A stretch of 64,000 bases of DNA from Eunapius fragilis (Eukaryota > Porifera > Demospongiae > Spongillida > Spongillidae). The DNA is taken from NCBI GenBank assembly GCA_963681505.1, contig OY811980.1:2840553-2904552 (forward strand), in the 5' to 3' direction. Below the pieces are notes generated by a model. That model saw only the letters and a list, made by a program, of their open reading frames with translations, ran no database searches and was not told where the DNA came from. Both the position numbers and the translations under genes were made by a program. Below are positions 1 to 64,000 of the stretch, piece after piece (the first letter of the stretch is position 1; every line of letters starts with the position of its first letter).

Positions 1-582
1 ATTCACATGGTTACGCAGAAATTCCATTGTTTTAACCTCTACTCCATCCATGCTGTGTATACATATGTGAACAAACAGTTTATACAGTAGTCAATGTGTA
101 TACGAGTCTTGGCCTATTATTAAGTCATAACATTTCGATGCCAATTTCATGTGTCTAACTGTTCAGGTTCCTATAGCCTTAGTTTTTGTTCTGCGATGCT
201 AACTCGACAATGGGCAGTGCAGTACTTTGACGCATATCATCTAATACCTGAAACTTTACATGTAATTGCCTAACCTACCAGAATGGAAATCATTATGCCA
301 TCATTTGAATTGTATGCAAGATCTTGTACTGAGAATGCCTTAAATTGTAGATGTTATGCACTTCCAAACAGTTATGTTGACACACTAAGATCATCCAGGT
401 ATCCAGTGAGTGAGATACATGTACAGTGTAAGTGTGTTTTTTTTTTTTAAAGCATTTTGCTATTTTAAAAGTTATCATTTTTTCTCAACTACTCCATAGC
501 AAGTGTAGTTCTATTGACGAGAGTCAATTAGCAAATCACTGTAATATAAAATTACAAGCAGACTGGCCCTCAAAGGGCAATA
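1..582. other. Unannotated AT-rich stretch
   Basis: No open frame longer than about 60 codons and no recognisable domain, TIR or RNA gene. It precedes repeat A. Confidence 0.5.
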
Positions 583-2222
583 CAGGGTTTAAATACATCC
601 ACTAACACATGCATGGAGCTGGCCAAACCTATGCATATAAGATTGGTATATACAGAAATAATACCATTGCTACACAAACATTTACTGCCCTCTGACCAGT
701 AATAAACCTTTGAGGACATGGAGCCAATCCCATCAGAATAATTAAAAGTATGCAATGTTCGCAACAAAGATTGGGTGCAGAAATTGTTGTTGGCAGGACT
801 GTAAGAGTACTGTTTTTGAAGAAGTTTTCAAACAAGATGTAAATGTGATTGCAGCCAATTCACCCCCCCCCCCCACCCTCACTTCTTAACAAGCTTTGGA
901 CATTCTAACTGGGCATTCTCTAACTGTGAACAGCTCTCTGTAGAAGGTTTCCATCATCGGTGCTTGCTATCCTCTACAATCAAAAAGGCTGGCTTTCTTT
1001 CTCTGCTTGTTGGAGCATCCACAGTAGGCAAGGCCAGACTACTAGCCATCTCTGCTTTCCCAAGTACGTGCTTGGCTGAAGGCACAACCTTCTCCTACGT
1101 TGGTGCCCAATGAAGTCCAATCCTTAGTGAAATATTGTGCTTCCATTTTCCCCTGCTGCAGATGCTTGTCCACACTGTTTCCAACCCTTTGGGCCGCTAT
1201 CATGCCCTGACATGTCGTTACGATGGTGATGTAGTCGTAGGTGTTGCCGAGCCTTCCATGCCTCCTGAGCAAGAAACGGGTTGTGGCCTTACAATGTACA
1301 ATCCCTAACTTGTTTCTCGCTCGATTCGCGCCAGTGAATTAGACATTCAGTGTATGGAGGTGAGTGCCTAAATCATTGGCACAAATCTAGCGGGAAACCA
1401 TGCATGCACTTAATTTGCACAGCTATATCGCCGTAATGGATAAAGTATAAATTAATGAACAGAACAAATCAATAGTGACAGGGCCCTTCTACGAACGTAC
1501 TGAATTTGAACCAATTTGTACGCTCCTACCTGAAGAGGATGGCCGTTTTCCTATTTTTAAAACAACATACCATGCACATCATCACCAAATCCATTTTGGT
1601 GTCAGACTCATGCGGAGTACCGACATTACAAGGTCCGATACCCCATAGGGTTCATATTATATAAATCCACAAGACCCATTTTCCCGTAGAATGTTCCATA
1701 ACTTCCTCGGGCAACAGTACAGTGACACTGTAGAGTTCAGAGTCATGACAGCATGTTCCCTTACCAATTATAATGTCACAACCATGAGAACAGCAGGGAT
1801 GTATCTATCATGGGTGGGTAGGCAACTAAGCATGGCTAAATTCATTATATGAAGAAAAAAATGGTACCATCCCAATATAATTTTCACCTGGTAGGTAAGA
1901 CCTAAAAGTTGTGGGTGGGTAAGCCCAAACATCATGGGTGGGTAAACCCAAACAGCAAAGGGTGCATCTGATTAATCCCTGAACAGGCAAACTAATATTA
2001 CATCGTTTCCAACCATCCACCACTGGATATGTGACTTCATTTCGATTTTATGCACATTTAGTACACCGCTGTATGTATTTATTGGAGGAAGTCATTTAGG
2101 GCAGGTGGGGCTTTAACCCTGACCACTATTATTGACACACAACATCATTTGGCACATGAAAGCAATTATTATTCAGTCAATCTTGTAGACCCTCTAGCCT
2201 GGCCTGTTGTATAGTCGTGAGT
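583..2222 (+). repeat. Dispersed repeat A, copy 1
   Basis: About 1.64 kb that recurs in the same orientation at 61,230-62,867, with scattered substitutions and short indels. The match begins around the phrase TTAATACATCCAC and ends at TGTTGTATAGTCGTG. Short frames read in it (for example 629-835 minus) also occur in the other copy, but none resembles a known protein. A part near 1,350-1,480 (cue CCTAAATCATTGGC, later GAACAGAACAAATCAATAG) is shared with 37,735-37,950, so smaller copies exist. Terminal inverted repeats and target duplications were not found. Class unknown. Confidence 0.85.
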
Positions 2223-3060
2223 GGTAGTGGATATTAAAGATAGTGTGAACTTTCGGATTACATTTGCATCATATCCCAAAGTAAGAAGGCGACGGAGAAA
2301 TTGAAATTTTAGATGGGGACCGGGTATGGACAATGGGGAAGAGTATTTTTGTTCTCTATAATCGCAGTTTTATAACACACGGAAACAACGCAGAACTGTT
2401 CTCCTTTTGGATATCGCTCGATTGCCACTAAGAGCGAAGTGACCCGACTCTTGGTTGTCCCGCTCGACGCGAGTGACGTTTCGTTATAGATGACTTCATC
2501 GTACTGCTGGATTCCTATATGAACGTACTCCCCTACACAATCAAAAATTTTCGGCAATTTATCAGTATGTAACTACGAAACATGTCGTACCGGGGCAATT
2601 TTATAACCCGTACGAGTACCGATAAATGGTTACATCCGAAATCGGGCATGAATAGTGATATAACACAGTACCGGGTGTACACTACATGTTGGAGCGATGT
2701 GTTTACGTGCCCGAAGTAGGCTACTACCTTAACCGTAACGACATGTTATAGTTATCGCGGCGTATAAATAGGAAGGGCTTCAAAGACAAAGTGAAGGGGG
2801 GCAAAATTCGGCACCCTCGCAAAGCGCTACAAGCATATGCTCACGTGTAGTTATTTATAGCAACTGTATACATAAATAGCAACATACATGCTTCCGTACC
2901 GAGGTCTCAGGCCTCACCATGGAAGCCATGCAACGCTTTGACATTAGTAAGAAATACACAGGCTCACCCCGATCTTTCTCGAGTAAAGTCTTAAATAGCG
3001 AGTTTCGTGCTAACTTCACTGATTCCAGCACTGTTTTAATATGAGGTACGGTATGCAACT
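2223..3060. other. Non-coding stretch, possible subterminal region of the Plavaka-like element
   Basis: No credible coding exon. It contains several ACCG-type motifs (TAACCGTAACG near 2,730, ACCGATAAATGG near 2,620). Similar GTAACCGTAAAGG motifs occur beyond the far end of the transposase gene at 11,060-11,180. This could mark subterminal repeats of one large element, but no matching terminal inverted repeat was found. Confidence 0.25.
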
Positions 3061-3087
3061 GCCCCCCCCCCCCCCCCCCCCCCCCCA
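3061..3087. repeat. Poly(C) tract
   Basis: An uninterrupted run of about 27 C on the + strand. It is one of many G/C homopolymers in the window (see findings). Confidence 0.95.
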
Positions 3088-3230
3088 ATGCCTTTACTAC
3101 GCCTATGAATAATAGTTTGAAAACATCATATATGATTGGAATTGTTTATGCATGAAATCATAAATGGATTAAAAGCAATTGAGTATAACATGTCCTGATC
3201 AGCAGTTGCGTGCATGCAGTTGTCGGCATC

Positions 3231-4421
3231 TTATGAGAGAGGGAGAACAGTAGAGGCCAGAGAGGTCTCCTCAGGTGATGAAGTGGTAAGGGTACTGGTA
3301 GTAGGAGGGAGGGAGTAATCGAACTCTCCATCAACGTAGACAACTTCTTCTAGGTCTGCAGATGGTGGTAATGATTCACCATATATCCCCTTCAGCCATT
3401 TCCTAAATTCTTTGAACGTGTCCTTTTTTGATTGTGGGACTGTTCTTACAAATGTTCGCTGGATTATATGGTAAATCAGTTCTGAATCGTAATGGCACAT
3501 TCAGGTAAATTGATAGTACTTACCAAAACTGCAAGGTTAATTCTATATTCAGGAAGGACATTTATGTCTACCTTTAATGACATAATGAACTTTTCGGCAA
3601 ATTCCATTGTTGGGAGCTTTGCATAACCCCCACATGGTTGTATGCCAAACAACTATAGAATTTTATTATTACAACAAATACATCTATAAACTGATATCTC
3701 ACTCTGCGCCTTTCTTCAGATCGGATGTCAGTAAGCTTTTTCTTGCAATACTGCCTGGCCTTTTCCTTTAATGAGGTGGATGACTGGTCTCCAAGGACTG
3801 ATCCAATCATATCCTCTTTTTTTTTTAAAAAGGTACTTGTAATCTATACTGATAACAAAAATGCAATATAATACTGATAAATAAACTAACAAGGATATCC
3901 CTGCATGTTGGACGGTTGACGGGTCAAGCTCCTGCAATAAAGGGTAGCGATACCCGTGTTAAGGGGTTCCTAGTGCATTAAAAAAAAAATATATATATAT
4001 GTCAGAAAGAATATTAAAATGGCTATACCTTGAACGGACTTTTTTCGATTATAAGTAGCAGTTCGGTGAGAATTTCTTCCGCTCGTTTTATTGCACCTAG
4101 ATCAGTCTGCATGTTAGCTATTGCCTGTTTCACCTCCTTTCTCATCGCACTCAACTCCCGGAAAACACATTGTAGATCGACAGTTGGGGGAGTGGTTGCA
4201 ACGCTGGGGGTTGCAAAATTTGCTGTGGTCGAAGGAAAGGAGGGCGACAGTTGAGTGTCGTGGATTCCACTGGTTCTAATTGGCCAATCATCCCTTGGCC
4301 TTGCGGAATCTGAATGGGTTGAGCTCCTACCACGAAGCAAAGGGTTCTGCACACTTCCAGAGGGTTCATTTTCCGTCCTTGAATGCCGTGGAAGAGAAGT
4401 ACTTGTGAATGTTGTGCTCAT
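3231..4421 (-). CDS. Companion gene divergent to the Plavaka-like transposase; unknown function
   Basis: Reads on the minus strand as at least three exons. The first (4,421 down to about 4,031) starts with ATG and has a Ser/Thr/Pro-rich, low-complexity N-terminal half. A short helical segment follows (ELSAMRKEVKQAIANMQTDL), probably a coiled coil, and the exon ends at a GTATAG donor. A second exon near 3,800-3,690 encodes a basic segment ending KLTDIRSEERRR, somewhat like the last helix of BEN domains. The third (about 3,490-3,231) has a YDSELIYHIIQRTF segment and an acidic, Ser/Thr-rich tail with an apparent stop. The start lies only about 160 bp from the presumed transposase 5' end, so the two genes may share a promoter. 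The BEN likeness is weak. A transposon-encoded accessory DNA-binding protein is the best guess. Confidence 0.45.
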
Positions 4422-4582
4422 GACTGTGTAAACACTCTGTATAAACAAAGCCACGTGCAGCAGATTACTTTGATTATGGCGGAACCGTTGTCAGAAGGTA
4501 AAAATCAGTGAAATAATGAACAGAGCTTACGAGAGTGAGAAATAACACTTTGTGACTATTTTGTACGTACCATATTCTGCAG

Positions 4583-7500
4583 TGTTTCATTTTGAGGTCT
4601 GCAAACAAAGCTTTGCGCAAAGATGGAGCTAATGAGGCATCTTCAAACGCAGAAGCATCTGTCAAACGTTGAGGCGCTTGCGATTGATGATCCATCCCAT
4701 ACTGACTTGCAGCGAGAGGTATACTTTGTGTTATTAGCCCTTGGCCAATGCTGTTACAATTTCCTTGTTCTTATAGGATGAAAGTGATGGTTACATGGTA
4801 GCGGAGACCTTTATGTTGAGAAGCGACATGTATTCTGAATCTGATTCAGATGTTGAACTTGAAACAGGCAAACTAATTGACTGCATATCTGTGTACTATA
4901 ATAAGGGTATAATATGGTTGTAGACAATGAAGTGTGGCATGGGAACTCTCTGATTCATCACACTGAAAATTATTACCCATTTCCAAGTAAAACGTTCGCT
5001 CTCCTTTTCTTTCACTTGCACAGTCCTCGTCCAATGGTATGTACAGCATGCATATATATATATATACAATACATGCAATATGCATGTATATGTGCATGTT
5101 GGGTAAAGGTTTCATAAATTATGGTATGGAGAGACTAATCTCCACTTCATGTGGGCTACATTAAAAGGTGCTGGAGTAGAAGTACCAAGTCCCATAAGGT
5201 TAAGCAGTTTCAACTACCAGATTATGTTCCTCCAAAAAGGGTATGATGTAGCAAAACTTGTAGTCATACCTATATTGCAGTGACTATTCTTACAGGTTCT
5301 GTCTCCTCTAAATACGCCATTCTACATCTTGCCAATTTCATCAATAATTTCTCACTGCCTTGGAAGCAGCAAGTTATCTCACCTTCTTGTCCGTTATCCA
5401 GTGGTAAATAACATATATACGTAAGTTGACCAACTGTACTCTGTGTAGAGACATACACTGCTAAAAATAAAGAGTATGATTTAATCTATTGAAGATTAAA
5501 CAACGATCTAAAACGATTTAATTAGATCGTTGTTTAATCTTCAATAGATTAAATCATACTCTTTATTTTTAGCAGTGTAGACTTTGAATTTGTTCTTTTA
5601 AGTGAGATATTTCATGGGAAAAAGTGGAACACCGATAGCCGATTTGCATCTCCAATGGCTGTACTTGATAATAGAATGGATGTCTTTGTTCGAGATTGCA
5701 TTTATTTCCAACATCCTAGACTGGGTCTTTCCAAGGGTGTGATTGTGAAGTTTTTTCAAATGCTATGTCTATGTTTTGATAGGGCCACACCACATGTATA
5801 ATTTACTGCAATTACTATTAGGAATCTTGCAAGGAAGTATACTGTGAAATTGACACGTAGGTTGATTTCAATCGCTTTAATCAACTAGTGCCAGACACAG
5901 AGGCTTATATTCCTAATCATGTTGAAATCATATTTGATATGATAGCGATACCAATTTCAGCTGTGCATGGCGTATGTGAAAAACCTACTGAGGTGATTAA
6001 GTGGAATGAAGGTGCTCACTCATTCATACGGCTTAGTCATGAGGTATCTTTGTGCTTATTTAATTGCACCTTATGTTAATCTACTATTTCTATTATCCTT
6101 AGGATTCTTGCAATGATTTAAAAGTCAATCCTATCAAAATAAAGGCAGCTGGAAGAAAGGTAGTAATGCTACCTCTCATCCTGTTCACAGACGACTTATG
6201 TGGTAAAAACAGTAAAAAGTGGCATAAGTTTGAATCCTGGTACATTATGCTAGCTGGTTTGCCAAGACATGAAAATGCAAAGCCTCAAAACATTCATTTT
6301 GTGTCATGTACTGACCTTATGGATGTGCTTGATATGACAGAATGTGTTGCACAACAACTTCAACAGCTTGAACTTGATGGCCTCATGGTTTATGACTTGG
6401 ATTACAAGGAAACTGTGTTTGTGATTGCTCCTCTTCTTTGTGTCATATGTGACAACCCTCGTGCATCTCAACTGCTTAACCATCTTGGGAGCTCAGCTAA
6501 TAAATTTTGCCGTTTTTGCATGGTGAGTGAAATTGATTTGTATGGGTTAATAAGAAATTTTTATTTAGGCTGACAGGGATGCTACACCATGTTCAATCTG
6601 TGAAGAAAGAATAAGGGACAAATCTTTGCTGCAAATACGAGAAATACAATCCCAGCATACCGAAAAGGACAAATCTGAAATGAGCACTGAGGTAGGATTG
6701 CAGGATGTCCCAAATTCATTACTCTACATCCCAGCAGACCTCTAATGGTAGGTTAGCTGTAAATTATAACTGTACCAACATATTCACATACATTCATTAT
6801 TTTACAGATGCATTCCTGTTGAAGTGTTACATACAATGTTACTGGGTGCATGCAAATACTTCTTGAGCAATGTGATGCATACGTTGTCAAAAGAACATGA
6901 ACAGCAAGTTCTCGCACGAGTATCTGCTTTTAACATATGTCTGGATTTAGTGTAAAAATGCATGGCAATGTGTGCAGACATTATAAGTCATTTGTTGGTA
7001 GAGATTATAAGGCATGGGCACAAATGGCCATTTTCATTCTCCATCCGTATCTATCTTCTGGCCAAAAAAAGTGCTGCTGAGCCTTTCAAAGGTAGTTCAT
7101 GATAATGAGTGTTTTCAGCCCCTAAGTTTATTTTCAAGCAGATATTTCATGCGGCATATTGTTGCCATTTTGAGCCATCGCAAGTTGAAGAACTGCGGCA
7201 CATTTGCCAGGAGTATGTGGATAATTGCATGGCTCACATGCCAGAGTTGGTCCATAAACAAGAAAACACACTACCTTCTACATCTGGTTGACTGTATGCT
7301 TGACTATGGACCATCATCTGCATTTAGTGCAGAAAGGTAATGAATGAACATTAAAACCCTGTCTAATATATTTTCATTATGCCGTGGTGTAGGTGCGAAT
7401 CATTCAATTCCATGGTTCGGCTACAGAACATCTATGGGAATAAACTTGCTCCCAGCAGAGATATAGCTATCCACTTTGCTCATGTGGATCACGTTCGTTG

Positions 7501-7890
7501 TATCTGTGAAGGTGGCCTCTTCAACACGAATGAACAGTAAATATTGTAACAGTGTTGTTAAAATCTATATATGCTGCTTTTATAGATGTGGCAGTGGGTT
7601 GCGTGAGCTGTACAACACAAATGATGTTCAACATTTCTTCAACTCTGTCCCCATGAAGGTTTTAAATAATGCGAAGAAAATTTATCAACCAGGCTGTGGA
7701 CGAAAGGTTTGAACTGTATGGCCCTTAAAGTCATGGGGCACATTCATATCCTTCACAGGTTTCCACACATGTTCTACCTTTTGATTTAGTCAAAATTGAC
7801 ACACAAGATCTCCAATCTGTAACTTTCAGCCAATCCTTAAAATGGATCCTCCATTTCAAATACTCAGCCTGGACTTAGGTGATGTACGTC
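4583..7890 (+). pseudogene. Plavaka/CACTA-like transposase, 5' and central part, decayed
   Basis: At least eleven short exons read forward, including about 4,583-4,718, 4,777-4,890, 4,924-5,036, 5,150-5,238, 5,296-5,441, 5,600-5,800, 5,853-6,043, 6,103-6,522, 6,569-6,690, 6,809-7,090, 7,141-7,339 and 7,393-7,710. Recognisable blocks are an acidic leader (SESDSDVELE), YPFPSKTFALL..HSPRP, TPFYILPISSIISH, a central domain with LILFTDDLCGKNSKKW and FVIAPLLCVICDNPRAS, a Cys pair (CRFCM), HGNVCRHYKSFVGRDYKAW and FSAERCESFNSMVRLQN. These match the Plavaka-type branch of CACTA transposases known from fungi and invertebrates. Lesions: a shift near 6,930, a stop near 7,080, a shift near 7,260 and another near 7,840. 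The gene is cut by a MITE at 5,456 and a foldback element at 7,899, and continues at 10,415. Terminal repeats were not identified. Confidence 0.8.
5456..5577. mobile_element. 122-bp palindromic MITE, CACTG termini, TA duplication
   Basis: An almost perfect palindrome. The arms begin CACTGCTAAAAATAAAGAGT and the complement ends the element. It is flanked by TA on both sides (5,454-5,455 and 5,578-5,579), as expected for Tc1/mariner-mobilised non-autonomous elements. It sits between two readable exons of the Plavaka-like gene, so it arrived after that gene. Confidence 0.9.
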
Positions 7891-7998
7891 ATCAAGCTAT
7901 GGTGGCCCAGTAGGTCGCGTAACAAAACATTAGACATAAGAGCGATTTGGCGTAAAACCAAATCGTATTTGGCGCAAAACATATGACACAGAGACCAA

Positions 7999-8158
7999 AT
8001 CGGATTTGGCACAAAACATATGTCGGATTTGGCGCAAAGCGTAAGTGAGATTTGGCGCAAAGCGTATGTTGGATTTGGCGCAAAGCGTATGTCGGATTTG
8101 GCGCAAAGCGTATGACGGATTTGGCGCAAAGCGTATGACGGATTTGGCGCAAAACGTT
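7999..8158. repeat. 23-bp tandem array, left arm of foldback
   Basis: About seven degenerate copies of GATTTGGCGCAAAGCGTATGWCG with strict 23-bp spacing. The mirror array lies at about 10,150-10,335. It produces long repetitive frames that are not proteins. Confidence 0.9.
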
Positions 8159-8234
8159 TTTGGGCGTTGCCCCGGACCGGATGTCGGACAACGGAAGTAG
8201 TTATTGGAGCGATATATACGGCAGGCAGGCAGAC

Positions 8235-8560
8235 AAATGGTGGAGGTGTGTGTATGGGATAGTGGAGGTGTGTGTATGGGATAGTGGAGGTGTGTGTAGG
8301 GGATGGTGGAGGTGTGTGTATGGGATAGTGGAGGTGTGGTAGGGATGGTGGATCCCGGAGGTGTGTGTAAGGGATGGTGGTGTGTGTAGGGATAGTGGAT
8401 GTGTGTGTAGGGGATGGTGGATGTGTGTGTAGGGATGTTGGAGGTGTGTGGAAGGGATGGTAGAGGTGTGTGTAGGGAATGGTGTAGGTGTAGGGGATGG
8501 TGGGGTGTGTGGAGGAGATGGTGGAGATGTCTATGGGATAGGTGGAGGTGTGTAGGGGAT
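8235..8560. repeat. GTGTGT/GGGATRGTGGAG minisatellite, left arm of foldback
   Basis: Degenerate units of roughly 20-24 bp (GTGTGTAGGGGATGGTGGA and variants). The mirror array is at about 9,760-10,055 on the other strand. Confidence 0.85.
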
Positions 8561-9219
8561 GGCGGATGTGCACATGTGTTGGGTGATGCATATATCTGTG
8601 TGGCATATGTGCTTTGTACTTCACCATGTTATGTGGATCCATCCTCATCCTTCACACCTCCCCTCCACATCCTTCAGCCCTCCTCTCCACATCCATCAGC
8701 CCTCCTCTCCACATCCTTCACCCCTCCTCTCCACATCCTTCACCCCTCCCCTCTCCTCCACATCCATCACCCCTCCCCTCCATATCCTTCTCCCTCCAAG
8801 AAACATGCCAATATTAATTTGAACATGGTGATTTGTACCCATAGCTACTGTACGTATAACTACAATGTGTAAACTAAATGTATTATAATGACACACTGTA
8901 ATCATGAAACTAAATTGAAGCAAACTTAAAAAAGGGACAGCATTGATGATAATTCAGTTCCATTACAAAAAGGGGCATGGGGCGTGGTTAGGGTGGAGTC
9001 AAAAAGGTGACAGGGGCATTATATGTCAATGTCTGACGTGGGCATCAGTTTTTGGTGGCCATGTTGTTCACATCTTCATACATTGGCTGGCCCCACGCAT
9101 ACCGCCCAGGTTGCCATGCGACCCTGGACATTACCCGGGAAGAGGTGGGAGGCAGCTGCTGTGGACAGAACCCCCTTGACGTAATGATGGAGGGAGGCTG
9201 AGGCTATAACTTCTGTCTC

Positions 9220-9221
<2 letters not shown>

Positions 9222-9280
<59 letters not shown>

Positions 9281-9289
9281 GCGTGTGTG
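9222..9289. repeat. (GT)n microsatellite
   Basis: About 34 GT units with a few GC interruptions at the end, in the unique centre of the foldback element. Confidence 0.97.
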
Positions 9290-10414
9290 CATGGCATATG
9301 GTATGGAAGTAGGCATTTCAAAATTCCAAATGGAGCACACCACACCTGAGATGGCTATCTGGAGCTTCCTTCATGCCCCAAAGGTTGACACACCAATCTC
9401 TTTGAGATCTTCCCCTGTCTGAGTGTCATGGTCAGGAAAGTGGTGAAATTCACCTGTAGGGCCCAAGGAGGGGAATGGAGAGGTGAAGGATGTTGAGGGG
9501 AGAAGGATGGGGAGGAGAGGGGAGAAGGATATGAAGGGCAGGGGAGAAGGATGGGGATGGGAGGGGTGAAGGATGGGGGAGGGGAGGGGGAAAGATGTGG
9601 AGGGGAGAGGAGAAGGATGTGGAGGGGAGGAGAGAAGGATGTGGAGGGGAGGGGGTGAAGGATGTGGAGGGGAGGAGTAAAGGATGACCACATAACATAG
9701 TAAAGTACAAAGCACATATGCCCACACAGATATATGCATCACCCAACACATGTGCACATCCGCCATCCCCTACACACCTCCACCTATCCCATAGACATCT
9801 CCACCATCTCCACACCCCCCAACATCTCCTAAACCTACACCATTCTCTACACACACCTCTACCATCCCTTCCACACACCTCCACCATCCCCTACACACAT
9901 CCACCATCCCCTACACACCTCCACTATCCCCTACACACACCTCCACTATCCCCTACACACCTCCACCATCCCCAACACACACTTCCACCATCCCTTACAC
10001 ACACCTCCACCATCCCCTACGCACACTTCCACTATCCCATACACACATCTCCATCATTTGTCTGCCGTATATATCGCTCCAATAACTATTTCCTTACGTC
10101 CGACATCCGGTCCGGGGCAACGCCCAAAAACGTTTTGCTCCAAAAACGTTTTGCGCCAAATCCGTCCTACGCTTTGCGCCAAATCCGGCATACGCTTTGC
10201 GCCAAATCCGACATACGCTTTGCGCCAAATCCGACATACGCTTTGCGCCAAATCCGACATACGCTTTGCGCCAAATCCGACATACGCTTTGCGCGACATA
10301 CGCTTTGCGCCAAATCCGTCATACGTTTTGCGCCTAATCCGATTTGGTTTTACGCCAAATCGCTCTTATGTCTAATGCTTTTGTACGCGACCTACCGGGC
10401 CACCGTATCAAGCT

Positions 10415-10937
10415 GTTGTGCAGTGCGGAGCCGTGTTTTCTAATAATGAGCTCATCCACTCTGGTGATTATGTTAAGTTCCGTTCTCCTGTTAATGAGGT
10501 ATAACAGTACAATGATAATGTCTGCTAAGTATGCAATGCATTTTATCTACCTGTAGTTCTTGTATGGTCAACTCCTTACAACACTCCAGCTAACATCTAG
10601 TTGTGCAACTATGTGCTTCGTGCGAGGGTTCGAAGCAATGGCTCTGGTTGATGGAACACCACTTTTGAATGAGTTTGACTGTCCATTGTTCTCATTGGCA
10701 CGAACCATTCTCTCAGTGGATAGCAGCAACATACTTGCAGCAGTCTCCTTCGTCCATGAATGTGATGAAGCATGTAACTTTGTGGAAAGGAATGTGCAGC
10801 TCACACAAGAAAGAGAAGAAACCGAAATGTCAAGGCTTTTTTTGAATATAACTGGAGTAATATGTTGTTCTGTAATAACCTTTTCTGTGTACAATAAATA
10901 TCATCCGACTATTCAAGTAAACTGCATGAGAAATATT
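10415..10937 (+). pseudogene. Plavaka/CACTA-like transposase, 3' part
   Basis: This continues the gene interrupted at 7,898. The first exon piece (10,415-10,498) has ELIHSGDYVKFRSPVNE, then a short intron of about 58 bp with a CTGTAG acceptor. The last exon (10,557-10,937) contains MCFVRGFEAMALVDGTPLLN and SNILAAVSFVHECDEACNF and ends at a TAG. The HECDxAC segment is typical of the C-terminal Cys/His part of these invertebrate proteins. Frame continuity across the foldback target site shows the gene was contiguous before the insertion. Confidence 0.75.
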
Positions 10938-11733
10938 TAGCGATTACGAACCAGCCCAGGCCACATGCAATATATTACAACCCGATAACAGACCTTATAC
11001 GCCCTCGGTACGATCTGTTTACGGCACGGAGAAAACCCCGATGCTCTTACAATACTGGCACGCGACGCAACCGTAAAGGGTTAAATTCGCCATCGTTATA
11101 GTATATGTATGGTTTACCTATTACAACCACGACTACATACCGTAACAGGAAATTTACGGTAACCGTAAAGGGCCAAAATTTTGGTTGTGTAGGTTCCAAT
11201 ACCGTATTGTCTAATTACCTGAATTTTGTTCAGCGTGCATTACAGAATTGTAATCACTTCGTATACTTATAAGGTGCAGCCCCGCATACTAAGGAATTAC
11301 TATGGGTAGTGATTAGTGCCAAAGGCGGCCACGCGCAGCGCAACGAGTGATGACGCAGCGCAACGATCTCGTGTCCAGAAATCATATGTGTATCGAGTAT
11401 GTAATAATCGATAAGCTGAGAAAAACATTATTAGATGGTGGTCGGGCTGGCTGACATGCCGTATACAGCTAGGTGCAGAAACAAAAAAGGATACAAGCAT
11501 CATTCTATGAGCGAGGTGTCGCTACCAGTAGGCCTTATCTGGCCACTCTTGCTACAAATTATACCGGTCATAACCAAATGCATACAAATAATGGTACGTC
11601 TGTTTGTTATTCTATTTGATGCATATCCATGTATTTACTGCAGTGGCTTGAGGTGTAAATTATAGTTCTTTTCGTGGGGCAACTAGTGATGTCGAATTTG
11701 AGGTGATCGAAGTTGTGGTTACTCATAGGCATG
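10938..11733. other. Non-coding stretch beyond the Plavaka-like gene
   Basis: No exon recognised. Three or four ACCGTAA/TTACGGT motifs lie between 11,060 and 11,180 and resemble those at 2,600-2,750, so this may be the other subterminal region of the element. A short frame at 11,435-11,665 has no recognisable domain. Confidence 0.3.
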
Positions 11734-11852
11734 CACTGTAAAAACGGATCGGTGCATGTCACTCGAAAATCGTGAATAGGGCACTCGATTCTCAAAATCG
11801 AGTGCCCTATTCACGATTTTCTAGTGACATGCACCAATCCGTTTTTACAGTG
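11734..11852. mobile_element. 119-bp palindromic MITE, CACTGTAAAAA termini
   Basis: A perfect or near-perfect palindrome with arms beginning CACTGTAAAAACGGATYGGT, folding around CTCAAAATCGAG. The flanking dinucleotide is TG on both sides instead of TA. It is followed at once by a G-rich run of about 22 bp. Confidence 0.88.
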
Positions 11853-12718
11853 TGGGTGGTGGGGGGGGGGGGGGGGGGGGAGCCCTCTCTCCATATCTTT
11901 TCCACTTTTATTATTCAGTACGAATAATTAAACAAGTTATCAAAACGAAAGCGGGTCCTTAAGGCCTTATCAATTATAAAATTCTTCAGGATTGGAAGAC
12001 GTAAGGCTACTTTAATTGACCTCACCCGAAAGAATACTAAGTGGTGGGGTTACACACGTGCTTGGGTCTGCCCTTATAGCATACCAGCCAGATTCCACGG
12101 CTAGGAGGTTATGTAGTTGATTATCCACTTACCTTCATGTAATTCAATGGCGGGTCAAGGGAGGGGGCTGTACCCAGTAAGAATCATGGGCAATCCAAAG
12201 TACCTTTTTTGTTTCTGTGACTAAGCCTATAATACCTCCTAACAAAGTGGAAAAGGACCACATTTTTATTGCTTGGAACTGCTTAGCTGCATCTCAAGGC
12301 AAAACACACCATAACTATAGGAAGGATCATTAATGGAGACTGAATCAAGCAGTTGATATTTTAAGTGTTCATTTATTTTTTTGCATGTGTAACTGAGAGT
12401 TTGTGTCATGTATGTGTGCATGAGTGTTTGAAAGTTTGTATATGCATGTGTATGTACCTTTAAGTTTAATCTGAGGCATCACATAGTTGCAAGTTCTGTA
12501 CATGTATACCCTCACACTCCTGCTGCTTGCCCTCCTGGTTGCATGCATGTTCATGTGTCTGGATCTGCTGAGCAGAAAACAACATTTTAATGTTTAACAC
12601 CCAAGGTCTTCCACATTGTGACATCACCTCACTATCACATCACCTTCATCACTGAACATCATCCTTCAATCTTCTTACCCCTATTCCCTAGGTCCCTGAT
12701 ACAATTCCTCCTTTCCCA

Positions 12719-12784
12719 TCTCCTCCTCCTCCTCCTCCTCCTCCTCCTCCTCCTCCTCCTCCTCCTCCTCCTCCTCCTCCTCCT
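12719..12784. repeat. (CCT)n microsatellite
   Basis: About 22 perfect CCT units. Confidence 0.97.
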
Positions 12785-13476
12785 AATTTGAGTGTAGTAA
12801 TAGCACACAGAGCTGACCAAAACTTGTTAAGAAGATATTGAAATCGTATTTTGTGATTGCAATATAGTGAGGAAGGGTGACACCATTTTAATCACTGGAT
12901 GCAGAACATGGTCTCATTTGCTTGGTATTTCTGACCACTCCCATATGCTCCTCCCCTGCAAAGAACATGTGATGGGATGTGCCCATGGGGTACACCACAC
13001 CTCCACACCTGTTCCCTCTTTATACATGCTGCTCCCTGTACCCTGCCATCGTGTGCGACACTAACATGACAATCGGTTATCTTTTATGCCCTTTGCTAAG
13101 GTTTCTCCTGTCTAGATGACCTTGCAGCAGGTAATGGGACTAATTGGTAAAGAAATTAATTGATCTAAAAACAATACGATTACCCAACCATCTACCTGCT
13201 TGGAATTTACTCTAGGGAGGCATTTAGCTAATATTGTATTACTACAGTAAGGTGGTTGTAGTACAGCGTTAAATAGAACCTATCTGTTTGGCATAGTGCA
13301 CAGCTGATAGTGCAGTACACGCGCGCTCATGTTGAGCTAGGTTCCTGCCCTCTGCAGTATTGGAACCTATGAGAGTAGGTTCTATATAGGAATTCTGCAA
13401 TATGATGAATGTCATTTTTTAAAACATCATAGGTAAAGGGTGAATCGAGCAGTATATATAGTTTAATGGGCGCGCG

Positions 13477-13514
<38 letters not shown>

Positions 13515-15462
13515 TGGGAGCATAGTGTATGTGGTCATGTCTTATGAGTGCATGGGGCATTTTTGAATATAACATTGTGAAGAACATGAGGTGTACCAAA
13601 GATGGGAGAATCGAGCCCTTGGGATTGATCATATCCCCTATCTCCATGTCAACTCATGTTGCCAGGAGGGCATTTCTCTGTCCTTAACATTGCTTGAGGC
13701 AGCACTCAGTTCCTCAACCCCTTTACTCGTACACCATATGTTGAACTTTCTGCATGAGTCCTTGGTGCTGTAAACATTCTATTATAGCAAGTTACTGCCC
13801 GGCATAATATGGTTTGGATCCTTTATGTCACCACGCCTTAAAACATGCAAGTACAGGGGGATGTTACATTAGAGTGGGAATTCCTTTTAGAATCTTGCCA
13901 ATGGACTAGCCTGGGTTCTCATGTTGAAACAGAAAGTGGTCTGGGGTTTGAAGGACATCAAACACGGCTTTTCTCCTTGTGGTTAGTACACAAACCTTTT
14001 AAAAGTAATATCCCACACAAGAAAATAAGAGGTACAATGATTCGCCATTGCATGTGATTTCTTGTTTTGAAGGGCTTTTTTCAAATAAAACTCAACAAAT
14101 GTAGTATCACACGGCGCAGCTGGTATGAAAATTGTGAAAGCATCATTGTACAAAGCCATAGCTGGGGGGGGGGGGGGGGGGGTCAAACGATACTCAACAC
14201 CCCCCCCCCCCCCACACACACACACATACACATACACTTAAAGAAAAAATGTTAATGTCCAAACCTGATTTGATAAACAGACAGATTATCATACAAATAC
14301 TATATATGACCATTCATGGGAAGATATATAAAAGCACTTCATTCATCGTATATACGCATATGCCTTAAAACCTGATTTGTGAAAATTGCAATGGAATTGG
14401 CGTGAAAAATATTGTGTTACAAGTTCAATTCATTACCATGGTGTTTGGTATTGTTGCCTGCCTCTTACTACCTATCTGGTATACATTCAAAGTGATGTGT
14501 GAGAAAATTAATTATCTCAAAGCATTCATTACCTGGTCGACTATATTGCACCATAATGCAGAGTGTTCCACATCAGCAAAAAATCATTATTATTTTACAG
14601 TAATTATAAAAACATTCTGTACTTTTCATATAATACTAATCACTTTCAGGAAGAAAGTATCATGCAGTTAAATCACAGGTTAATTGATTAACATTAATAT
14701 TGACATTATGTTAATTTTCAGAAACCTAAACTGATGTGAATTCTGAAATTAAATTAAAGAAAGAACTTTTTTCCCGCTGTGGGGTTGATCAAAAGCACTT
14801 CATTCTTTCTGGATATATTTGATGGCGGTCCGTCAACTCGGCAACCGCCTTCATCTGCTCCTGCGTGGGCAGTAAAGGAACTCCCTCTTCGTGACCAACT
14901 TTCTCCCATGTGTGTGTATATATCGGAAGTCTCGCAAGAGACTTCCATACAGGCTTTCCCGACTATGAATTTAATTAAAATCCCGCGACCCTACATTGTA
15001 CCGTAGCTTCGCTCCCGACGATCGGATCATCTAACTTGTTGCGGCAATCGATCTAGAAGTCAAAACTGAGTAGTTTCGTTTTTTTTTCACGTCGTAGAAC
15101 CGCATGGTTGTCGAGAAAGAAAAATACTGCTGTCCTCGTTCCCCTTCCAAAAATAATGGGCGGGTCGTCTGCTTCTTCTGCTTCTTCTTCTTGAGAACTC
15201 ATAACTCGGGACAGGAACACTTTTAAGCCATGAAAATTGCACCAATAGCTTTAGAATTTGCTGGAGGACTCGCCTTAGTCAATGTTAGGCTTTGATACAC
15301 AAAAGCCTAAAAGCCTATATACGGTCTTATCAATTCTAATTAAGCAAAAGTACCTAGATAATTTTCACAATACGTCTGGATTGAATTATATCGGTTAAAT
15401 GAAAGGGGGAAACCTGCGATGCAACAGTGATTTGGGTGTTTAAAAAAATTAAGGAAAAAAGT
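12785..15462. other. Stretch with no recognisable gene
   Basis: Contains short CA-rich runs (13,473-13,514), a G-run and C-run pair (14,164-14,213), and frames such as 14,779-15,006 and 13,327-13,647 (minus) that resemble nothing known to me. I see no TIR element here. The region 11,885-12,718 is equally featureless. Confidence 0.4.
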
Positions 15463-15729
15463 ACATTCTCTCTGAGAAAGTTGGTGGGATATAGGTTTTG
15501 CAGGCAAATAGTATATACTGGTGTAAAAAGCAAGGAAACAAGTTTTATCAGAAGGGAAAATGTAATAGTCCTATATTTAGCACAGAAACAGCATATGCCT
15601 TAGTCGAAGTGTGCTAAACATAGGACTATTACATTTTCCCTTCTGATAATACTTGTTTCCTTGGTTTTTACACCAGTATACTATTTGCCTGCAAAACCTA
15701 TATCCCACCAACTTTCTCAGAGAGAATGT
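15463..15729. mobile_element. 267-bp palindromic element
   Basis: The arms (15,463-15,583 and 15,609-15,729) are nearly perfect complements around a 25-bp loop. The tip sequence is ACATTCTCTCTGAGAAAGTT and the inner end is CTATATTTAGCAC. A degraded relative with the same TGCCTnCAAnnCCTATATCC and CCACCAACTTTCTC phrases lies at 43,120-43,290. No target duplication is clear. Confidence 0.8.
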
Positions 15730-15769
15730 TTTTATTTACTTGTATATATATATGTTACGGCCCGATTTA

Positions 15770-15932
15770 AAACCCGACCCGCTTTAAAGCCGGTCGACCT
15801 GTTTCCAAGCGGGTCAACCGGCTTTAAAGCCGGTCGACCTGTTTCCAAGCGGGTCAACCGGCTTTAAAACCGGTCGACCGTGTTTAAAACCTATATGCAA
15901 AACTGACCCGCTTTGAAGCGGGTCGACCGGAT
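15770..15932. repeat. 40-bp palindromic tandem repeat
   Basis: Units of 40 bp containing CCGGCTTTAAAGCCGG and GTCGACCTGTTTCCAAGCGG, about two full and three partial copies. Each unit contains its own small palindrome, so the array can fold into several hairpins. Confidence 0.85.
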
Positions 15933-16070
15933 TCAAAACTTTTTATTAATATACTTCTTTTTATGTATAATATGTTAGTACCCGTAGGCTGTATGCCTGA
16001 GCTGGGCCCAGTTAGGTTGGTCATCGGGTGATGTATTATTATTCAATGAGGCTTAGGAGTGTGTGTGTAG

Positions 16071-16095
16071 GGGGGGGGGGGGGGGGGGGGGGGGG
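16071..16095. repeat. Poly(G) tract
   Basis: About 25 consecutive G. A frame running through it (16,063-16,335) has no recognisable domain. Confidence 0.95.
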
Positions 16096-16454
16096 AGGTT
16101 AGAAGATACCGATTTGAGTAGAGGCCTAGAAGAAATAGAACGAATCCTTCATTCACATGCATGCCATTCGTCCAAAGAAAGTGAGTATGACTGCAGTGCA
16201 CGTATACGTACGCATCGGGGCTCGGTTATCGAATTAGTACTTCATGATCGAAACCAACTATTTACAGCTTATGCATTAGTCTTGGTCTTTACGCAAGCTG
16301 ATTTTATGCAATGCACGCGCATAAACGGTTGGTAGATCACCAACGTCGATAACCAAGCGCCCGAAAAGTGTCCGAGGATTATATATTAACACTGTCTCAA
16401 GCTAGGATCGATCCAATAATCATAATAGCGCTTTTTATATATAGGTGGACACCT

Positions 16455-16980
16455 GGGAAGGGATAAAGCATAAGAAAATTAAGGTTTCATCGAGGTTCTT
16501 CTGGAAGACGCAGATGAAAGATGTATACATGTAGGTGCATGAGTTCGTTAAGACGTGCGATGTTTGCCAAAGCACTAATGGTGCCAAGTTTATGAAGACC
16601 GTAGCCCCTCTGCATCCCATATACCTATACAACCTAGTGTTTGGCATCAGGTTAGTTGCAATCAAGACTACCTTAAGTTAATGCATCAATTTAGGTTGGA
16701 ATAGACCTGATTGGTCCTCTCCCAAAAACTGCACGAGGCAATTGTTAGATCATCACCTTAGTTGATTAATTTTCTAAGTAGCCTGAAGCTAAGCCTATAG
16801 CTGACAAGACTGCAAGAACAGTTGGCTGAGTTTCTGTATAAGAATATATGCAGGCAAATGTATATGAATTATTAATTCAGTTTACATATAAGCATATAAG
16901 CATATCAACTTCTTTACAGGCATGGTTGCACCAATGTCACCATGTCAGATCAAGGACGTGAATTTGTGAACAGAGTCAAA
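16455..16980 (+). pseudogene. Integrase-core fragment, Ginger/gypsy-like, heavily decayed
   Basis: Reads forward as zinc-binding and catalytic-core pieces. SRFFWKTQMKDVY leads to a CxxC (CDVCQSTN) with VAPLHPI. After an apparent 44-bp intron comes GIDLIGPLPKTARGN, carrying the first catalytic Asp. A degraded IITLVD segment has stops where Tyr and Trp would be. After another intron (acceptor near 16,920) comes VTMSDQGREFVNRVK, carrying the second Asp. Stops and a shift make it non-functional. The exon structure and PLHPI..GIDLIGPLP spacing match the intron-containing integrases of Ginger-type DNA transposons and KRBA2-like genes better than an LTR element. A second, similar relic starts 320 bp downstream. 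Confidence 0.7.
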
Positions 16981-16984
16981 GTTT

Positions 16985-17285
16985 GTACGAAGCTGCATGC
17001 CTACACGCTCGCTAATCAAACGCAATGGATTTATTGTTTGGGGGGGGGGGGGGGGGGGGGGCACATTCTGCGGAGGAGGGACAGAATCCGCTAGCAGAAC
17101 ATGTCTCCCCGGACAGAATCCGCTAACGATTGTGTCCGAGGGGACACTCTTTTGGGGGGGGGGGGGCAAAATCCGCTGACACCGGACCAAGGAAATATTG
17201 GTCCGGGCGGACCATAATTTCCTGGAAAAAATGGTCCGAATAAATGGTCCGTGAAGTGATTATTGGGCCACGTGTCCGAAAAAAC
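16985..17285. repeat. GC-rich module array (GGACAGAATCCGCT and GGTCCGGGCGGACC motifs)
   Basis: Contains two GGACAGAATCCGCTARC modules and a related CAAAATCCGCTGACACCGGA, two G-runs, and palindromes around GGTCCGGGCGGACC. The GGTCCG palindromes and AATATTGGTCC motif recur at 19,500-19,615. Probably a small non-autonomous element; no target duplication found. Confidence 0.6.
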
Positions 17286-17299
17286 AGTTGAAGAAAGAA

Positions 17300-18345
17300 A
17301 TGGAGAGCGACATTGTGGATGACCTGTAGTCTCGTACCCAGACCGTCTATGACGTAAGCGATTATCGCTGTAAACAGTATAATCACTACGTCTGAACGTA
17401 GTGATTATACAGTTTACAGCGATAATCGCTTACGTCATAGACGGTCTGGGTACGAGACTAGATGACCTGAGCGAAGATCTAATCCGCGACGTCTTTACGT
17501 AACTTTCCACTAATAAGTACCCAGAGGCATCCTCCTTTTCTCGGAAGAGAGTGATACGAAAAAAGGCGTTAACGTTTTTTATTTCCACAAACGGCGAGCT
17601 GATGTACAAGCAGACGTTAAAAGGAAAGGTACGTATCAACGCCCTGTTGATGTATTTGGAGCTACGTGGGAAGCCTAGCATGACGTGGTGGTGCGGTTTG
17701 AAACCACTTTTGAATAGCGTTTATTTTCCATCAGGAGCCCACATTTCTTCGCTATGTTCAAAGTCCAGAGGAAAGGAGACTAATTCTGCTAGCCTGTCAC
17801 GTTCATCCAACTTCAGGCCACATGGGAAGAACTAGGACGCTACATAGGATAAAGGAACGTGTCATGTGGTATGGAATGGTGAAAGCTAAGAATGCACTGA
17901 AATGGTAGGTTACAGTCAATAATTACATTATACTGCCAGAGGAGCAACCTCAATTTGTGACTGTGACTAGTATAGTAGAGTATGCATTTTAAAATGTAAC
18001 CACACTAAAAATTGATTGTCCAACATACTTGCCTTAGACAATGCTTGACATCACTCAAATGTTAAATCTATAATAGTCAGCATTATAACCATATTGTTTT
18101 ATAGATACGAACATGTGATTTTTGCCAGCGAATAAATAGAAAGCTCACTTGTGGCGTGCCTGAACTTCACCCAGTTCCAAATCCCCATGGTACATGATAG
18201 GGATTGATTTCATTGGTCCTGTTAGCCCACCTGGAGAAGATGAAATAAATATAGTCTGACAATTAGTGACTATTTCACAAAGTGAAGTGGCACACAAACC
18301 ATCAGTCATGCTAAACCTGATGACCAACCCACCACAAGTGGTATT
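17300..18345 (+). pseudogene. Ginger-like integrase gene, 5' part, decayed
   Basis: The start codon at 17,300 opens a frame MESDIVDDLSEDLIRDVFT, then a stop, then YPEASSFSRKRVIRKKA and TNGELMYKQTLKGK. An intron from about 17,627 ends near 17,767. The next exon has the zinc-binding HVHPTSGHMGRTRTLHRIKE. A further exon at about 18,104 gives CDFCQRINRKL, ELHPVP and, in a shifted frame, IGIDFIGPVSPPGED with the first catalytic Asp of the integrase core. A 134-bp MITE interrupts the first exon. Domain order is that of Ginger-type transposons, whose integrase resembles that of gypsy elements. The downstream Cys cluster, Ulp1-like protease and PHD finger support this. Confidence 0.72.
17327..17460. 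mobile_element. 134-bp MITE, TAGTCTCG termini, 9-bp target duplication
   Basis: A near-perfect palindrome with termini TAGTCTCGTACCCAGACCGT, flanked by GATGACCTG at 17,318-17,326 and 17,461-17,469. It lies in the first exon of the Ginger-like gene; removing it plus one duplication restores the VDDLSEDL reading. The first eight bases and the later ATGACGTAA are shared with the terminal repeats of the RecQ/DUF6589 element at 45,876-51,040, so that element or a relative may have moved it. Confidence 0.92.
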
Positions 18346-18371
18346 GAGCCTAAAGACTTACTCCCCCTAAA

Positions 18372-19118
18372 AGATGCTGAATCTCCTGTCTTACTATTTT
18401 GCTCCTGCAAAACACATTGTGCTACTAAAAGATGTCTATGCAAGTTAAATCATTCATGCTGTGGACACTATTGCCATCCAGGTAAAAGCTGTTGTAATAT
18501 GGAAACAGCAAAACCACAAGACAGGAAGTTGTAAATCTAAGTGCCAGTGATGATGATGCCCAAAATGATTCTGCATGGATAAAAGTAGGAGAATCTGTGT
18601 TGCATAAGGAGGACAAAGTGGTATTGTCGAATAATGGATGGTTAACGGACAATATAGTACATGCAGCTCAACAGCTTCTTAAACAAAGTCATCCTTATAT
18701 ATCTGGCCTTTAAAACCCAATTCTTCAGAAAACAAATACTTTCATATGCAAAGAAACGTAGACTTTGTACAATGCCTGAGTATCAGAGACAACCACTGGA
18801 TAACAGTATCTGCTGCTTCAAGCATTCCAGACACCATAAATGTATATGATAGCTTGAATGGCACATTAACTGAAACTTTGAAACAAATTATTGCAGATTT
18901 AAAGCATTCTGCGGGAAAGCAAATCACAGTACAGTACGTGAATGTTCGGTACCAGAAGAGTTCGCAGGACTGTGGTTTATTTACAATAGCCTTTGCCTGT
19001 GAAATTTGCTTTGGCAAAGATCCTTCATCCGTTAAGTTTGTCCAATCCACAATGAGACAGCACTTCATAGAGGGACTAGAGCAAGGAAATATTTTGCCAT
19101 TTCCATCAGCTGTACGAT
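18372..19118 (+). pseudogene. Cys-rich cluster plus Ulp1-like cysteine protease of the Ginger-like element
   Basis: The first segment (18,372-18,510) encodes a Cys cluster (LFCSCKTHCATKRCLCK, then GHYCHPGKSCCN), as seen in invertebrate integrase-type transposon proteins. After an acidic spacer comes NNGWLTDNIVHAAQQLLKQS, the entry segment of a Ulp1/SENP fold, followed by a stop and shift. The open frame 18,746-19,120 then shows the catalytic His (RDNHWITVS), Asp (NVYDSLNG) and Cys (KSSQDCGLFTIAFA), so the C48 protease triad is intact even though the upstream frame is broken. Ulp1 proteases are known passengers of Ginger and other DNA transposons. Confidence 0.75.
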
Positions 19119-19155
19119 GACAAAGATCACAGGTGGTGCGTCAAGAGGTGTTTAA

Positions 19156-19300
19156 AATATTCTGCTCTTGCAGGATGCCTAATGATGGTAGAAAAATGAT
19201 TCAATGTTCAAAGTCCAGAGAGTGGTATCATTTGAACTGCGTCCGAGTCAACAGGAAATTTTTGAGACACACTGTTCCATGGTTCTGTGGTTGTAAATAA
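19156..19300 (+). CDS. PHD-finger exon of the Ginger-like element
   Basis: Encodes a Cys4-His-Cys3-like finger: FCSCRMPNDGRKMIQCSKS, EWYHLNCVRV, then VPWFCGCK and a TAA stop. It lies 40 bp after the protease frame, consistent with the last exon. The third Cys pair shows CSKS instead of CxxC, so one ligand may be lost. Confidence 0.65.
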
Positions 19301-19435
19301 GCTGATCAGTTTAGTACTCAACGTAATCTATGTAGTCTGGTTTCATATTCTGTTATTACGCTGGTTTCATGGATGAATGTATCAATTACTTTTCAAAATA
19401 TTTGCATGTACTTGCATTGACACTTTCCACGGCAG

Positions 19436-19615
19436 ACGATTATTTCCGGTAAAACTCACGGCTGGAAATTTTGGTACATACATATATACGCCAGTTAACG
19501 GACCAATATTTCCAACACGGACCATTATTTCCGGTAATATCGGTCCGGGCGGACCAAAATTCGTTGGAAATTTTGGTCCGCCCGGACCCAAATTTTCAGG
19601 ACCAAAATTCCGGTG
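19436..19615. repeat. GGTCCG palindrome cluster
   Basis: Contains GGTCCGGGCGGACC, its spaced inverse GGTCCGCCCGGACC, and repeated GACCAWWATTTCC phrases. Related to the module array at 17,170-17,260. Confidence 0.65.
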
Positions 19616-19619
19616 ACAG

Positions 19620-21615
19620 GCAAACGATTTACCTGCAAGGCGTATGACACGCGGGGTAAAACAAAACCTTATCGTGTTGGTTTCATATACCTTGTTTGAC
19701 TTGCTTGTTTCAGAGCCTTACTAGAACACATTACCTATGTTTGGCGCAATATTAATCAGTACGCAGCGTAACGTGTACCCTGTAAACGAAAACTTCCACT
19801 TACCAGTACAGTCGCATGCAGAGTAAATGGCTACCAGCAACAATTGTACAAACGTATGCGTGTAGAACGTGAGGGCTGCAAAAAATGTAAAACGGTAGAA
19901 TATGTACGATGGGTTTTCTATCTCACCATAGAATTGTATACAACGCGGGATTAACGAAACGTGTCTCAAAACAGCCATTTTGCCCCAAAAAGGTCACCTA
20001 CACGGCCAACACGGTACGTCTGGCGTTACTCCTATGATGATCGTACCGTATACGCAACTGAATTTATATCATTGGCGTTACGCACCTTATTAACAATACA
20101 CCAGTAATATAATTGATGCATCGCAATTGCTATAAATTTCTTCGGCGTTACGGCCGCGATATCGTCAAGTGAATTAATTGTGTATGGTGCTGAATTTGGT
20201 TGTTACGATATAACACACTCATTTTCCTCCCAGGCCCGGCGCACTCCGAGAAAAGTTGGTCCGGCCAGTTGAAGAGGAGGGGCGCGCCGCAAATTTGTTT
20301 GGTGAATACTGATATAGGTGCATTCCTTTCGATGGAAAGGCAAGTTACATCATGCTACGGGGAAATCTTCGTGCTCTTAGCTCATATAGGATCGGCTAAC
20401 CTCAGGCTCTGCCCTGCATGGCTGTCCAGACTCCAAATTATTAACCCTTTCCCATCGATCAATCTGCGACCTAACTCGTAAGAGCTAGTCACGTGATATA
20501 GACTATAACGACACAATATTAAGAGTCAAATGCATGAAGTCTTCTGGCTTGCCGATGTGTAAAAGACAGCTTGTCACATATTCGTACGGAAAAGCTGCAA
20601 TTAGGTAACGCCCGCCCGCTCTGGTCTGGTTTTTATATTAATTAATCTGAACTGATATCATAGTAGTACGCACCCCTTAGATTAATATACTGAGTTCACC
20701 AACATAAAAATCTATGAAGCGATATGTTCATGAATCAGTGCAAAGTAGAAGTGACAAGTGAACTGAATTTACTACAGCTATTCAGTAGTGTGCTGAAATC
20801 TAAAGGAAATACGGTAGGTTATCTTTCCATACAAGGAAATATAAAATAAATTTTCAAAACGAGTCAACACAGTGTTTCCGTACATTTCCAATCTAACTGA
20901 AACATATGTAATTCGTGTAGTGTCAGTTCTCCATAGAACTGACAATAATTTTCTTCTGACAGCTTGTAACAGACCTCTTGTGTGCATTACATAGCTGATC
21001 GTGCACTGTCAACAAAAGCTGGAGTAACATACCACCAGTGTCATTGGTGAAGGATGTTCCATAACACTTAAAGCAGTGTTCAATAGCAAACCTTAATTAA
21101 TAGGGTTGAAATGAGTCCGTTTCACATGTATGTGATTGTCATTGTCTTGCTGTAACTGCAACCTTCAAACCATTGTACATGTGATCAACAAGGACTTGAT
21201 GTTGTTATTAACTGTGCGCATAATACTAATTTGATTTAATCAGCTCATTCGTCAACCTGTGGACAGGGTTGGTGCAAAAGTGGTCGGGCTATATGAATTA
21301 TTAATTAGATGATGTAATTGTAATCCGTAAATTCACAACATCTTAATATTCACTACCACTCACAACAGGCTAGAGGTCTACACGATTAAATGAATAAATA
21401 TGTTTTGCTTCCATGAGCCAAATGTTGTGTCAATAAAAGTGGTCCTGATTGAAAACTATCTCTTCCTCCAATAAATCGTAATGAATAGGTCACAATACAG
21501 ATGCATATATGGTGGATGGTTGGAAGCGATTCTGTAAGGGAACATATATGCAGTAAGACTAAGGCTGTTCTTAATGCATGCGTATTTTGGTATTTGTGTA
21601 TTTTGGTGCATGTAT
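19620..21615. other. Stretch with no recognisable gene
   Basis: Short frames only. Several GGCGTTACG motifs occur between 20,030 and 20,150, possibly subterminal repeats of an unidentified transposon. Nothing else recognised. Confidence 0.4.
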
Positions 21616-21617
21616 GT

Positions 21618-21623
21618 GTTTGT

Positions 21624-21662
<39 letters not shown>

Positions 21663-21755
21663 TTTCTTTGTGTATTGTGTGCACATGTTTCTTTGTCTAT
21701 ATGTGTGTGTGTGAGTGTGTGTGTATTGGTGTTTGTGTGTGTGTGTGGCACATGT
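21618..21755. repeat. Imperfect (GT)n microsatellite
   Basis: Long TG-rich tract with interruptions; the open frames through it on both strands are low-complexity artefacts. The following 1 kb (to about 22,800) shows no gene. Confidence 0.9.
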
Positions 21756-22803
21756 GTTTTAATGTGTGAAGTAATACTCCTTGTGTCACTTGCTTAAGTA
21801 GTGCTTTTTTAGACTTTTAGAGATATCATTTTTGGAGACTGATTACAAATGTATGTGAGGACGTAAAGCACAAGCATACATCATGGCTACTTATTAAAAA
21901 GGTATTTCTGGTTATGTGATATGTGAATGAACAAGGACGAAGTGCGTGACCTCTACGCTTGCGAAAAACAGGGCTTTTTTGCCAGAAGAAAGTGGCATAT
22001 ACATGTAAGTGCATTCGTCACATGCAATGCATGCTTTTAATACGAGTGACGGTTTTGAATAACTTAGCGTTTGCTATTCACAATAATATAGGGCATTGTT
22101 CACGAAACCGGTAATGTTACTGCTCAGTACCATAATAAACATTGTAGTGCTTTGTAGTACGGTTTCTTCCTTTACCTAGTTCAATTGTCTAGCCGCTTTA
22201 ATTGTTTGAGTTTGCACGTATGCGTGCTTTCCTGCATGGGCCTGTGTAGATGCTGGGTGCATTTATTGAACTCTCCATGCAACTGCAATTAAGATATATG
22301 ATGATATATACTGCAACGATAATTCAAGCCTAACCCATGCATACGGCGCAACAAATTACGTCCATCGCTGCTGCATTTTATTCCCATGCAAGTCCAAACT
22401 TATCTGTAGAATACTTAGCAGTTATTTGGTATGATAGAAATATACTTTCGCATCCATACAGCAGCAGATGCAATAACTACATCAACACATAACACATTTA
22501 GCCGTTCTTTAACACGCGAATTATTTGGGTTCCAGGTCCGGTTGATCTCTTTGTAGTAGCCAACCAAATTTTAGAATCATTTGTCCAGATAGATTATTTC
22601 TATGATAATGAATAAAATATGTGCTTGGCACTCCTATATAGACTTTACTTTACAAACAATTATTACCTTTCTGCCTCATTATTTCTCATGCCTTTATAAT
22701 ACACTCGGATCAAACCCTCAAATTCACATCTACATATTTGCATCTGCGAATAATCAATGCGGAATTACAAAATGTTCATACAAAAGACAGCGCTGCTTAC
22801 CTC

Positions 22804-23418
22804 TGCCAGAGTGTTAATTTTTTTTCTGTCTTTGCCATACACCAAAACATGCGAAGGATTCAGTTTATCTTCAAACTTTACCAACTGAAGTGCATAGCAT
22901 TAATAAATTTACTTAAGTGTGTGATATATTACATGAACTCCCAGTTTTTTTGAATGATTATTTGCAGTGATCCATTGGTTTATTTCTTCATATTTACGGA
23001 CTAGGTCTTCTTTGTTCCTTGATTTCATTTCAAACATAACGGAGTACAGATCTCTCTTTACCAGCCTTTCTAGCAATTCTCTGGCCTGCATGAGTAGACA
23101 GAAGGAAACGAAGTCTGCATATTAACAAACTTACCTCAAGAAGCCCTTCACTTTGTTCACCATTTTCCATGCTTTGCAGTATGATCTGCTCTGTCACTTG
23201 ATCATTTAGCCTAACATAGGCATCCATCTGAGTCAGTGTGTCAGACAGTCTGAGCATAGACGTTTACAAGGTGTTATGCTGAAGCAATGCATGTGAAAGA
23301 CTCGTTATACCTGCATGGTGTGAATTGTTTGGTGGCTGTGCTATAATAGCCCAGCCTAAAGTCATCATTAGCCGCTAGAAATGCATCACCAATCCTGCCG
23401 TTAAAAAATGTCACAATG

Positions 23419-23484
<66 letters not shown>

Positions 23485-26400
23485 ATTTCAATGCATAAAA
23501 TGCACAACTTGCATCATCTCAGTTGCTTTTATAGTCTTGTGCTGGCAGGCCCTCTTGTGTACCATCATCCTGGTATGAAAGAGCTCTGTAATATCTGTAA
23601 CCACCTTCAGGGATAACAGGTCATATCAAGTTGGTGCAGATACACTGATTCTATACAATTTGGGACGTATTAGAGCTTATGAATTTTAAAATAAAAGGAC
23701 TATATAATAGCATCAATTTCTAACCCAAATATCTTCCGAGCTAAACGACCCACATCCGTCCTATTTTCAGCACTTCTTGCCACATCTGTTCTGTGTTTCA
23801 TTCCATTTGTGCACACAATGAACCTTTACACTCGTACGTGCCAACGTCGTTCGGTAACCTTCAGGGTTAAAAAATCAACTAAGGAGCGTGTTTCACTGTG
23901 TAAAGGGTTGTTATACGATACTGTATAACAGTGAGTATGGAGACGTTATACGTAATATTGCGAATATTCCATACACACCGTTATACATATGTTATACGCT
24001 GCTAAATAATGTTATACACAGCATATAACAACCCTTTTTACACAGTGAATTTTCGACGTAACAATTGCAATGTATCCGAATTAAGGAGTCCTGTTGCTAT
24101 CTGATTCTGAAGATCGTTGAATTTTACCTTATCTATAATCCAGATATTGATGATCATATTCGGAGCAATTTTCCTGGTTGTTTCGCGCCATTTTATACTT
24201 TAGAAGAGATTCCGTGCACTGAATGGAAGTCTCCGGCGTCAATATATAGAATGGCGGGAAAATTGCTCCGACTTTGATCATTAATACCAAATTCAACGAT
24301 GAGCAGAATCCGATAGCAACAGGATTCCTTTGGGTTATTTCAATTTTGACGCTGAAAAGGCGCTCCTTCGTTGAGTTTTACGTGTTTTCAACCCTGAAGG
24401 TTACCGAACGTTGGCACGGACGAGTGTAAAGGGTTCATAGTTATCAAAAATAAACATAAAGTACCGAACAGATGAGACAATAAGAGCTGAAAATACAGTA
24501 GGATGGACGTGGGTCGTTTAGCTCGGAAGATATGTCGGCTTGCAATTGTACTAGTCGCTGTATTGTGAAACCCATAAGCCCGGTTGTTTCATAAAACGTC
24601 CCATATGCATATAGTAAAAAAAAAAATAATAATTCACCGTGATCCATAATTATAAATATAAAAGTTATAAAAATGATTCATGTTTGAGTCACTATAACTC
24701 CCGAACGGTAAGCGCTATTGCCTTTCTACATCATTTCTCTTTCTGGATGGTGTGTATGTGATGTGATTGCGTGTGTGCATGTGCCATGTGGTGGTGTATG
24801 CGCCATATCTTTCTGCAGGAATGTGCACTATTTACTTCAAATTAGTAGAGATCGTGTACCTATATTGATTTGTCCTGTTCGTTAATATTTACTTGATCCA
24901 TTACGGGGATGTAGGTGTGCAAAGTATAGTTGTACATTTCGCGCCATTAACTATTACGACTGGCTTTCCGTACCTCCGGGTTCATGAATATGCAATTACT
25001 TCCCGTGCCACTCACACGACTCCACCCATAAAAGTGAACATAAAAACTACTGAATCTTCTCGCTCTTGAAAATGTCAGTTGGTTCTTTTTCTACTTCAGT
25101 AGTGAATACGCGCGCCCACAACATCACACAGAAATCGTGTGCCTGTCGTTTCAGTGCACTTCTTGTGTGGCCATTTATCATCGTGCAATGCTACAACAGT
25201 ACATAAGATCCATGAGATAAAGTCGGTGCATGGGGGAGGCGGGGTCGAGTTGAAGTTCAATACAGTATTAGAAAAAGAGGCTGCAAGAAGGAGTATAAAG
25301 GTAGTGGCAGCATGACAGATGATGACTATACAGATAATGACATTTTAGTCAGCAAGGAAGAGGCCAATGAAAATGGTGGCAGGAATGTGAAGGAGCACAC
25401 TGATATGAAGAAAAATCACAACAAAATCAACTCATGTCCTGGAAATCGACTAGAAACAGTTGAGAAACATCTGAAGGTTCATGAAAAGGCAAATGACGCA
25501 TACTTAGCAACGGCAAAACGAACGAGTAAGAAATATTCTAAGAGTTTCTTGTTGGAGAAAATGCAAGTCTGCGCATTCCTCACATAGATAGAACATGTTC
25601 TGACATGTTACCTTTATCCCATGTGTCATCGTTCAGATGACTGGTGAACACCACTCTCTTTATCGCCTTTGATGCAGTTCAGGTGTACTTCATGCAGAGG
25701 TGTTATATATAGTGTAGATGATATAGAGCCTTATAAAGGTGACTGACTACTCAATCCCTGTAGATGGATGGGAGGTCCAGCCCATTGTAACATCAAAAGA
25801 AGCTGCAAGGAAGCAATCACCTTGGAACTATTTTTCTGCCAATAAATATAACTGCAAACCTGGTACCTGTGAGAGCCTTAGATGCAGATGCAAAAAAAAA
25901 AAAAAATGGAATTGAGTGTAGCAGCCATTGCCACAAAGGAGACCACTGCAAGAACAAGAAACAGGATAGCAAGATCCCTAACCAAGGTTAGTGCAGATTT
26001 TTTTAATTGTATGGATTTGATTACATAGGTGCATGCAATTAGATTAAATGTGCAGTGTTGGATCCAAGAGGGGGGGAGGGGGTTGCAACCAACCCTCCCT
26101 TTTTTGGACCCACCCTTTTTATGGATCCACTCTTTATGTGATGTATAGGTAATTTAACTTTAACATACATAACTTTAACCATGCTAGCTACACTAACATG
26201 CATATTTTTATGACGATGTTCAGCAAAGGCGAGTTCATGTTTGCATTTGACTTGATGTCAGGTTATCATCATGTTAAAATAGTTAAACACCATAGGCGGT
26301 TCTTGGGTTTTCACTGGGATAACGTGTACCATTCATTCACAGTATTTTGGGTTATCATCTGCTCCATATGCATTCACCAGGTTAATGAGACCTATAGTTC

Positions 26401-29082
26401 GTTATTGGCGTGGTATGTTAAGGGCTTGAAGGCTGTAGTCTATTTGGATGATGGCAGTGAAGGGTAGGGAGGAAGCATGTACTGCCAGTCAATGGGTGCA
26501 GAGCACATTGCATAGAGCAGGGCTGGTGGTAAATGAATCTAAGTCGTCATGGCAATCATTGCATGAAGTACAATGGTTAAGATTTGTTGTGAATTTGGAA
26601 CAGGGATGCATTTCAGTACCAGTTAAGAAAGTTGATGCGCTAAAGACAGGCTTGGGGGCTGCTTCAGATGCCAATACGCTTAATGCTTGGTGTCTAGCAA
26701 GCCTTATAGGTAAAATTATTGCAATGGGATTGGCTCTGGGCCCAATATCCAGGTTCATGACAGAATTATTAAGCATGTATGCAATGCTCCAGACTAGGTC
26801 AACATGGTGCTCTTTGCTAGAGTTATCAGTGGGCGCTAGGACAGAATTGGAGTTCTGCATGGGCTGAGTCGTTGCATGATTATAATGTCCAACCAATTTG
26901 GCATAACCCTGGGGTGTTGAGGGTTGGGTACTTAGATGCCCGCAGCACAGGTTATGGTGGGTGCATGGTAGAACATGGGATGCATGTTGCTAACGATGTG
27001 TGGTTCCCTGAGGAGGCCAAAAAGAGCTCTACATGGCGGGAATTAGTAGCTGTAATGCGAGTGTTGCAAGCAGTTGTGGACAGGCTCAACAATTCCCGCA
27101 TCCGCTGGTTTACTGAAAATCAGAATGTGCCCCACTTGTGCTTATTCATAGGGTGTTGAGGCATGCTGAGTGGTGTAAGGCATCGGGGATCCTGGTGGTC
27201 CCATGTTGGGAGAGTGCACCTTACTGGCCACTCCTCTGTCCAAGAGGGGAGGGTTTGGCAACATTTGTTTACCTGCCATTGCCTATGGAGGTAGAGACAT
27301 TTTGCTGTGGCCGATTCGGGGCAGTACTGTTTAATGGAAAGGCACCAAATTCAGCAGTATTTGCATTGCGTTTGGACTTCAGTGCTGATCAGAGGTGTTA
27401 AGACCCATTCTGGGGCACCATGTTAACATTACAGTCCATGCTACTCTGTCTGGCAGTCTGGGGCCCGTGTGTATGGCCAGCGAAGATGAGACTAGATAAA
27501 CAAGGGCACTTGGTGTGTGTGTGCAGATATGTACAACCTGGCGGTTAGGGGTCAGTTGTGACCAGCGGTGACGAGGCAGTAGCCTGGAGGGCTTGTAATC
27601 AACAGCAGATTGATGAGTACAGCCTGGGCTATGTGGTTAGGGCAGAAATCTAGCGGTTGTTAATTCTCAGATAGACTGTTCAAGTACCATGGGCGTTGGA
27701 GGTCAGAGTCAGCTAAGGATGGCTATGTAATGGACTCTGTGGAGCGGAGGCTCTCAGTTTCCAAAAGCCTGGGTGTGTAGAGATGTGTTTAGATGTGTGT
27801 GTGTGTTTGTGTGCCCGTTCTTTGTTACCTCTATGTTGTGTGTGAGATGAAGCTTGCTGTGTGCACAGGCGACGCTGCACAAAGTTTGTTGTCAAGTCAT
27901 GGGATGGCGGAATGTTAAAGGAGGGAGATACACGTTTCTGTCGGTTGAACGAAGTGAATTAGACAGAAACTAAGCTCCCTCCGGTAATTGGAGTAGCCAC
28001 GTGGTGTGGGGTACAAATGGATGTGAAGGTGTGAATATTGTCATTCTAAGCGTCGTGCACTTAAGCAAGTTTGGTTGCTTTTTTTCAGTGGTTGGTGTGG
28101 TGTCTTTTGTGTTATTCCTCTCATGCCCAGAGCAATTGCAGGTTGTCCTCCTTAACAATGGTGTTTTCTAGTGGACCTGCATCAAAATGAAGCTGGCTGA
28201 AGGCTGGAACTGGATGAGAGTGTTCTGTTTTGTACGTTTATGTGCATGCTGAGCAGTGCTTAGTTAGCAGGTTATTTTCCCCCCAAAAAGTGGATTTTCC
28301 CGTGTTAGAGGGTTTGCCACAGGGGTTTATTCCTGGTTGCGGTGTGGGCGCACCGCTTCCGAATTAGGTGTTAGTTTGCCCCTGCTCAGTTATGTGTCCA
28401 GGTTGTTCGTGGTTGTGGTGTCAGGATCTTGTGTCCTCTATGTTGTGTGTGAGATGAAGCTTGCTGCGTGCACAGGCGACGCTGCACAAAGTTTGTTGTC
28501 AAGTCATAGGATGGCGGAACGTTAAAGGAGGGAGATGCAGCTGATCCCAATTGCATCTGGTCATCCTTTCCTATTTTATTAGCCGATACTATACAAGCAG
28601 TATTGTAGAAGATGTATAAACACTGCAATCTTACTTCCCAAATGTATTCTGTACTATTATTAAGTTTGATTCTAAAAATAAGGCTTAACTTCCCAAACCA
28701 AAAATAAAATTCATAAATGCACAAATCACATGCGTGCATGCGTAATATGAAGGCAAGATCATTCGATTGGGATTTATCTCATGTAACGAAGTTTGGAAAA
28801 TTGCGGTATACCTTGGATACAGCTATACTCCAATTGGATATTATATTGTTAAATAACCGGACGGGCGGTTGATCAACAGGACAATTTAGCCTGCCCCGTT
28901 AAACAACCGGACAGCCGGTCCGATAATGTATTCCCTTATGCATCCGATCAGCCGGTTGATCATCGGGATAACCAATTGATCAACCGGATAAATAATCATT
29001 CGTGCGGAACATATATTTATGTAACCAGAGATCATATATAGATCTCTGATGTAACCAGCACACGCACATACACACACATACG

Positions 29083-29133
<51 letters not shown>

Positions 29134-31665
29134 ATCACACATGCTTGCGTCTCATTTCTACAACATGGTCCGATCTCAGCCTACACTACATGCTTGTGTC
29201 TCATAACATTAGTACATGTACTGATGTACATATACCTGCATGTTGCGTAAGGCAATGGCAGCTGGCAGCTGAATCTGGTCACGTTTAACGAATTCCGTTC
29301 GTTGTGGAGTAGAAATGGAACCAGACTGACGTTTGGAAGAAGCGAGAAGTCTCAGTAGTTTTATGGTTCACTTTTATGGGTGGAGTGGCACTGGAAGTAA
29401 TTGCATATTCATGATGAACCGGAGGTTCGGGAAGCCGGTTGTAATAGTAACTGGAGCGAAATGACCGGCACAAGGCAACTACTATTCACAATTGCATCTC
29501 CGTAACGGATCAAGTAAAAATTAACGAACATGACAAATCAATAGGTACATGATTCTTCCACGTATAAACCAAATTGAAGTGAATAGCATTTCCTGCAGAA
29601 AGCTGTGGCCTGTTTGGGGTGTCGGACGTAGTAACACTGGCACGAAGCAAATGAAAGACCTCAGAATCTATTTTACCAAAGAGAAATGATGTAGTATGAA
29701 GTGTTGAAAACAGGAAGTCAATAGCGATTACTGTTCTGAAGTTATAGCGATTCAAACGTGAATAATTCATTATAATTTTTATATTTATATGGATCACGAA
29801 ATTTTTTCGTGAACTATTAAATAATATACATACCGGCATGGGCAATATAGGCATAAAGCATAATACAAACCTTATCTCTGTATGCTATGTGACGTTGACC
29901 TCTCCAGAGTACTACTTGTGCATTCTCTAGCAACCTCCTGCGACAACAGATCTTTGTGCAAGACAGGCACTCAAGTACAATCTATTGTACATACCATAGG
30001 TCAAAGCCATGTTGAATTCCCAATCCATGGCTGTCTCGTGTAAAGTAGTCCCATTTGTCCACATCAATTTCGTTAAATTTGTTTGCCACAACCTGGTTTT
30101 TTATTGAATTATCCAATATGCACAGGGATAATTGTGCTGGCCTATACTGTACCTCATACAGAAATTCTTTGCCATTAAAGAACTCACCATCTTGCTGCAA
30201 GAGTGAAATAAATGTGACTTCAGGAGACCTTACAGTTGTATGTGTACCTGTCCTTTGATGAGAGATTTTATGCCTCTAATATGTCCTTCATTCAGTCCAT
30301 AATGCTCAAAAGTAACACGATTCTTCAGAAATATTTGTTCAACCATTTTGCATGATACAATCTCATGAATATCGCCGGGGCCATTATAATCCTCTGGCAA
30401 CTTATCCAACATTTTCTGCAATCATAGTGGAAAGGTGAATTATGCTGAGAATCTCAATTTTATCACAAACCTTCAAGAAAAATTCCTCAAATGCATGAGA
30501 GAGTGGTCCATGTCCTTTAGATAGGAATTGCGTGCATTGCTATGAACTTGGCAATGCAATCAACAATAACATAGGTACACAAAGTTATTACACAAGCAAA
30601 AAAGCAAACAATTAAAAAAATAACAAGAAGCAAAAATAGTGTTAATAACGAGATTAGAAAAAAATAAGACAATCCAAACCCTACCACAATAAATGATGCA
30701 ATACATAAATAAAATACATTCTGAAAACTGGCTTTTCCTATTTCACGTTTCATCTAGCAATAGGTGATGCAACTTGACACTTCATTAATTGAGTTTGCCC
30801 AGGCCTTCCTTTAATTCCATGCAGGTATTTTATTTATTTAAAACTTGTATGTGCTATAAATGATGTGGGCACAATTTTAAATTGAATTTACATAGTTGCT
30901 TTAAAATATTACTCACATGCTAAAAAAGATACTCAGTATGTACATACAGTGGGTTTAGGTCGTCATGGCCTCCATCCTTCTGGTACTCCATGCAGTTATA
31001 CATAGCCATTGTAATATCGTTAATAGACTTAGTAATATCATTTATAGCAATTCTATCTCTAGGGTTGTTGGTGCACATATATGTGGGACATATCATGTTA
31101 TTATAGCTGTGTTATATATCTGGATATCCTTGAAAACACCTTGCATGCCTAAGCAATGCAAGATTCATGTTTCATTCCATGAATGAATTAAAGCAACATT
31201 GTATATCAGTTATGTAGTTCTTTATAAGTAAACACTCACCAATATCATGGCATAGCCCAGCAATTTGAACACACAAGACATCTATCTCGCCAATCCCTTC
31301 ACTACCTTCATATGATTTTTTAAGCTCATTAACAAACCTTCCAGCCAAGTATGCAACTCTGTATGGGATGCAAACGTTAATAAAATGTGACAGATTCGGA
31401 TGCATTACCCAATGCAGTGTTCAAATCTATTGTTTGATGCTCCGGGGAAAACATAATAGCTCCCTCCCAACTGCTTTATGAATCGAAGCCTGTCAAACTC
31501 TGGTGTGTTGATGATGTGAACCAAGAGTGGATGAAGTTTCATTGTATGGTAAATGGGGTCATTAAATGTCTGTGCCACAATGGAACATAAAGAAGAAAAA
31601 GATAAAAACACCCATAAAAAGTTCATGTAATTATAAGTTACCTTTTCTTCCAATTGTCCTGCCAT
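22804..31665 (-). CDS. SAMHD1-like: SAMHD1-like HD-domain dNTP triphosphohydrolase, multi-exon
   Basis: Minus-strand exons: 31,665-31,642 (MAGQLEEK), 31,569-31,409, 31,358-31,240, 30,514-30,471, 30,415-30,248, 30,194-30,153, 30,092-29,995, 29,937-29,871, then across a 6.5-kb intron 23,400-23,312, about 23,248-23,135, about 23,090-22,930 and a candidate at 22,887-22,804. Phases agree through the first eight exons. Conserved blocks follow human SAMHD1 in order: [62 protein letters not shown] and [17 protein letters not shown]. The metal-binding His, His-Asp and Asp are all present. Members hydrolyse dNTPs to nucleoside and triphosphate. The start leaves no room for a SAM domain. The exon matching the YDMFHTRNSLHRRAYQHKV part of the human protein was not found, and the 3' end is uncertain (in-frame stop near 22,910). 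It may be a live gene with an unread exon or a recent pseudogene. Confidence 0.85.
23420..23479. repeat. (CA)n microsatellite
   Basis: About 30 CA units, just upstream (on the gene strand) of the exon at 23,400. Confidence 0.97.
23660..24610. mobile_element. Long inverted-repeat element with nested MITE
   Basis: The left arm (from about 23,725, weaker from 23,660) and right arm (to about 24,535) are complements over several hundred bases. Cues are ATCTTCCGAGCTAAACGACC, TTTACACTCGTNCGTGCCAA and GGTAACCTTCAGGGTT on the left and their inverses on the right. The inner part pairs AATTCAACGAT with ATCGTTGAATT and GGAGCAATTTTCC with GGAAAATTGCTCC. The left arm is longer because the MITE at 23,894-24,047 sits in it. 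No target duplication located. It lies in the large intron of the SAMHD1-like gene. Confidence 0.75.
23894..24047. mobile_element. 154-bp MITE, CACTGTGTAAA termini
   Basis: Termini CACTGTGTAAAGGGTTGTTA and its complement with a few mismatches; the interior is rich in GTTATAC motifs. It is nested in the left arm of a larger inverted repeat, so it is the younger insertion. Confidence 0.85.
24880..25100 (+). repeat. Dispersed repeat B, copy 1
   Basis: An inverted relative lies at 29,330-29,560. Shared cues: ATTGATTTGTCCTGTTCGTT, TATTTACTTGATCCATTACG and CCACCCATAAAAGTGAAC. The GAACAGAACAAATCAATAG motif is also inside repeat A and at 37,907-37,945, so these repeats are related at one end. Confidence 0.7.
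25312..25587 (+). CDS. Short acidic/Lys-rich ORF of unknown function
   Basis: A 91-codon frame starting at ATG, charged and hydrophilic, without recognisable domain. It precedes a Cys-rich exon by about 200 bp and may be part of the same transposon-derived gene. It runs opposite to the SAMHD1-like gene, inside its large intron. Could be spurious. Confidence 0.3.
   Translation: MTDDDYTDNDILVSKEEANENGGRNVKEHTDMKKNHNKINSCPGNRLETVEKHLKVHEKANDAYLATAKRTSKKYSKSFLLEKMQVCAFLT
25780..25990 (+). pseudogene. Cys-rich cluster fragment of an integrase-type transposon
   Basis: Translation contains [20 protein letters not shown], then [19 protein letters not shown] and [16 protein letters not shown]. The C-x4-C-x4-CxC..CHxGxxC spacing is like that at 18,372-18,510 in the Ginger-like element. 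A run of 15 A within the Lys stretch (near 25,892) puts frame continuity in doubt. Confidence 0.55.
26198..27400 (+). pseudogene. DIRS-order retroelement relic: reverse transcriptase, RNase H and downstream segment
   Basis: Three overlapping frames make one damaged polyprotein. The RT part shows [14 protein letters not shown], then the YLDD catalytic box ([10 protein letters not shown]), a [11 protein letters not shown] segment, and [20 protein letters not shown], which is characteristic of DIRS/Ngaro-type RTs. The RNase H part has [32 protein letters not shown] and RWFTENQNV. After an internal deletion come [20 protein letters not shown] and [17 protein letters not shown]. Frame changes occur near 26,455, 26,866 and 27,150. 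A tyrosine recombinase is not recognisable downstream. It lies in the large intron of the SAMHD1-like gene, in the opposite orientation. Confidence 0.8.
27828..27929 (+). repeat. 102-bp direct repeat of the DIRS-like element, copy 1
   Basis: Starts CCTCTATGTTGTGTGTGAGA and ends GGAGGGAGAT; repeated with about three substitutions at 28,435-28,536, in the same orientation 607 bp away. Spaced direct repeats 3' of the coding part are the expected terminal structure (split direct repeats) of PAT/Ngaro-type DIRS elements. Confidence 0.85.
28435..28536 (+). repeat. 102-bp direct repeat of the DIRS-like element, copy 2
   Basis: Second copy of the 27,828-27,929 sequence. The shared sequence stops at GGAGGGAGAT, which probably marks the 3' end of the element. 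Confidence 0.85.
28855..29000. repeat. GGTTGATCAACCGG hairpin cluster
   Basis: Several copies of CCGGNCNGNCGGTTGATC and their inverses within 145 bp. The region can fold into nested hairpins; no flanking duplication seen. Confidence 0.6.
29084..29128. repeat. (CA)n microsatellite
   Basis: About 22 units, in the large intron of the SAMHD1-like gene. Confidence 0.95.
29330..29560 (-). repeat. Dispersed repeat B, copy 2
   Basis: Inverse of 24,880-25,100, with cues GTTCACTTTTATGGGTGGAG and GGATCAAGTAAAAATTAACG. Diverged, no intact ends. Confidence 0.7.
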
Positions 31666-31954
31666 TTTAACAATTCGTTTTGTAAAAGGTTGACCAATGC
31701 GCAATAGTAGTAAAATCAACTGTAAAGGAGAAAAAAATACTGGAATCTATGAATACTACAGGTGAAAATAAACTTGTTTGTAGATGGCATATGACTGCGG
31801 GAATGCCGCAATAGTGACACTATGCATGTGACGTAGGTTGGAGTTAAACTTTACCTAATATGGGGGTTCTGCATTATGTGTGTGCTAAATAAAATATACG
31901 TGGGTGTATGCAATTTAATTTTTTTTTTCCACAATCCTGTATCGCACCAACTTA

Positions 31955-32480
31955 TTGCATAGAGAACCCTAGCTTATTACTTGTTTGTGTGTTTAAGAAT
32001 GCTACACTATTTTATTAGTTGCAATTGCAACCTTAATGAGTAATCCACTTTTTACGGTGGATCAGCCAAGGACAGGGTTAAGAAGATAATTTAACAATGC
32101 ATCGTAAGATTGTTAATTATTATTAGAGCTATATGGTATACTTATTGTGCATACCGCAATGACTAATCGAGGTCTGATTGCGGTGTGGATTCTTTTGGAT
32201 GTTGTCGTGTTTTGACGTCATTATATGTTTATACGTGTGTGTGACCAGAGTTGCTGGAGACCATCAGGCGAGCGTCCATTGCTACATTCCTCCCCCAGTG
32301 CACGATTACGTGTGGCGTGCGGGCAACCAGCTACCTGTGGCGTAGCCATGCAGGGTAGTATTGATGGTAGGCCGGGGAGGTAGGGTGGTCCCCCCTGAAA
32401 AATATAGAGATCCATGCATTCTTTTGCAAGTGTTCTGATGTAATGCTATTTTGTTCATCCCTATACATATTCCAAGCGGA
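31955..32480 (+). repeat. Dispersed repeat C, copy 1
   Basis: About 520 bp whose inverse lies at 56,170-56,685 with over 90 percent agreement by eye. Cues: TTGCATAGAGAACCCTAGCT at one end, TTTTTACGGTGGATCAGCCA, and GATCCATGCATTCTTTTGCA near the other. It lies just upstream of the SAMHD1-like start, so its insertion may have brought or displaced regulatory DNA. No coding potential. Confidence 0.85.
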
Positions 32481-32705
32481 ATGTCCACACACTGAAAAAG
32501 AGTACGCTGACGTACGTGCCGTACCTTCCACATATATTGGGCTATTCCGTTTAATGACCGTACAGGGAGGGGTACGGATGACACTACAATAAATCACCCC
32601 GGACAGTTAATAAATCCCACTGGATATTAAGAATATCAAAGCTAACCCCATTAATAACAATTATTCCATCCGTACAGGTCATTGAATGGAATAGCCCATT
32701 ACTAA

Positions 32706-33028
32706 TCCGAAACTGCGGAAGCAGGTTTCATATAGGATTGATGTCGTATAATGAAGTCATTCAATACGACGGTATATCGGAATATTTTCCTCTTTGTTGC
32801 TATCGAACGTTTATACAAACAGGAACAGTTTGGCATTGGTTCCGTGTCATAACAGCGCGCGCTTTTAGAGAACAAAATTACTCCCGCCCAATACCCGTAA
32901 CCGGACCAACTTTTACTCACCGCCGTTTTCCTTCCTTCCGCCACGAAGAACCCGAGCTAGAAAAGTTGTTCAAGAGCGCCAACCACACCAATCACCTCGT
33001 CATATATCCGGATTTTATCTTAAGGGCA
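32706..33028 (+). repeat. Dispersed repeat D, copy 1, left part
   Basis: Shares CTGCGGAAGCAGGTT and the long block from TTCCGTGTCATAACAGCGCG to ATATCCGGATTTTATCTT with 40,878-40,940 and 42,000-42,190. Continues after an insertion at 34,475-34,640. Confidence 0.8.
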
Positions 33029-33034
33029 GGAACA

Positions 33035-34474
33035 CAGAGGCTGATACGGGTGGGGGGGGGGGGGGGGGGTGGTCCAGGGGGTCCGGACACCCCCCTTCCA
33101 GCCGATCATGAATAAATTAACGTGAATTAAAGTACGCAAATCAACCTTGTTCAACCATATCTCCACCACATTAACCACTTGGCGACAAAGCGGTCAGCTA
33201 TGACAGAGGCTGATAGTAGTACATCTGGGACATCCTACTAATTATTTATTCCGACCAGTAGACCCAATCAGATTACAGCTTACATAATGTCATGTGACCT
33301 CTAGCGGTTTTATGGCAGAATCGGTAATTCTAGACGCTATAAATGCAGCAGCTACATTTTTAATTGGCTATTCGCAGTTGCGTAAACCACACGAATCGGC
33401 AGTGCATGAAGCAGTTTTTGTTACCCTTCCGACTGGTAGTGGCAAGTCCTTGTGCTATTACTTGCTCCCTAAAGGTTTTGACGAACAGCAGATAAGTCCA
33501 TAGTTGTAGTTGTATTAGCCCTTTGACAATTCTTTCTAGACGTCTGTAGCAGCGAAGGCATGCGTAGCACCTCTTAAATAACTATCACTAACGGCGGCTT
33601 TATTCGAAGGTTCAGCAACGGCATTTAATACGAGTGCAAGATCATCTGGGCAGGTTTCTATCTTCCTACGTTGGCCAGGCTTTTCAACCACACATGAGTC
33701 ATTTAGTATGCATGCTGTTGAATTAAGTATCACTACTATTAACGAATGCAATTAACAAAATCCCACGTGAAAAAGCGCATCATCCAGATGGCAAGCAAAC
33801 GTGTTCACTCACCTCATTGATACGACGATCTTGAGTTACTTTACCAAAAAAGCAGAAGGTCAATATGGTAATGTGCTAAAAGACTTACGGATTTACGCGT
33901 ACAGGAATCACGCACCCGTTATGACTTCAATCGCCCGATCGCGTATCTCGTTATGCCAAAAGGGCTACCCGGTATACAATTCTAAGTTGCTAATTATAAA
34001 CTATACATTTTTCACAATTGAAATTGATGAATGTAGGTGAAGCATTTATTAGCAAGCACACAGGAAAATGTTTCAATCTTGTATTTTGTAATGATATGTT
34101 GTAGTAAATGTACATTTTACTGTTTCATTAATTCAATGTGAAATGCCTCTCTCGACAGTTTCTAGATTCCACTCCAATATGTCATGAATTTAGGATACTT
34201 AGTTGCACTGCACTGAGACCCAAGCCGAACCCCCCAACCATTATTCGCCGCCATTTTCTTTCCCCCCAGTTTAAGGCTTCAATACTGATAGCAGATAGGT
34301 AGTCTGTGAGACTGTGTCGCTATATGCGGGACCCCCAGAAGCTTCCGCGCTTCGCGCGGGAGGGGGGGGGGGGGGGGGGGGCACATCCCCCTCCCGCACC
34401 CTCAGCCCCTCTATTCATTATTCATATTATTCATGTCCGACACCTCCCTTATAGAATTCCTGTATCCGCCCCTG
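33035..34474. mobile_element. 1,440-bp TIR element carrying a RecQ fragment
   Basis: Termini CAGAGGCTGATACGGG and CCTGTATCCGCCCCTG form an imperfect 16-bp inverted repeat, flanked by GGAACA on both sides (33,029-33,034 and 34,475-34,480). Repeat D copy 2 provides an approximate empty site, which supports the borders. A G-run sits near each end. Inside is the start of a RecQ-type helicase. The termini resemble the GGCGGATCC family at 60,687-60,977 and 58,040-58,358. The 6-bp duplication is shorter than the 8 bp expected for hAT, so the class is open. Confidence 0.75.
33312..33500 (+). pseudogene. RecQ-type helicase, N-terminal fragment
   Basis: The frame starting MAESVILDAINAAATFL reaches a Walker A box (FVTLPTGSGKSLCYYLLPKG) and is lost soon after. 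The upstream non-coding sequence also resembles that of the helicase at 46,076 (CCAATCAGATT followed by CATGTGACC), so this is a diverged copy of the 5' end of that element. It carries only motif I. Confidence 0.75.
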
Positions 34475-34640
34475 GGAACATTGTATGACCTCACCCATCG
34501 AATGAAATACAAAAGCGAGAGTAGTATCTAATTAGCTTGATAAACAAAAAATCTCGTACCCGGGCCGTACATCTGGTATGACAAACGCAAAGCCACACCT
34601 ACGCTTAAGCATGTACAAAAGACCCTTTGGTTATTAATTG
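34475..34640 (+). repeat. Dispersed repeat D, copy 1, right part
   Basis: Matches 42,205-42,370. Cues: TATGACC..ACCCATCG, AAAGCGAG and AAATCTCGTACCC. The last phrase recalls the TAGTCTCGTACCC tip of the 134-bp MITE. Confidence 0.7.
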
Positions 34641-34707
34641 ACATTTGTGTATGCAATATAAATACGGCGCAATGCGCGTAGAATCGATGCGCGATCGCGA
34701 TCGGGGT

Positions 34708-34745
34708 ATAAAAGGAGCTTGCCTGGGAGCAAGGTACTTTCCCTA
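34708..34745 (+). promoter_or_regulatory. Possible TATA promoter
   Basis: GGGTATAAAAGGAGC at about 34,705-34,719 is a strong TATA-box match preceded by a GC-rich palindromic CGCGATCGCGATCG. No gene or LTR could be assigned downstream on the + strand, so function is uncertain. The rest of 34,640-35,060 has no recognised feature. Confidence 0.3.
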
Positions 34746-35063
34746 AATCACGTCATGCACAGCATAGTGCTGTCGAGTCAGATTTTGTGAGTGCCTAGTT
34801 GCAATAGATCGGATGACCCGAGGGTCTTGCTAATTCCAATTTCCTGTTAAAAATCTGTTTGGTCATACATCATATACCCTTTGCAAAGTTGTATGGTTGA
34901 TCGCTTACGCTATTGCGAAGGAGTCGCCCGCCACACGCATAAAGGTAACTATAGCTTGCTAGCTATCTAGGGTGCCGCGTTGTGATCGTTTGCTTCTAAG
35001 GCCATCCATTTTAATCAACATTGAATGACCTATGCCGTATTTGTCGCCACATAGCCAAGCATT

Positions 35064-35168
35064 GCGAGTGCTCAACAACTCGAGTAAAGGTTAAGACTGC
35101 TCTGAAAGATGCGGCTGCGAGTGCTCAACAACTCGAGTAAAGGTTAAGACTGCTCTGAAAGATGTGGC
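35064..35168. repeat. 53-bp tandem duplication in gypsy pol relic
   Basis: Two copies of a 53-bp unit starting GCGAGTGCTCAACAACTCGA, differing at one or two bases near the end. The length is not a multiple of three, so it shifts the pol frame. Confidence 0.95.
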
Positions 35169-35179
35169 GAGAATTTTCC

Positions 35180-37110
35180 AAACTGACTGATCATACCCAA
35201 ACATCGTCGCAATTCGGACACATTATTGATCTTATGGATGGCTGATGTTTTGTCAGGATCTGGGTGAACACCATTTTGGCCAATTATATGGCCCAGGAAT
35301 TGGATCTGATGCCTTGAAACACATATTTTGTTGGGTTCAGCGTAACACCCGCTTTTTCTATCCGGTGTATAGAACTACCATGAGTCTTATATAATGTTAG
35401 TGCTGATTACAACCAAGTATGAAGATGTCATCAATTTTGCATAGTACCCCATCTGATCCCTCCAATATTTCACTCATTCTTCTTTGGAATAACTCTGATG
35501 TGGAGGAGATTCCAAAAGGCAGTTTATTAAAGAAATCGCGACCAAAAGGGGTGATGAAGGTTGTGAGCAGTCAAAAATCTTTGGCAAGTGAGATTTGGCA
35601 AAATACGCTGTTAGCGTCTAGTTTGCTAAAAATTGACGCACTAAACAACTGTGCCAATGTCTAGCCAATCTTCGGTAGTGGGTAGTTTTCCCTCAACACA
35701 CTTTCGTTTAGCGGTTTCAAGTCTACACAAATACGAACTGAGTTTAATTGTTTCTTTGGGACAGCCACCATTCCTGCGCACCATTCCGTTGGGCCTTCCT
35801 CATTTGAGATAATACCTGAGTTTTCCATTTTTATGAGTTCCTCCTTAACTTCGCTTCGCAGAGATAAGAGAATATTCTTGGGTGTGCTCAGAGCATACGG
35901 TTTTGCATTTGGCCTTAACTTGATTGTGTATTCCACACCTATATCTCCAAGGCCAGTGAACAGTTTAGGATACTTTTGATGGATTGCTGTCATACTGCTC
36001 CACTGAAACGACCTGTGAAATTAGCTTCAGCGCATGCAGTGTTGGTAGGCCTAGCAGGTTCATCTTAAGGCTCTTTACACAAAGATTGTCTGATGTGATT
36101 GTATTCCCTTGTATGTCAATGTGGCATCAAATTGTCCTGCTACATTCAGTGCCTGGTTTCCTGGTCCATACAGTATTTTAGAAGGCTGCCCAAATCCAAC
36201 ATGATTGCCAGGATTTAATCCTTCATATGTGACGAAAGAGATAGCTGTGACCTCAGTACCAGTGTCCAGCTTGAACTTGATCTTGTATTGAGCAAACTAT
36301 GTTCTCTCTTCATTGGCCTGTACTGCATCCAAGAACAGTTCCTCTTAATCCAGGTGATCCTGGCAGTGTATCTGCTCAATCCATGTTGAATGGCATATGC
36401 AGTCAATGTGTCCCTTCTTTTGACATAGCATTTTTGGCACGGCCTCTTTTCCTAGGGTGAAAGTTGCCTCTGCATTGTGAGTGTGAACTTGCAGCAGGAC
36501 CAGGAGTCTGTTGTCTCTAGCTGTTGGAGTGACTGAATCCACCTTTGCTGCCGCAAAGGGTCAGATTCATGGGCTAGGAATTTTGTTGGCTAGTTACAGC
36601 CTCCCTTTGACGAACAGCTTTTGTAGCCTTCTCAAGCGTTAGAGTGCTGTCCAATTGGAGTTGTCTGGATAGGGATAGGTCTCGCATGCCGACAACCAAT
36701 CGGTCTCTAATGAGTTCGGATTTAAGTGCGCAACCCTCCGCGAGATTGTATAGGGCACCGATGTACTCATCTGCTGTTTCGCCAAGGAGTTGATCACGGC
36801 GGTTGAATCAGGCACGCTCAAAGATGATATTTTTTCGTATCTGGAAAAAGTCATCAAACTTCTTTAACACAGCTCAATAGGCCTTTCTTTCGTTCCCCGA
36901 GATGTTAATGGACGACTACACATCTTCGGCGCCTTCCCAGAGGTAGTAGAGAAGAGTACTAATTTGTCTTTGGTTGTTCTCTCCGGACACGCCAGATGCA
37001 TAGCTAAACTGCTCAAAACGACGTTTCCAACGAGGCCATTCTTCTGGTTTAGAAAAGTCAAACGGTTCTGGGGGTGTTAGACGAATATTCGCCATCACTG
37101 CCACCATGTA
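35180..37110 (-). pseudogene. Ty3/gypsy retrotransposon relic (gag to RT)
   Basis: Minus-strand pieces in element order. A gag start near 37,100 (PPEPFDFSKPEEWPRWKRRF, then TLLYYLWEGAEDV). A degraded middle with a nucleocapsid-like Cys region near 36,400 and a linker around 36,250-36,110 (LNPGNHVGFGQPSKILYGP). The pre-RT and RT start at 35,990-35,661 (ALSTPKNI, EWCAGMVAVPKK, VRICVDLKPLNESVLRENYP). A continuation at 35,640-35,400 has FSKLDANS, LPFGISS and an IDD box where YxDD is usual. Then a post-RT segment (ELRRCLGMISQFGKFSP). Several stops, shifts and the 53-bp duplication inactivate it. No LTRs were found. Related fragments lie at 56,710-57,545. Confidence 0.82.
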
Positions 37111-37146
37111 ATGGTTGCCACCAAAACGGGAGTTTAATACTGATTC

Positions 37147-37178
37147 CACGTCACGCCCCCCCCCCCCCCCCCCCCCCT
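37147..37178. repeat. Poly(C) tract within the gypsy 5' region
   Basis: Roughly 22-25 C just upstream (minus strand) of the gag start; it produces low-complexity frames on both strands. Confidence 0.9.
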
Positions 37179-37734
37179 CCCTCCAGCGCATGCGCAATAT
37201 ATACACGAAATACAATAACACTACAAACAATATCCAAACATTACTGTGCAGTCGGATTTTCATTTTGTCATTTTATTGTTCAGATATTAATAACAACCAT
37301 AAGGTTGATGATAAATATGAACATATGGCCAACTCTCACGTTATATCCACTGTACTGAGGGGTGGATCTTGGATTTATATTGGAGGGTTCGAAATTAAAT
37401 AAGTGCTATTAACTAATTACGCATACAAATCTATGCATATAAACAGAATATTTCTGCGTGCAAAACTGGATGAGTGCAGTAATGTAGGCACTCTTTGAGT
37501 GAAGACAAGCAAAGTATAAATCTTTAGTAACTGATGGTAGTTCTAAAAGAACTGTTAACTTCCTCACCTGTAAATTCAATTCACACACAGCATTGGTTGT
37601 ATGTGTTCATGGGCAACACACCACACTGATACCAATGACACCATAATGACACCACAATCAGTTACACACACTGTGACACATAACCCACACAAACTGTGTA
37701 TCTGCACACTAAACCATTTCTCTATGGCCAAATA

Positions 37735-37950
37735 TACATTGTGGGGTCTTTAATGTATGGGAGGCGGGTGCCTAAATCATTGGCGCCGCGCGAATAGAGC
37801 AGGAAACCGCGTACGCACTTTACACACCTATATATCTCAGTAACGGATGATGATATGTTTGGTGTGCGATCGACATGAACTTATTTTTTACCATGGGGCT
37901 GAAAATTCCTATATTGATTTGTTCTGTTCGTTAAGTTTTACTTCAGTGAT
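37735..37950 (+). repeat. Partial relative of repeat A
   Basis: Shares GTATGGGAGG, GTGCCTAAATCATTGGC, GGAAACCG, and the later ATTGATTTGTTCTGTTCGTT (inverse orientation of the last cue relative to 1,440-1,480). Fragmentary; no ends defined. Confidence 0.5.
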
Positions 37951-38340
37951 CCAGAGACGTACAGGATATGTGCCTTGTGGAAGACATTATATTGCTAAGC
38001 GTATAAGGCAAACAAACCTAAAGAATGGCTCGTGCGTTGGAAAGGCTTCATGCAGCAATATAGATTATACTTGGGAGCCGCTTGAAAATTTATGATGATT
38101 GTACCTAGAGGGTTGTCGTGGAGGGTTGTAAAAAATAAAAAATAAAAACAAGAGTGGCATTCTCAAGGTAAGGTAAGCTGCCGTATTAGAACCGGTTTTT
38201 AAACGGACTGTACAAGTCAAACGCATCGTCTGGAGGACGTTTCAACACCACCAAGTGTCACTACTGATGGATGCGCACCATAGCATCGTTTAAAAAATTT
38301 TCCAGCACCTTTTATATCCACTCGCACCTCTGAAGGGGGA

Positions 38341-38341
38341 A

Positions 38342-38372
<31 letters not shown>
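38341..38372. repeat. Poly(G) tract, longest in the window
   Basis: About 30 uninterrupted G within an unannotated stretch. Confidence 0.95.
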
Positions 38373-38374
<2 letters not shown>

Positions 38375-40870
38375 CGCGATGAGTGCCAAATTAGAACAGC
38401 GGGAGTGTCGTAGCTTTTTACATAGTTTCTATCGAACAGACAACCAGCAACGCCGCCAACATATCTGGAAGTATCCGAAGTGAAGTTCTAAACACACAAA
38501 AAATACAGTTGCGTTCTCTGTCTGCAACTATGTCACTTTCTGTTAGTTCGAGGGGTAGTGATTTTTAAAAAGCCATGCATTGCAAGAGCTAGAAAAAGCC
38601 CTCCTTTTCCCCATCTTTCTATTCATAAGTCATGAGACATCGATTTTAAGCTTAAAACTTTGTTATAAGTGGTTACGCGGAAGAGCTACTTCGAGTCAAA
38701 GAGAGGCTTCATGACCTCCATTGAAAATTACCGGAAGTGAGTACTAAATGCACGGTTGCTTCATTCCATTGAAAAGTGGGCAAAAAGCCCTACGCCTCCT
38801 AACGAAATTTTTTCCATAGCAACGGGGCTAATTACGTCCTTAGCAACAACCTGTTTAGAGAACGAAGCCTTTTTGGCAAAAGGTGTTTAGTCTTTTAGTC
38901 TGGGCTATTGAGTGTTTGTTTCCACTGAACTTCACGCACTGATCATGAAAGACAGGCACTACCGTTCTACTGGAAGCATGCTATTAGCTCGCTAATACGG
39001 TGGGTGTTTTTGGAGTGGGGGAGATAAACCGTGCTCTACTAAAGTTTCCGCCCTTATAAGGTCCATTGAAAATTCTATAATATGACCGCGGTAGGTTTTC
39101 CAGTTAGTTTTTATTTAGAGCTGGTGGTTCCGCGTTTTCTAACGGAATATTTTTGTCTTTGGAATATTGCTTATTATCGCTGTTCTGACGCCATTTTATT
39201 ATTCAAGTCTGCTGCGACTCGCATACGTTTCTGCCTCTGACAGTCCCTCACACCATCGCAACAGGTTTCAGCGTCCACCCAAGCCACTTTGGGCTTGGTG
39301 AGGGGCTAAAGAGGCCTTAGGAGGGTATGGTGAGAGCTGTAAGCTTCGAAAGCTGTTACAAGTTACACAATAACCTACACTACCAAAGTCATGGCCTTGG
39401 TTGTGGACCTGCCGGCAATTCAAGCGTCCATATCTTGATCATGAGCATGCACAGTAATAAGATGACAAGTGGAGAAATAACAATACTTCTGGTGTTGAAT
39501 GTGAAAATGGTGGTCTGCTCCCCCCCCCCCCCACCCCAAAAAAAGTGTAATTGAGATTGTGGTTATCCAGCAATGCCTACTGTATGAAACAGGAAACAGG
39601 AAACAGAATTATTATACTGGCATGTCCATATAGTGGTCAGTATAAAAATACACATGACTGGTATAAATGGGTGCTCTGGCAGTTTGATAGATGGTAGTGT
39701 ACATAGACAGAATGGTTATGCTGGCATGTCTGTGCTTGGAATAAATAGGGAGAGTTCTTTTACAGGCATGCCTAAGCGATATGTACTTACGAAGATAGGA
39801 TGATACTACTTGATTCTTTTGTTTTAAAGGGGACTTATAGGGCGGAAAAAGAGTTACAAAGCCCTGACTGAAAGGATTATTTCGCGCCAATTTGGATCCT
39901 TCGTATGCTCGTAAGAAATAATAGCCCAGTAGCAGATGCTACAGCATGCGTAGAGCTAAAGTTAAATAGAAGGATAGTTGTAGCAATATTTAGTCTCTTT
40001 TTTAAATGCACATGCCATACGATGGCTGTAGAAATGTTATCGTCAAAATTTTAATGAGCATTCCAAGGGTAGCCATTTTGGATGAACCGTAAATATCATA
40101 CTGCGTTCTAATTATATACTTAATGCCCATGCGAAACAGCCGTGAATGAGTTACAGCTTGCATGGTGGAAATTGGCATCGGTAAATTACGGTTACATCAC
40201 AAATCTACACAAGAAAGAAGGAGTTTCAAATCCCTACCTTTTCTACAGCCTCCTGAGAATCGCTGGAATTCAGAAAAACAAAACTTGTTTATCTGTACTT
40301 GGTTAAATTATTGTAATAAAGAAAATATAATTCATGGATGCGTGTATATCGGGTACACAATCGGCTATGATTTTAACGGCGTTCAGATCAGTGGTGACGT
40401 GTCCTGGGTACTGCAGTTTGGCCTTATATTTACTAAACGCTAGGCCTACTTTCTTTGATCATGACTCCACGAACGGGTCGGTTCTGTGGAGCGATATCGT
40501 TTACATAAGTCCATCGTGGCATCTTTACTAATAACTGGGATAGGCGCTTTCCCTTTCGCTGCCAGCCATTTCTTCCACGCTTGGCCTCCAAGAAATAAGA
40601 AGTTTACTAACTAGCTTTCGTACGTACGTGAAAACAAATTAATTACTTAGGGGCGGAGTTCGCTAAAAGGTATTATCAACTGGTTATAGGCTGCGACCCC
40701 CACCCCCCTGTTCCAATAAGGCCAATCTGTACTGTGTTCTAATATGGCAGTTTACCTTAGAGGCGCACAAGGGCGGTCAGTTGCTTGCACATTGCCACAA
40801 CATCATCTCTACATGCAGTTAATCTTTGCGCCGTCATTGTGTATGCAAACGTTAGCACGAATCTTAATGG
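38373..40870. other. Stretch with no recognisable gene
   Basis: Frames at 39,327-39,554, 39,612-39,890 (minus) and 40,162-40,443 show no known domain and no convincing splice structure. No TIR element seen. Confidence 0.4.
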
Positions 40871-41101
40871 AAGATCGCGGAACCTGCGGAAGCAGGTTCC
40901 AATATAGGATTCATTTGCATGTCGGATATTGAAGTCATTAAATAAACTTGACTCGCGTGCAGTGTTGCCGCGAAATACTTTTTCTATTTAATCGTCTATT
41001 TCGCGATATAATGAGGATTTCATCGCGATATTTATATCGCGATATATTATTAATGTTTATTATCAATTATAATTAGTTATTCATTGTTGTGGTGACTAAT
41101 T

Positions 41102-41343
41102 ATGGCTACCAAAGTGAACGCAAAACCCGCACTTGATGCTACAAAAGATGAATTCGTTTGTGTTGATCGCAAAGTGTATAAAAGCAGTGTCTGGCAATAC
41201 TTCGGATGGCACAAGAAAGCAATCGGTTCTTGCTGGGATGTTTGTAACATTTGCTATGGATGGGTGTCAAGACACGGGAAAAATACCTCGAACATGTGGT
41301 ACCACATCAAATCCGCGTATGGAATAAAGGCAATCCAGCAAGG
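41102..41343 (+). CDS. BED zinc-finger exon of a hAT transposase
   Basis: An ATG-initiated 80-codon exon ending at a GTGAGT donor (41,344) with an acceptor at 41,404. It contains the BED signature: aromatic YFGWHKK, the Cys pair DVCNICYGWV, KNTSNMWYHIKSAYG with the first His. The rest of the finger may be lost or in the next exon. The 60-bp intron is like others in this window. Confidence 0.8.
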
Positions 41344-41494
41344 GTGAGTGTATATGGTATAATAGACTTGCAGTTGTACTGTGGATACGTTTTTATGTGT
41401 ACAGCTGCAAGAAGGAGGAAATGGGCAGCAGCTGCAGCACAAACACTGGCAGTGCAACCACTAGTTTCAAAGGTGCTGGAAGCATGACAAGTTT

Positions 41495-41710
41495 GTGCAG
41501 CCTGTAACTGTGATGAAATGGGAGAAGCTTGACAGAGCTATTGAGCTGCTGGTTAACGCTTTAACGGCTAATTTGCTGCCATCAGCTCTACTGGACAGCC
41601 CAAAGTTTAGAGATCTTCTCGGGTTCATATCTAGTGGAACATACATCCCTCCTCATAGAACCAAGGTTACTGAGTTGATTGATCATCAGTACCAGAACAT
41701 GGCGTTCATT
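41495..41710 (+). pseudogene. hAT transposase fragment downstream of the BED finger
   Basis: The frame contains ELLVNALTANLLPSALLDSP, KFRDLLGFISSGTYIPPHRT and TELIDHQYQ, matching the segment after the BED finger in ZBED-type hAT transposases (consensus: low-abundance Pro, aromatic, FR.L, PSR.T). It lies in a different frame from the spliced BED exon, and nothing of the DDE core follows. Confidence 0.65.
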
Positions 41711-41999
41711 TTACCATTTTACCATATATCCCCGGCATCCTTGATTTAACCCTCGATCTCTTTTAATTTACCCGTATTTGGCCGTTTAAGTCGGTTTAAC
41801 TGTGCTGATTCTCGTAAACATGTATGGTGAAAATCGCCGCGAAATGAATAAATATTAATCGCGATATAAAGATTTAATCGCGATATATCGCATTTCGCGA
41901 TAGATCGCGGCAACACTGCTCGCGTGTCGTCTCGAGGGACGACCGTGAATTGGATCATTTACCTTTGTCGTTTTTAAACCATAACACAAATTGGAAGGT

Positions 42000-42370
42000 T
42001 TGTGTTGGTTCTGTGTCATAGCAGCGCGCGCTTTTAGGGAACAGAAATACTAGTACTCGGTCCAACTGTTACTCGCCACAATTTTCTTCTCCTTCTTCCT
42101 TCCGCCACGAAGAACTCGAGCTAGAAACAGTGTTCAAGATCGTCAACAGCACCAATCGCTTCAGCATATATCCGGATTTTATCTTTAGGCGGCCGGGGGT
42201 CAGAAACATGTATATGACCCATCGGGCGAAATAGAAAAGCGAGGATTATCCAATTTTTGGTATATAGGGCTTAATCAACTAAAATCTCGTACCCTGGCCA
42301 TACACCTACTATTCTCATCGACATATGGTAATCCATGCTTACGCTTTACGTACAAGGCCCCTTTGTAATC
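42000..42370 (+). repeat. Dispersed repeat D, copy 2
   Basis: Matches 32,830-33,028 plus 34,475-34,640 as one uninterrupted stretch, giving the pre-insertion arrangement for the 1,440-bp element. A further match (40,878-40,940 to 32,706-32,766) lies beyond the hAT insertion. Confidence 0.78.
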
Positions 42371-42449
42371 TGTTTAAAGCAATCAACAATGCGAGCACGA
42401 TATTAAACGAATCCCATCAAGAAGGCGGCAGCAGCCACAAGGAAAGAAG

Positions 42450-42555
42450 ATGGATGAATGCGTCACCTACATGTACGAGGCTGATCGAGAAAAGACGGTC
42501 TATGAGCGCGTCAGCTACGAGGCTGATCGAGAAAAGTAGAAGACCTATGGGCGTA
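42450..42555. repeat. Short tandem duplication
   Basis: AGGCTGATCGAGAAAAG occurs twice about 54 bp apart, followed by similar GAYCTATGRGCGY text. The frame through it has no known domain. Confidence 0.55.
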
Positions 42556-42879
42556 ACAGCCACCTCTCATTGAGGTCAGAAATTTATTGGTAACGATTGT
42601 TTATTTACTTTACAGACCAAAAGTCGATCTAGGCAGTTGCTGGTGGCCCGTGGGCTCCGCCAGCCATGCACATGTAAAAGGTAATGGTTTTAAAACACAG
42701 CGAGGCTGTGTACCGTAATTGCACCGTTGCACGTTGACAAAACGACGTTAACGTGTACAAACGCACTTGCTGCACGATAATCTAGTGTTCATGTATGTGC
42801 ACCACGGTGTTTAAACGTAGTGTCATCTGATGGGTCTGTCAATGCGATATCATTCTGTTTCAATTTTGAGTATTTGGCT

Positions 42880-42965
42880 GTGTATATTTCATTGCGCATG
42901 CGTAACCCTTAATAGCATTCGTGACCTTTTATAGCTTGTTCGTGATTGGTTTGCATAATGTTTTT
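42880..42965 (+). repeat. Short dispersed repeat E, copy 1
   Basis: The inverse occurs at about 63,120-63,215. Shared cue TTTGGCTGTGTATATTTCAT then TGCGCATG. The flanking 42,370-43,100 holds nothing else recognisable. Confidence 0.6.
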
Positions 42966-43119
42966 TTTTGCTTGGTTTCAACCCAGTTGTTTTCTTTTAA
43001 CGTTTAACGATGAGTCGCTAGAGTAACACAAGTTGAGCACTCTCACGAGAGTACAACGACTTTTTCGTGTATGGATACTAGTGCAGCCGGTTCGGAATGC
43101 CTATAAAACTCCACTTCTC

Positions 43120-43300
43120 TGCCATATACGGAGCTATATTTAGCACATGTAAATGTAACAGAACCAAAAGAAGTGCTAAATATAGGATTTTTTTCTCATT
43201 TTCCTTTTCTCAAAACCTTGTTCTCCTCTTTTTTACCTTTGCCTCCAATTCCTATATCCCACCAACTTTCTCGTTAGAAAATGTTTTTTCCTCTTTTTAA
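43120..43300 (+). mobile_element. Degraded relative of the 15,463 palindrome
   Basis: Contains GTGCTAAATATAGGA, TTTTTTACC, CCTATATCCCACCAACTTTC and GAAAATGTTTTTT in the same order as the right arm of the 15.5-kb element, with only a stub of the left arm. Confidence 0.65.
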
Positions 43301-44387
43301 ATTTTTTTTTTGTCGATTATTAATTCTGGCAAGTGCCTCCACCCCCCCCCCCCCCCCCCCTCCTGCCTCAATTACCGTCACGAGCAGACGCCCGCTTTTG
43401 TTTGGGATCACTGCACGGAACGCGGGAGAACTCTAACTCGTCGTCTCGACTTTGGAGGTAATCCTCTCATTGTTTTTGTTGACGTGAAGGCATGTTGTAA
43501 AAAAATAATCGCTAGCCAAAAGTGGTGAACAAAACTGCAATCAAATGAAATCCCACCTGTTTATAACGTTGCACAATTCTAAATATACGTAAATGCTGCC
43601 ATGGGAACGGTTAAACGTAGCACTCCATAAATTACGTAATGATTACATATATCAGTTTAATGCTTTATTCATATTTCTGATACCTCATAACCTCAAGATG
43701 TCCTTCCAGGAGATTCTAAAGCGATTGGTATAACTTGCACTCTTTAAAACCATGCCTATCCCGAGTTATAGTCGGCAGAGAAGAAGAATTAGAAGAAGAC
43801 GACGACAACGACGACGACGTAGAAGAATTGACCTGGGGACGAGAACAAACACGAGCTTTTTTGTTCTCTTAAAGTAAACAGTTTGAAGACTGGAACAAAA
43901 CATTAAAATGACCGTCTTTGCCTTCTGCAACAATGAGCTAAACTATCCGTTTCTTGGTACGCGAGTTATACGCGTGTCGCGTTTTTTAAAAATGATTTCA
44001 CGACCCGGGTCAATTCCTTATATAGGAACTACTATCGTAGTTCCAGATAATTAGTATAATGCTAAACATACCGTAATAATGAATTAAACTCATTATCTTA
44101 GTGCATTGTATGGAGCCACTGTTTGCACAACCAGAATGAAACTCAGCAACATAAATGGTCTAAGCATGTGGGAAGACCCTTTCTGTACACATGCGTACCT
44201 CATTCAGATGCAGACCAGTTTTTTTTTTTTTTCCTCTGCGGGGATGTGTTTCTATTTTACGCGCGTGTACAATTGATGCGGGAGACTACTATTAGCCTGA
44301 TTCAAAGTGTTCGCATCTGGAAGTTTTTCGAGACATTCAACACCACCCGACATTACGTGCCGACTATACATCGACGAAATATTGATT

Positions 44388-44541
44388 AACACCCAATAGA
44401 GTGTACTGGCTACACTTTATGGGTGTTGGCTCTAACACCATTGAGCGGTTACCACTACACCCCATGGGGCGTTATTCCTAAACAGGCGTACGAACACCCC
44501 TAAATATGTTGCGGTATAACACCCTTTTTTTTTTAACAGTA
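44388..44541 (-). mobile_element. About 150-bp MITE, copy 1 (poly-A / CACCCCATGGGG family)
   Basis: The inverse of 62,871-63,025. Shared features: AACACNCAATAGAGTGTA at one end, CACCCCATGGGGYGT in the middle, TAGGGGTGTTCGTACG, and TTAAAAAAAAAAGGTGTTA at the CACTGT end. Internal sequence contains several AACACC/GGTGTT repeats. Confidence 0.85.
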
Positions 44542-45872
44542 CTAGTGCATGCAAACGTGAGTATTCGTAGCGTCGTCGGCATGTACATCAGATCTAAACT
44601 TAGTTTGGCGTAGCCGACCTTCCCATTTTGGTGGAAGGTCGAGTATCACCGAGATTTGTATCCACCTGAAAGCGAGTGTGGGCTATTGATCGATGATAAA
44701 AATCCAGGTATATATATATATATATATATAGGCTTGATACCCTGAATTCCCGCGATGGTCTGCAATGTAACTAATCGAAACGTGGCTAATTTTACAAGGA
44801 CAGGTGGCAACGAATGTATGGGATTATAACTTTAATTTGTCATTGGTCAGAACCGCAATGTCCGAAAGAGGGGAAACGTAACTTTAATTAGTTAAATGCC
44901 ATTTTAAATACACACGTCGCACACAGATTAAAGTATATGCATATATAGACGTGTTCACGCAGTGGTATGAATGCTTGCGCATAGAAATGTAGGAGCTTAC
45001 CGCTATATTCCGCGTGTTTTACAGTGGCCAGTGGGTTTTGCTGTCTGTCATTGGCTTATTTCGTGCTCACGCGATAAACAGTGGGCGTAGCCCGACCCTC
45101 TCTCATGACTAAGCCTATTCATATAGATGTATCCATCTGATTGTGCGTGTGGGCTACAGTAGCGCCCCAGTCATTGCGACAATTTGCATATCCCACATTG
45201 GGAAAATATGGCCTATTCATAGCGATGTTATCTAGGGCCGTGTGTTCCTAGCCGATCGCTACAACCCACCGCTAATGAGATTCATTTCGTCAAGGAATCT
45301 CATTAGAAGGTGGTTTATATAAACTATACCTCTCCCAGCAGTTATTAAAACAATACTAGCTGCATGCAAACGCCTTACCTTCACCCTTTGGTTGAAAATA
45401 AAACGAACTTACCTATACCGTGCACCCTTATACATACAAGACAACATGGACAGTTGACGACGGAAAGGCAGGTGCCACCTCCAACACCATGACTGTTAGC
45501 GAGAGACATGTACAAGTGATGACTAGATTGAGATGGATCGACCAGCATGTAAACCACCTACATATGCAAGCATGTGCACATAAAGTATGTGCGTCTTGTG
45601 CACGTGCCTGCATAAAATTGAGTCATAGAATTATTTACAGCACAATACGAACCATGCCAACATCATCTTACCAAGCATATGTCTGAATCAGAAGCTCAAG
45701 TTCGCCTGGACGTACAAAGCAAGCAACAAGACACTTTTTGATTGGCTGAATTACCCTTTTTAGGATGCTGCAGCAAACATGCGTTGCATAACCATGCTTA
45801 GTGCAGAATTCCTAGTCTTTAGATCTTTGTACACTTGATGGTAATAAAACAACAATCCCAATGCATGTACAT
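44542..45872. other. Stretch with no recognisable gene
   Basis: A short (TA)n run at 44,708-44,730, a hairpin CTAATGAGATTC/GAATCTCATTAG near 45,272-45,307, and frames without known domains (45,420-45,686). The interval 43,560-44,387 is likewise empty. Confidence 0.4.
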
Positions 45873-46075
45873 GTTTAGTCTCGCGGGCCATGACGTAATA
45901 AGTAAGATATTACGTCTGGAGACTATATGCAACATTTCGCCTGAATTCTGGCGCTACCAATCAGATTGCAGCGGTCACATGACCGTCATGCTGTGGTTGT
46001 TAGCACCCTGTGATGATATGTATTCTGACGAAGACAATGAGAGCGCTATCGTGACGGCTTCTAACAGCTGGGTTA

Positions 46076-47205
46076 CAGTGAATTGCGTCAAAATCAGAGA
46101 GAGGTTTTTTTGAAGGGCAGAGACGTATTTGTGTGTCTTCCAACTGGAAGTGGGAAGTCACTGTGCTGTTGACTGCTTCCCTACGCGTTTGACATCCTCA
46201 GACGCGCAGAGCGGAAGAGTATGGTGCTTGTGGTTAGCCCCCTTACATGTATCTCTCTCATGAAAGACCAGGTGAGAGTTATGAAGGAAAAGAATATATC
46301 CACAGTCTACGGTCTAGAAGAAGAAGAACAGAGCGAAATTTGCAATTCCAGGTATCAGCTTATCTTTGTGAGCCCGGAGGCTCTCCAGAATGAGAGCGGT
46401 GGCGGGAGATACTCATGAATGACAACTTTCAGGAGAATCTTGTTGCTTTTGCCATAGATGAAGCTCACTGCGTCAAAAAATGGTAGGCATTTGTTGCAGA
46501 AATATGATTACTTAATAATGCTTTTTTGTGTGAATAGGGGCGAAACATTCCGTAAGGCTCTTTAGAGCTTGAAAATGTCCGAAGTTTATTACCTGAGCAT
46601 GTGAGAGTAATGGCACTGACAGCCACTGCAACCGTGGAAACACGTAAAGCTGTTTGTAGGTTACTGGGAATAATCAATCCTTTAGTTATTCTGGAAGTAC
46701 CTGATCGTCGTATTATCAAATACATTGTCCATGCTCTTGATGAATCAATGGAGGATAACTTTGCACCCCTGGTGGATATGAAATCCGACAAATGAGATTG
46801 AACATGGACAAGGTCATTATATACTGCCGAACATATGATGACTACACATCAATATACCTGCATTTAAGGTCAAAACTTAGAAAGGAGATGACAGAGCCAG
46901 TAGGGGCAAGGAACCTGCAGAATATCGATTGGTTGACATGTTTACAGCCTGCACAACAGCCTCTGTTAAGGATGCCATATTACAGTCCTTCTGTTCAACA
47001 GGAAGTAACCTTCGCGTTGTTATAGCAACAGTGGCATTAGGTATGGGACTTGACTGTCCTAATGTGAGGAGAGTGATCCACTGGGGGCCATCATCTGATT
47101 TAGAACAATATACACAGGAAACGGGTCGTGCAGGAAGAGATAACAAGCCCTCTACTGCGTTACTGTACTTGCCAGAAAGAAATATTCACAGGTGGATCAA
47201 AGCAT
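46076..47205 (+). pseudogene. RecQ-type superfamily 2 DNA helicase of the TIR element
   Basis: Reads as two main exons plus a helicase C-terminal part, with most RecQ motifs. Motif I VCLPTGSGKSLC, motif Ia VVSPLTCISLMKDQV, motif II FAIDEAHCVKKW (DEAH), motif III MALTATAT, DKVIIYCRTYDDY for motif IV, VVIATVALGMGLDCPNVRRV for V and QETGRAGRD for VI. An intron lies at about 46,482-46,538. Lesions: a TGA just after motif I, a TGA near 46,416 and shifts near 46,560, 46,795 and 46,920. Compared with cellular RecQ it has no HRDC domain and apparently no zinc/WH region; the gene ends soon after motif VI. A fragment of a relative is at 33,312. Confidence 0.85.
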
Positions 47206-47447
47206 GAAGGATTACTTCAGGAACACAGGCAAGTGTAGGAGAATGATGCTGCTTGATCACTTCCAAGACACACAAACAAAGCACATGGCACTCATACACA
47301 CCATTATTAACACTTGCAGTTGTTGTGATATGTGAAATTCACTGTGTGTGCATTACATGTAAAGCTCGTGTTGTCCAATGTGAAAAATGACTTGTTTCCT
47401 ATTAATCAGTGTGTAACAACTCTTTTGCCTTTACTAACTGCTTCATC

Positions 47448-50400
47448 ATCCATGTTTTTTAAGTTCATCTGTATCAGCTGATTTCATACAGTTAGCAGTA
47501 AAATTTTTGAAACTCTTGTGCTTTCGACCAGTAGAACATTTGAATACTTCACTTGTTTCATGTAGCTGTTTGATTAACATTTCCATATGATTCTTGCAAG
47601 AACGCTTTGAATGCCTATCTGAAGGTTTCTTGATGTCATTAACCTTATCAAACTGATTCAACACCTTCACAGTGCATCCAATGCTCTTTCCTACACGATG
47701 CACTGCACCATCAGTGATGTTGGATCCAAGTGCACCAATGCAACCTTTTGCTTCTCTATTAAGGTGTTCTAAGAACAGATCACATGGTCTATTTTTCCCT
47801 TGTCGCCCATGAATGTTAACTGTTCTGTTCCACATAAGCTGCATAGCCATTCTTGGAGAAAAAAGGAATGAATGCTGAGCCAGGAGATGAAAGGCCTCTA
47901 TTGAATAGTTAGTTTTGTTTGTGTGTTTAAATATGAGTAGAAAGTACTGCCAACATCGAATAATCCTGTGCCCATCTCCTTCGCGGATAGCATCTTTGAA
48001 TTCAAATAGGAGGCCAAGCTGCATTACTTCACATGCATATTCATAAACATGGTCTGCATTGTGTATATTTTCATTTTCTTTATCAGCATATGATATGTCC
48101 ACAAATGTATCAACTACTTTTTTTGCTGCAGTTTTCATAATACATGCTTGCTCTTTGCCCTCAAGCTTAAAACAATCTGTAGGAATGAATGAAGCTGTTG
48201 GCTTGTCATCAGTTGTGTTCATCCCAAAGAGCACCATAGCTGCAGATACTATATGAGCTTCAACTACTATTGTGAAGAAGTCTTCACAAGCATCCATAGC
48301 TTTACTAGGGTCCTTCACCACATTTCGTCTGTTGATTAGGTTCCGTAACTGTAAATAAAATATAGGATAAGTTTGAAATTTATTAAGGTGTATAATGTTA
48401 TACCCCCATTAAACACATCTTAGTGTGCCAGCCACAGGTATTAGACCATCAAGACGCTCTTCTCCCCTTTCAGCATTGCTCCTTGTACCGTTGCATCCTC
48501 TTACACGTGCAACTGTTAACTGATCACCACCTTTGTACAAGTATACGCATGACTGTGAGGTAATTACTAACACTTACCAAGCGCGATAGGGTGGCATGTA
48601 TCATTGTGCACTATCTTTGGATGTTCTTTGCCATTAACAGGCCCACTGACTGTTTCTGAGGTTGATTTGGCCGCATATCTTCATATTTCTGTTCACCTTT
48701 AGTTATAATTCCCAGAGGAACCTGCATGTGTTGATGTTAATAAGTACAGTTCTTTTAGTATTTTACTACTGACTTACTACTTCAGACTTTGCAGACATTT
48801 GTTTGGAAAATTCATGCTTTATGTGTCACTTCAATGTCTTTCCCAACTTTGCAAAGAATGGAATGTACTTCTTAAGAGTACGACATACAAGGGTTACAAA
48901 GTTGTTTCTAATCTGTATTTCATCTGTACTGGTAGGTAACAAGTTGTCTAGCTGAATGGCATTCAGGTCTGGAAGTTTGACCTCATTGCTGAATGCAGAC
49001 AGATCAACACGATCCCTCACAGCGTATGTTTGAAAATAGTGATGAGATTGGGTCTGGTGATCATACCTCATCTCACGAGGGGGATTCATTCTTGTCAAGA
49101 TTGTCACCAACAAGTTTGTACATTGTGAAAGTTGCCTCATTAATATCAGTTGATGTAACAACATTGTCTTCTTGGTCATCATCATCTGAATCATCTGTTG
49201 TTGCATATGCTGAAGAATTGGTTGTAAACCCAGAATAAGTTGGTGCACTTGAAGGCGAAGGAGAGTTGCTTTGAAAAACTGAAGAAATTGAACTGGTGAC
49301 ATTTGACCACATATCAGGTTCATTGCAGATGCCAGGCCTCTGTATACTGCTTTCTGATGTAGACTCATTAAAAGTAGAAGGTTGTAGCATAGGTGCACTA
49401 CTTTTTCCATTGTGAATGAATAATTCTTCAGAAGCGACAAGTCCTGAAAATGTTGTGCTACTTTCTGGACCTGGAAGAATACAGAATGATGATTGCTACT
49501 CCTCAGCAGATGGAATGTGCTGCAGCAAAGGCATGTATGAAAACATATCGCACATGCATACAATGCTTTATACAAATGTTTCACCTCATTTAATGATAGT
49601 TTCATATTTTCACGCCACTTAGTCACTTCTTCATCATGACTTTTGCCCAGAGCATCTAGCAACAAAAGAGTACGCCTGCATGACAGGCATAAACCCATTC
49701 TCTGTAGCCTCTTGAATGTCTATGAAAGAGTACAATTAGTATTATAAAACAATATAGTGTAAGCTTATGATTACTTATACCGTACTGTGCTGAAGCATGG
49801 CCACTGTTAAGAATAATTGATACATTGTCAACCTTCTGGAAGAGGTTTATGTGCTGATTTCTGTGCCGGAGTAAAATTGATGCACAAACACCCATTACTG
49901 CATCAGTAGAGAGGTGTCTGCTAGCGTTAGCCTTTGAATGTTGTTTATCAGTTTCTTTAGTGCATTTTCTTTTGACTTGTACCATTCCTTTCATGAGTTT
50001 ATGTAGAGTAGGTGCATGGGTCTGTAGATCTTTAACAACAGACTCCCATGAAAAATGGGTAAAAACAGTAAGATCGGTAGAGCGTAAATTTGTACCACTC
50101 TTCCTACTAGTCAAGTGTTTCATCTCTTTCTGTACATTCTTTGTTATGATCTCCAGTATCTTGCTCTTCATTGTTTCATCTTTCATAACTTGTCTTGCAA
50201 TTGACGCTCGATCTTTGCACCCTACATTCCTTGCCAAAGTCTTTAAACCTGATTCCTTCATGACACACTGTGCCTGAGATCTTCTCAAGCTTTTCACTAA
50301 AACCTATATTTGAGGGATGTGAATAAGGATGGCAGGTGTTAATTTTGTAGCCTCATGCTTCAATCCAACTTACTGCAACAACAGGAGATCTCTGATTATC

Positions 50401-50903
50401 TGATGGATTAATTACGTCTAGAGCTCTTCTAATAGAAAGGAGTTTGCAGTGTTTTCGGCTCTTCGTTTAGGAACAGGAGTATCTTGTTCGTCAATCGAAA
50501 TAGGTCTTTTACGGTTGGGAGTAGTAGCTGACGTATGTGTAATGGTCTGAGTGGCATCTTTCAAGATAGCGTTTCCTGCTTGCATTATTTGATGGTGTAG
50601 CAGTTCTTTAAGTTTTAGGAGTTGTGAACTGAGGTGTACTGCTTTTTTAGCTCTTTTAAAGCAAGGCCGGCATACACGGCACGTAGGGGGAAAAATAACC
50701 TTTGCAGCATCGGGGCCAAGAGTTTCGTGGACCATTTCATCTAGATAACGTAGCACATCGCCATTGGCTACATTATGAAGTGACCGCCTATATTTTGTTG
50801 TCTTCAGTTTGACGGTACACAGTCGGCACTCACATTCTGCAGCTGTAGGAACATTTGCCATGAATTTGGTTGCCGGTATCTTGCAGGCAAGATTTGTGGG
50901 CAC
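47448..50903 (-). CDS. DUF6589 protein, probable transposase of the TIR element
   Basis: Minus strand, about eight exons. The first (50,903-50,418) has a zinc-finger-like start, CECRLCTVKL and later PPTCRVCRPCFKRAKK, and a basic tail (PNRKRPI). Exon 2 (50,304-49,780) has a helical segment and HLSTDAVMGVCASILLRHRN. Exon 3 (about 49,724-49,586). A long exon (about 49,470-48,830) has a Ser- and Asp-rich stretch, then FQTYAVRDRVD and LLPTSTDEI. Short exons (48,720-48,580 and 48,560-48,420) contain the GGDQLTVARVRG motif. The last (48,345-47,448) has VKDPSKAMDACEDFF, NYSIEAFHLLAQHSFLFSPR and FLEHLNREAKGCIGALGSN, matching DUF6589 to near its end. Frame breaks near 50,440, 49,080, 48,815 and in the 48.6-kb exon suggest this copy is damaged, though some could be misread introns. 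Confidence 0.8.
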
Positions 50904-51267
50904 GTGGTTCAGCTGACACTCCCACTTGTGGGTACTGAATACATTCTTGGCATGTGACTTGGCCGATAATTACATTCCTGCTGCTCACAGAATGTTGCCT
51001 ATAGTAATATCTTACTTATTACGTCATGGCCCGCGAGACTAGTTGGCTAATTTACACTCATCTTAGGTATGTTTCTGTAACGTGGGTTCTTTGTATCTAA
51101 GTACTGTGTATTCTCTCTCACCAAATTCTTCCCCGTGATGTAAGTATATGTAGTGGCCAAGGAATCTCCAGTTGTGCCACAAACACTAAACATACATGAC
51201 AGGTGGATTTAGATACAAATCTGGATGAAGTCCGCATACTTGTCCTGGTTACCTGTGAGAGGTATGT

Positions 51268-51268
<1 letters not shown>

Positions 51269-51325
<57 letters not shown>

Positions 51326-51333
51326 CGTGCGTG
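51269..51333. repeat. (GT)n microsatellite
   Basis: About 30 GT units with GC interruptions at the end. The flanks 51,045-51,268 and 51,335-51,640 show no gene. Confidence 0.97.
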
Positions 51334-51627
51334 TGCGTGTGTGAATATGTTACAGTACTCATTATACATGTATGGTGACGAACCTATATGCTTGAAGTAC
51401 TTACAAAGGTAGTACGTGCACATAATAATAGCTGCAAGAAGCGAAACTTACATGCAAAGTTCTAATTAATCCCTACCATTAATTCGAGCTCACAACTCAT
51501 GACCCGCGAACCCATTTTGCAGATTGATTAATGTGTAGAACTGTTTCTATCGTAGGTTATCGATTCACAATAGTGCAAAACACAGTAAGCTTACTTCTAC
51601 ACTTTTAGCGATGCATAGCAGCAATCC

Positions 51628-51984
51628 AATAATAATAATAATAAATTCCTCTTGTAGTGGAGACATATGGATGTTGGGGTACTGAGGCTATTCAGGCACT
51701 ATCAAGACTTACCACACGTTTGTCCACCAGGCAGGGTCTCCCCAAGATGCTAGTGTGCAATGAACTATTTGGTAGACTAAGTTTAGCCCTTGTGAGAGCA
51801 AACTCTCGAGCCATCCTATCCCGCACCCTATAAACTGTGCATGTTGATGCTGTAGGTAGATTTTGTTTTGTGCATACTGTATCATATATCTGTTACTGTA
51901 TATTATCAAATAAATATAAATAAAAATATATAATAATAATAATAATTGTAGTTACATTATAAATAAAAATAAATAAATAATAAT

Positions 51985-51985
<1 letters not shown>
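51628..51985 (+). pseudogene. LINE 3' fragment 1 (non-LTR retrotransposon)
   Basis: Open frame from about 51,648: PLVVETYGCWGTEA, ALSRLTTRLSTRQGLPK, LSLALVRANSRAILSRTL then TAA. This matches the last 60 codons of the longer LINE copy at 53,022-54,482 (PLAVETYGNWGKEA..LVRSVARAIMGR) but comes from another subfamily. An AT-rich 3' UTR ends in (AAT)n. It is 5'-truncated, as usual for LINE insertions. Confidence 0.75.
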
Positions 51986-52021
<36 letters not shown>

Positions 52022-52027
52022 TCTTTA

Positions 52028-53015
52028 GAAATGGGGAACCCTGACAACATTCATTTACAACAGGCCATTCTTCGTTTCAATGCCCGAGTCTCTCCACAGG
52101 ACTCCATCACCATGGAATCAGTACTCAATTCTCCTCCTCAGCAGAAGTCACTGTCCCAGATGCTGGATTCTTTTGCATTCCATTCTCTGCTGTCTTCAGC
52201 TTCCCCGGTGAACAAGGCTCGCATGCTCTCAGTTTCTTCTCCCCATGCCAGTTCTTGGATTACTGCTATCCCTTCTACGAGGTTGAAAATGCACCTTGAA
52301 TCAGCAGAGTTCCAAATGGCCATTAGGTGGTGGCTCGGTCTCAAAACTTCAGACGCCTCTCCCTTTGCCCCTTCTGCCCTGATCTGGTTCTTGATCCTCT
52401 GGGTCACCACGCGACTTCTTGCAGGCATGGGGGAGATGTGGTGATCAGACACAACCACCTTCGTGACATCGTTGCTGACTTCTGTCGCCAAGCCCACCTC
52501 TCAGTAAGAGTGGAAGCTGGGTATGGGCTCTCTAGTGACCACTCTAACACTCGCCCAGCGGATGTCCTGGTTCAGGGCTGGGACAGAGGATCTGGACATC
52601 ACTGTAACATCTCCCCTCACCCCTGCCACCTTGAGAGACGCCAGTTCCACTGCTGGGGCAGCAGCCTATGCTGCAGAATGCAGGAAACACACTGCAAATG
52701 ATGCTAAGTGCCAGGAGCTGGGCTGGGCCTGCATCCCCCTAGCAGTGGAGACCTTTGGTAACTGGGGCATGGAAGCTCAGGGTGTCTTTTCCCGCCTCGC
52801 TTCTGCACTCGGGATGCACCAAGGAACTTCAAAGTCTTGGGCCCTCCACACCATCTACAGCCGCCTTAATATGTCCCTGGTGCGTTCAGTGGCTAGATCC
52901 ATTCTAGGTAGAAGCTGTGTAGTTTAGAACATCTATAGGTGTTTTTTGTGGACAATATTAATAATAATTCAATAGTATGCATTTATATTAAAGAATTATT
53001 ATTAATAATAATAAT
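52028..53015 (+). pseudogene. LINE 3' fragment 2
   Basis: Open frames 52,031-52,444, 52,327-52,701 and 52,523-52,927 are one damaged C-terminal region. It has FHSLLSSASPVNKARMLSV, a CCHC-like segment (LCPFCPDLVLDPLGHHATSC), RQAHLSVRVEAGYGL and NMSLVRSVARSILGR. Two frame changes (near 52,350 and 52,590). Preceded by the (AAT)n tail of fragment 1 and followed by its own (AAT)n tail. GC content is visibly higher than in the surroundings. Confidence 0.8.
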
Positions 53016-53021
53016 AATAAC

Positions 53022-54585
53022 GGTTCTAGCAGGGGAGAGGTCTGCAGTAATACGTGCTCTGCACCTCATAGAAGAGCTTGGTCCTCACTTGGGGCTTTAC
53101 ATCAATTTTTCCAAGTGTGAACTTTTCAGTAGGAGTGGTAATTCACTATTTCCACCAGTGGTGAAGTCATCTCTCCTTCCCAACCTGGACATCCTAGGGG
53201 CCCCAATTGGAGATTTTGTCCACTGTTCTCGCTTCATTGCTGAGAAATGTGCAATGCCCAAGATCTTGCTTAAGGCTCTTGTGGATGTCTCTACAGTTGA
53301 CCTTCACGTGGCTTTTCGCTTCTTCGTATGTGTGGAAGTTACTGTAAGTTAGTGCATCTAGCCAGAGCCACTCCTCCAAGCCATTGTGCTGACTATCTTA
53401 AGCTCTTTGATGAGGAGGTAAGGCTATGCTTCACCTCCTGCATTGCAGTGGATGTCCCTGACCCAAATTGGCAGCAAGCACAACTCAGTCAGAGTTTTGG
53501 TGGGCTTGGCTTTCGGTCCCTTGCTTTGCACTGTCCTGCTGCGTTTATAGCTTCCCTTGCTTCATCAGGATTTGGTAGTGCCGATAACATACACATGCCT
53601 CAGGCTGTGACCCACTTCAATACTCAGGTTCCCCCTGATGAGTCAATCACAGCTGAGGAGGTTCTGGTCAACCTGCCTCCACAAAGAGCTCTGTCTAAGA
53701 AGCTGGATATGCATGTTTTCCAATCACTGCTATCTTCCTCCTCTCCAGTGAATAAGGCTCGGATCCTTTCTGTTTCTGCCCCTCATGCGGGTTCTTGGAT
53801 CTCAGTCATCCCTTCTACTGGTCTGGATCTGCACCTTAACTCTGCTGAATGTCAGGTAGCACTCAGATGGTGGTTGGGTCTTGACACCTCTGGAGGTTCT
53901 CTGTGTCCACATTGTCCTGATATTGCCCTTGACCCTCTAGGTCATCATGCAGCCTCCTGCAGACATGGTGGTGATGTGGTTGCAAGGCACAATCACTTGC
54001 GGGATATCTTTGCTAACTTTTGCCGCCAGGCCCACCTTTCTGTGAGGGTTGAAGTTGGGTATGGCTTAGCTAGGGACCATGTTAACTCTCGCCCTGCGGA
54101 TGTCCTTGTTCAGGGATGGGACAGAGGAAAGCCTGCGGCCTTTGACGTTACTGTTGCTTCACCCCTTACACCAGTAACCCTCAACAATGCCAGTACATCT
54201 GTGGGAGCAGCAGCCTATGCTGCTGAACTTAGAAAGCATGTGGCCAATGGCACCAGATGCCAGGAGTTGGGGTGGACATGTATCCCCCTAGCTGTAGAAA
54301 CATACGGTAACTGGGGGAAGGAGGCCCAGAGTGTTTTCTCCCGTCTTGCCTCTCTACTTGCCATCGGCCAGGCCATTCCCAAACCCAAAATGCTGGGTGA
54401 CATCTATGGCCACCTCAACATGTCACTGGTGAGGTCAGTGGCTAGGGCCATCATGGGGAGAGAAAATGTCCGGTTAGGTTAGAAGAACTGTAGGTTTGTT
54501 AGCGGCATCTATTGTAAGTTAGTTATCCTTATAATATTGTAATTGTGTTAGTCCTTTTATCCTGCTGTAACTGTATTCTGTTGTC

Positions 54586-54617
<32 letters not shown>
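53022..54617 (+). pseudogene. LINE 3' fragment 3: RT end, CCHC and possible endonuclease region
   Basis: The best-preserved LINE piece. 53,022-53,340 has the end of an RT palm/thumb (HLGLYINFSKCELFSRSGN, LDILGAPIGD). After a frame change at about 53,335, the 384-codon frame 53,328-54,482 runs through QLSQSFGGLGFRSLALHCPA, a Cys/His knuckle (LCPHCPDIALDPLGHHAASC), RHNHLRDIFANFCRQAH, and RPADVLVQGWDRGKPAAFDV. That last block could be a restriction-like endonuclease core (Asp, Asp and nearby acidic residues); this is inference. It ends with NMSLVRSVARAIMGR, a short 3' UTR and (AAT)n. AACGGT occurs at both ends (53,017-53,022 and after the tail at 54,615), a likely target duplication. This copy therefore appears to have landed in the tail of fragment 2. 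Confidence 0.85.
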
Positions 54618-54618
<1 letters not shown>

Positions 54619-54649
54619 GGTAGCGGTGTCTGTCGCGCACGCGCGCCAT

Positions 54650-55053
54650 AATGTGCACGGAAGAAGAGAAGGTGCCTCTGCTTTGAAGATAAGCAGAAGA
54701 GAATTGCAGATATTAAAGCTAGCAAACATGTGGAGGACATTGCATCTGTTTCTAAGGAGAACTTATGTAGTGGAGCATCACCCGGTACAGTATTCTTCAA
54801 TCAACAATTTATATGAAATCATTTGCTGGATTTTTTAATGAATAATTTTCTCTTGTACATAGTGACAGCCATTTTAAGATGTCCTACTTCTGAAGGTATT
54901 CTGTAATTGCAGGCTATACCACAAGGAGCAAAGTGGACCAATGTGGTGAATGTGGTGAATTGTTTCATGACACATGTGAGAAGATTCCAGGTGCTGTTTG
55001 GAAATGAAATGCTTTGTGGCTGTGCAAGGAGTGTTTTTTGCAAAAGCTTCGGT
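54650..55053 (+). pseudogene. PHD-like finger fragment
   Basis: A first piece (about 54,657-54,786) reads as a Lys-rich helix (ADIKASKHVEDIASVSKENL) before a GTAC donor. After an acceptor near 54,913 comes CGECGELFHDTCEKIPGAVW, an in-frame stop, then LWLCKECF. The CxxC..HxxC..WxCxxC pattern is the second half of a PHD finger, similar to the one at 19,156. Likely another transposon-derived relic. Confidence 0.5.
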
Positions 55054-55209
55054 AGCGCGTTGTAGTTGTTTGTGGTGCATCTTATCAGTGACCGGTGTAT
55101 TCACGTTTCCCGAGTTGCATAATGTACAGTTGGACGGCTTAAAGATATGCGTTTGTGGGGGATAGAGAGAGAGGGAATTTATAAGTACATGTACATATAG
55201 TCCTGCATG

Positions 55210-55400
55210 GGGTGAACTATACGGTAGGGGTACAATTGATCCTAGGATATAATGTCCGGGGCAGGGGACAATATATACATGATGGGGACAATTGATCCTA
55301 GGATATATAATGTCCAGGGGGGACAATATATCCTAGGATAGGATGTCCGGGGGACAATGTGTCCTAGGATATGTTGTCGGGGGGACAGAAAAAGGGGGAC
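55210..55400. repeat. Palindromic minisatellite (GGACAATATATCCTAGGATA)
   Basis: At least five degenerate units centred on CAATNNATCCTAGGATATNTTG and separated by G-rich spacers. Each unit is itself a palindrome around CCTAGG. Confidence 0.88.
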
Positions 55401-55609
55401 AATATATACTGCGACACCGGCACGGTCCATGTGAATGAGGGACACCACCAATCCTGCAGCGCGCACGGGCTGGATGCGAGCACTGAAGCTTCACCAGGCT
55501 GACACGCATACGTACTTTCGAGCACGTTTTGCAATAGTGGGAAATTGTGTGTTGTGCATTTTACACCATTCCAAAGGATCTATAGAGGCCATGACATCCA
55601 TTGATCTGA

Positions 55610-55830
55610 TCTCCGAGAGTCGAAGCAAAGCATCATATTCCTCCTTAACTGTGTTGCGAACTTGCGAAGACTGCTGCTACACACACATTGCTGTTCATCC
55701 TTGTGATGCCGTTCAATGTGTCTAGACAAAGTGGAGTGTTCCCTGGAGAACGGCCTGTGGCAGCAATCGCACCACGCTTTATCTGCGTACTCCTTTGATG
55801 TATGGACCTTGAAATGAGACCAGACAGCGT
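55610..55830 (-). CDS. Possible C2H2-like zinc-finger exon
   Basis: Minus frame with EYADKAWCDCCHRPFSREHS, then TLSRHIERHHKDEQQC. The spacing C-x2-C-x13-H-x3-H is one residue off the classic C2H2. No start codon or flanking exon assigned. May be a fragment of a transposase-associated finger. The surrounding 55,400-56,170 shows nothing else. Confidence 0.3.
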
Positions 55831-56169
55831 GTTTGCACTACTACAGTACTACTAAACCTTCGCAATGGCGTGAATCTCACGAGTTTCTCGGGGTTGTATT
55901 CCCACAGATCCGGGTTTGAAATAGGTTTGAGCCACTGAGCAGAAGGTATACGGACACGCTTCGTTAATTGACATCGTATAACGTAACATAATAAATGATT
56001 GACATTTATAAACTATAATTTCTATTAATTTGGCCTGCCAGGCGACCTGTCAGGCCGGACTGGCAGGCCGGACCCCTCGCTGGCCTACGGCAGCCCTGGT
56101 TTGCACCCTAGTTGCTGTGCTGACACAAAAAAAAAACTGCTCTATGAATACAATATTAATTCAAAAGAA

Positions 56170-56685
56170 ATCCATAGACTTTGAAGGCTTGGAATATGTA
56201 GGGATGACAAAAAATAGCATAACATCAGAACACTTGCAAAAGAATGCATGGATCTCTATACTTTTCTGGGGGGACCACCCATCCTCCCCGGCCTACCATC
56301 AATACTACCCTGCATGGCTACGCCACTGGTAGCTGGTTGCCCGCACGCCACACGTAATCGTGCACTGGGGGAGGAACGCAGCGCGCCTGATGGTCTCCAG
56401 CAACTCTGGTCACACACGAATATTAAACACGACAACATCTAAAAGAATCCACACCGCAATCAGACCACGATTGATCACTGCGGTCGGTATACACAATAAG
56501 TACCATAGCTCTAATAATCTCACGACATTGTTAAATAAACTTCTTAACCCTGTCCTTGGCTGATCCACCGTAAAAAGTTGATTAATTGGATTACTCATTA
56601 AGGTTGCAATTGCAACTAATAAAATAGTGTAGCATTCTTAAACACACAAACAAGTAATAAGCTAGGGTTCTCTATGCAATATGCT
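56170..56685 (-). repeat. Dispersed repeat C, copy 2
   Basis: Inverse of 31,955-32,480; see that entry. The edges are clear: TTGGAATATGTAGGGATG on the left and AGGGTTCTCTATGCAA on the right. Confidence 0.85.
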
Positions 56686-56714
56686 GAAAACTGTATGAAG
56701 TAGCAAATCCTTTC

Positions 56715-57270
56715 ATTTCTTTCGAAGTGTACTGGGGCCCATTATCCGTGACGAGAGTTCTTCAGGAATGCCATTAAGTGCAAATACACATTTGAATGTT
56801 TCAATCAAGATCTCTTGAAGTTGTATCATCTCTGGGTATGTGCGCCCATGCAACGTGAAGATGTCTGAAGCTATTTTCTGCCAAGGACACTTGGGGAGAG
56901 CTGTGGGTATCATTGCTTCCACTGAAGTAATGTTCCTTTTTGCACGCACGTGACAGTGTTGAATCATTTTGCAAATCTGTTGACTCAGCCCCAAGTAAAG
57001 TTCCTTTTCGTACACATGTGACAGTGTTGAATCATTTTGCAAATCTGTTGGCTCAGCCCCGACCACCAGATAGCAGCTGTGGCTCTCAAGCGACATCACT
57101 GGATGCCAAGGTGTCCCTCATGTAGCGTTTGTAAGGTGTAAGAGTGTAGAGATGTTCGAACAATTATTCTGTTCCCATACAATAGCAGGTCGTTGCAGAT
57201 GGTTAGGTCACTTCGAACCAGCCAGAGTGGTTTAAGATTGGTTGTGATTTTTGCTTCAAAAGCCATCCAT
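56715..57270 (-). pseudogene. Ty3/gypsy integrase relic
   Basis: Minus strand: LVRSDLTICNDLLLYGNRII, then TLQTLHEGHLGIQ, the HxxxH half of the zinc-binding domain. In a shifted frame follow GLSQQICKMIQHCH and an expected CxxC, and PKCPWQKIASDIFTLHGRTY carrying the first core Asp. A further piece near 56,760 has LNGIPEELSS. A 68-bp tandem duplication and several shifts disrupt it. Same family as the relic at 35-37 kb. Confidence 0.75.
56933..57068. repeat. 68-bp tandem duplication in the gypsy integrase relic
   Basis: Two copies of a 68-bp unit starting TTCCTTTT and containing GTGACAGTGTTGAATCATTT. Not a multiple of three. Confidence 0.92.
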
Positions 57271-57439
57271 TTAGACACAACTGTCAGAGTGAAGTGCTCA
57301 CAGGATCAGCTTGCTGAGCTGACCGATACAGTTCTAGGAGTGACTTCAGTGTGTATGAGGCATTAAATATACAACTGTAGGATATTGAAAAAGTCTTATT
57401 TTGACCTATCTTTTGGGTGTGAGAGCCCTGTTTAAAGCT

Positions 57440-57545
57440 ATCTCTTTGATCACATGAAGGATTAAATCCTGGCAAGCACATTGGATTGGGCAGAGTTCTA
57501 TAATACTTTATGCACCAGGAAACCAAGCACTGAATATAGCACGAC
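57440..57545 (+). pseudogene. Ty3/gypsy linker fragment, inverted relative to the adjacent integrase
   Basis: Plus-strand reading HEGLNPGKHIGLG then, shifted, GQSSIILYAPGNQALNIARQ matches the pol segment at 36,250-36,110 of the minus-strand relic. Its orientation is opposite to the integrase piece 170 bp to the left, so the locus is rearranged. 57,550-58,035 shows nothing else recognised. Confidence 0.7.
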
Positions 57546-58039
57546 AATTTGCCGCTACATTGACAAGATAAACACTTTCTGACGGCTATACAAAACCCCT
57601 TGAATATGGCCCTAATGGCTTAGTGTAAAAGTCGCTTTGATGGTCTTCTGGCTTCCAGTATGGGAAAAACGATTTAAAAGTGTAGTTGCATTATGCCAGC
57701 TTTCACCAGTACAGTAGTCTACAGCTGCCAGTACGCTTGCCATCAATTCAAATCCAAATCCAAATTGATGCATCCATTCCATGTGTGTTTCTAACATCTT
57801 TACAATTCTGTTTCAATACTCCAAACTCTTTGCTAAAACTCTATTGACCTGTGAAAAATAATAAAAATGTCAGCTGGCAACCTCATTACTGATTTTACAG
57901 GTACATGCCAAGTTCCTATATTTCATCTGGAGAGATTGCAATTGCGATTCCTCCATCCATTTGGTTCTTCCCATATCCAGTTTGATTCACTTCATTTTGG
58001 AGGACATGATGGGAATCTCAGCAGTAGCTGACACATTGA

Positions 58040-58358
58040 ACGGCCAGTGTGGATCGGGGGGGGGGGGGGGGGGTCTAAAGACCACTCCCCCCCCCCTCCA
58101 CCAGCTATTAACAATTAACTATGAATAATTAAATACATAAATTAATTGACATGTTCCAATATGAAGTGTTCAAAGAGCACAATGCGAGGTACCGACTGCT
58201 GTGTCGACCCCACTGGGAGAGCTACCAGCGCTCCCCCAAACCCCCTGGCAGTCAAGGAGGGGTGCGCCCCCTCCCGTACCCACCCACACTTGTGAATATA
58301 GTTATTATACCCCCCCCCCCCCCCCCCCCCTCCTGAAATCCTGGATCCGCCCCTGACA
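58040..58358. mobile_element. GGATCC-type TIR element with poly(G)/poly(C) flanks
   Basis: The left end CAGTGTGGATCGGGG and right end CTGGATCCGCCCCTG are imperfect inverted repeats; homopolymers of G and C lie immediately inside. Similar termini bound 60,687-60,977. No matching target duplication was seen. Confidence 0.55.
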
Positions 58359-58725
58359 GCTGTGACAAGATTTTGTTTTACTCCTTATACTCTCTGGAGA
58401 ACATGCCTGGTGTCATGCAGTGACTATACTGCATATTTACATGCATATGAGATTAGGCGTTACAAAATATTTACTGTTCTAGCTGTTTGAATATGAATGT
58501 ATGACATTGCTATAGTGTTCTCGCTTGTAAAGTGCAAATAAGTCTTGGCGAGACGTTATCATTATTTATGTAATGTTGTGTAACTATTATGTAATCGCAC
58601 ATGTTGCAAAAGAAACAATGAACGATTATCATTTGTGTAATATGAATAGGATCTAGCCGAGACGTGTCTTACTAGAAAAGAGTTTTGTACACTTCTATAG
58701 GCACTTCAGCTGTCCCTTGCTGCAT

Positions 58726-59030
58726 GATGTGTATCATTTTCTCCAACTGTTATACATCTCTTGCATGTATTGCACTGTATATCGTGCAGCAAATGAATAC
58801 TGGGTTGTGGACACTTTGTAATGTCAACTGTAGTCAACATGGACTCTGCTTGGCCGACACGTGTGCACCACAATATGCACTGATAGTGGTAGTTAAACTG
58901 ATTACAGAAACAGGACCATGGCCTTCAATGGCTGGTTGTCGTAAAGATGATTGCTCAAGCCATGATAAAATCTTCATGGTTCGTGGCTTAACCAACATAG
59001 ATTCCAGGTACATGTATAACCAGTCTTGAA
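58726..59030 (+). CDS. Short Cys-rich ORF, possibly EGF-like
   Basis: The frame includes CNVNCSQHGLCLADTC, which resembles the first half of an EGF domain, followed by an unassigned segment. No splice context or signal peptide is evident, so this may be chance or an exon fragment. Confidence 0.25.
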
Positions 59031-59039
59031 TTATTGATT

Positions 59040-60080
59040 TCTTTTTAACTTACTGAGAGTGTATTTGCACATGCCTGCTAAGAATATATGCCCTGTATGG
59101 TCCATTTTGACGAATTTCAAGTGCTTATGGCTTGATCTTGCTATGCTTCTCTAAAGTGTTCTTGTAGATGGTATGATGCTGCATAGACAGACAGCCATAT
59201 ACTTTACATATTTCCAGCCAATCGCAACTGGAATGCAAGAGTAGATCAGATACCTATGTAGGGCATTGCAATTAAAAATGTACATGTAATTAAAAATTCA
59301 GGCCACTGTAACTCCATGATGAAATGCTAATTTCCGGTGCATAAGAAAGAAGTTGCAGAGGACATAAGTGTCTCTTAGAGTATGAAATAATTTGAAAACT
59401 ATGCGGTATGTCCCTTTTCGCTGCCTCCATCCCAAGGGTATAGATCTAATGATCTCTGGTACATGTAATAGACGTAGAATACACTCCATCCCCCCCCCCC
59501 CCCCCCCCAGGACCCCCTCCCCCTCCCCTTTATAAATTGGAACATCCAGTTATAAGAATAGCACATATCATCCCCCCGCCCCACTTTCCTACACCTGTGC
59601 ATTTTAAGCAAAAAACCTAATTTCTGTTTTTAATACATGTATGGGAACATGCGAAAAACAAATCTCTTTTCAATCTTCGATTTCTAAGTAACAATCCCCA
59701 TGCTTTAAACAAGGCTGTCTAGAAGCCCATTGTTTAGACTCACCACCCAGACCAAACCTTTTGTTGCTGAATTTTCATTTCATAATTTTTATCAACCACC
59801 CCCACCCCCCCCCCCCCCCCCCACCCCAAACCCCCTACCTCCTTTTTATATCCTGTGTAGGGGCCACAGGATGATTTGATGACAAGCGCAATGATAAAGA
59901 CACAAAAAACGGATCATTTTATTAAATGGATTGACAGGAGGAACTACTACATGTACATGGATTGAAGCTACTAGTATGATGCAATCTTTGCATTAAAAAA
60001 ACCTTTTTTGCAGCCACTTGACACATGGCCATGATCATACATGTGGATATTTTCTACATGTATGCCACAATAAGTTTGTG

Positions 60081-60083
<3 letters not shown>
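59040..60083. other. Stretch with no recognisable gene
   Basis: Contains C-runs at about 59,488-59,508 and 59,803-59,823. No domain, TIR element or RNA gene recognised. Confidence 0.4.

Positions 60084-60154
<71 letters not shown>
60084..60154. repeat. (GT)n microsatellite
   Basis: About 35 perfect units. Confidence 0.97.
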
Positions 60155-60157
<3 letters not shown>

Positions 60158-60572
60158 AGCGTGCATACACCATGCACGCTATTAGCTTATACCTTGCATA
60201 CTTCAGTTCTTTGAGCTAGACCATGGCCGTGGAGTAAGATACTAGCTCAAATTTGTCTGATATGCTATTGACAGTAAAAATACCCACGCGGCATGGCGAG
60301 AAGGCCGCTTGTGCTAGACCTTCCGGTATCACCTTGTTTTCAGTAGGAGTCCGCGGTAATACGCGGGGTTAATATCCGTAATATATTTGGATGGCGTGGC
60401 GGGAACGCAGGAGGTAGGCCGGCAATGGTTTACTTAAATGCAGAGTAAGAAGCCGGCGATAGGTGTCAGCCCCTCTCCCCTGATCTAGGCTCAGGCCGTG
60501 TTATCCTCCTGCACACCTGCTAAGCTAGGCTTAGGTTAGGGTTAGTGGTACGTAAAACTTCACTCAATCTAG

Positions 60573-61029
60573 ACGAACTGAAGAAGAAGTTCACGCGTCG
60601 GCAGAAGCTGCAGGTCTTGTACACTACCGCGGACCCGTTCAGCTGCTACGCTTCAGCCTGCAGCTGAATGCACAGGACATCAAGCTCAGCAGGGCGGATC
60701 CAGGATTTTTGATAGGGGGGGGGGGGCTTATTATAAAAAAGTTGTATTCTAAATCTGTGCATGGGGCACTAATTAAATACCATTTCGGTTCAAGTAGGAA
60801 CGATGCTTTACTTTGTGCGCATAAGTTAATACAGGTATAGCATTATAAAAATACATGCATATATACATGTAGTTAATTAGTCGTAATTATTTTCGTTACT
60901 TATCTGAAAGGGGGGGGGGGGCTACAGCCCCCATAGCCCCCCCCCCCCCCCCCCCCCCCCCCCTGGATCCGCCTCTGAGCTGATGGAGTTACCTAACGAC
61001 GTGCTCGAAGCCATGAAGAAGGGGGACCG
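60573..61029 (+). pseudogene. DSCC1-like: DSCC1-like exon, interrupted by a TIR element
   Basis: Exon from an AG acceptor at 60,571-60,572 to 60,686, continuing at 60,982-61,029 to a GTCAGT donor. It reads RTEEEVHASAEAAGL, RGPVQLLRFSLQLNAQDIKL and, after the insert, MELPNDVLEAMKKGDR. The order and spacing match the N-terminus of DSCC1, a subunit of the alternative clamp loader Ctf18-RFC that acts in sister-chromatid cohesion: RTxxEV, a hydrophobic strand, then the KLLEL..L...GxxLVIRG block. The next exon (VIRG onwards) was not found; repeat A follows. It may be one exon of a real gene outside the window, or a pseudogene. The 291-bp insert carries stops, so it would have to be spliced out. Confidence 0.5.
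60687..60977. mobile_element. 291-bp GGATCC-type TIR element, AGCT target duplication
   Basis: Termini CAGCAGGGCGGATCCAGG and CCTGGATCCGCCTCTG, flanked by AGCT (60,683-60,686 and 60,978-60,981). Removing it with one AGCT restores the KLMEL reading of the DSCC1-like exon. G-runs and a C-run of about 25 lie inside. Confidence 0.88.
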
Positions 61030-61045
61030 GTCAGTTGAAGGGGGA

Positions 61046-61074
61046 AGGGGGGGGGGGGGGGGGGGGGGGGGGTT
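61046..61074. repeat. Poly(G) tract
   Basis: About 26 G just after the DSCC1-like donor site. Confidence 0.95.
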
Positions 61075-61229
61075 AGGTAGGTAGGCGGAGCTTAGCATTG
61101 CACATGTAGGGAAAAGAAGCAGGTAGGGTGAGAAGTGAAGAGATAGGGAGGGAGGGTGAGAAGGGGTATGTACATGTAATGTAACATGTAGATTATATAG
61201 TACCCTCCACTGAGGTGTTGAATCAATGA

Positions 61230-62867
61230 TTAGGGTTTTAATACATCCACCAGCGCATGCGTGGAGTTGGCCAAACACTATGCATATAAGATTGGTATAT
61301 ACAGAAATAATACCATTGCTACACAAACATTTACTGCCCTCTGACCAGTAATAAACCTTTGAGGACATGGAGCCAATCCCATCAGAATAATTAAAAGTAT
61401 GCAATGTTCGCAACAAAGATTGGGTGCAGAAATTGTTGTTGGCAGGACTGTAAGAGTACTGTTTTTGAAGAAGTTCTCAAACAAGATGTAAATGTGATTG
61501 CAGCCAATTCACCCCCCACCCCCACCCCCCCTCACTTCTTAACAAGTTTTGGACATTCAAACTGGGCATTCTCTAACTGTGAGCAGCTCTCTGTAGAAGG
61601 TTCCCATCATTGGGGCTTGCTATCCTCCACCATCAAAAAGGCTGGCTTTCTTTCTCTGCTTGTTGGAGCATCCACAGTAGGCAAGGCCTGACTACTAGCC
61701 ATCTCTGCTTTCCCAAGTACGTGCTTGGCTGAAGGCACAACCTTCTCCTAAGTTGGTGCCCAATGAAGTCCAATCCTTAGTGAAATATTGTGCTTCCATT
61801 TTCCCCTGCTGCAGATGCTTGTCCACACTGTTTCCAACCCTTTGGGCCGCTACCATGCCCTGACATGTCGTTACGATGGTGATGTAGTCGTAGGTGTCGC
61901 CGGGCCTGCCTTGCCTCCTGAGCAAGAAATGGATTGTGGCCTTACATTGTACAATCCTTAACTTGTTTCTCGCTCAATTCGCACCAGTGAATTAGACATT
62001 CAATGTATGGGAGGTGAGTGCCTAAATCATTGGCACAAATCTAGCGGGAAACCATGCATGCACTTAATTTGCACAGCTATATCGCCGTAATGGATAAAGT
62101 ATAAATTAATGAACAGAACAAATCAATAGTGACAGGACCCTTCTACGAACGTACCGAATTTGAACCAATTTGTACGCTCCTACCTGAAGAGGACGGCCGT
62201 TTTCCTATTTTTAAAACAACATACCATGCACACCATCACTATATGTGCAAATCCATTTTGGTGTCATACTCATGCGGAGTACCAACATTACAAGGTCCAA
62301 TACCCCATAGGGTTCATATATGAATCCACAAGACCCATTTTCCCATTAAATGTTCCATAACTTCCTCGGGCAACAGTACAGTGACACTATAGAGTTCAGA
62401 GTCATGACAGCATGTCCCCTTACCAATTATAATGTCACAACCATGAGAACAGCGGGGATGTATCTATCATGGGTGGGTAGGCAACTAAGCATGGCTAAAT
62501 TCATTATATGGAGAAAAAAATGGTACCATCCCAATATAATTTTCCCTGGTAGGTAAGCCTAAAAGTTGTGGGTGGGTAAGCCCAAACATCATGGGTGGGT
62601 AAACCCAAATGGCAAAGTGTTCATCTAATAAATCCCTGAACAGGCACACTAATGTTACATCGTTTTCAACCATCCACCACTGTATATGTGACTTCATTTC
62701 GATTTTATGCACATTTAGTACACTGTATGTATTTATTGGAGGAAGTCATTTAGGGTAGGTGGGGCTTTAACTCTGACCATTATTATTAACACACAACATC
62801 ATTTGACACATGAAAGCAATTATTATTCAGTGAATCATGTAGACCCTCTAGCCTGTTGTATAGTCGT
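61230..62867 (+). repeat. Dispersed repeat A, copy 2
   Basis: Second copy of 583-2,222; see that entry. Directly followed by a MITE at 62,871. Confidence 0.85.
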
Positions 62868-62870
62868 GGT

Positions 62871-63025
62871 GCACTGTTTAAAAAAAAAAGGTGTTACCGT
62901 AACACACTTAGGGGTGTTCGTACGCATGTTTAAAAATGACACCCCATGGGGTGTAGTAGTAACCACTCAGGAGTGTTACAGCTAACACCCCTCAAGTGTA
63001 GCCAGCTGTACACTCTATTGCGTGT
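62871..63025 (+). mobile_element. About 150-bp MITE, copy 2 (poly-A / CACCCCATGGGG family)
   Basis: Begins CACTGTTTAAAAAAAAAAGG and ends near CACTCTATTGCGTGTTGAC. Inverse of 44,388-44,541 with about 80 percent agreement by eye. Confidence 0.85.
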
Positions 63026-63119
63026 TGACAGAGGTATTAATATCTCGCCATAAATTGATGATCCCAAAATAAATTGATATTAATAAACTTCACAACAACA
63101 GGTTCAATTGATTTTAATA

Positions 63120-63215
63120 AAATGACGATAAATAAAGTCACGAACAGAGAACGTGCTGTTAAGGGTGACACATGCGCAATGAAATATACACAGCCAAATA
63201 ATATCAATGTTTTGC
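63120..63215 (-). repeat. Short dispersed repeat E, copy 2
   Basis: Inverse of 42,880-42,965. Cue ATGAAATATACACAGCCAAA. Confidence 0.6.
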
Positions 63216-63505
63216 AGGTACTGTACATTCCTGGTTGATTCCCGTGACGTTCCACAAGTTCACCTTGTCGCACGTTCAACATAACCCAACACAAATGCAA
63301 TACATGGATCAATATTTATACTGATAAACAGTTGATATCATGCTGGTGCCAAGCGTAAGCATGCATGATATTCCAAATGTGCTGATTGTTGAATCATACC
63401 TTTCCATGCAAAATATTACCCATTCTAGGTATTCATACAATAATTAAAAGTTTTGCACAAATACAATTCTGTTCAGTTACAAATTCTCTCTGTCTATTGC
63501 TACAG

Positions 63506-63679
63506 AAGTCACATGTTCTCCATTGCAACCCGGCAGTCGAACATGATAGGCGCCAAAAGGATGTTCAAGCTGCCTTGAGGAGTGCCTCAGTAGCACATGT
63601 TAAAAAAAAACCTACCCTGCTATTGACAGACCCATCACATGAACATCATACAGTTATGGAGCTGGTGGTGATGTTATGA
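63506..63679 (+). CDS. Possible terminal exon, unknown product
   Basis: After a pyrimidine-rich acceptor (TCTATTGCTACAG) the frame KSHVLHCNPAVEHDRRQKDV then QAALRSASVAHVKKKPTLLL runs to a stop at 63,677. Charged, no recognised domain. The rest of 63,216-64,000 shows nothing else. Confidence 0.3.
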   Translation, partial: KSHVLHCNPAVEHDRRQKDVQAALRSASVAHVKKKPTLLLTDPSHEHHTVMELVVML

Positions 63680-64000
63680 TGTGACGTGATTACATCATGG
63701 GGCCTTTATACTTCACACACTGACTGGTAACATTGTTCCACACACACAGTAGGGATCTCTGGAGCACACACAGCCACTGAAGAAAGGGATCATTAAAGTA
63801 TGTGTGTGTATGTGTGTGTACATGCGCTATGCAAAAACAAAGCTCTGTAAGCATACTGCATGATACACCACACATAACATGAAGTGATGAGTACACACAT
63901 ACTCACACTGTGTAGTTGACCATACCTGCAGTCAAGGTATTGACAACACCTCTCCATTGGCAGACTGTAGATGCCACTGTCAGTGTTCACATAGAGGTAC

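Follow-up and report, generated by a model that had tools for sequence, protein, structure and literature searches.

A decayed two-gene DNA transposon of the sponge Eunapius fragilis pairs a RecQ helicase with a DUF6589 protein, very probably its transposase

What kind of genetic element brings together a RecQ-family helicase and a DUF6589 protein, and which of the two would move it? The question is raised by a locus in a 64,000-nucleotide stretch of the Eunapius fragilis genome (contig OY811980.1; hereinafter, the window), where a helicase gene on the plus strand and a DUF6589 gene on the minus strand converge between terminal inverted repeats (TIRs) (Table 1). The answer that we consider probable is an AcademH-type two-gene DNA transposon, in which DUF6589 would provide most of the DDE core and the RecQ helicase would be a co-inherited accessory.

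Table 1. Features of the element in the window (positions are those of the window)
Feature	Position	Strand	Basis or remark
GTT	45873..45875, again 51042-51044	.	sole flank match of this copy, 3 bp
TIR, helicase-side end	45876..45913	+	starts TAGTCTCGCGGG; 38/38 complementary to 51004-51041
Hairpin-forming sequence TAGTCTC...GAGACTA	45876..45926	+	helicase-side end; DNA fold
Remnant RecQ-family helicase gene	46068..47360	+	tblastn with helicase pieces of L038; Pfam Helicase_C, RecQ_Zn_bind
Exon of the putative transposase covering the C-terminal part of DUF6589; carries EGDGxR and DLxxEHLN, the likely catalytic-Glu motif	47446..48408	-	Pfam E 5.1e-29; sister-copy alignment
Putative transposase exon remnant with second-Asp motif GGDQLT; EDWH..GT stretch after the motif missing	48409..48573	-	Pfam E 1.7e-4
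Putative transposase exon with first-Asp motif VGDNLDK	48775..49129	-	tblastn with L038
Short putative transposase exon remnant	49600..49719	-	tblastn with L038, 52.5% over 40 aa
Remnant of a putative transposase exon, on the N-terminal side of the catalytic core	49785..50285	-	tblastn with L038, 36.5% over 167 aa
Cys-rich first-exon candidate with CxxC pairs	50418..50969	-	183 aa open frame
TIR, transposase-side end	51004..51041	-	38/38 complementary

An earlier note on this DNA had described perfect 38-bp TIRs and an element of 5,165 bp ending at 51040; the repeats are indeed 100% complementary, but the last base is 51041, one further, and the positions of the two TIRs accordingly give 5,166 bp. 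The terminal 20-mer of the TIR, with up to three mismatches allowed, matches twice in the window, against 0.00 matches expected. The helicase-side end folds, as DNA, into a hairpin (-10.5 kcal/mol, z -4.53) that was equalled in none of 200 shuffles; at the transposase-side end of this copy, the DNA fold revealed no hairpin (z 0.01). By eye, an end of the copy L060 shows an arrangement that resembles the helicase-side hairpin. There is no 9-bp target duplication around the window copy, the flanking 9-mers differing at seven of nine positions. The GTT shared by the flanks was rejected as a 3-bp target duplication because sister copies have duplications of 9 bp, and the match is probably due to chance.

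Neither gene of this copy is intact. On the plus strand, Pfam detects Helicase_C (1.3e-12) and RecQ_Zn_bind (9.4e-7), along with a weak DEAD match (0.019) under its cut-off; the tblastn matches to the helicase of L038, a relative of the element, are spread over all three frames with several frame changes, and an in-frame TGA (46170-46172) lies directly past the Walker A motif. On the minus strand, DUF6589 is matched in two pieces, the second of them (E 1.7e-4) below the curated Pfam cut-off; the exon that carries VGDNLDK changes frame just past this motif and runs into an in-frame TAA further along, and the EDWH..GT segment is gone. The Cys-rich candidate exon has no Pfam match, and the first exon of L038 finds no tblastn match there; L038 has a Cys-rich exon in a like position, with a sub-threshold zf-AD match (E 0.054). 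The candidate exon may perhaps encode a part that binds zinc and DNA. At least one intron per gene looks genuine by eye, with GT..AG junctions where relatives break too, the probable intron of the helicase lying at about 46483-46537; because neither gene is intact, however, part of the apparent multi-exon structure reflects decay, not splicing. Thus, the domain matches bear out the claim of the earlier note that the RecQ motif set and DUF6589 are recognizable, and of the two convergent multi-exon genes that it described, the convergence stands and some of the splicing looks genuine. Its proposal that the locus is a good type copy is not supported, given the broken genes, the lack of a target duplication and the existence of young, near-identical sister copies. 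The copy in the window is a dead, decayed two-gene DNA transposon bounded by TIRs.

So do the relatives of this copy in the same genome display the marks of transposition? Among 20 sister DUF6589 copies, TIRs of the TAG..CTA type were traceable to the ends in 13, with starts that differ from copy to copy (TAGTCTCG, TAGCCTCG, TAGTCTGG, TAGTCGGG); one copy is clipped at one end, and in the other six no full TIR pair was found within the fetched stretch, so that seven of the 20 fall outside the test for target duplications. Nine of the 13 traced copies are flanked by exact, informative 9-bp duplications, and the cross-copy control gave 0/156; in the others, the duplication lies in a run of C (L021), measures 8 bp (L023) or 10 bp with two mismatches (L018), or is absent although the ends are traced (L028). 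Pairwise, L025, L026 and L028 differ by only 2-3 per 5,094 bases, and sister copies of this type are, by virtue of that near-identity, young; the left flank of L025 is unrelated to those of L024, L026 and L028. Near-identical copies at unrelated sites point to recent movement. Together with the TIRs and the 9-bp duplications, these copies uphold the identification of the element as a DNA transposon. The TIR sequence itself is a less faithful guide to the family: TIRs do sit on DUF6589 copies, but 24 of the 26 exact genome matches of the window 20-mer belong to an unrelated short repeat with a palindrome, with no partner TIR (up to five mismatches) within 1.5 kb, and a copy count from the 20-mer was rejected as misleading.

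The DUF6589 protein is very probably the transposase of the element. At the DUF6589 loci where the respective stretch was found, several of which are near-identical, redundant copies, the first Asp motif is conserved in 25 of 27, the second Asp motif in 25 of 27 and the Glu motif in 30 of 30; all three are readable in the window copy, though in a broken gene. Judging from this conservation, the catalytic triad would comprise the D of VGDN[ILV]D, the D of GGD[QH] and the E of DLHMEHLN. The joined core of L013 matches the DUF6589 profile with an E-value of 8.9e-61. A profile search of PDB sequences yielded only two chance-level matches (E 0.13 and 1.8).

The pairing with the helicase described in the earlier note recurs across the genome. 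A RecQ match converges on DUF6589 in 74 of the 90 DUF6589 clusters genome-wide (the other 16 have none in the expected place) and at all 30 of the best DUF6589 loci, the window locus included; the pairing is a real and widespread trait of this transposon family. In diverged pairs of copies, both genes are under purifying selection, with dN/dS of 0.14 for the transposase and 0.19 for the helicase in L030-L036, and of 0.11 and 0.12, respectively, in L023-L032; in close pairs, few changes enter the ratio, which is noisy or cannot be defined there (0.82 for the helicase in L010-L011 and 0.74 for the transposase in L012-L018). The divergences of the two genes correlate (r 0.87, matched in none of 5,000 permutations), and the nearest neighbour by helicase differs from that by transposase in eight of 16 copies.

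A scenario compatible with these observations can be outlined. The DUF6589 core would form most of the catalytic core of a DDE transposase with an RNase H-like fold, which would bind the TAG..CTA TIRs, probably via its Cys-rich N-terminus, excise the element in a cut-and-paste manner and insert it into target DNA at a stagger of 9 bases, leaving each new copy flanked by a 9-bp duplication. The helicase, as a co-inherited accessory, probably would unwind the ends or aid gap repair or replication. A bolder extension, which we regard as possible but rather doubtful, has DUF6589 as the catalytic core throughout the Academ transposase superfamily and RecQ, far from being a passenger, as an obligate and co-evolving component of the AcademH machinery, responsible for the unusual length of the 9-bp stagger. 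In practical terms, a Pfam family labelled as unknown gains a likely function, most of the DUF6589 genes in this genome should be annotated as transposon genes rather than host genes, and the near-identical copies with clean duplications offer a RecQ-carrying transposon in which the function of the helicase can be put to test at the bench.

Could the same facts be accommodated otherwise? DUF6589 might itself be an accessory, with the true transposase being another protein that acts in trans or was overlooked, and the catalytic residues are, indeed, proposed from conservation; yet only two genes, and no third, were recognized in the window copy and in four sister copies with listed frames, and of these two, it is the DUF6589 gene that has the D..D..E set and is under constraint, the other being a RecQ helicase. 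This makes such an arrangement very improbable, and the D..D..E set and purifying selection favour the proposal of the earlier note that DUF6589 is the transposase. Fainter still is the prospect of a KolobokH-like transposon combining a transposase with RecQ. PMC9587614 ascribes to KolobokH a RecQ helicase, which in one Kolobok from a red alga lies on the complementary strand; the passages that describe Kolobok (including those of PMC9587614) give it TTAA 4-bp duplications and RR..YY termini and place KolobokH in fungi only. Kolobok was rejected: the 13 sister copies whose ends could be traced have TA..TA termini, and TTAA is duplicated at none of them. More serious, if still improbable, is the reading that RecQ-carrying DDE transposons of this kind make up an unnamed superfamily of their own, which would resemble AcademH only in the helicase and the duplication length: Pfam still labels DUF6589 a family of unknown function, and the TIR starts vary among sister copies, but the helicase and the 9-bp duplication both match the AcademH description as excerpted from PMC10045372. 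In the seven papers matching AcademH or DUF6589, a set that does not include the primary AcademH description, DUF6589 occurs 0 times; relatives outside this genome were confirmed neither among 32 pattern matches in viral contigs nor among 80 in prokaryote genomes.

The assignment to AcademH thus remains the reading that we favour, and how does the element compare with the systems already described? AcademH is reportedly a lineage of the Academ superfamily, a placement credited to Kojima in 2020. The nuclease of AcademX is XPG, and AcademX would belong to the same superfamily as the element if the AcademH reading is right; AcademX itself was rejected, since none of the three XPG_I matches in the genome lies near DUF6589 among the matches listed (compared by eye) and the sister-copy duplications are 9 bp long, as against the 3 or 4 bp given for the nuclease-encoding AcademX in a passage of PMC10045372. 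The same source assigns to AcademH a helicase, the feature that the earlier note had also pointed to, and target duplications of 9 or 10 bp; in being a helicase-encoding DNA transposon with 9-bp duplications in sister copies, the element is alike, and no difference emerged in these features. The window copy itself has neither a target duplication nor intact genes. With KolobokH, the element shares the combination of a DDE transposase and a RecQ helicase, but its duplications are 9 bp, not the 4-bp TTAA of Kolobok. The joined helicase of L038 passes the curated cut-off of the RecQ family (TIGR00614; 271 bits against 219.8), its closest solved relatives by sequence being bacterial RecQ, WRN, RECQ1 and BLM; it differs from RecQ family helicases in being transposon-borne and falls far under the equivalog cut-offs for bacterial RecQ. 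Finally, the protein is a clear member of Pfam PF20231 (DUF6589), and because the match in the joined L013 core starts about 50 residues past the conserved GDN motif, the PF20231 model appears to omit the likely first catalytic Asp.

The sponge family consists of TIR-bounded units that generate 9-bp target duplications, have moved recently and carry two constrained, co-inherited genes. The earlier note correctly picked out a real transposon and was largely right in interpreting it, and its convergent RecQ and DUF6589 genes within perfect 38-bp terminal inverted repeats (TIRs) are borne out, except that the right end lies at 51041 instead of 51040 and the element, measured between the outer edges of the repeats, is 5,166 rather than 5,165 bp long. 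The first 20 bases of the TIR (the TIR 20-mer), with up to 3 mismatches allowed, occur at two sites in the window, both at the element ends.

Features of the window element and other open frames in the window
Feature	Position	Strand	Remark
Inverted repeat pair	45876-45913 and 51004-51041		38 nt, perfect
RecQ-type helicase gene	within element	+	convergent with DUF6589 gene
DUF6589 protein gene	within element	-	convergent with RecQ-type helicase gene
Open frame	53328-54482	+	384 aa, Cys/His stretch
Long open frame	7875-8648	-	low-complexity His/Pro/Thr/Tyr-rich repeats
Long open frame	9718-10443	+	low-complexity His/Pro/Thr/Tyr-rich repeats

Is the pairing of the two genes confined to the window? 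In the genome (219 Mb, 24 contigs), which contains at least 116 DUF6589 matches, those listed cluster into 90 places, and at 74 of these the opposite strand carries a convergent RecQ match, 170-1443 bp downstream, against a chance expectation of about 0.07; no RecQ match was found at the expected position in 16 of the 90, 3 of them near other family pieces. All 30 best DUF6589 loci (the window counted as one) have the convergent RecQ. Among the 134 helicase matches in the genome, 75 are paired with DUF6589 and 59 are unpaired, the latter probably including host helicase genes. A further copy of both genes (L011, C10:2909935-2911188) lies about 5.4 kb past the end of the window and, despite this closeness, is only about 41% identical to the window copy in the last exon.

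DUF6589 copies elsewhere were checked for TIRs, whose absence would have spoken against the pairing: in 13 of the 20 sister copies whose end stretches were examined, inverted repeats (31-167 bp; in L029 two blocks of 25 and 136) are traceable to both ends, starting with TAGTCTCG, TAGCCTCG, TAGTCTGG or, in L018, TAGTCGGG. One end of L010 is clipped by about 5 bases, and no full pair was found in the end stretches of six copies (L009, L017, L020, L022, L036, L037), although L022 and L036 show a terminal motif at a single end. Exact 9-bp duplications flank L013, L014, L024, L025, L026, L027, L029, L030 and L038; the 9-bp match at L021 falls within a C run, with the final base absent from the right end, and the duplications of L023 and L018 are 8 bp and 10 bp (2 mismatches), respectively. 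As a control, left flanks were compared with right flanks taken from other copies, and none of the 156 pairings matched. Pairwise, L025, L026 and L028 differ at 2-3 of 5,094 bases, and the left flanks compared (L025 against L024, L026 and L028) are unrelated, showing that movement was recent. No flanking duplication was found at L028, so that, as in the window copy, it can be absent even from a young copy. The otherwise near-identical copy L027 (with L063 and L064, C6:5207820-5214923) has at one end an extra partial TIR outside the normal one, and its duplication flanks this outer TIR.

The window copy itself is dead and, contrary to the earlier note, serves poorly as a type copy. With pieces of protein from the relative L038 as guide, the helicase shows an in-frame TGA directly past the Walker A motif and matches spread over all three frames; the transposase shows a frame change directly past GDNLDK, an in-frame TAA, and loss of the conserved stretch between GGDQ and the last exon; both genes are pseudogenes. 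The sole sequence common to the flanks is GTT. At least one intron per gene appears genuine by eye, because the break points recur in relatives and the junctions are GT..AG. A hairpin found only at the helicase-side end (z -4.53) may be a substrate of the helicase or transposase.

Elsewhere, selection has kept both genes. Two diverged pairs have dS measurable in both: in L030-L036 the transposase has a dN/dS of 0.14 and the helicase one of 0.19, and in L023-L032 the corresponding ratios are 0.11 and 0.12. In very close pairs the ratio is noisy, reaching 0.82, or undefined, and dS is saturated in several diverged pairs, including the window copy versus L038. Across 16 non-redundant copies, helicase and transposase identities correlate (r 0.87; 0 of 5,000 permutations), with nearest neighbors by the two genes disagreeing in 8 of 16 rows. 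Therefore, the helicase has been retained and for the most part passed on together with the transposase, rather than being acquired afresh each time.

The joined L038 helicase exceeds the RecQ family cut-off, its closest solved relatives being bacterial RecQ, WRN, RECQ1 and BLM. In the transposase, GDN[ILV]D is present in 25 of the 27 loci where the stretch was found (exceptions: L017 and, through the frame change, the window), GD[QH] in 25 of 27 (exceptions: L011, L012) and DL[HF]xEHxN in 30 of 30, counts that take in near-identical copies and leave out L015, a duplicate of the window. Alignment A1, which covers just the last exon of 9 sequences, shows EGDGxR and DLxxEHxN as recurring motifs. 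The joined L013 core matches DUF6589 (E 8.9e-61) from residue 59 onward, and therefore the Pfam model appears to lack the first Asp motif. The motif order, in which a long stretch separates the Glu from the second Asp, would suit a transposase of the RNase H-like type that carries a helical insertion. Movement would be cut-and-paste, not copying, with DUF6589 catalyzing through D, D and E, its Cys-rich N-terminus binding the TIRs, and the helicase unwinding the ends or assisting repair.

In the genome search with the TIR, here its 20-mer, 24 of the 26 exact matches belong to another dispersed repeat (L001-L008, L039-L043, L046-L056, position 1501). There the 20-mer directly precedes the palindrome GCCATGACGTAATATTACGTCATGGC, which varies slightly, as though the repeat had captured a pair of TIR tails of a tiny non-autonomous copy. 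A related terminus, TAGTCTCGCAAGCCAGGACG, occurs at 53 places in the genome (G000; reversed control, 0), perhaps the ends of a non-autonomous family. Within the window, Pfam searches of the 384-aa frame and the frame at 7875-8648 gave no match; the Cys/His stretch of the former recalls a retroelement polymerase C-terminus, and the two low-complexity frames are probably repeat DNA, not genes.

The sponge family is a known kind of transposon, and the useful outcome is the DUF6589 assignment. An XPG_I search of the genome gave 3 matches, none near the DUF6589 matches listed. KolobokH shares RecQ with the sponge family, but the TTAA duplications and RR..YY ends ascribed to Kolobok do not fit it (PMC9587614). 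AcademH agrees in both helicase and duplication length, given as 9 or 10 bp in a description where the differing lengths in AcademH and AcademX are linked to their helicase and nuclease, respectively (PMC10045372); on these two traits, the sponge family probably belongs to AcademH.
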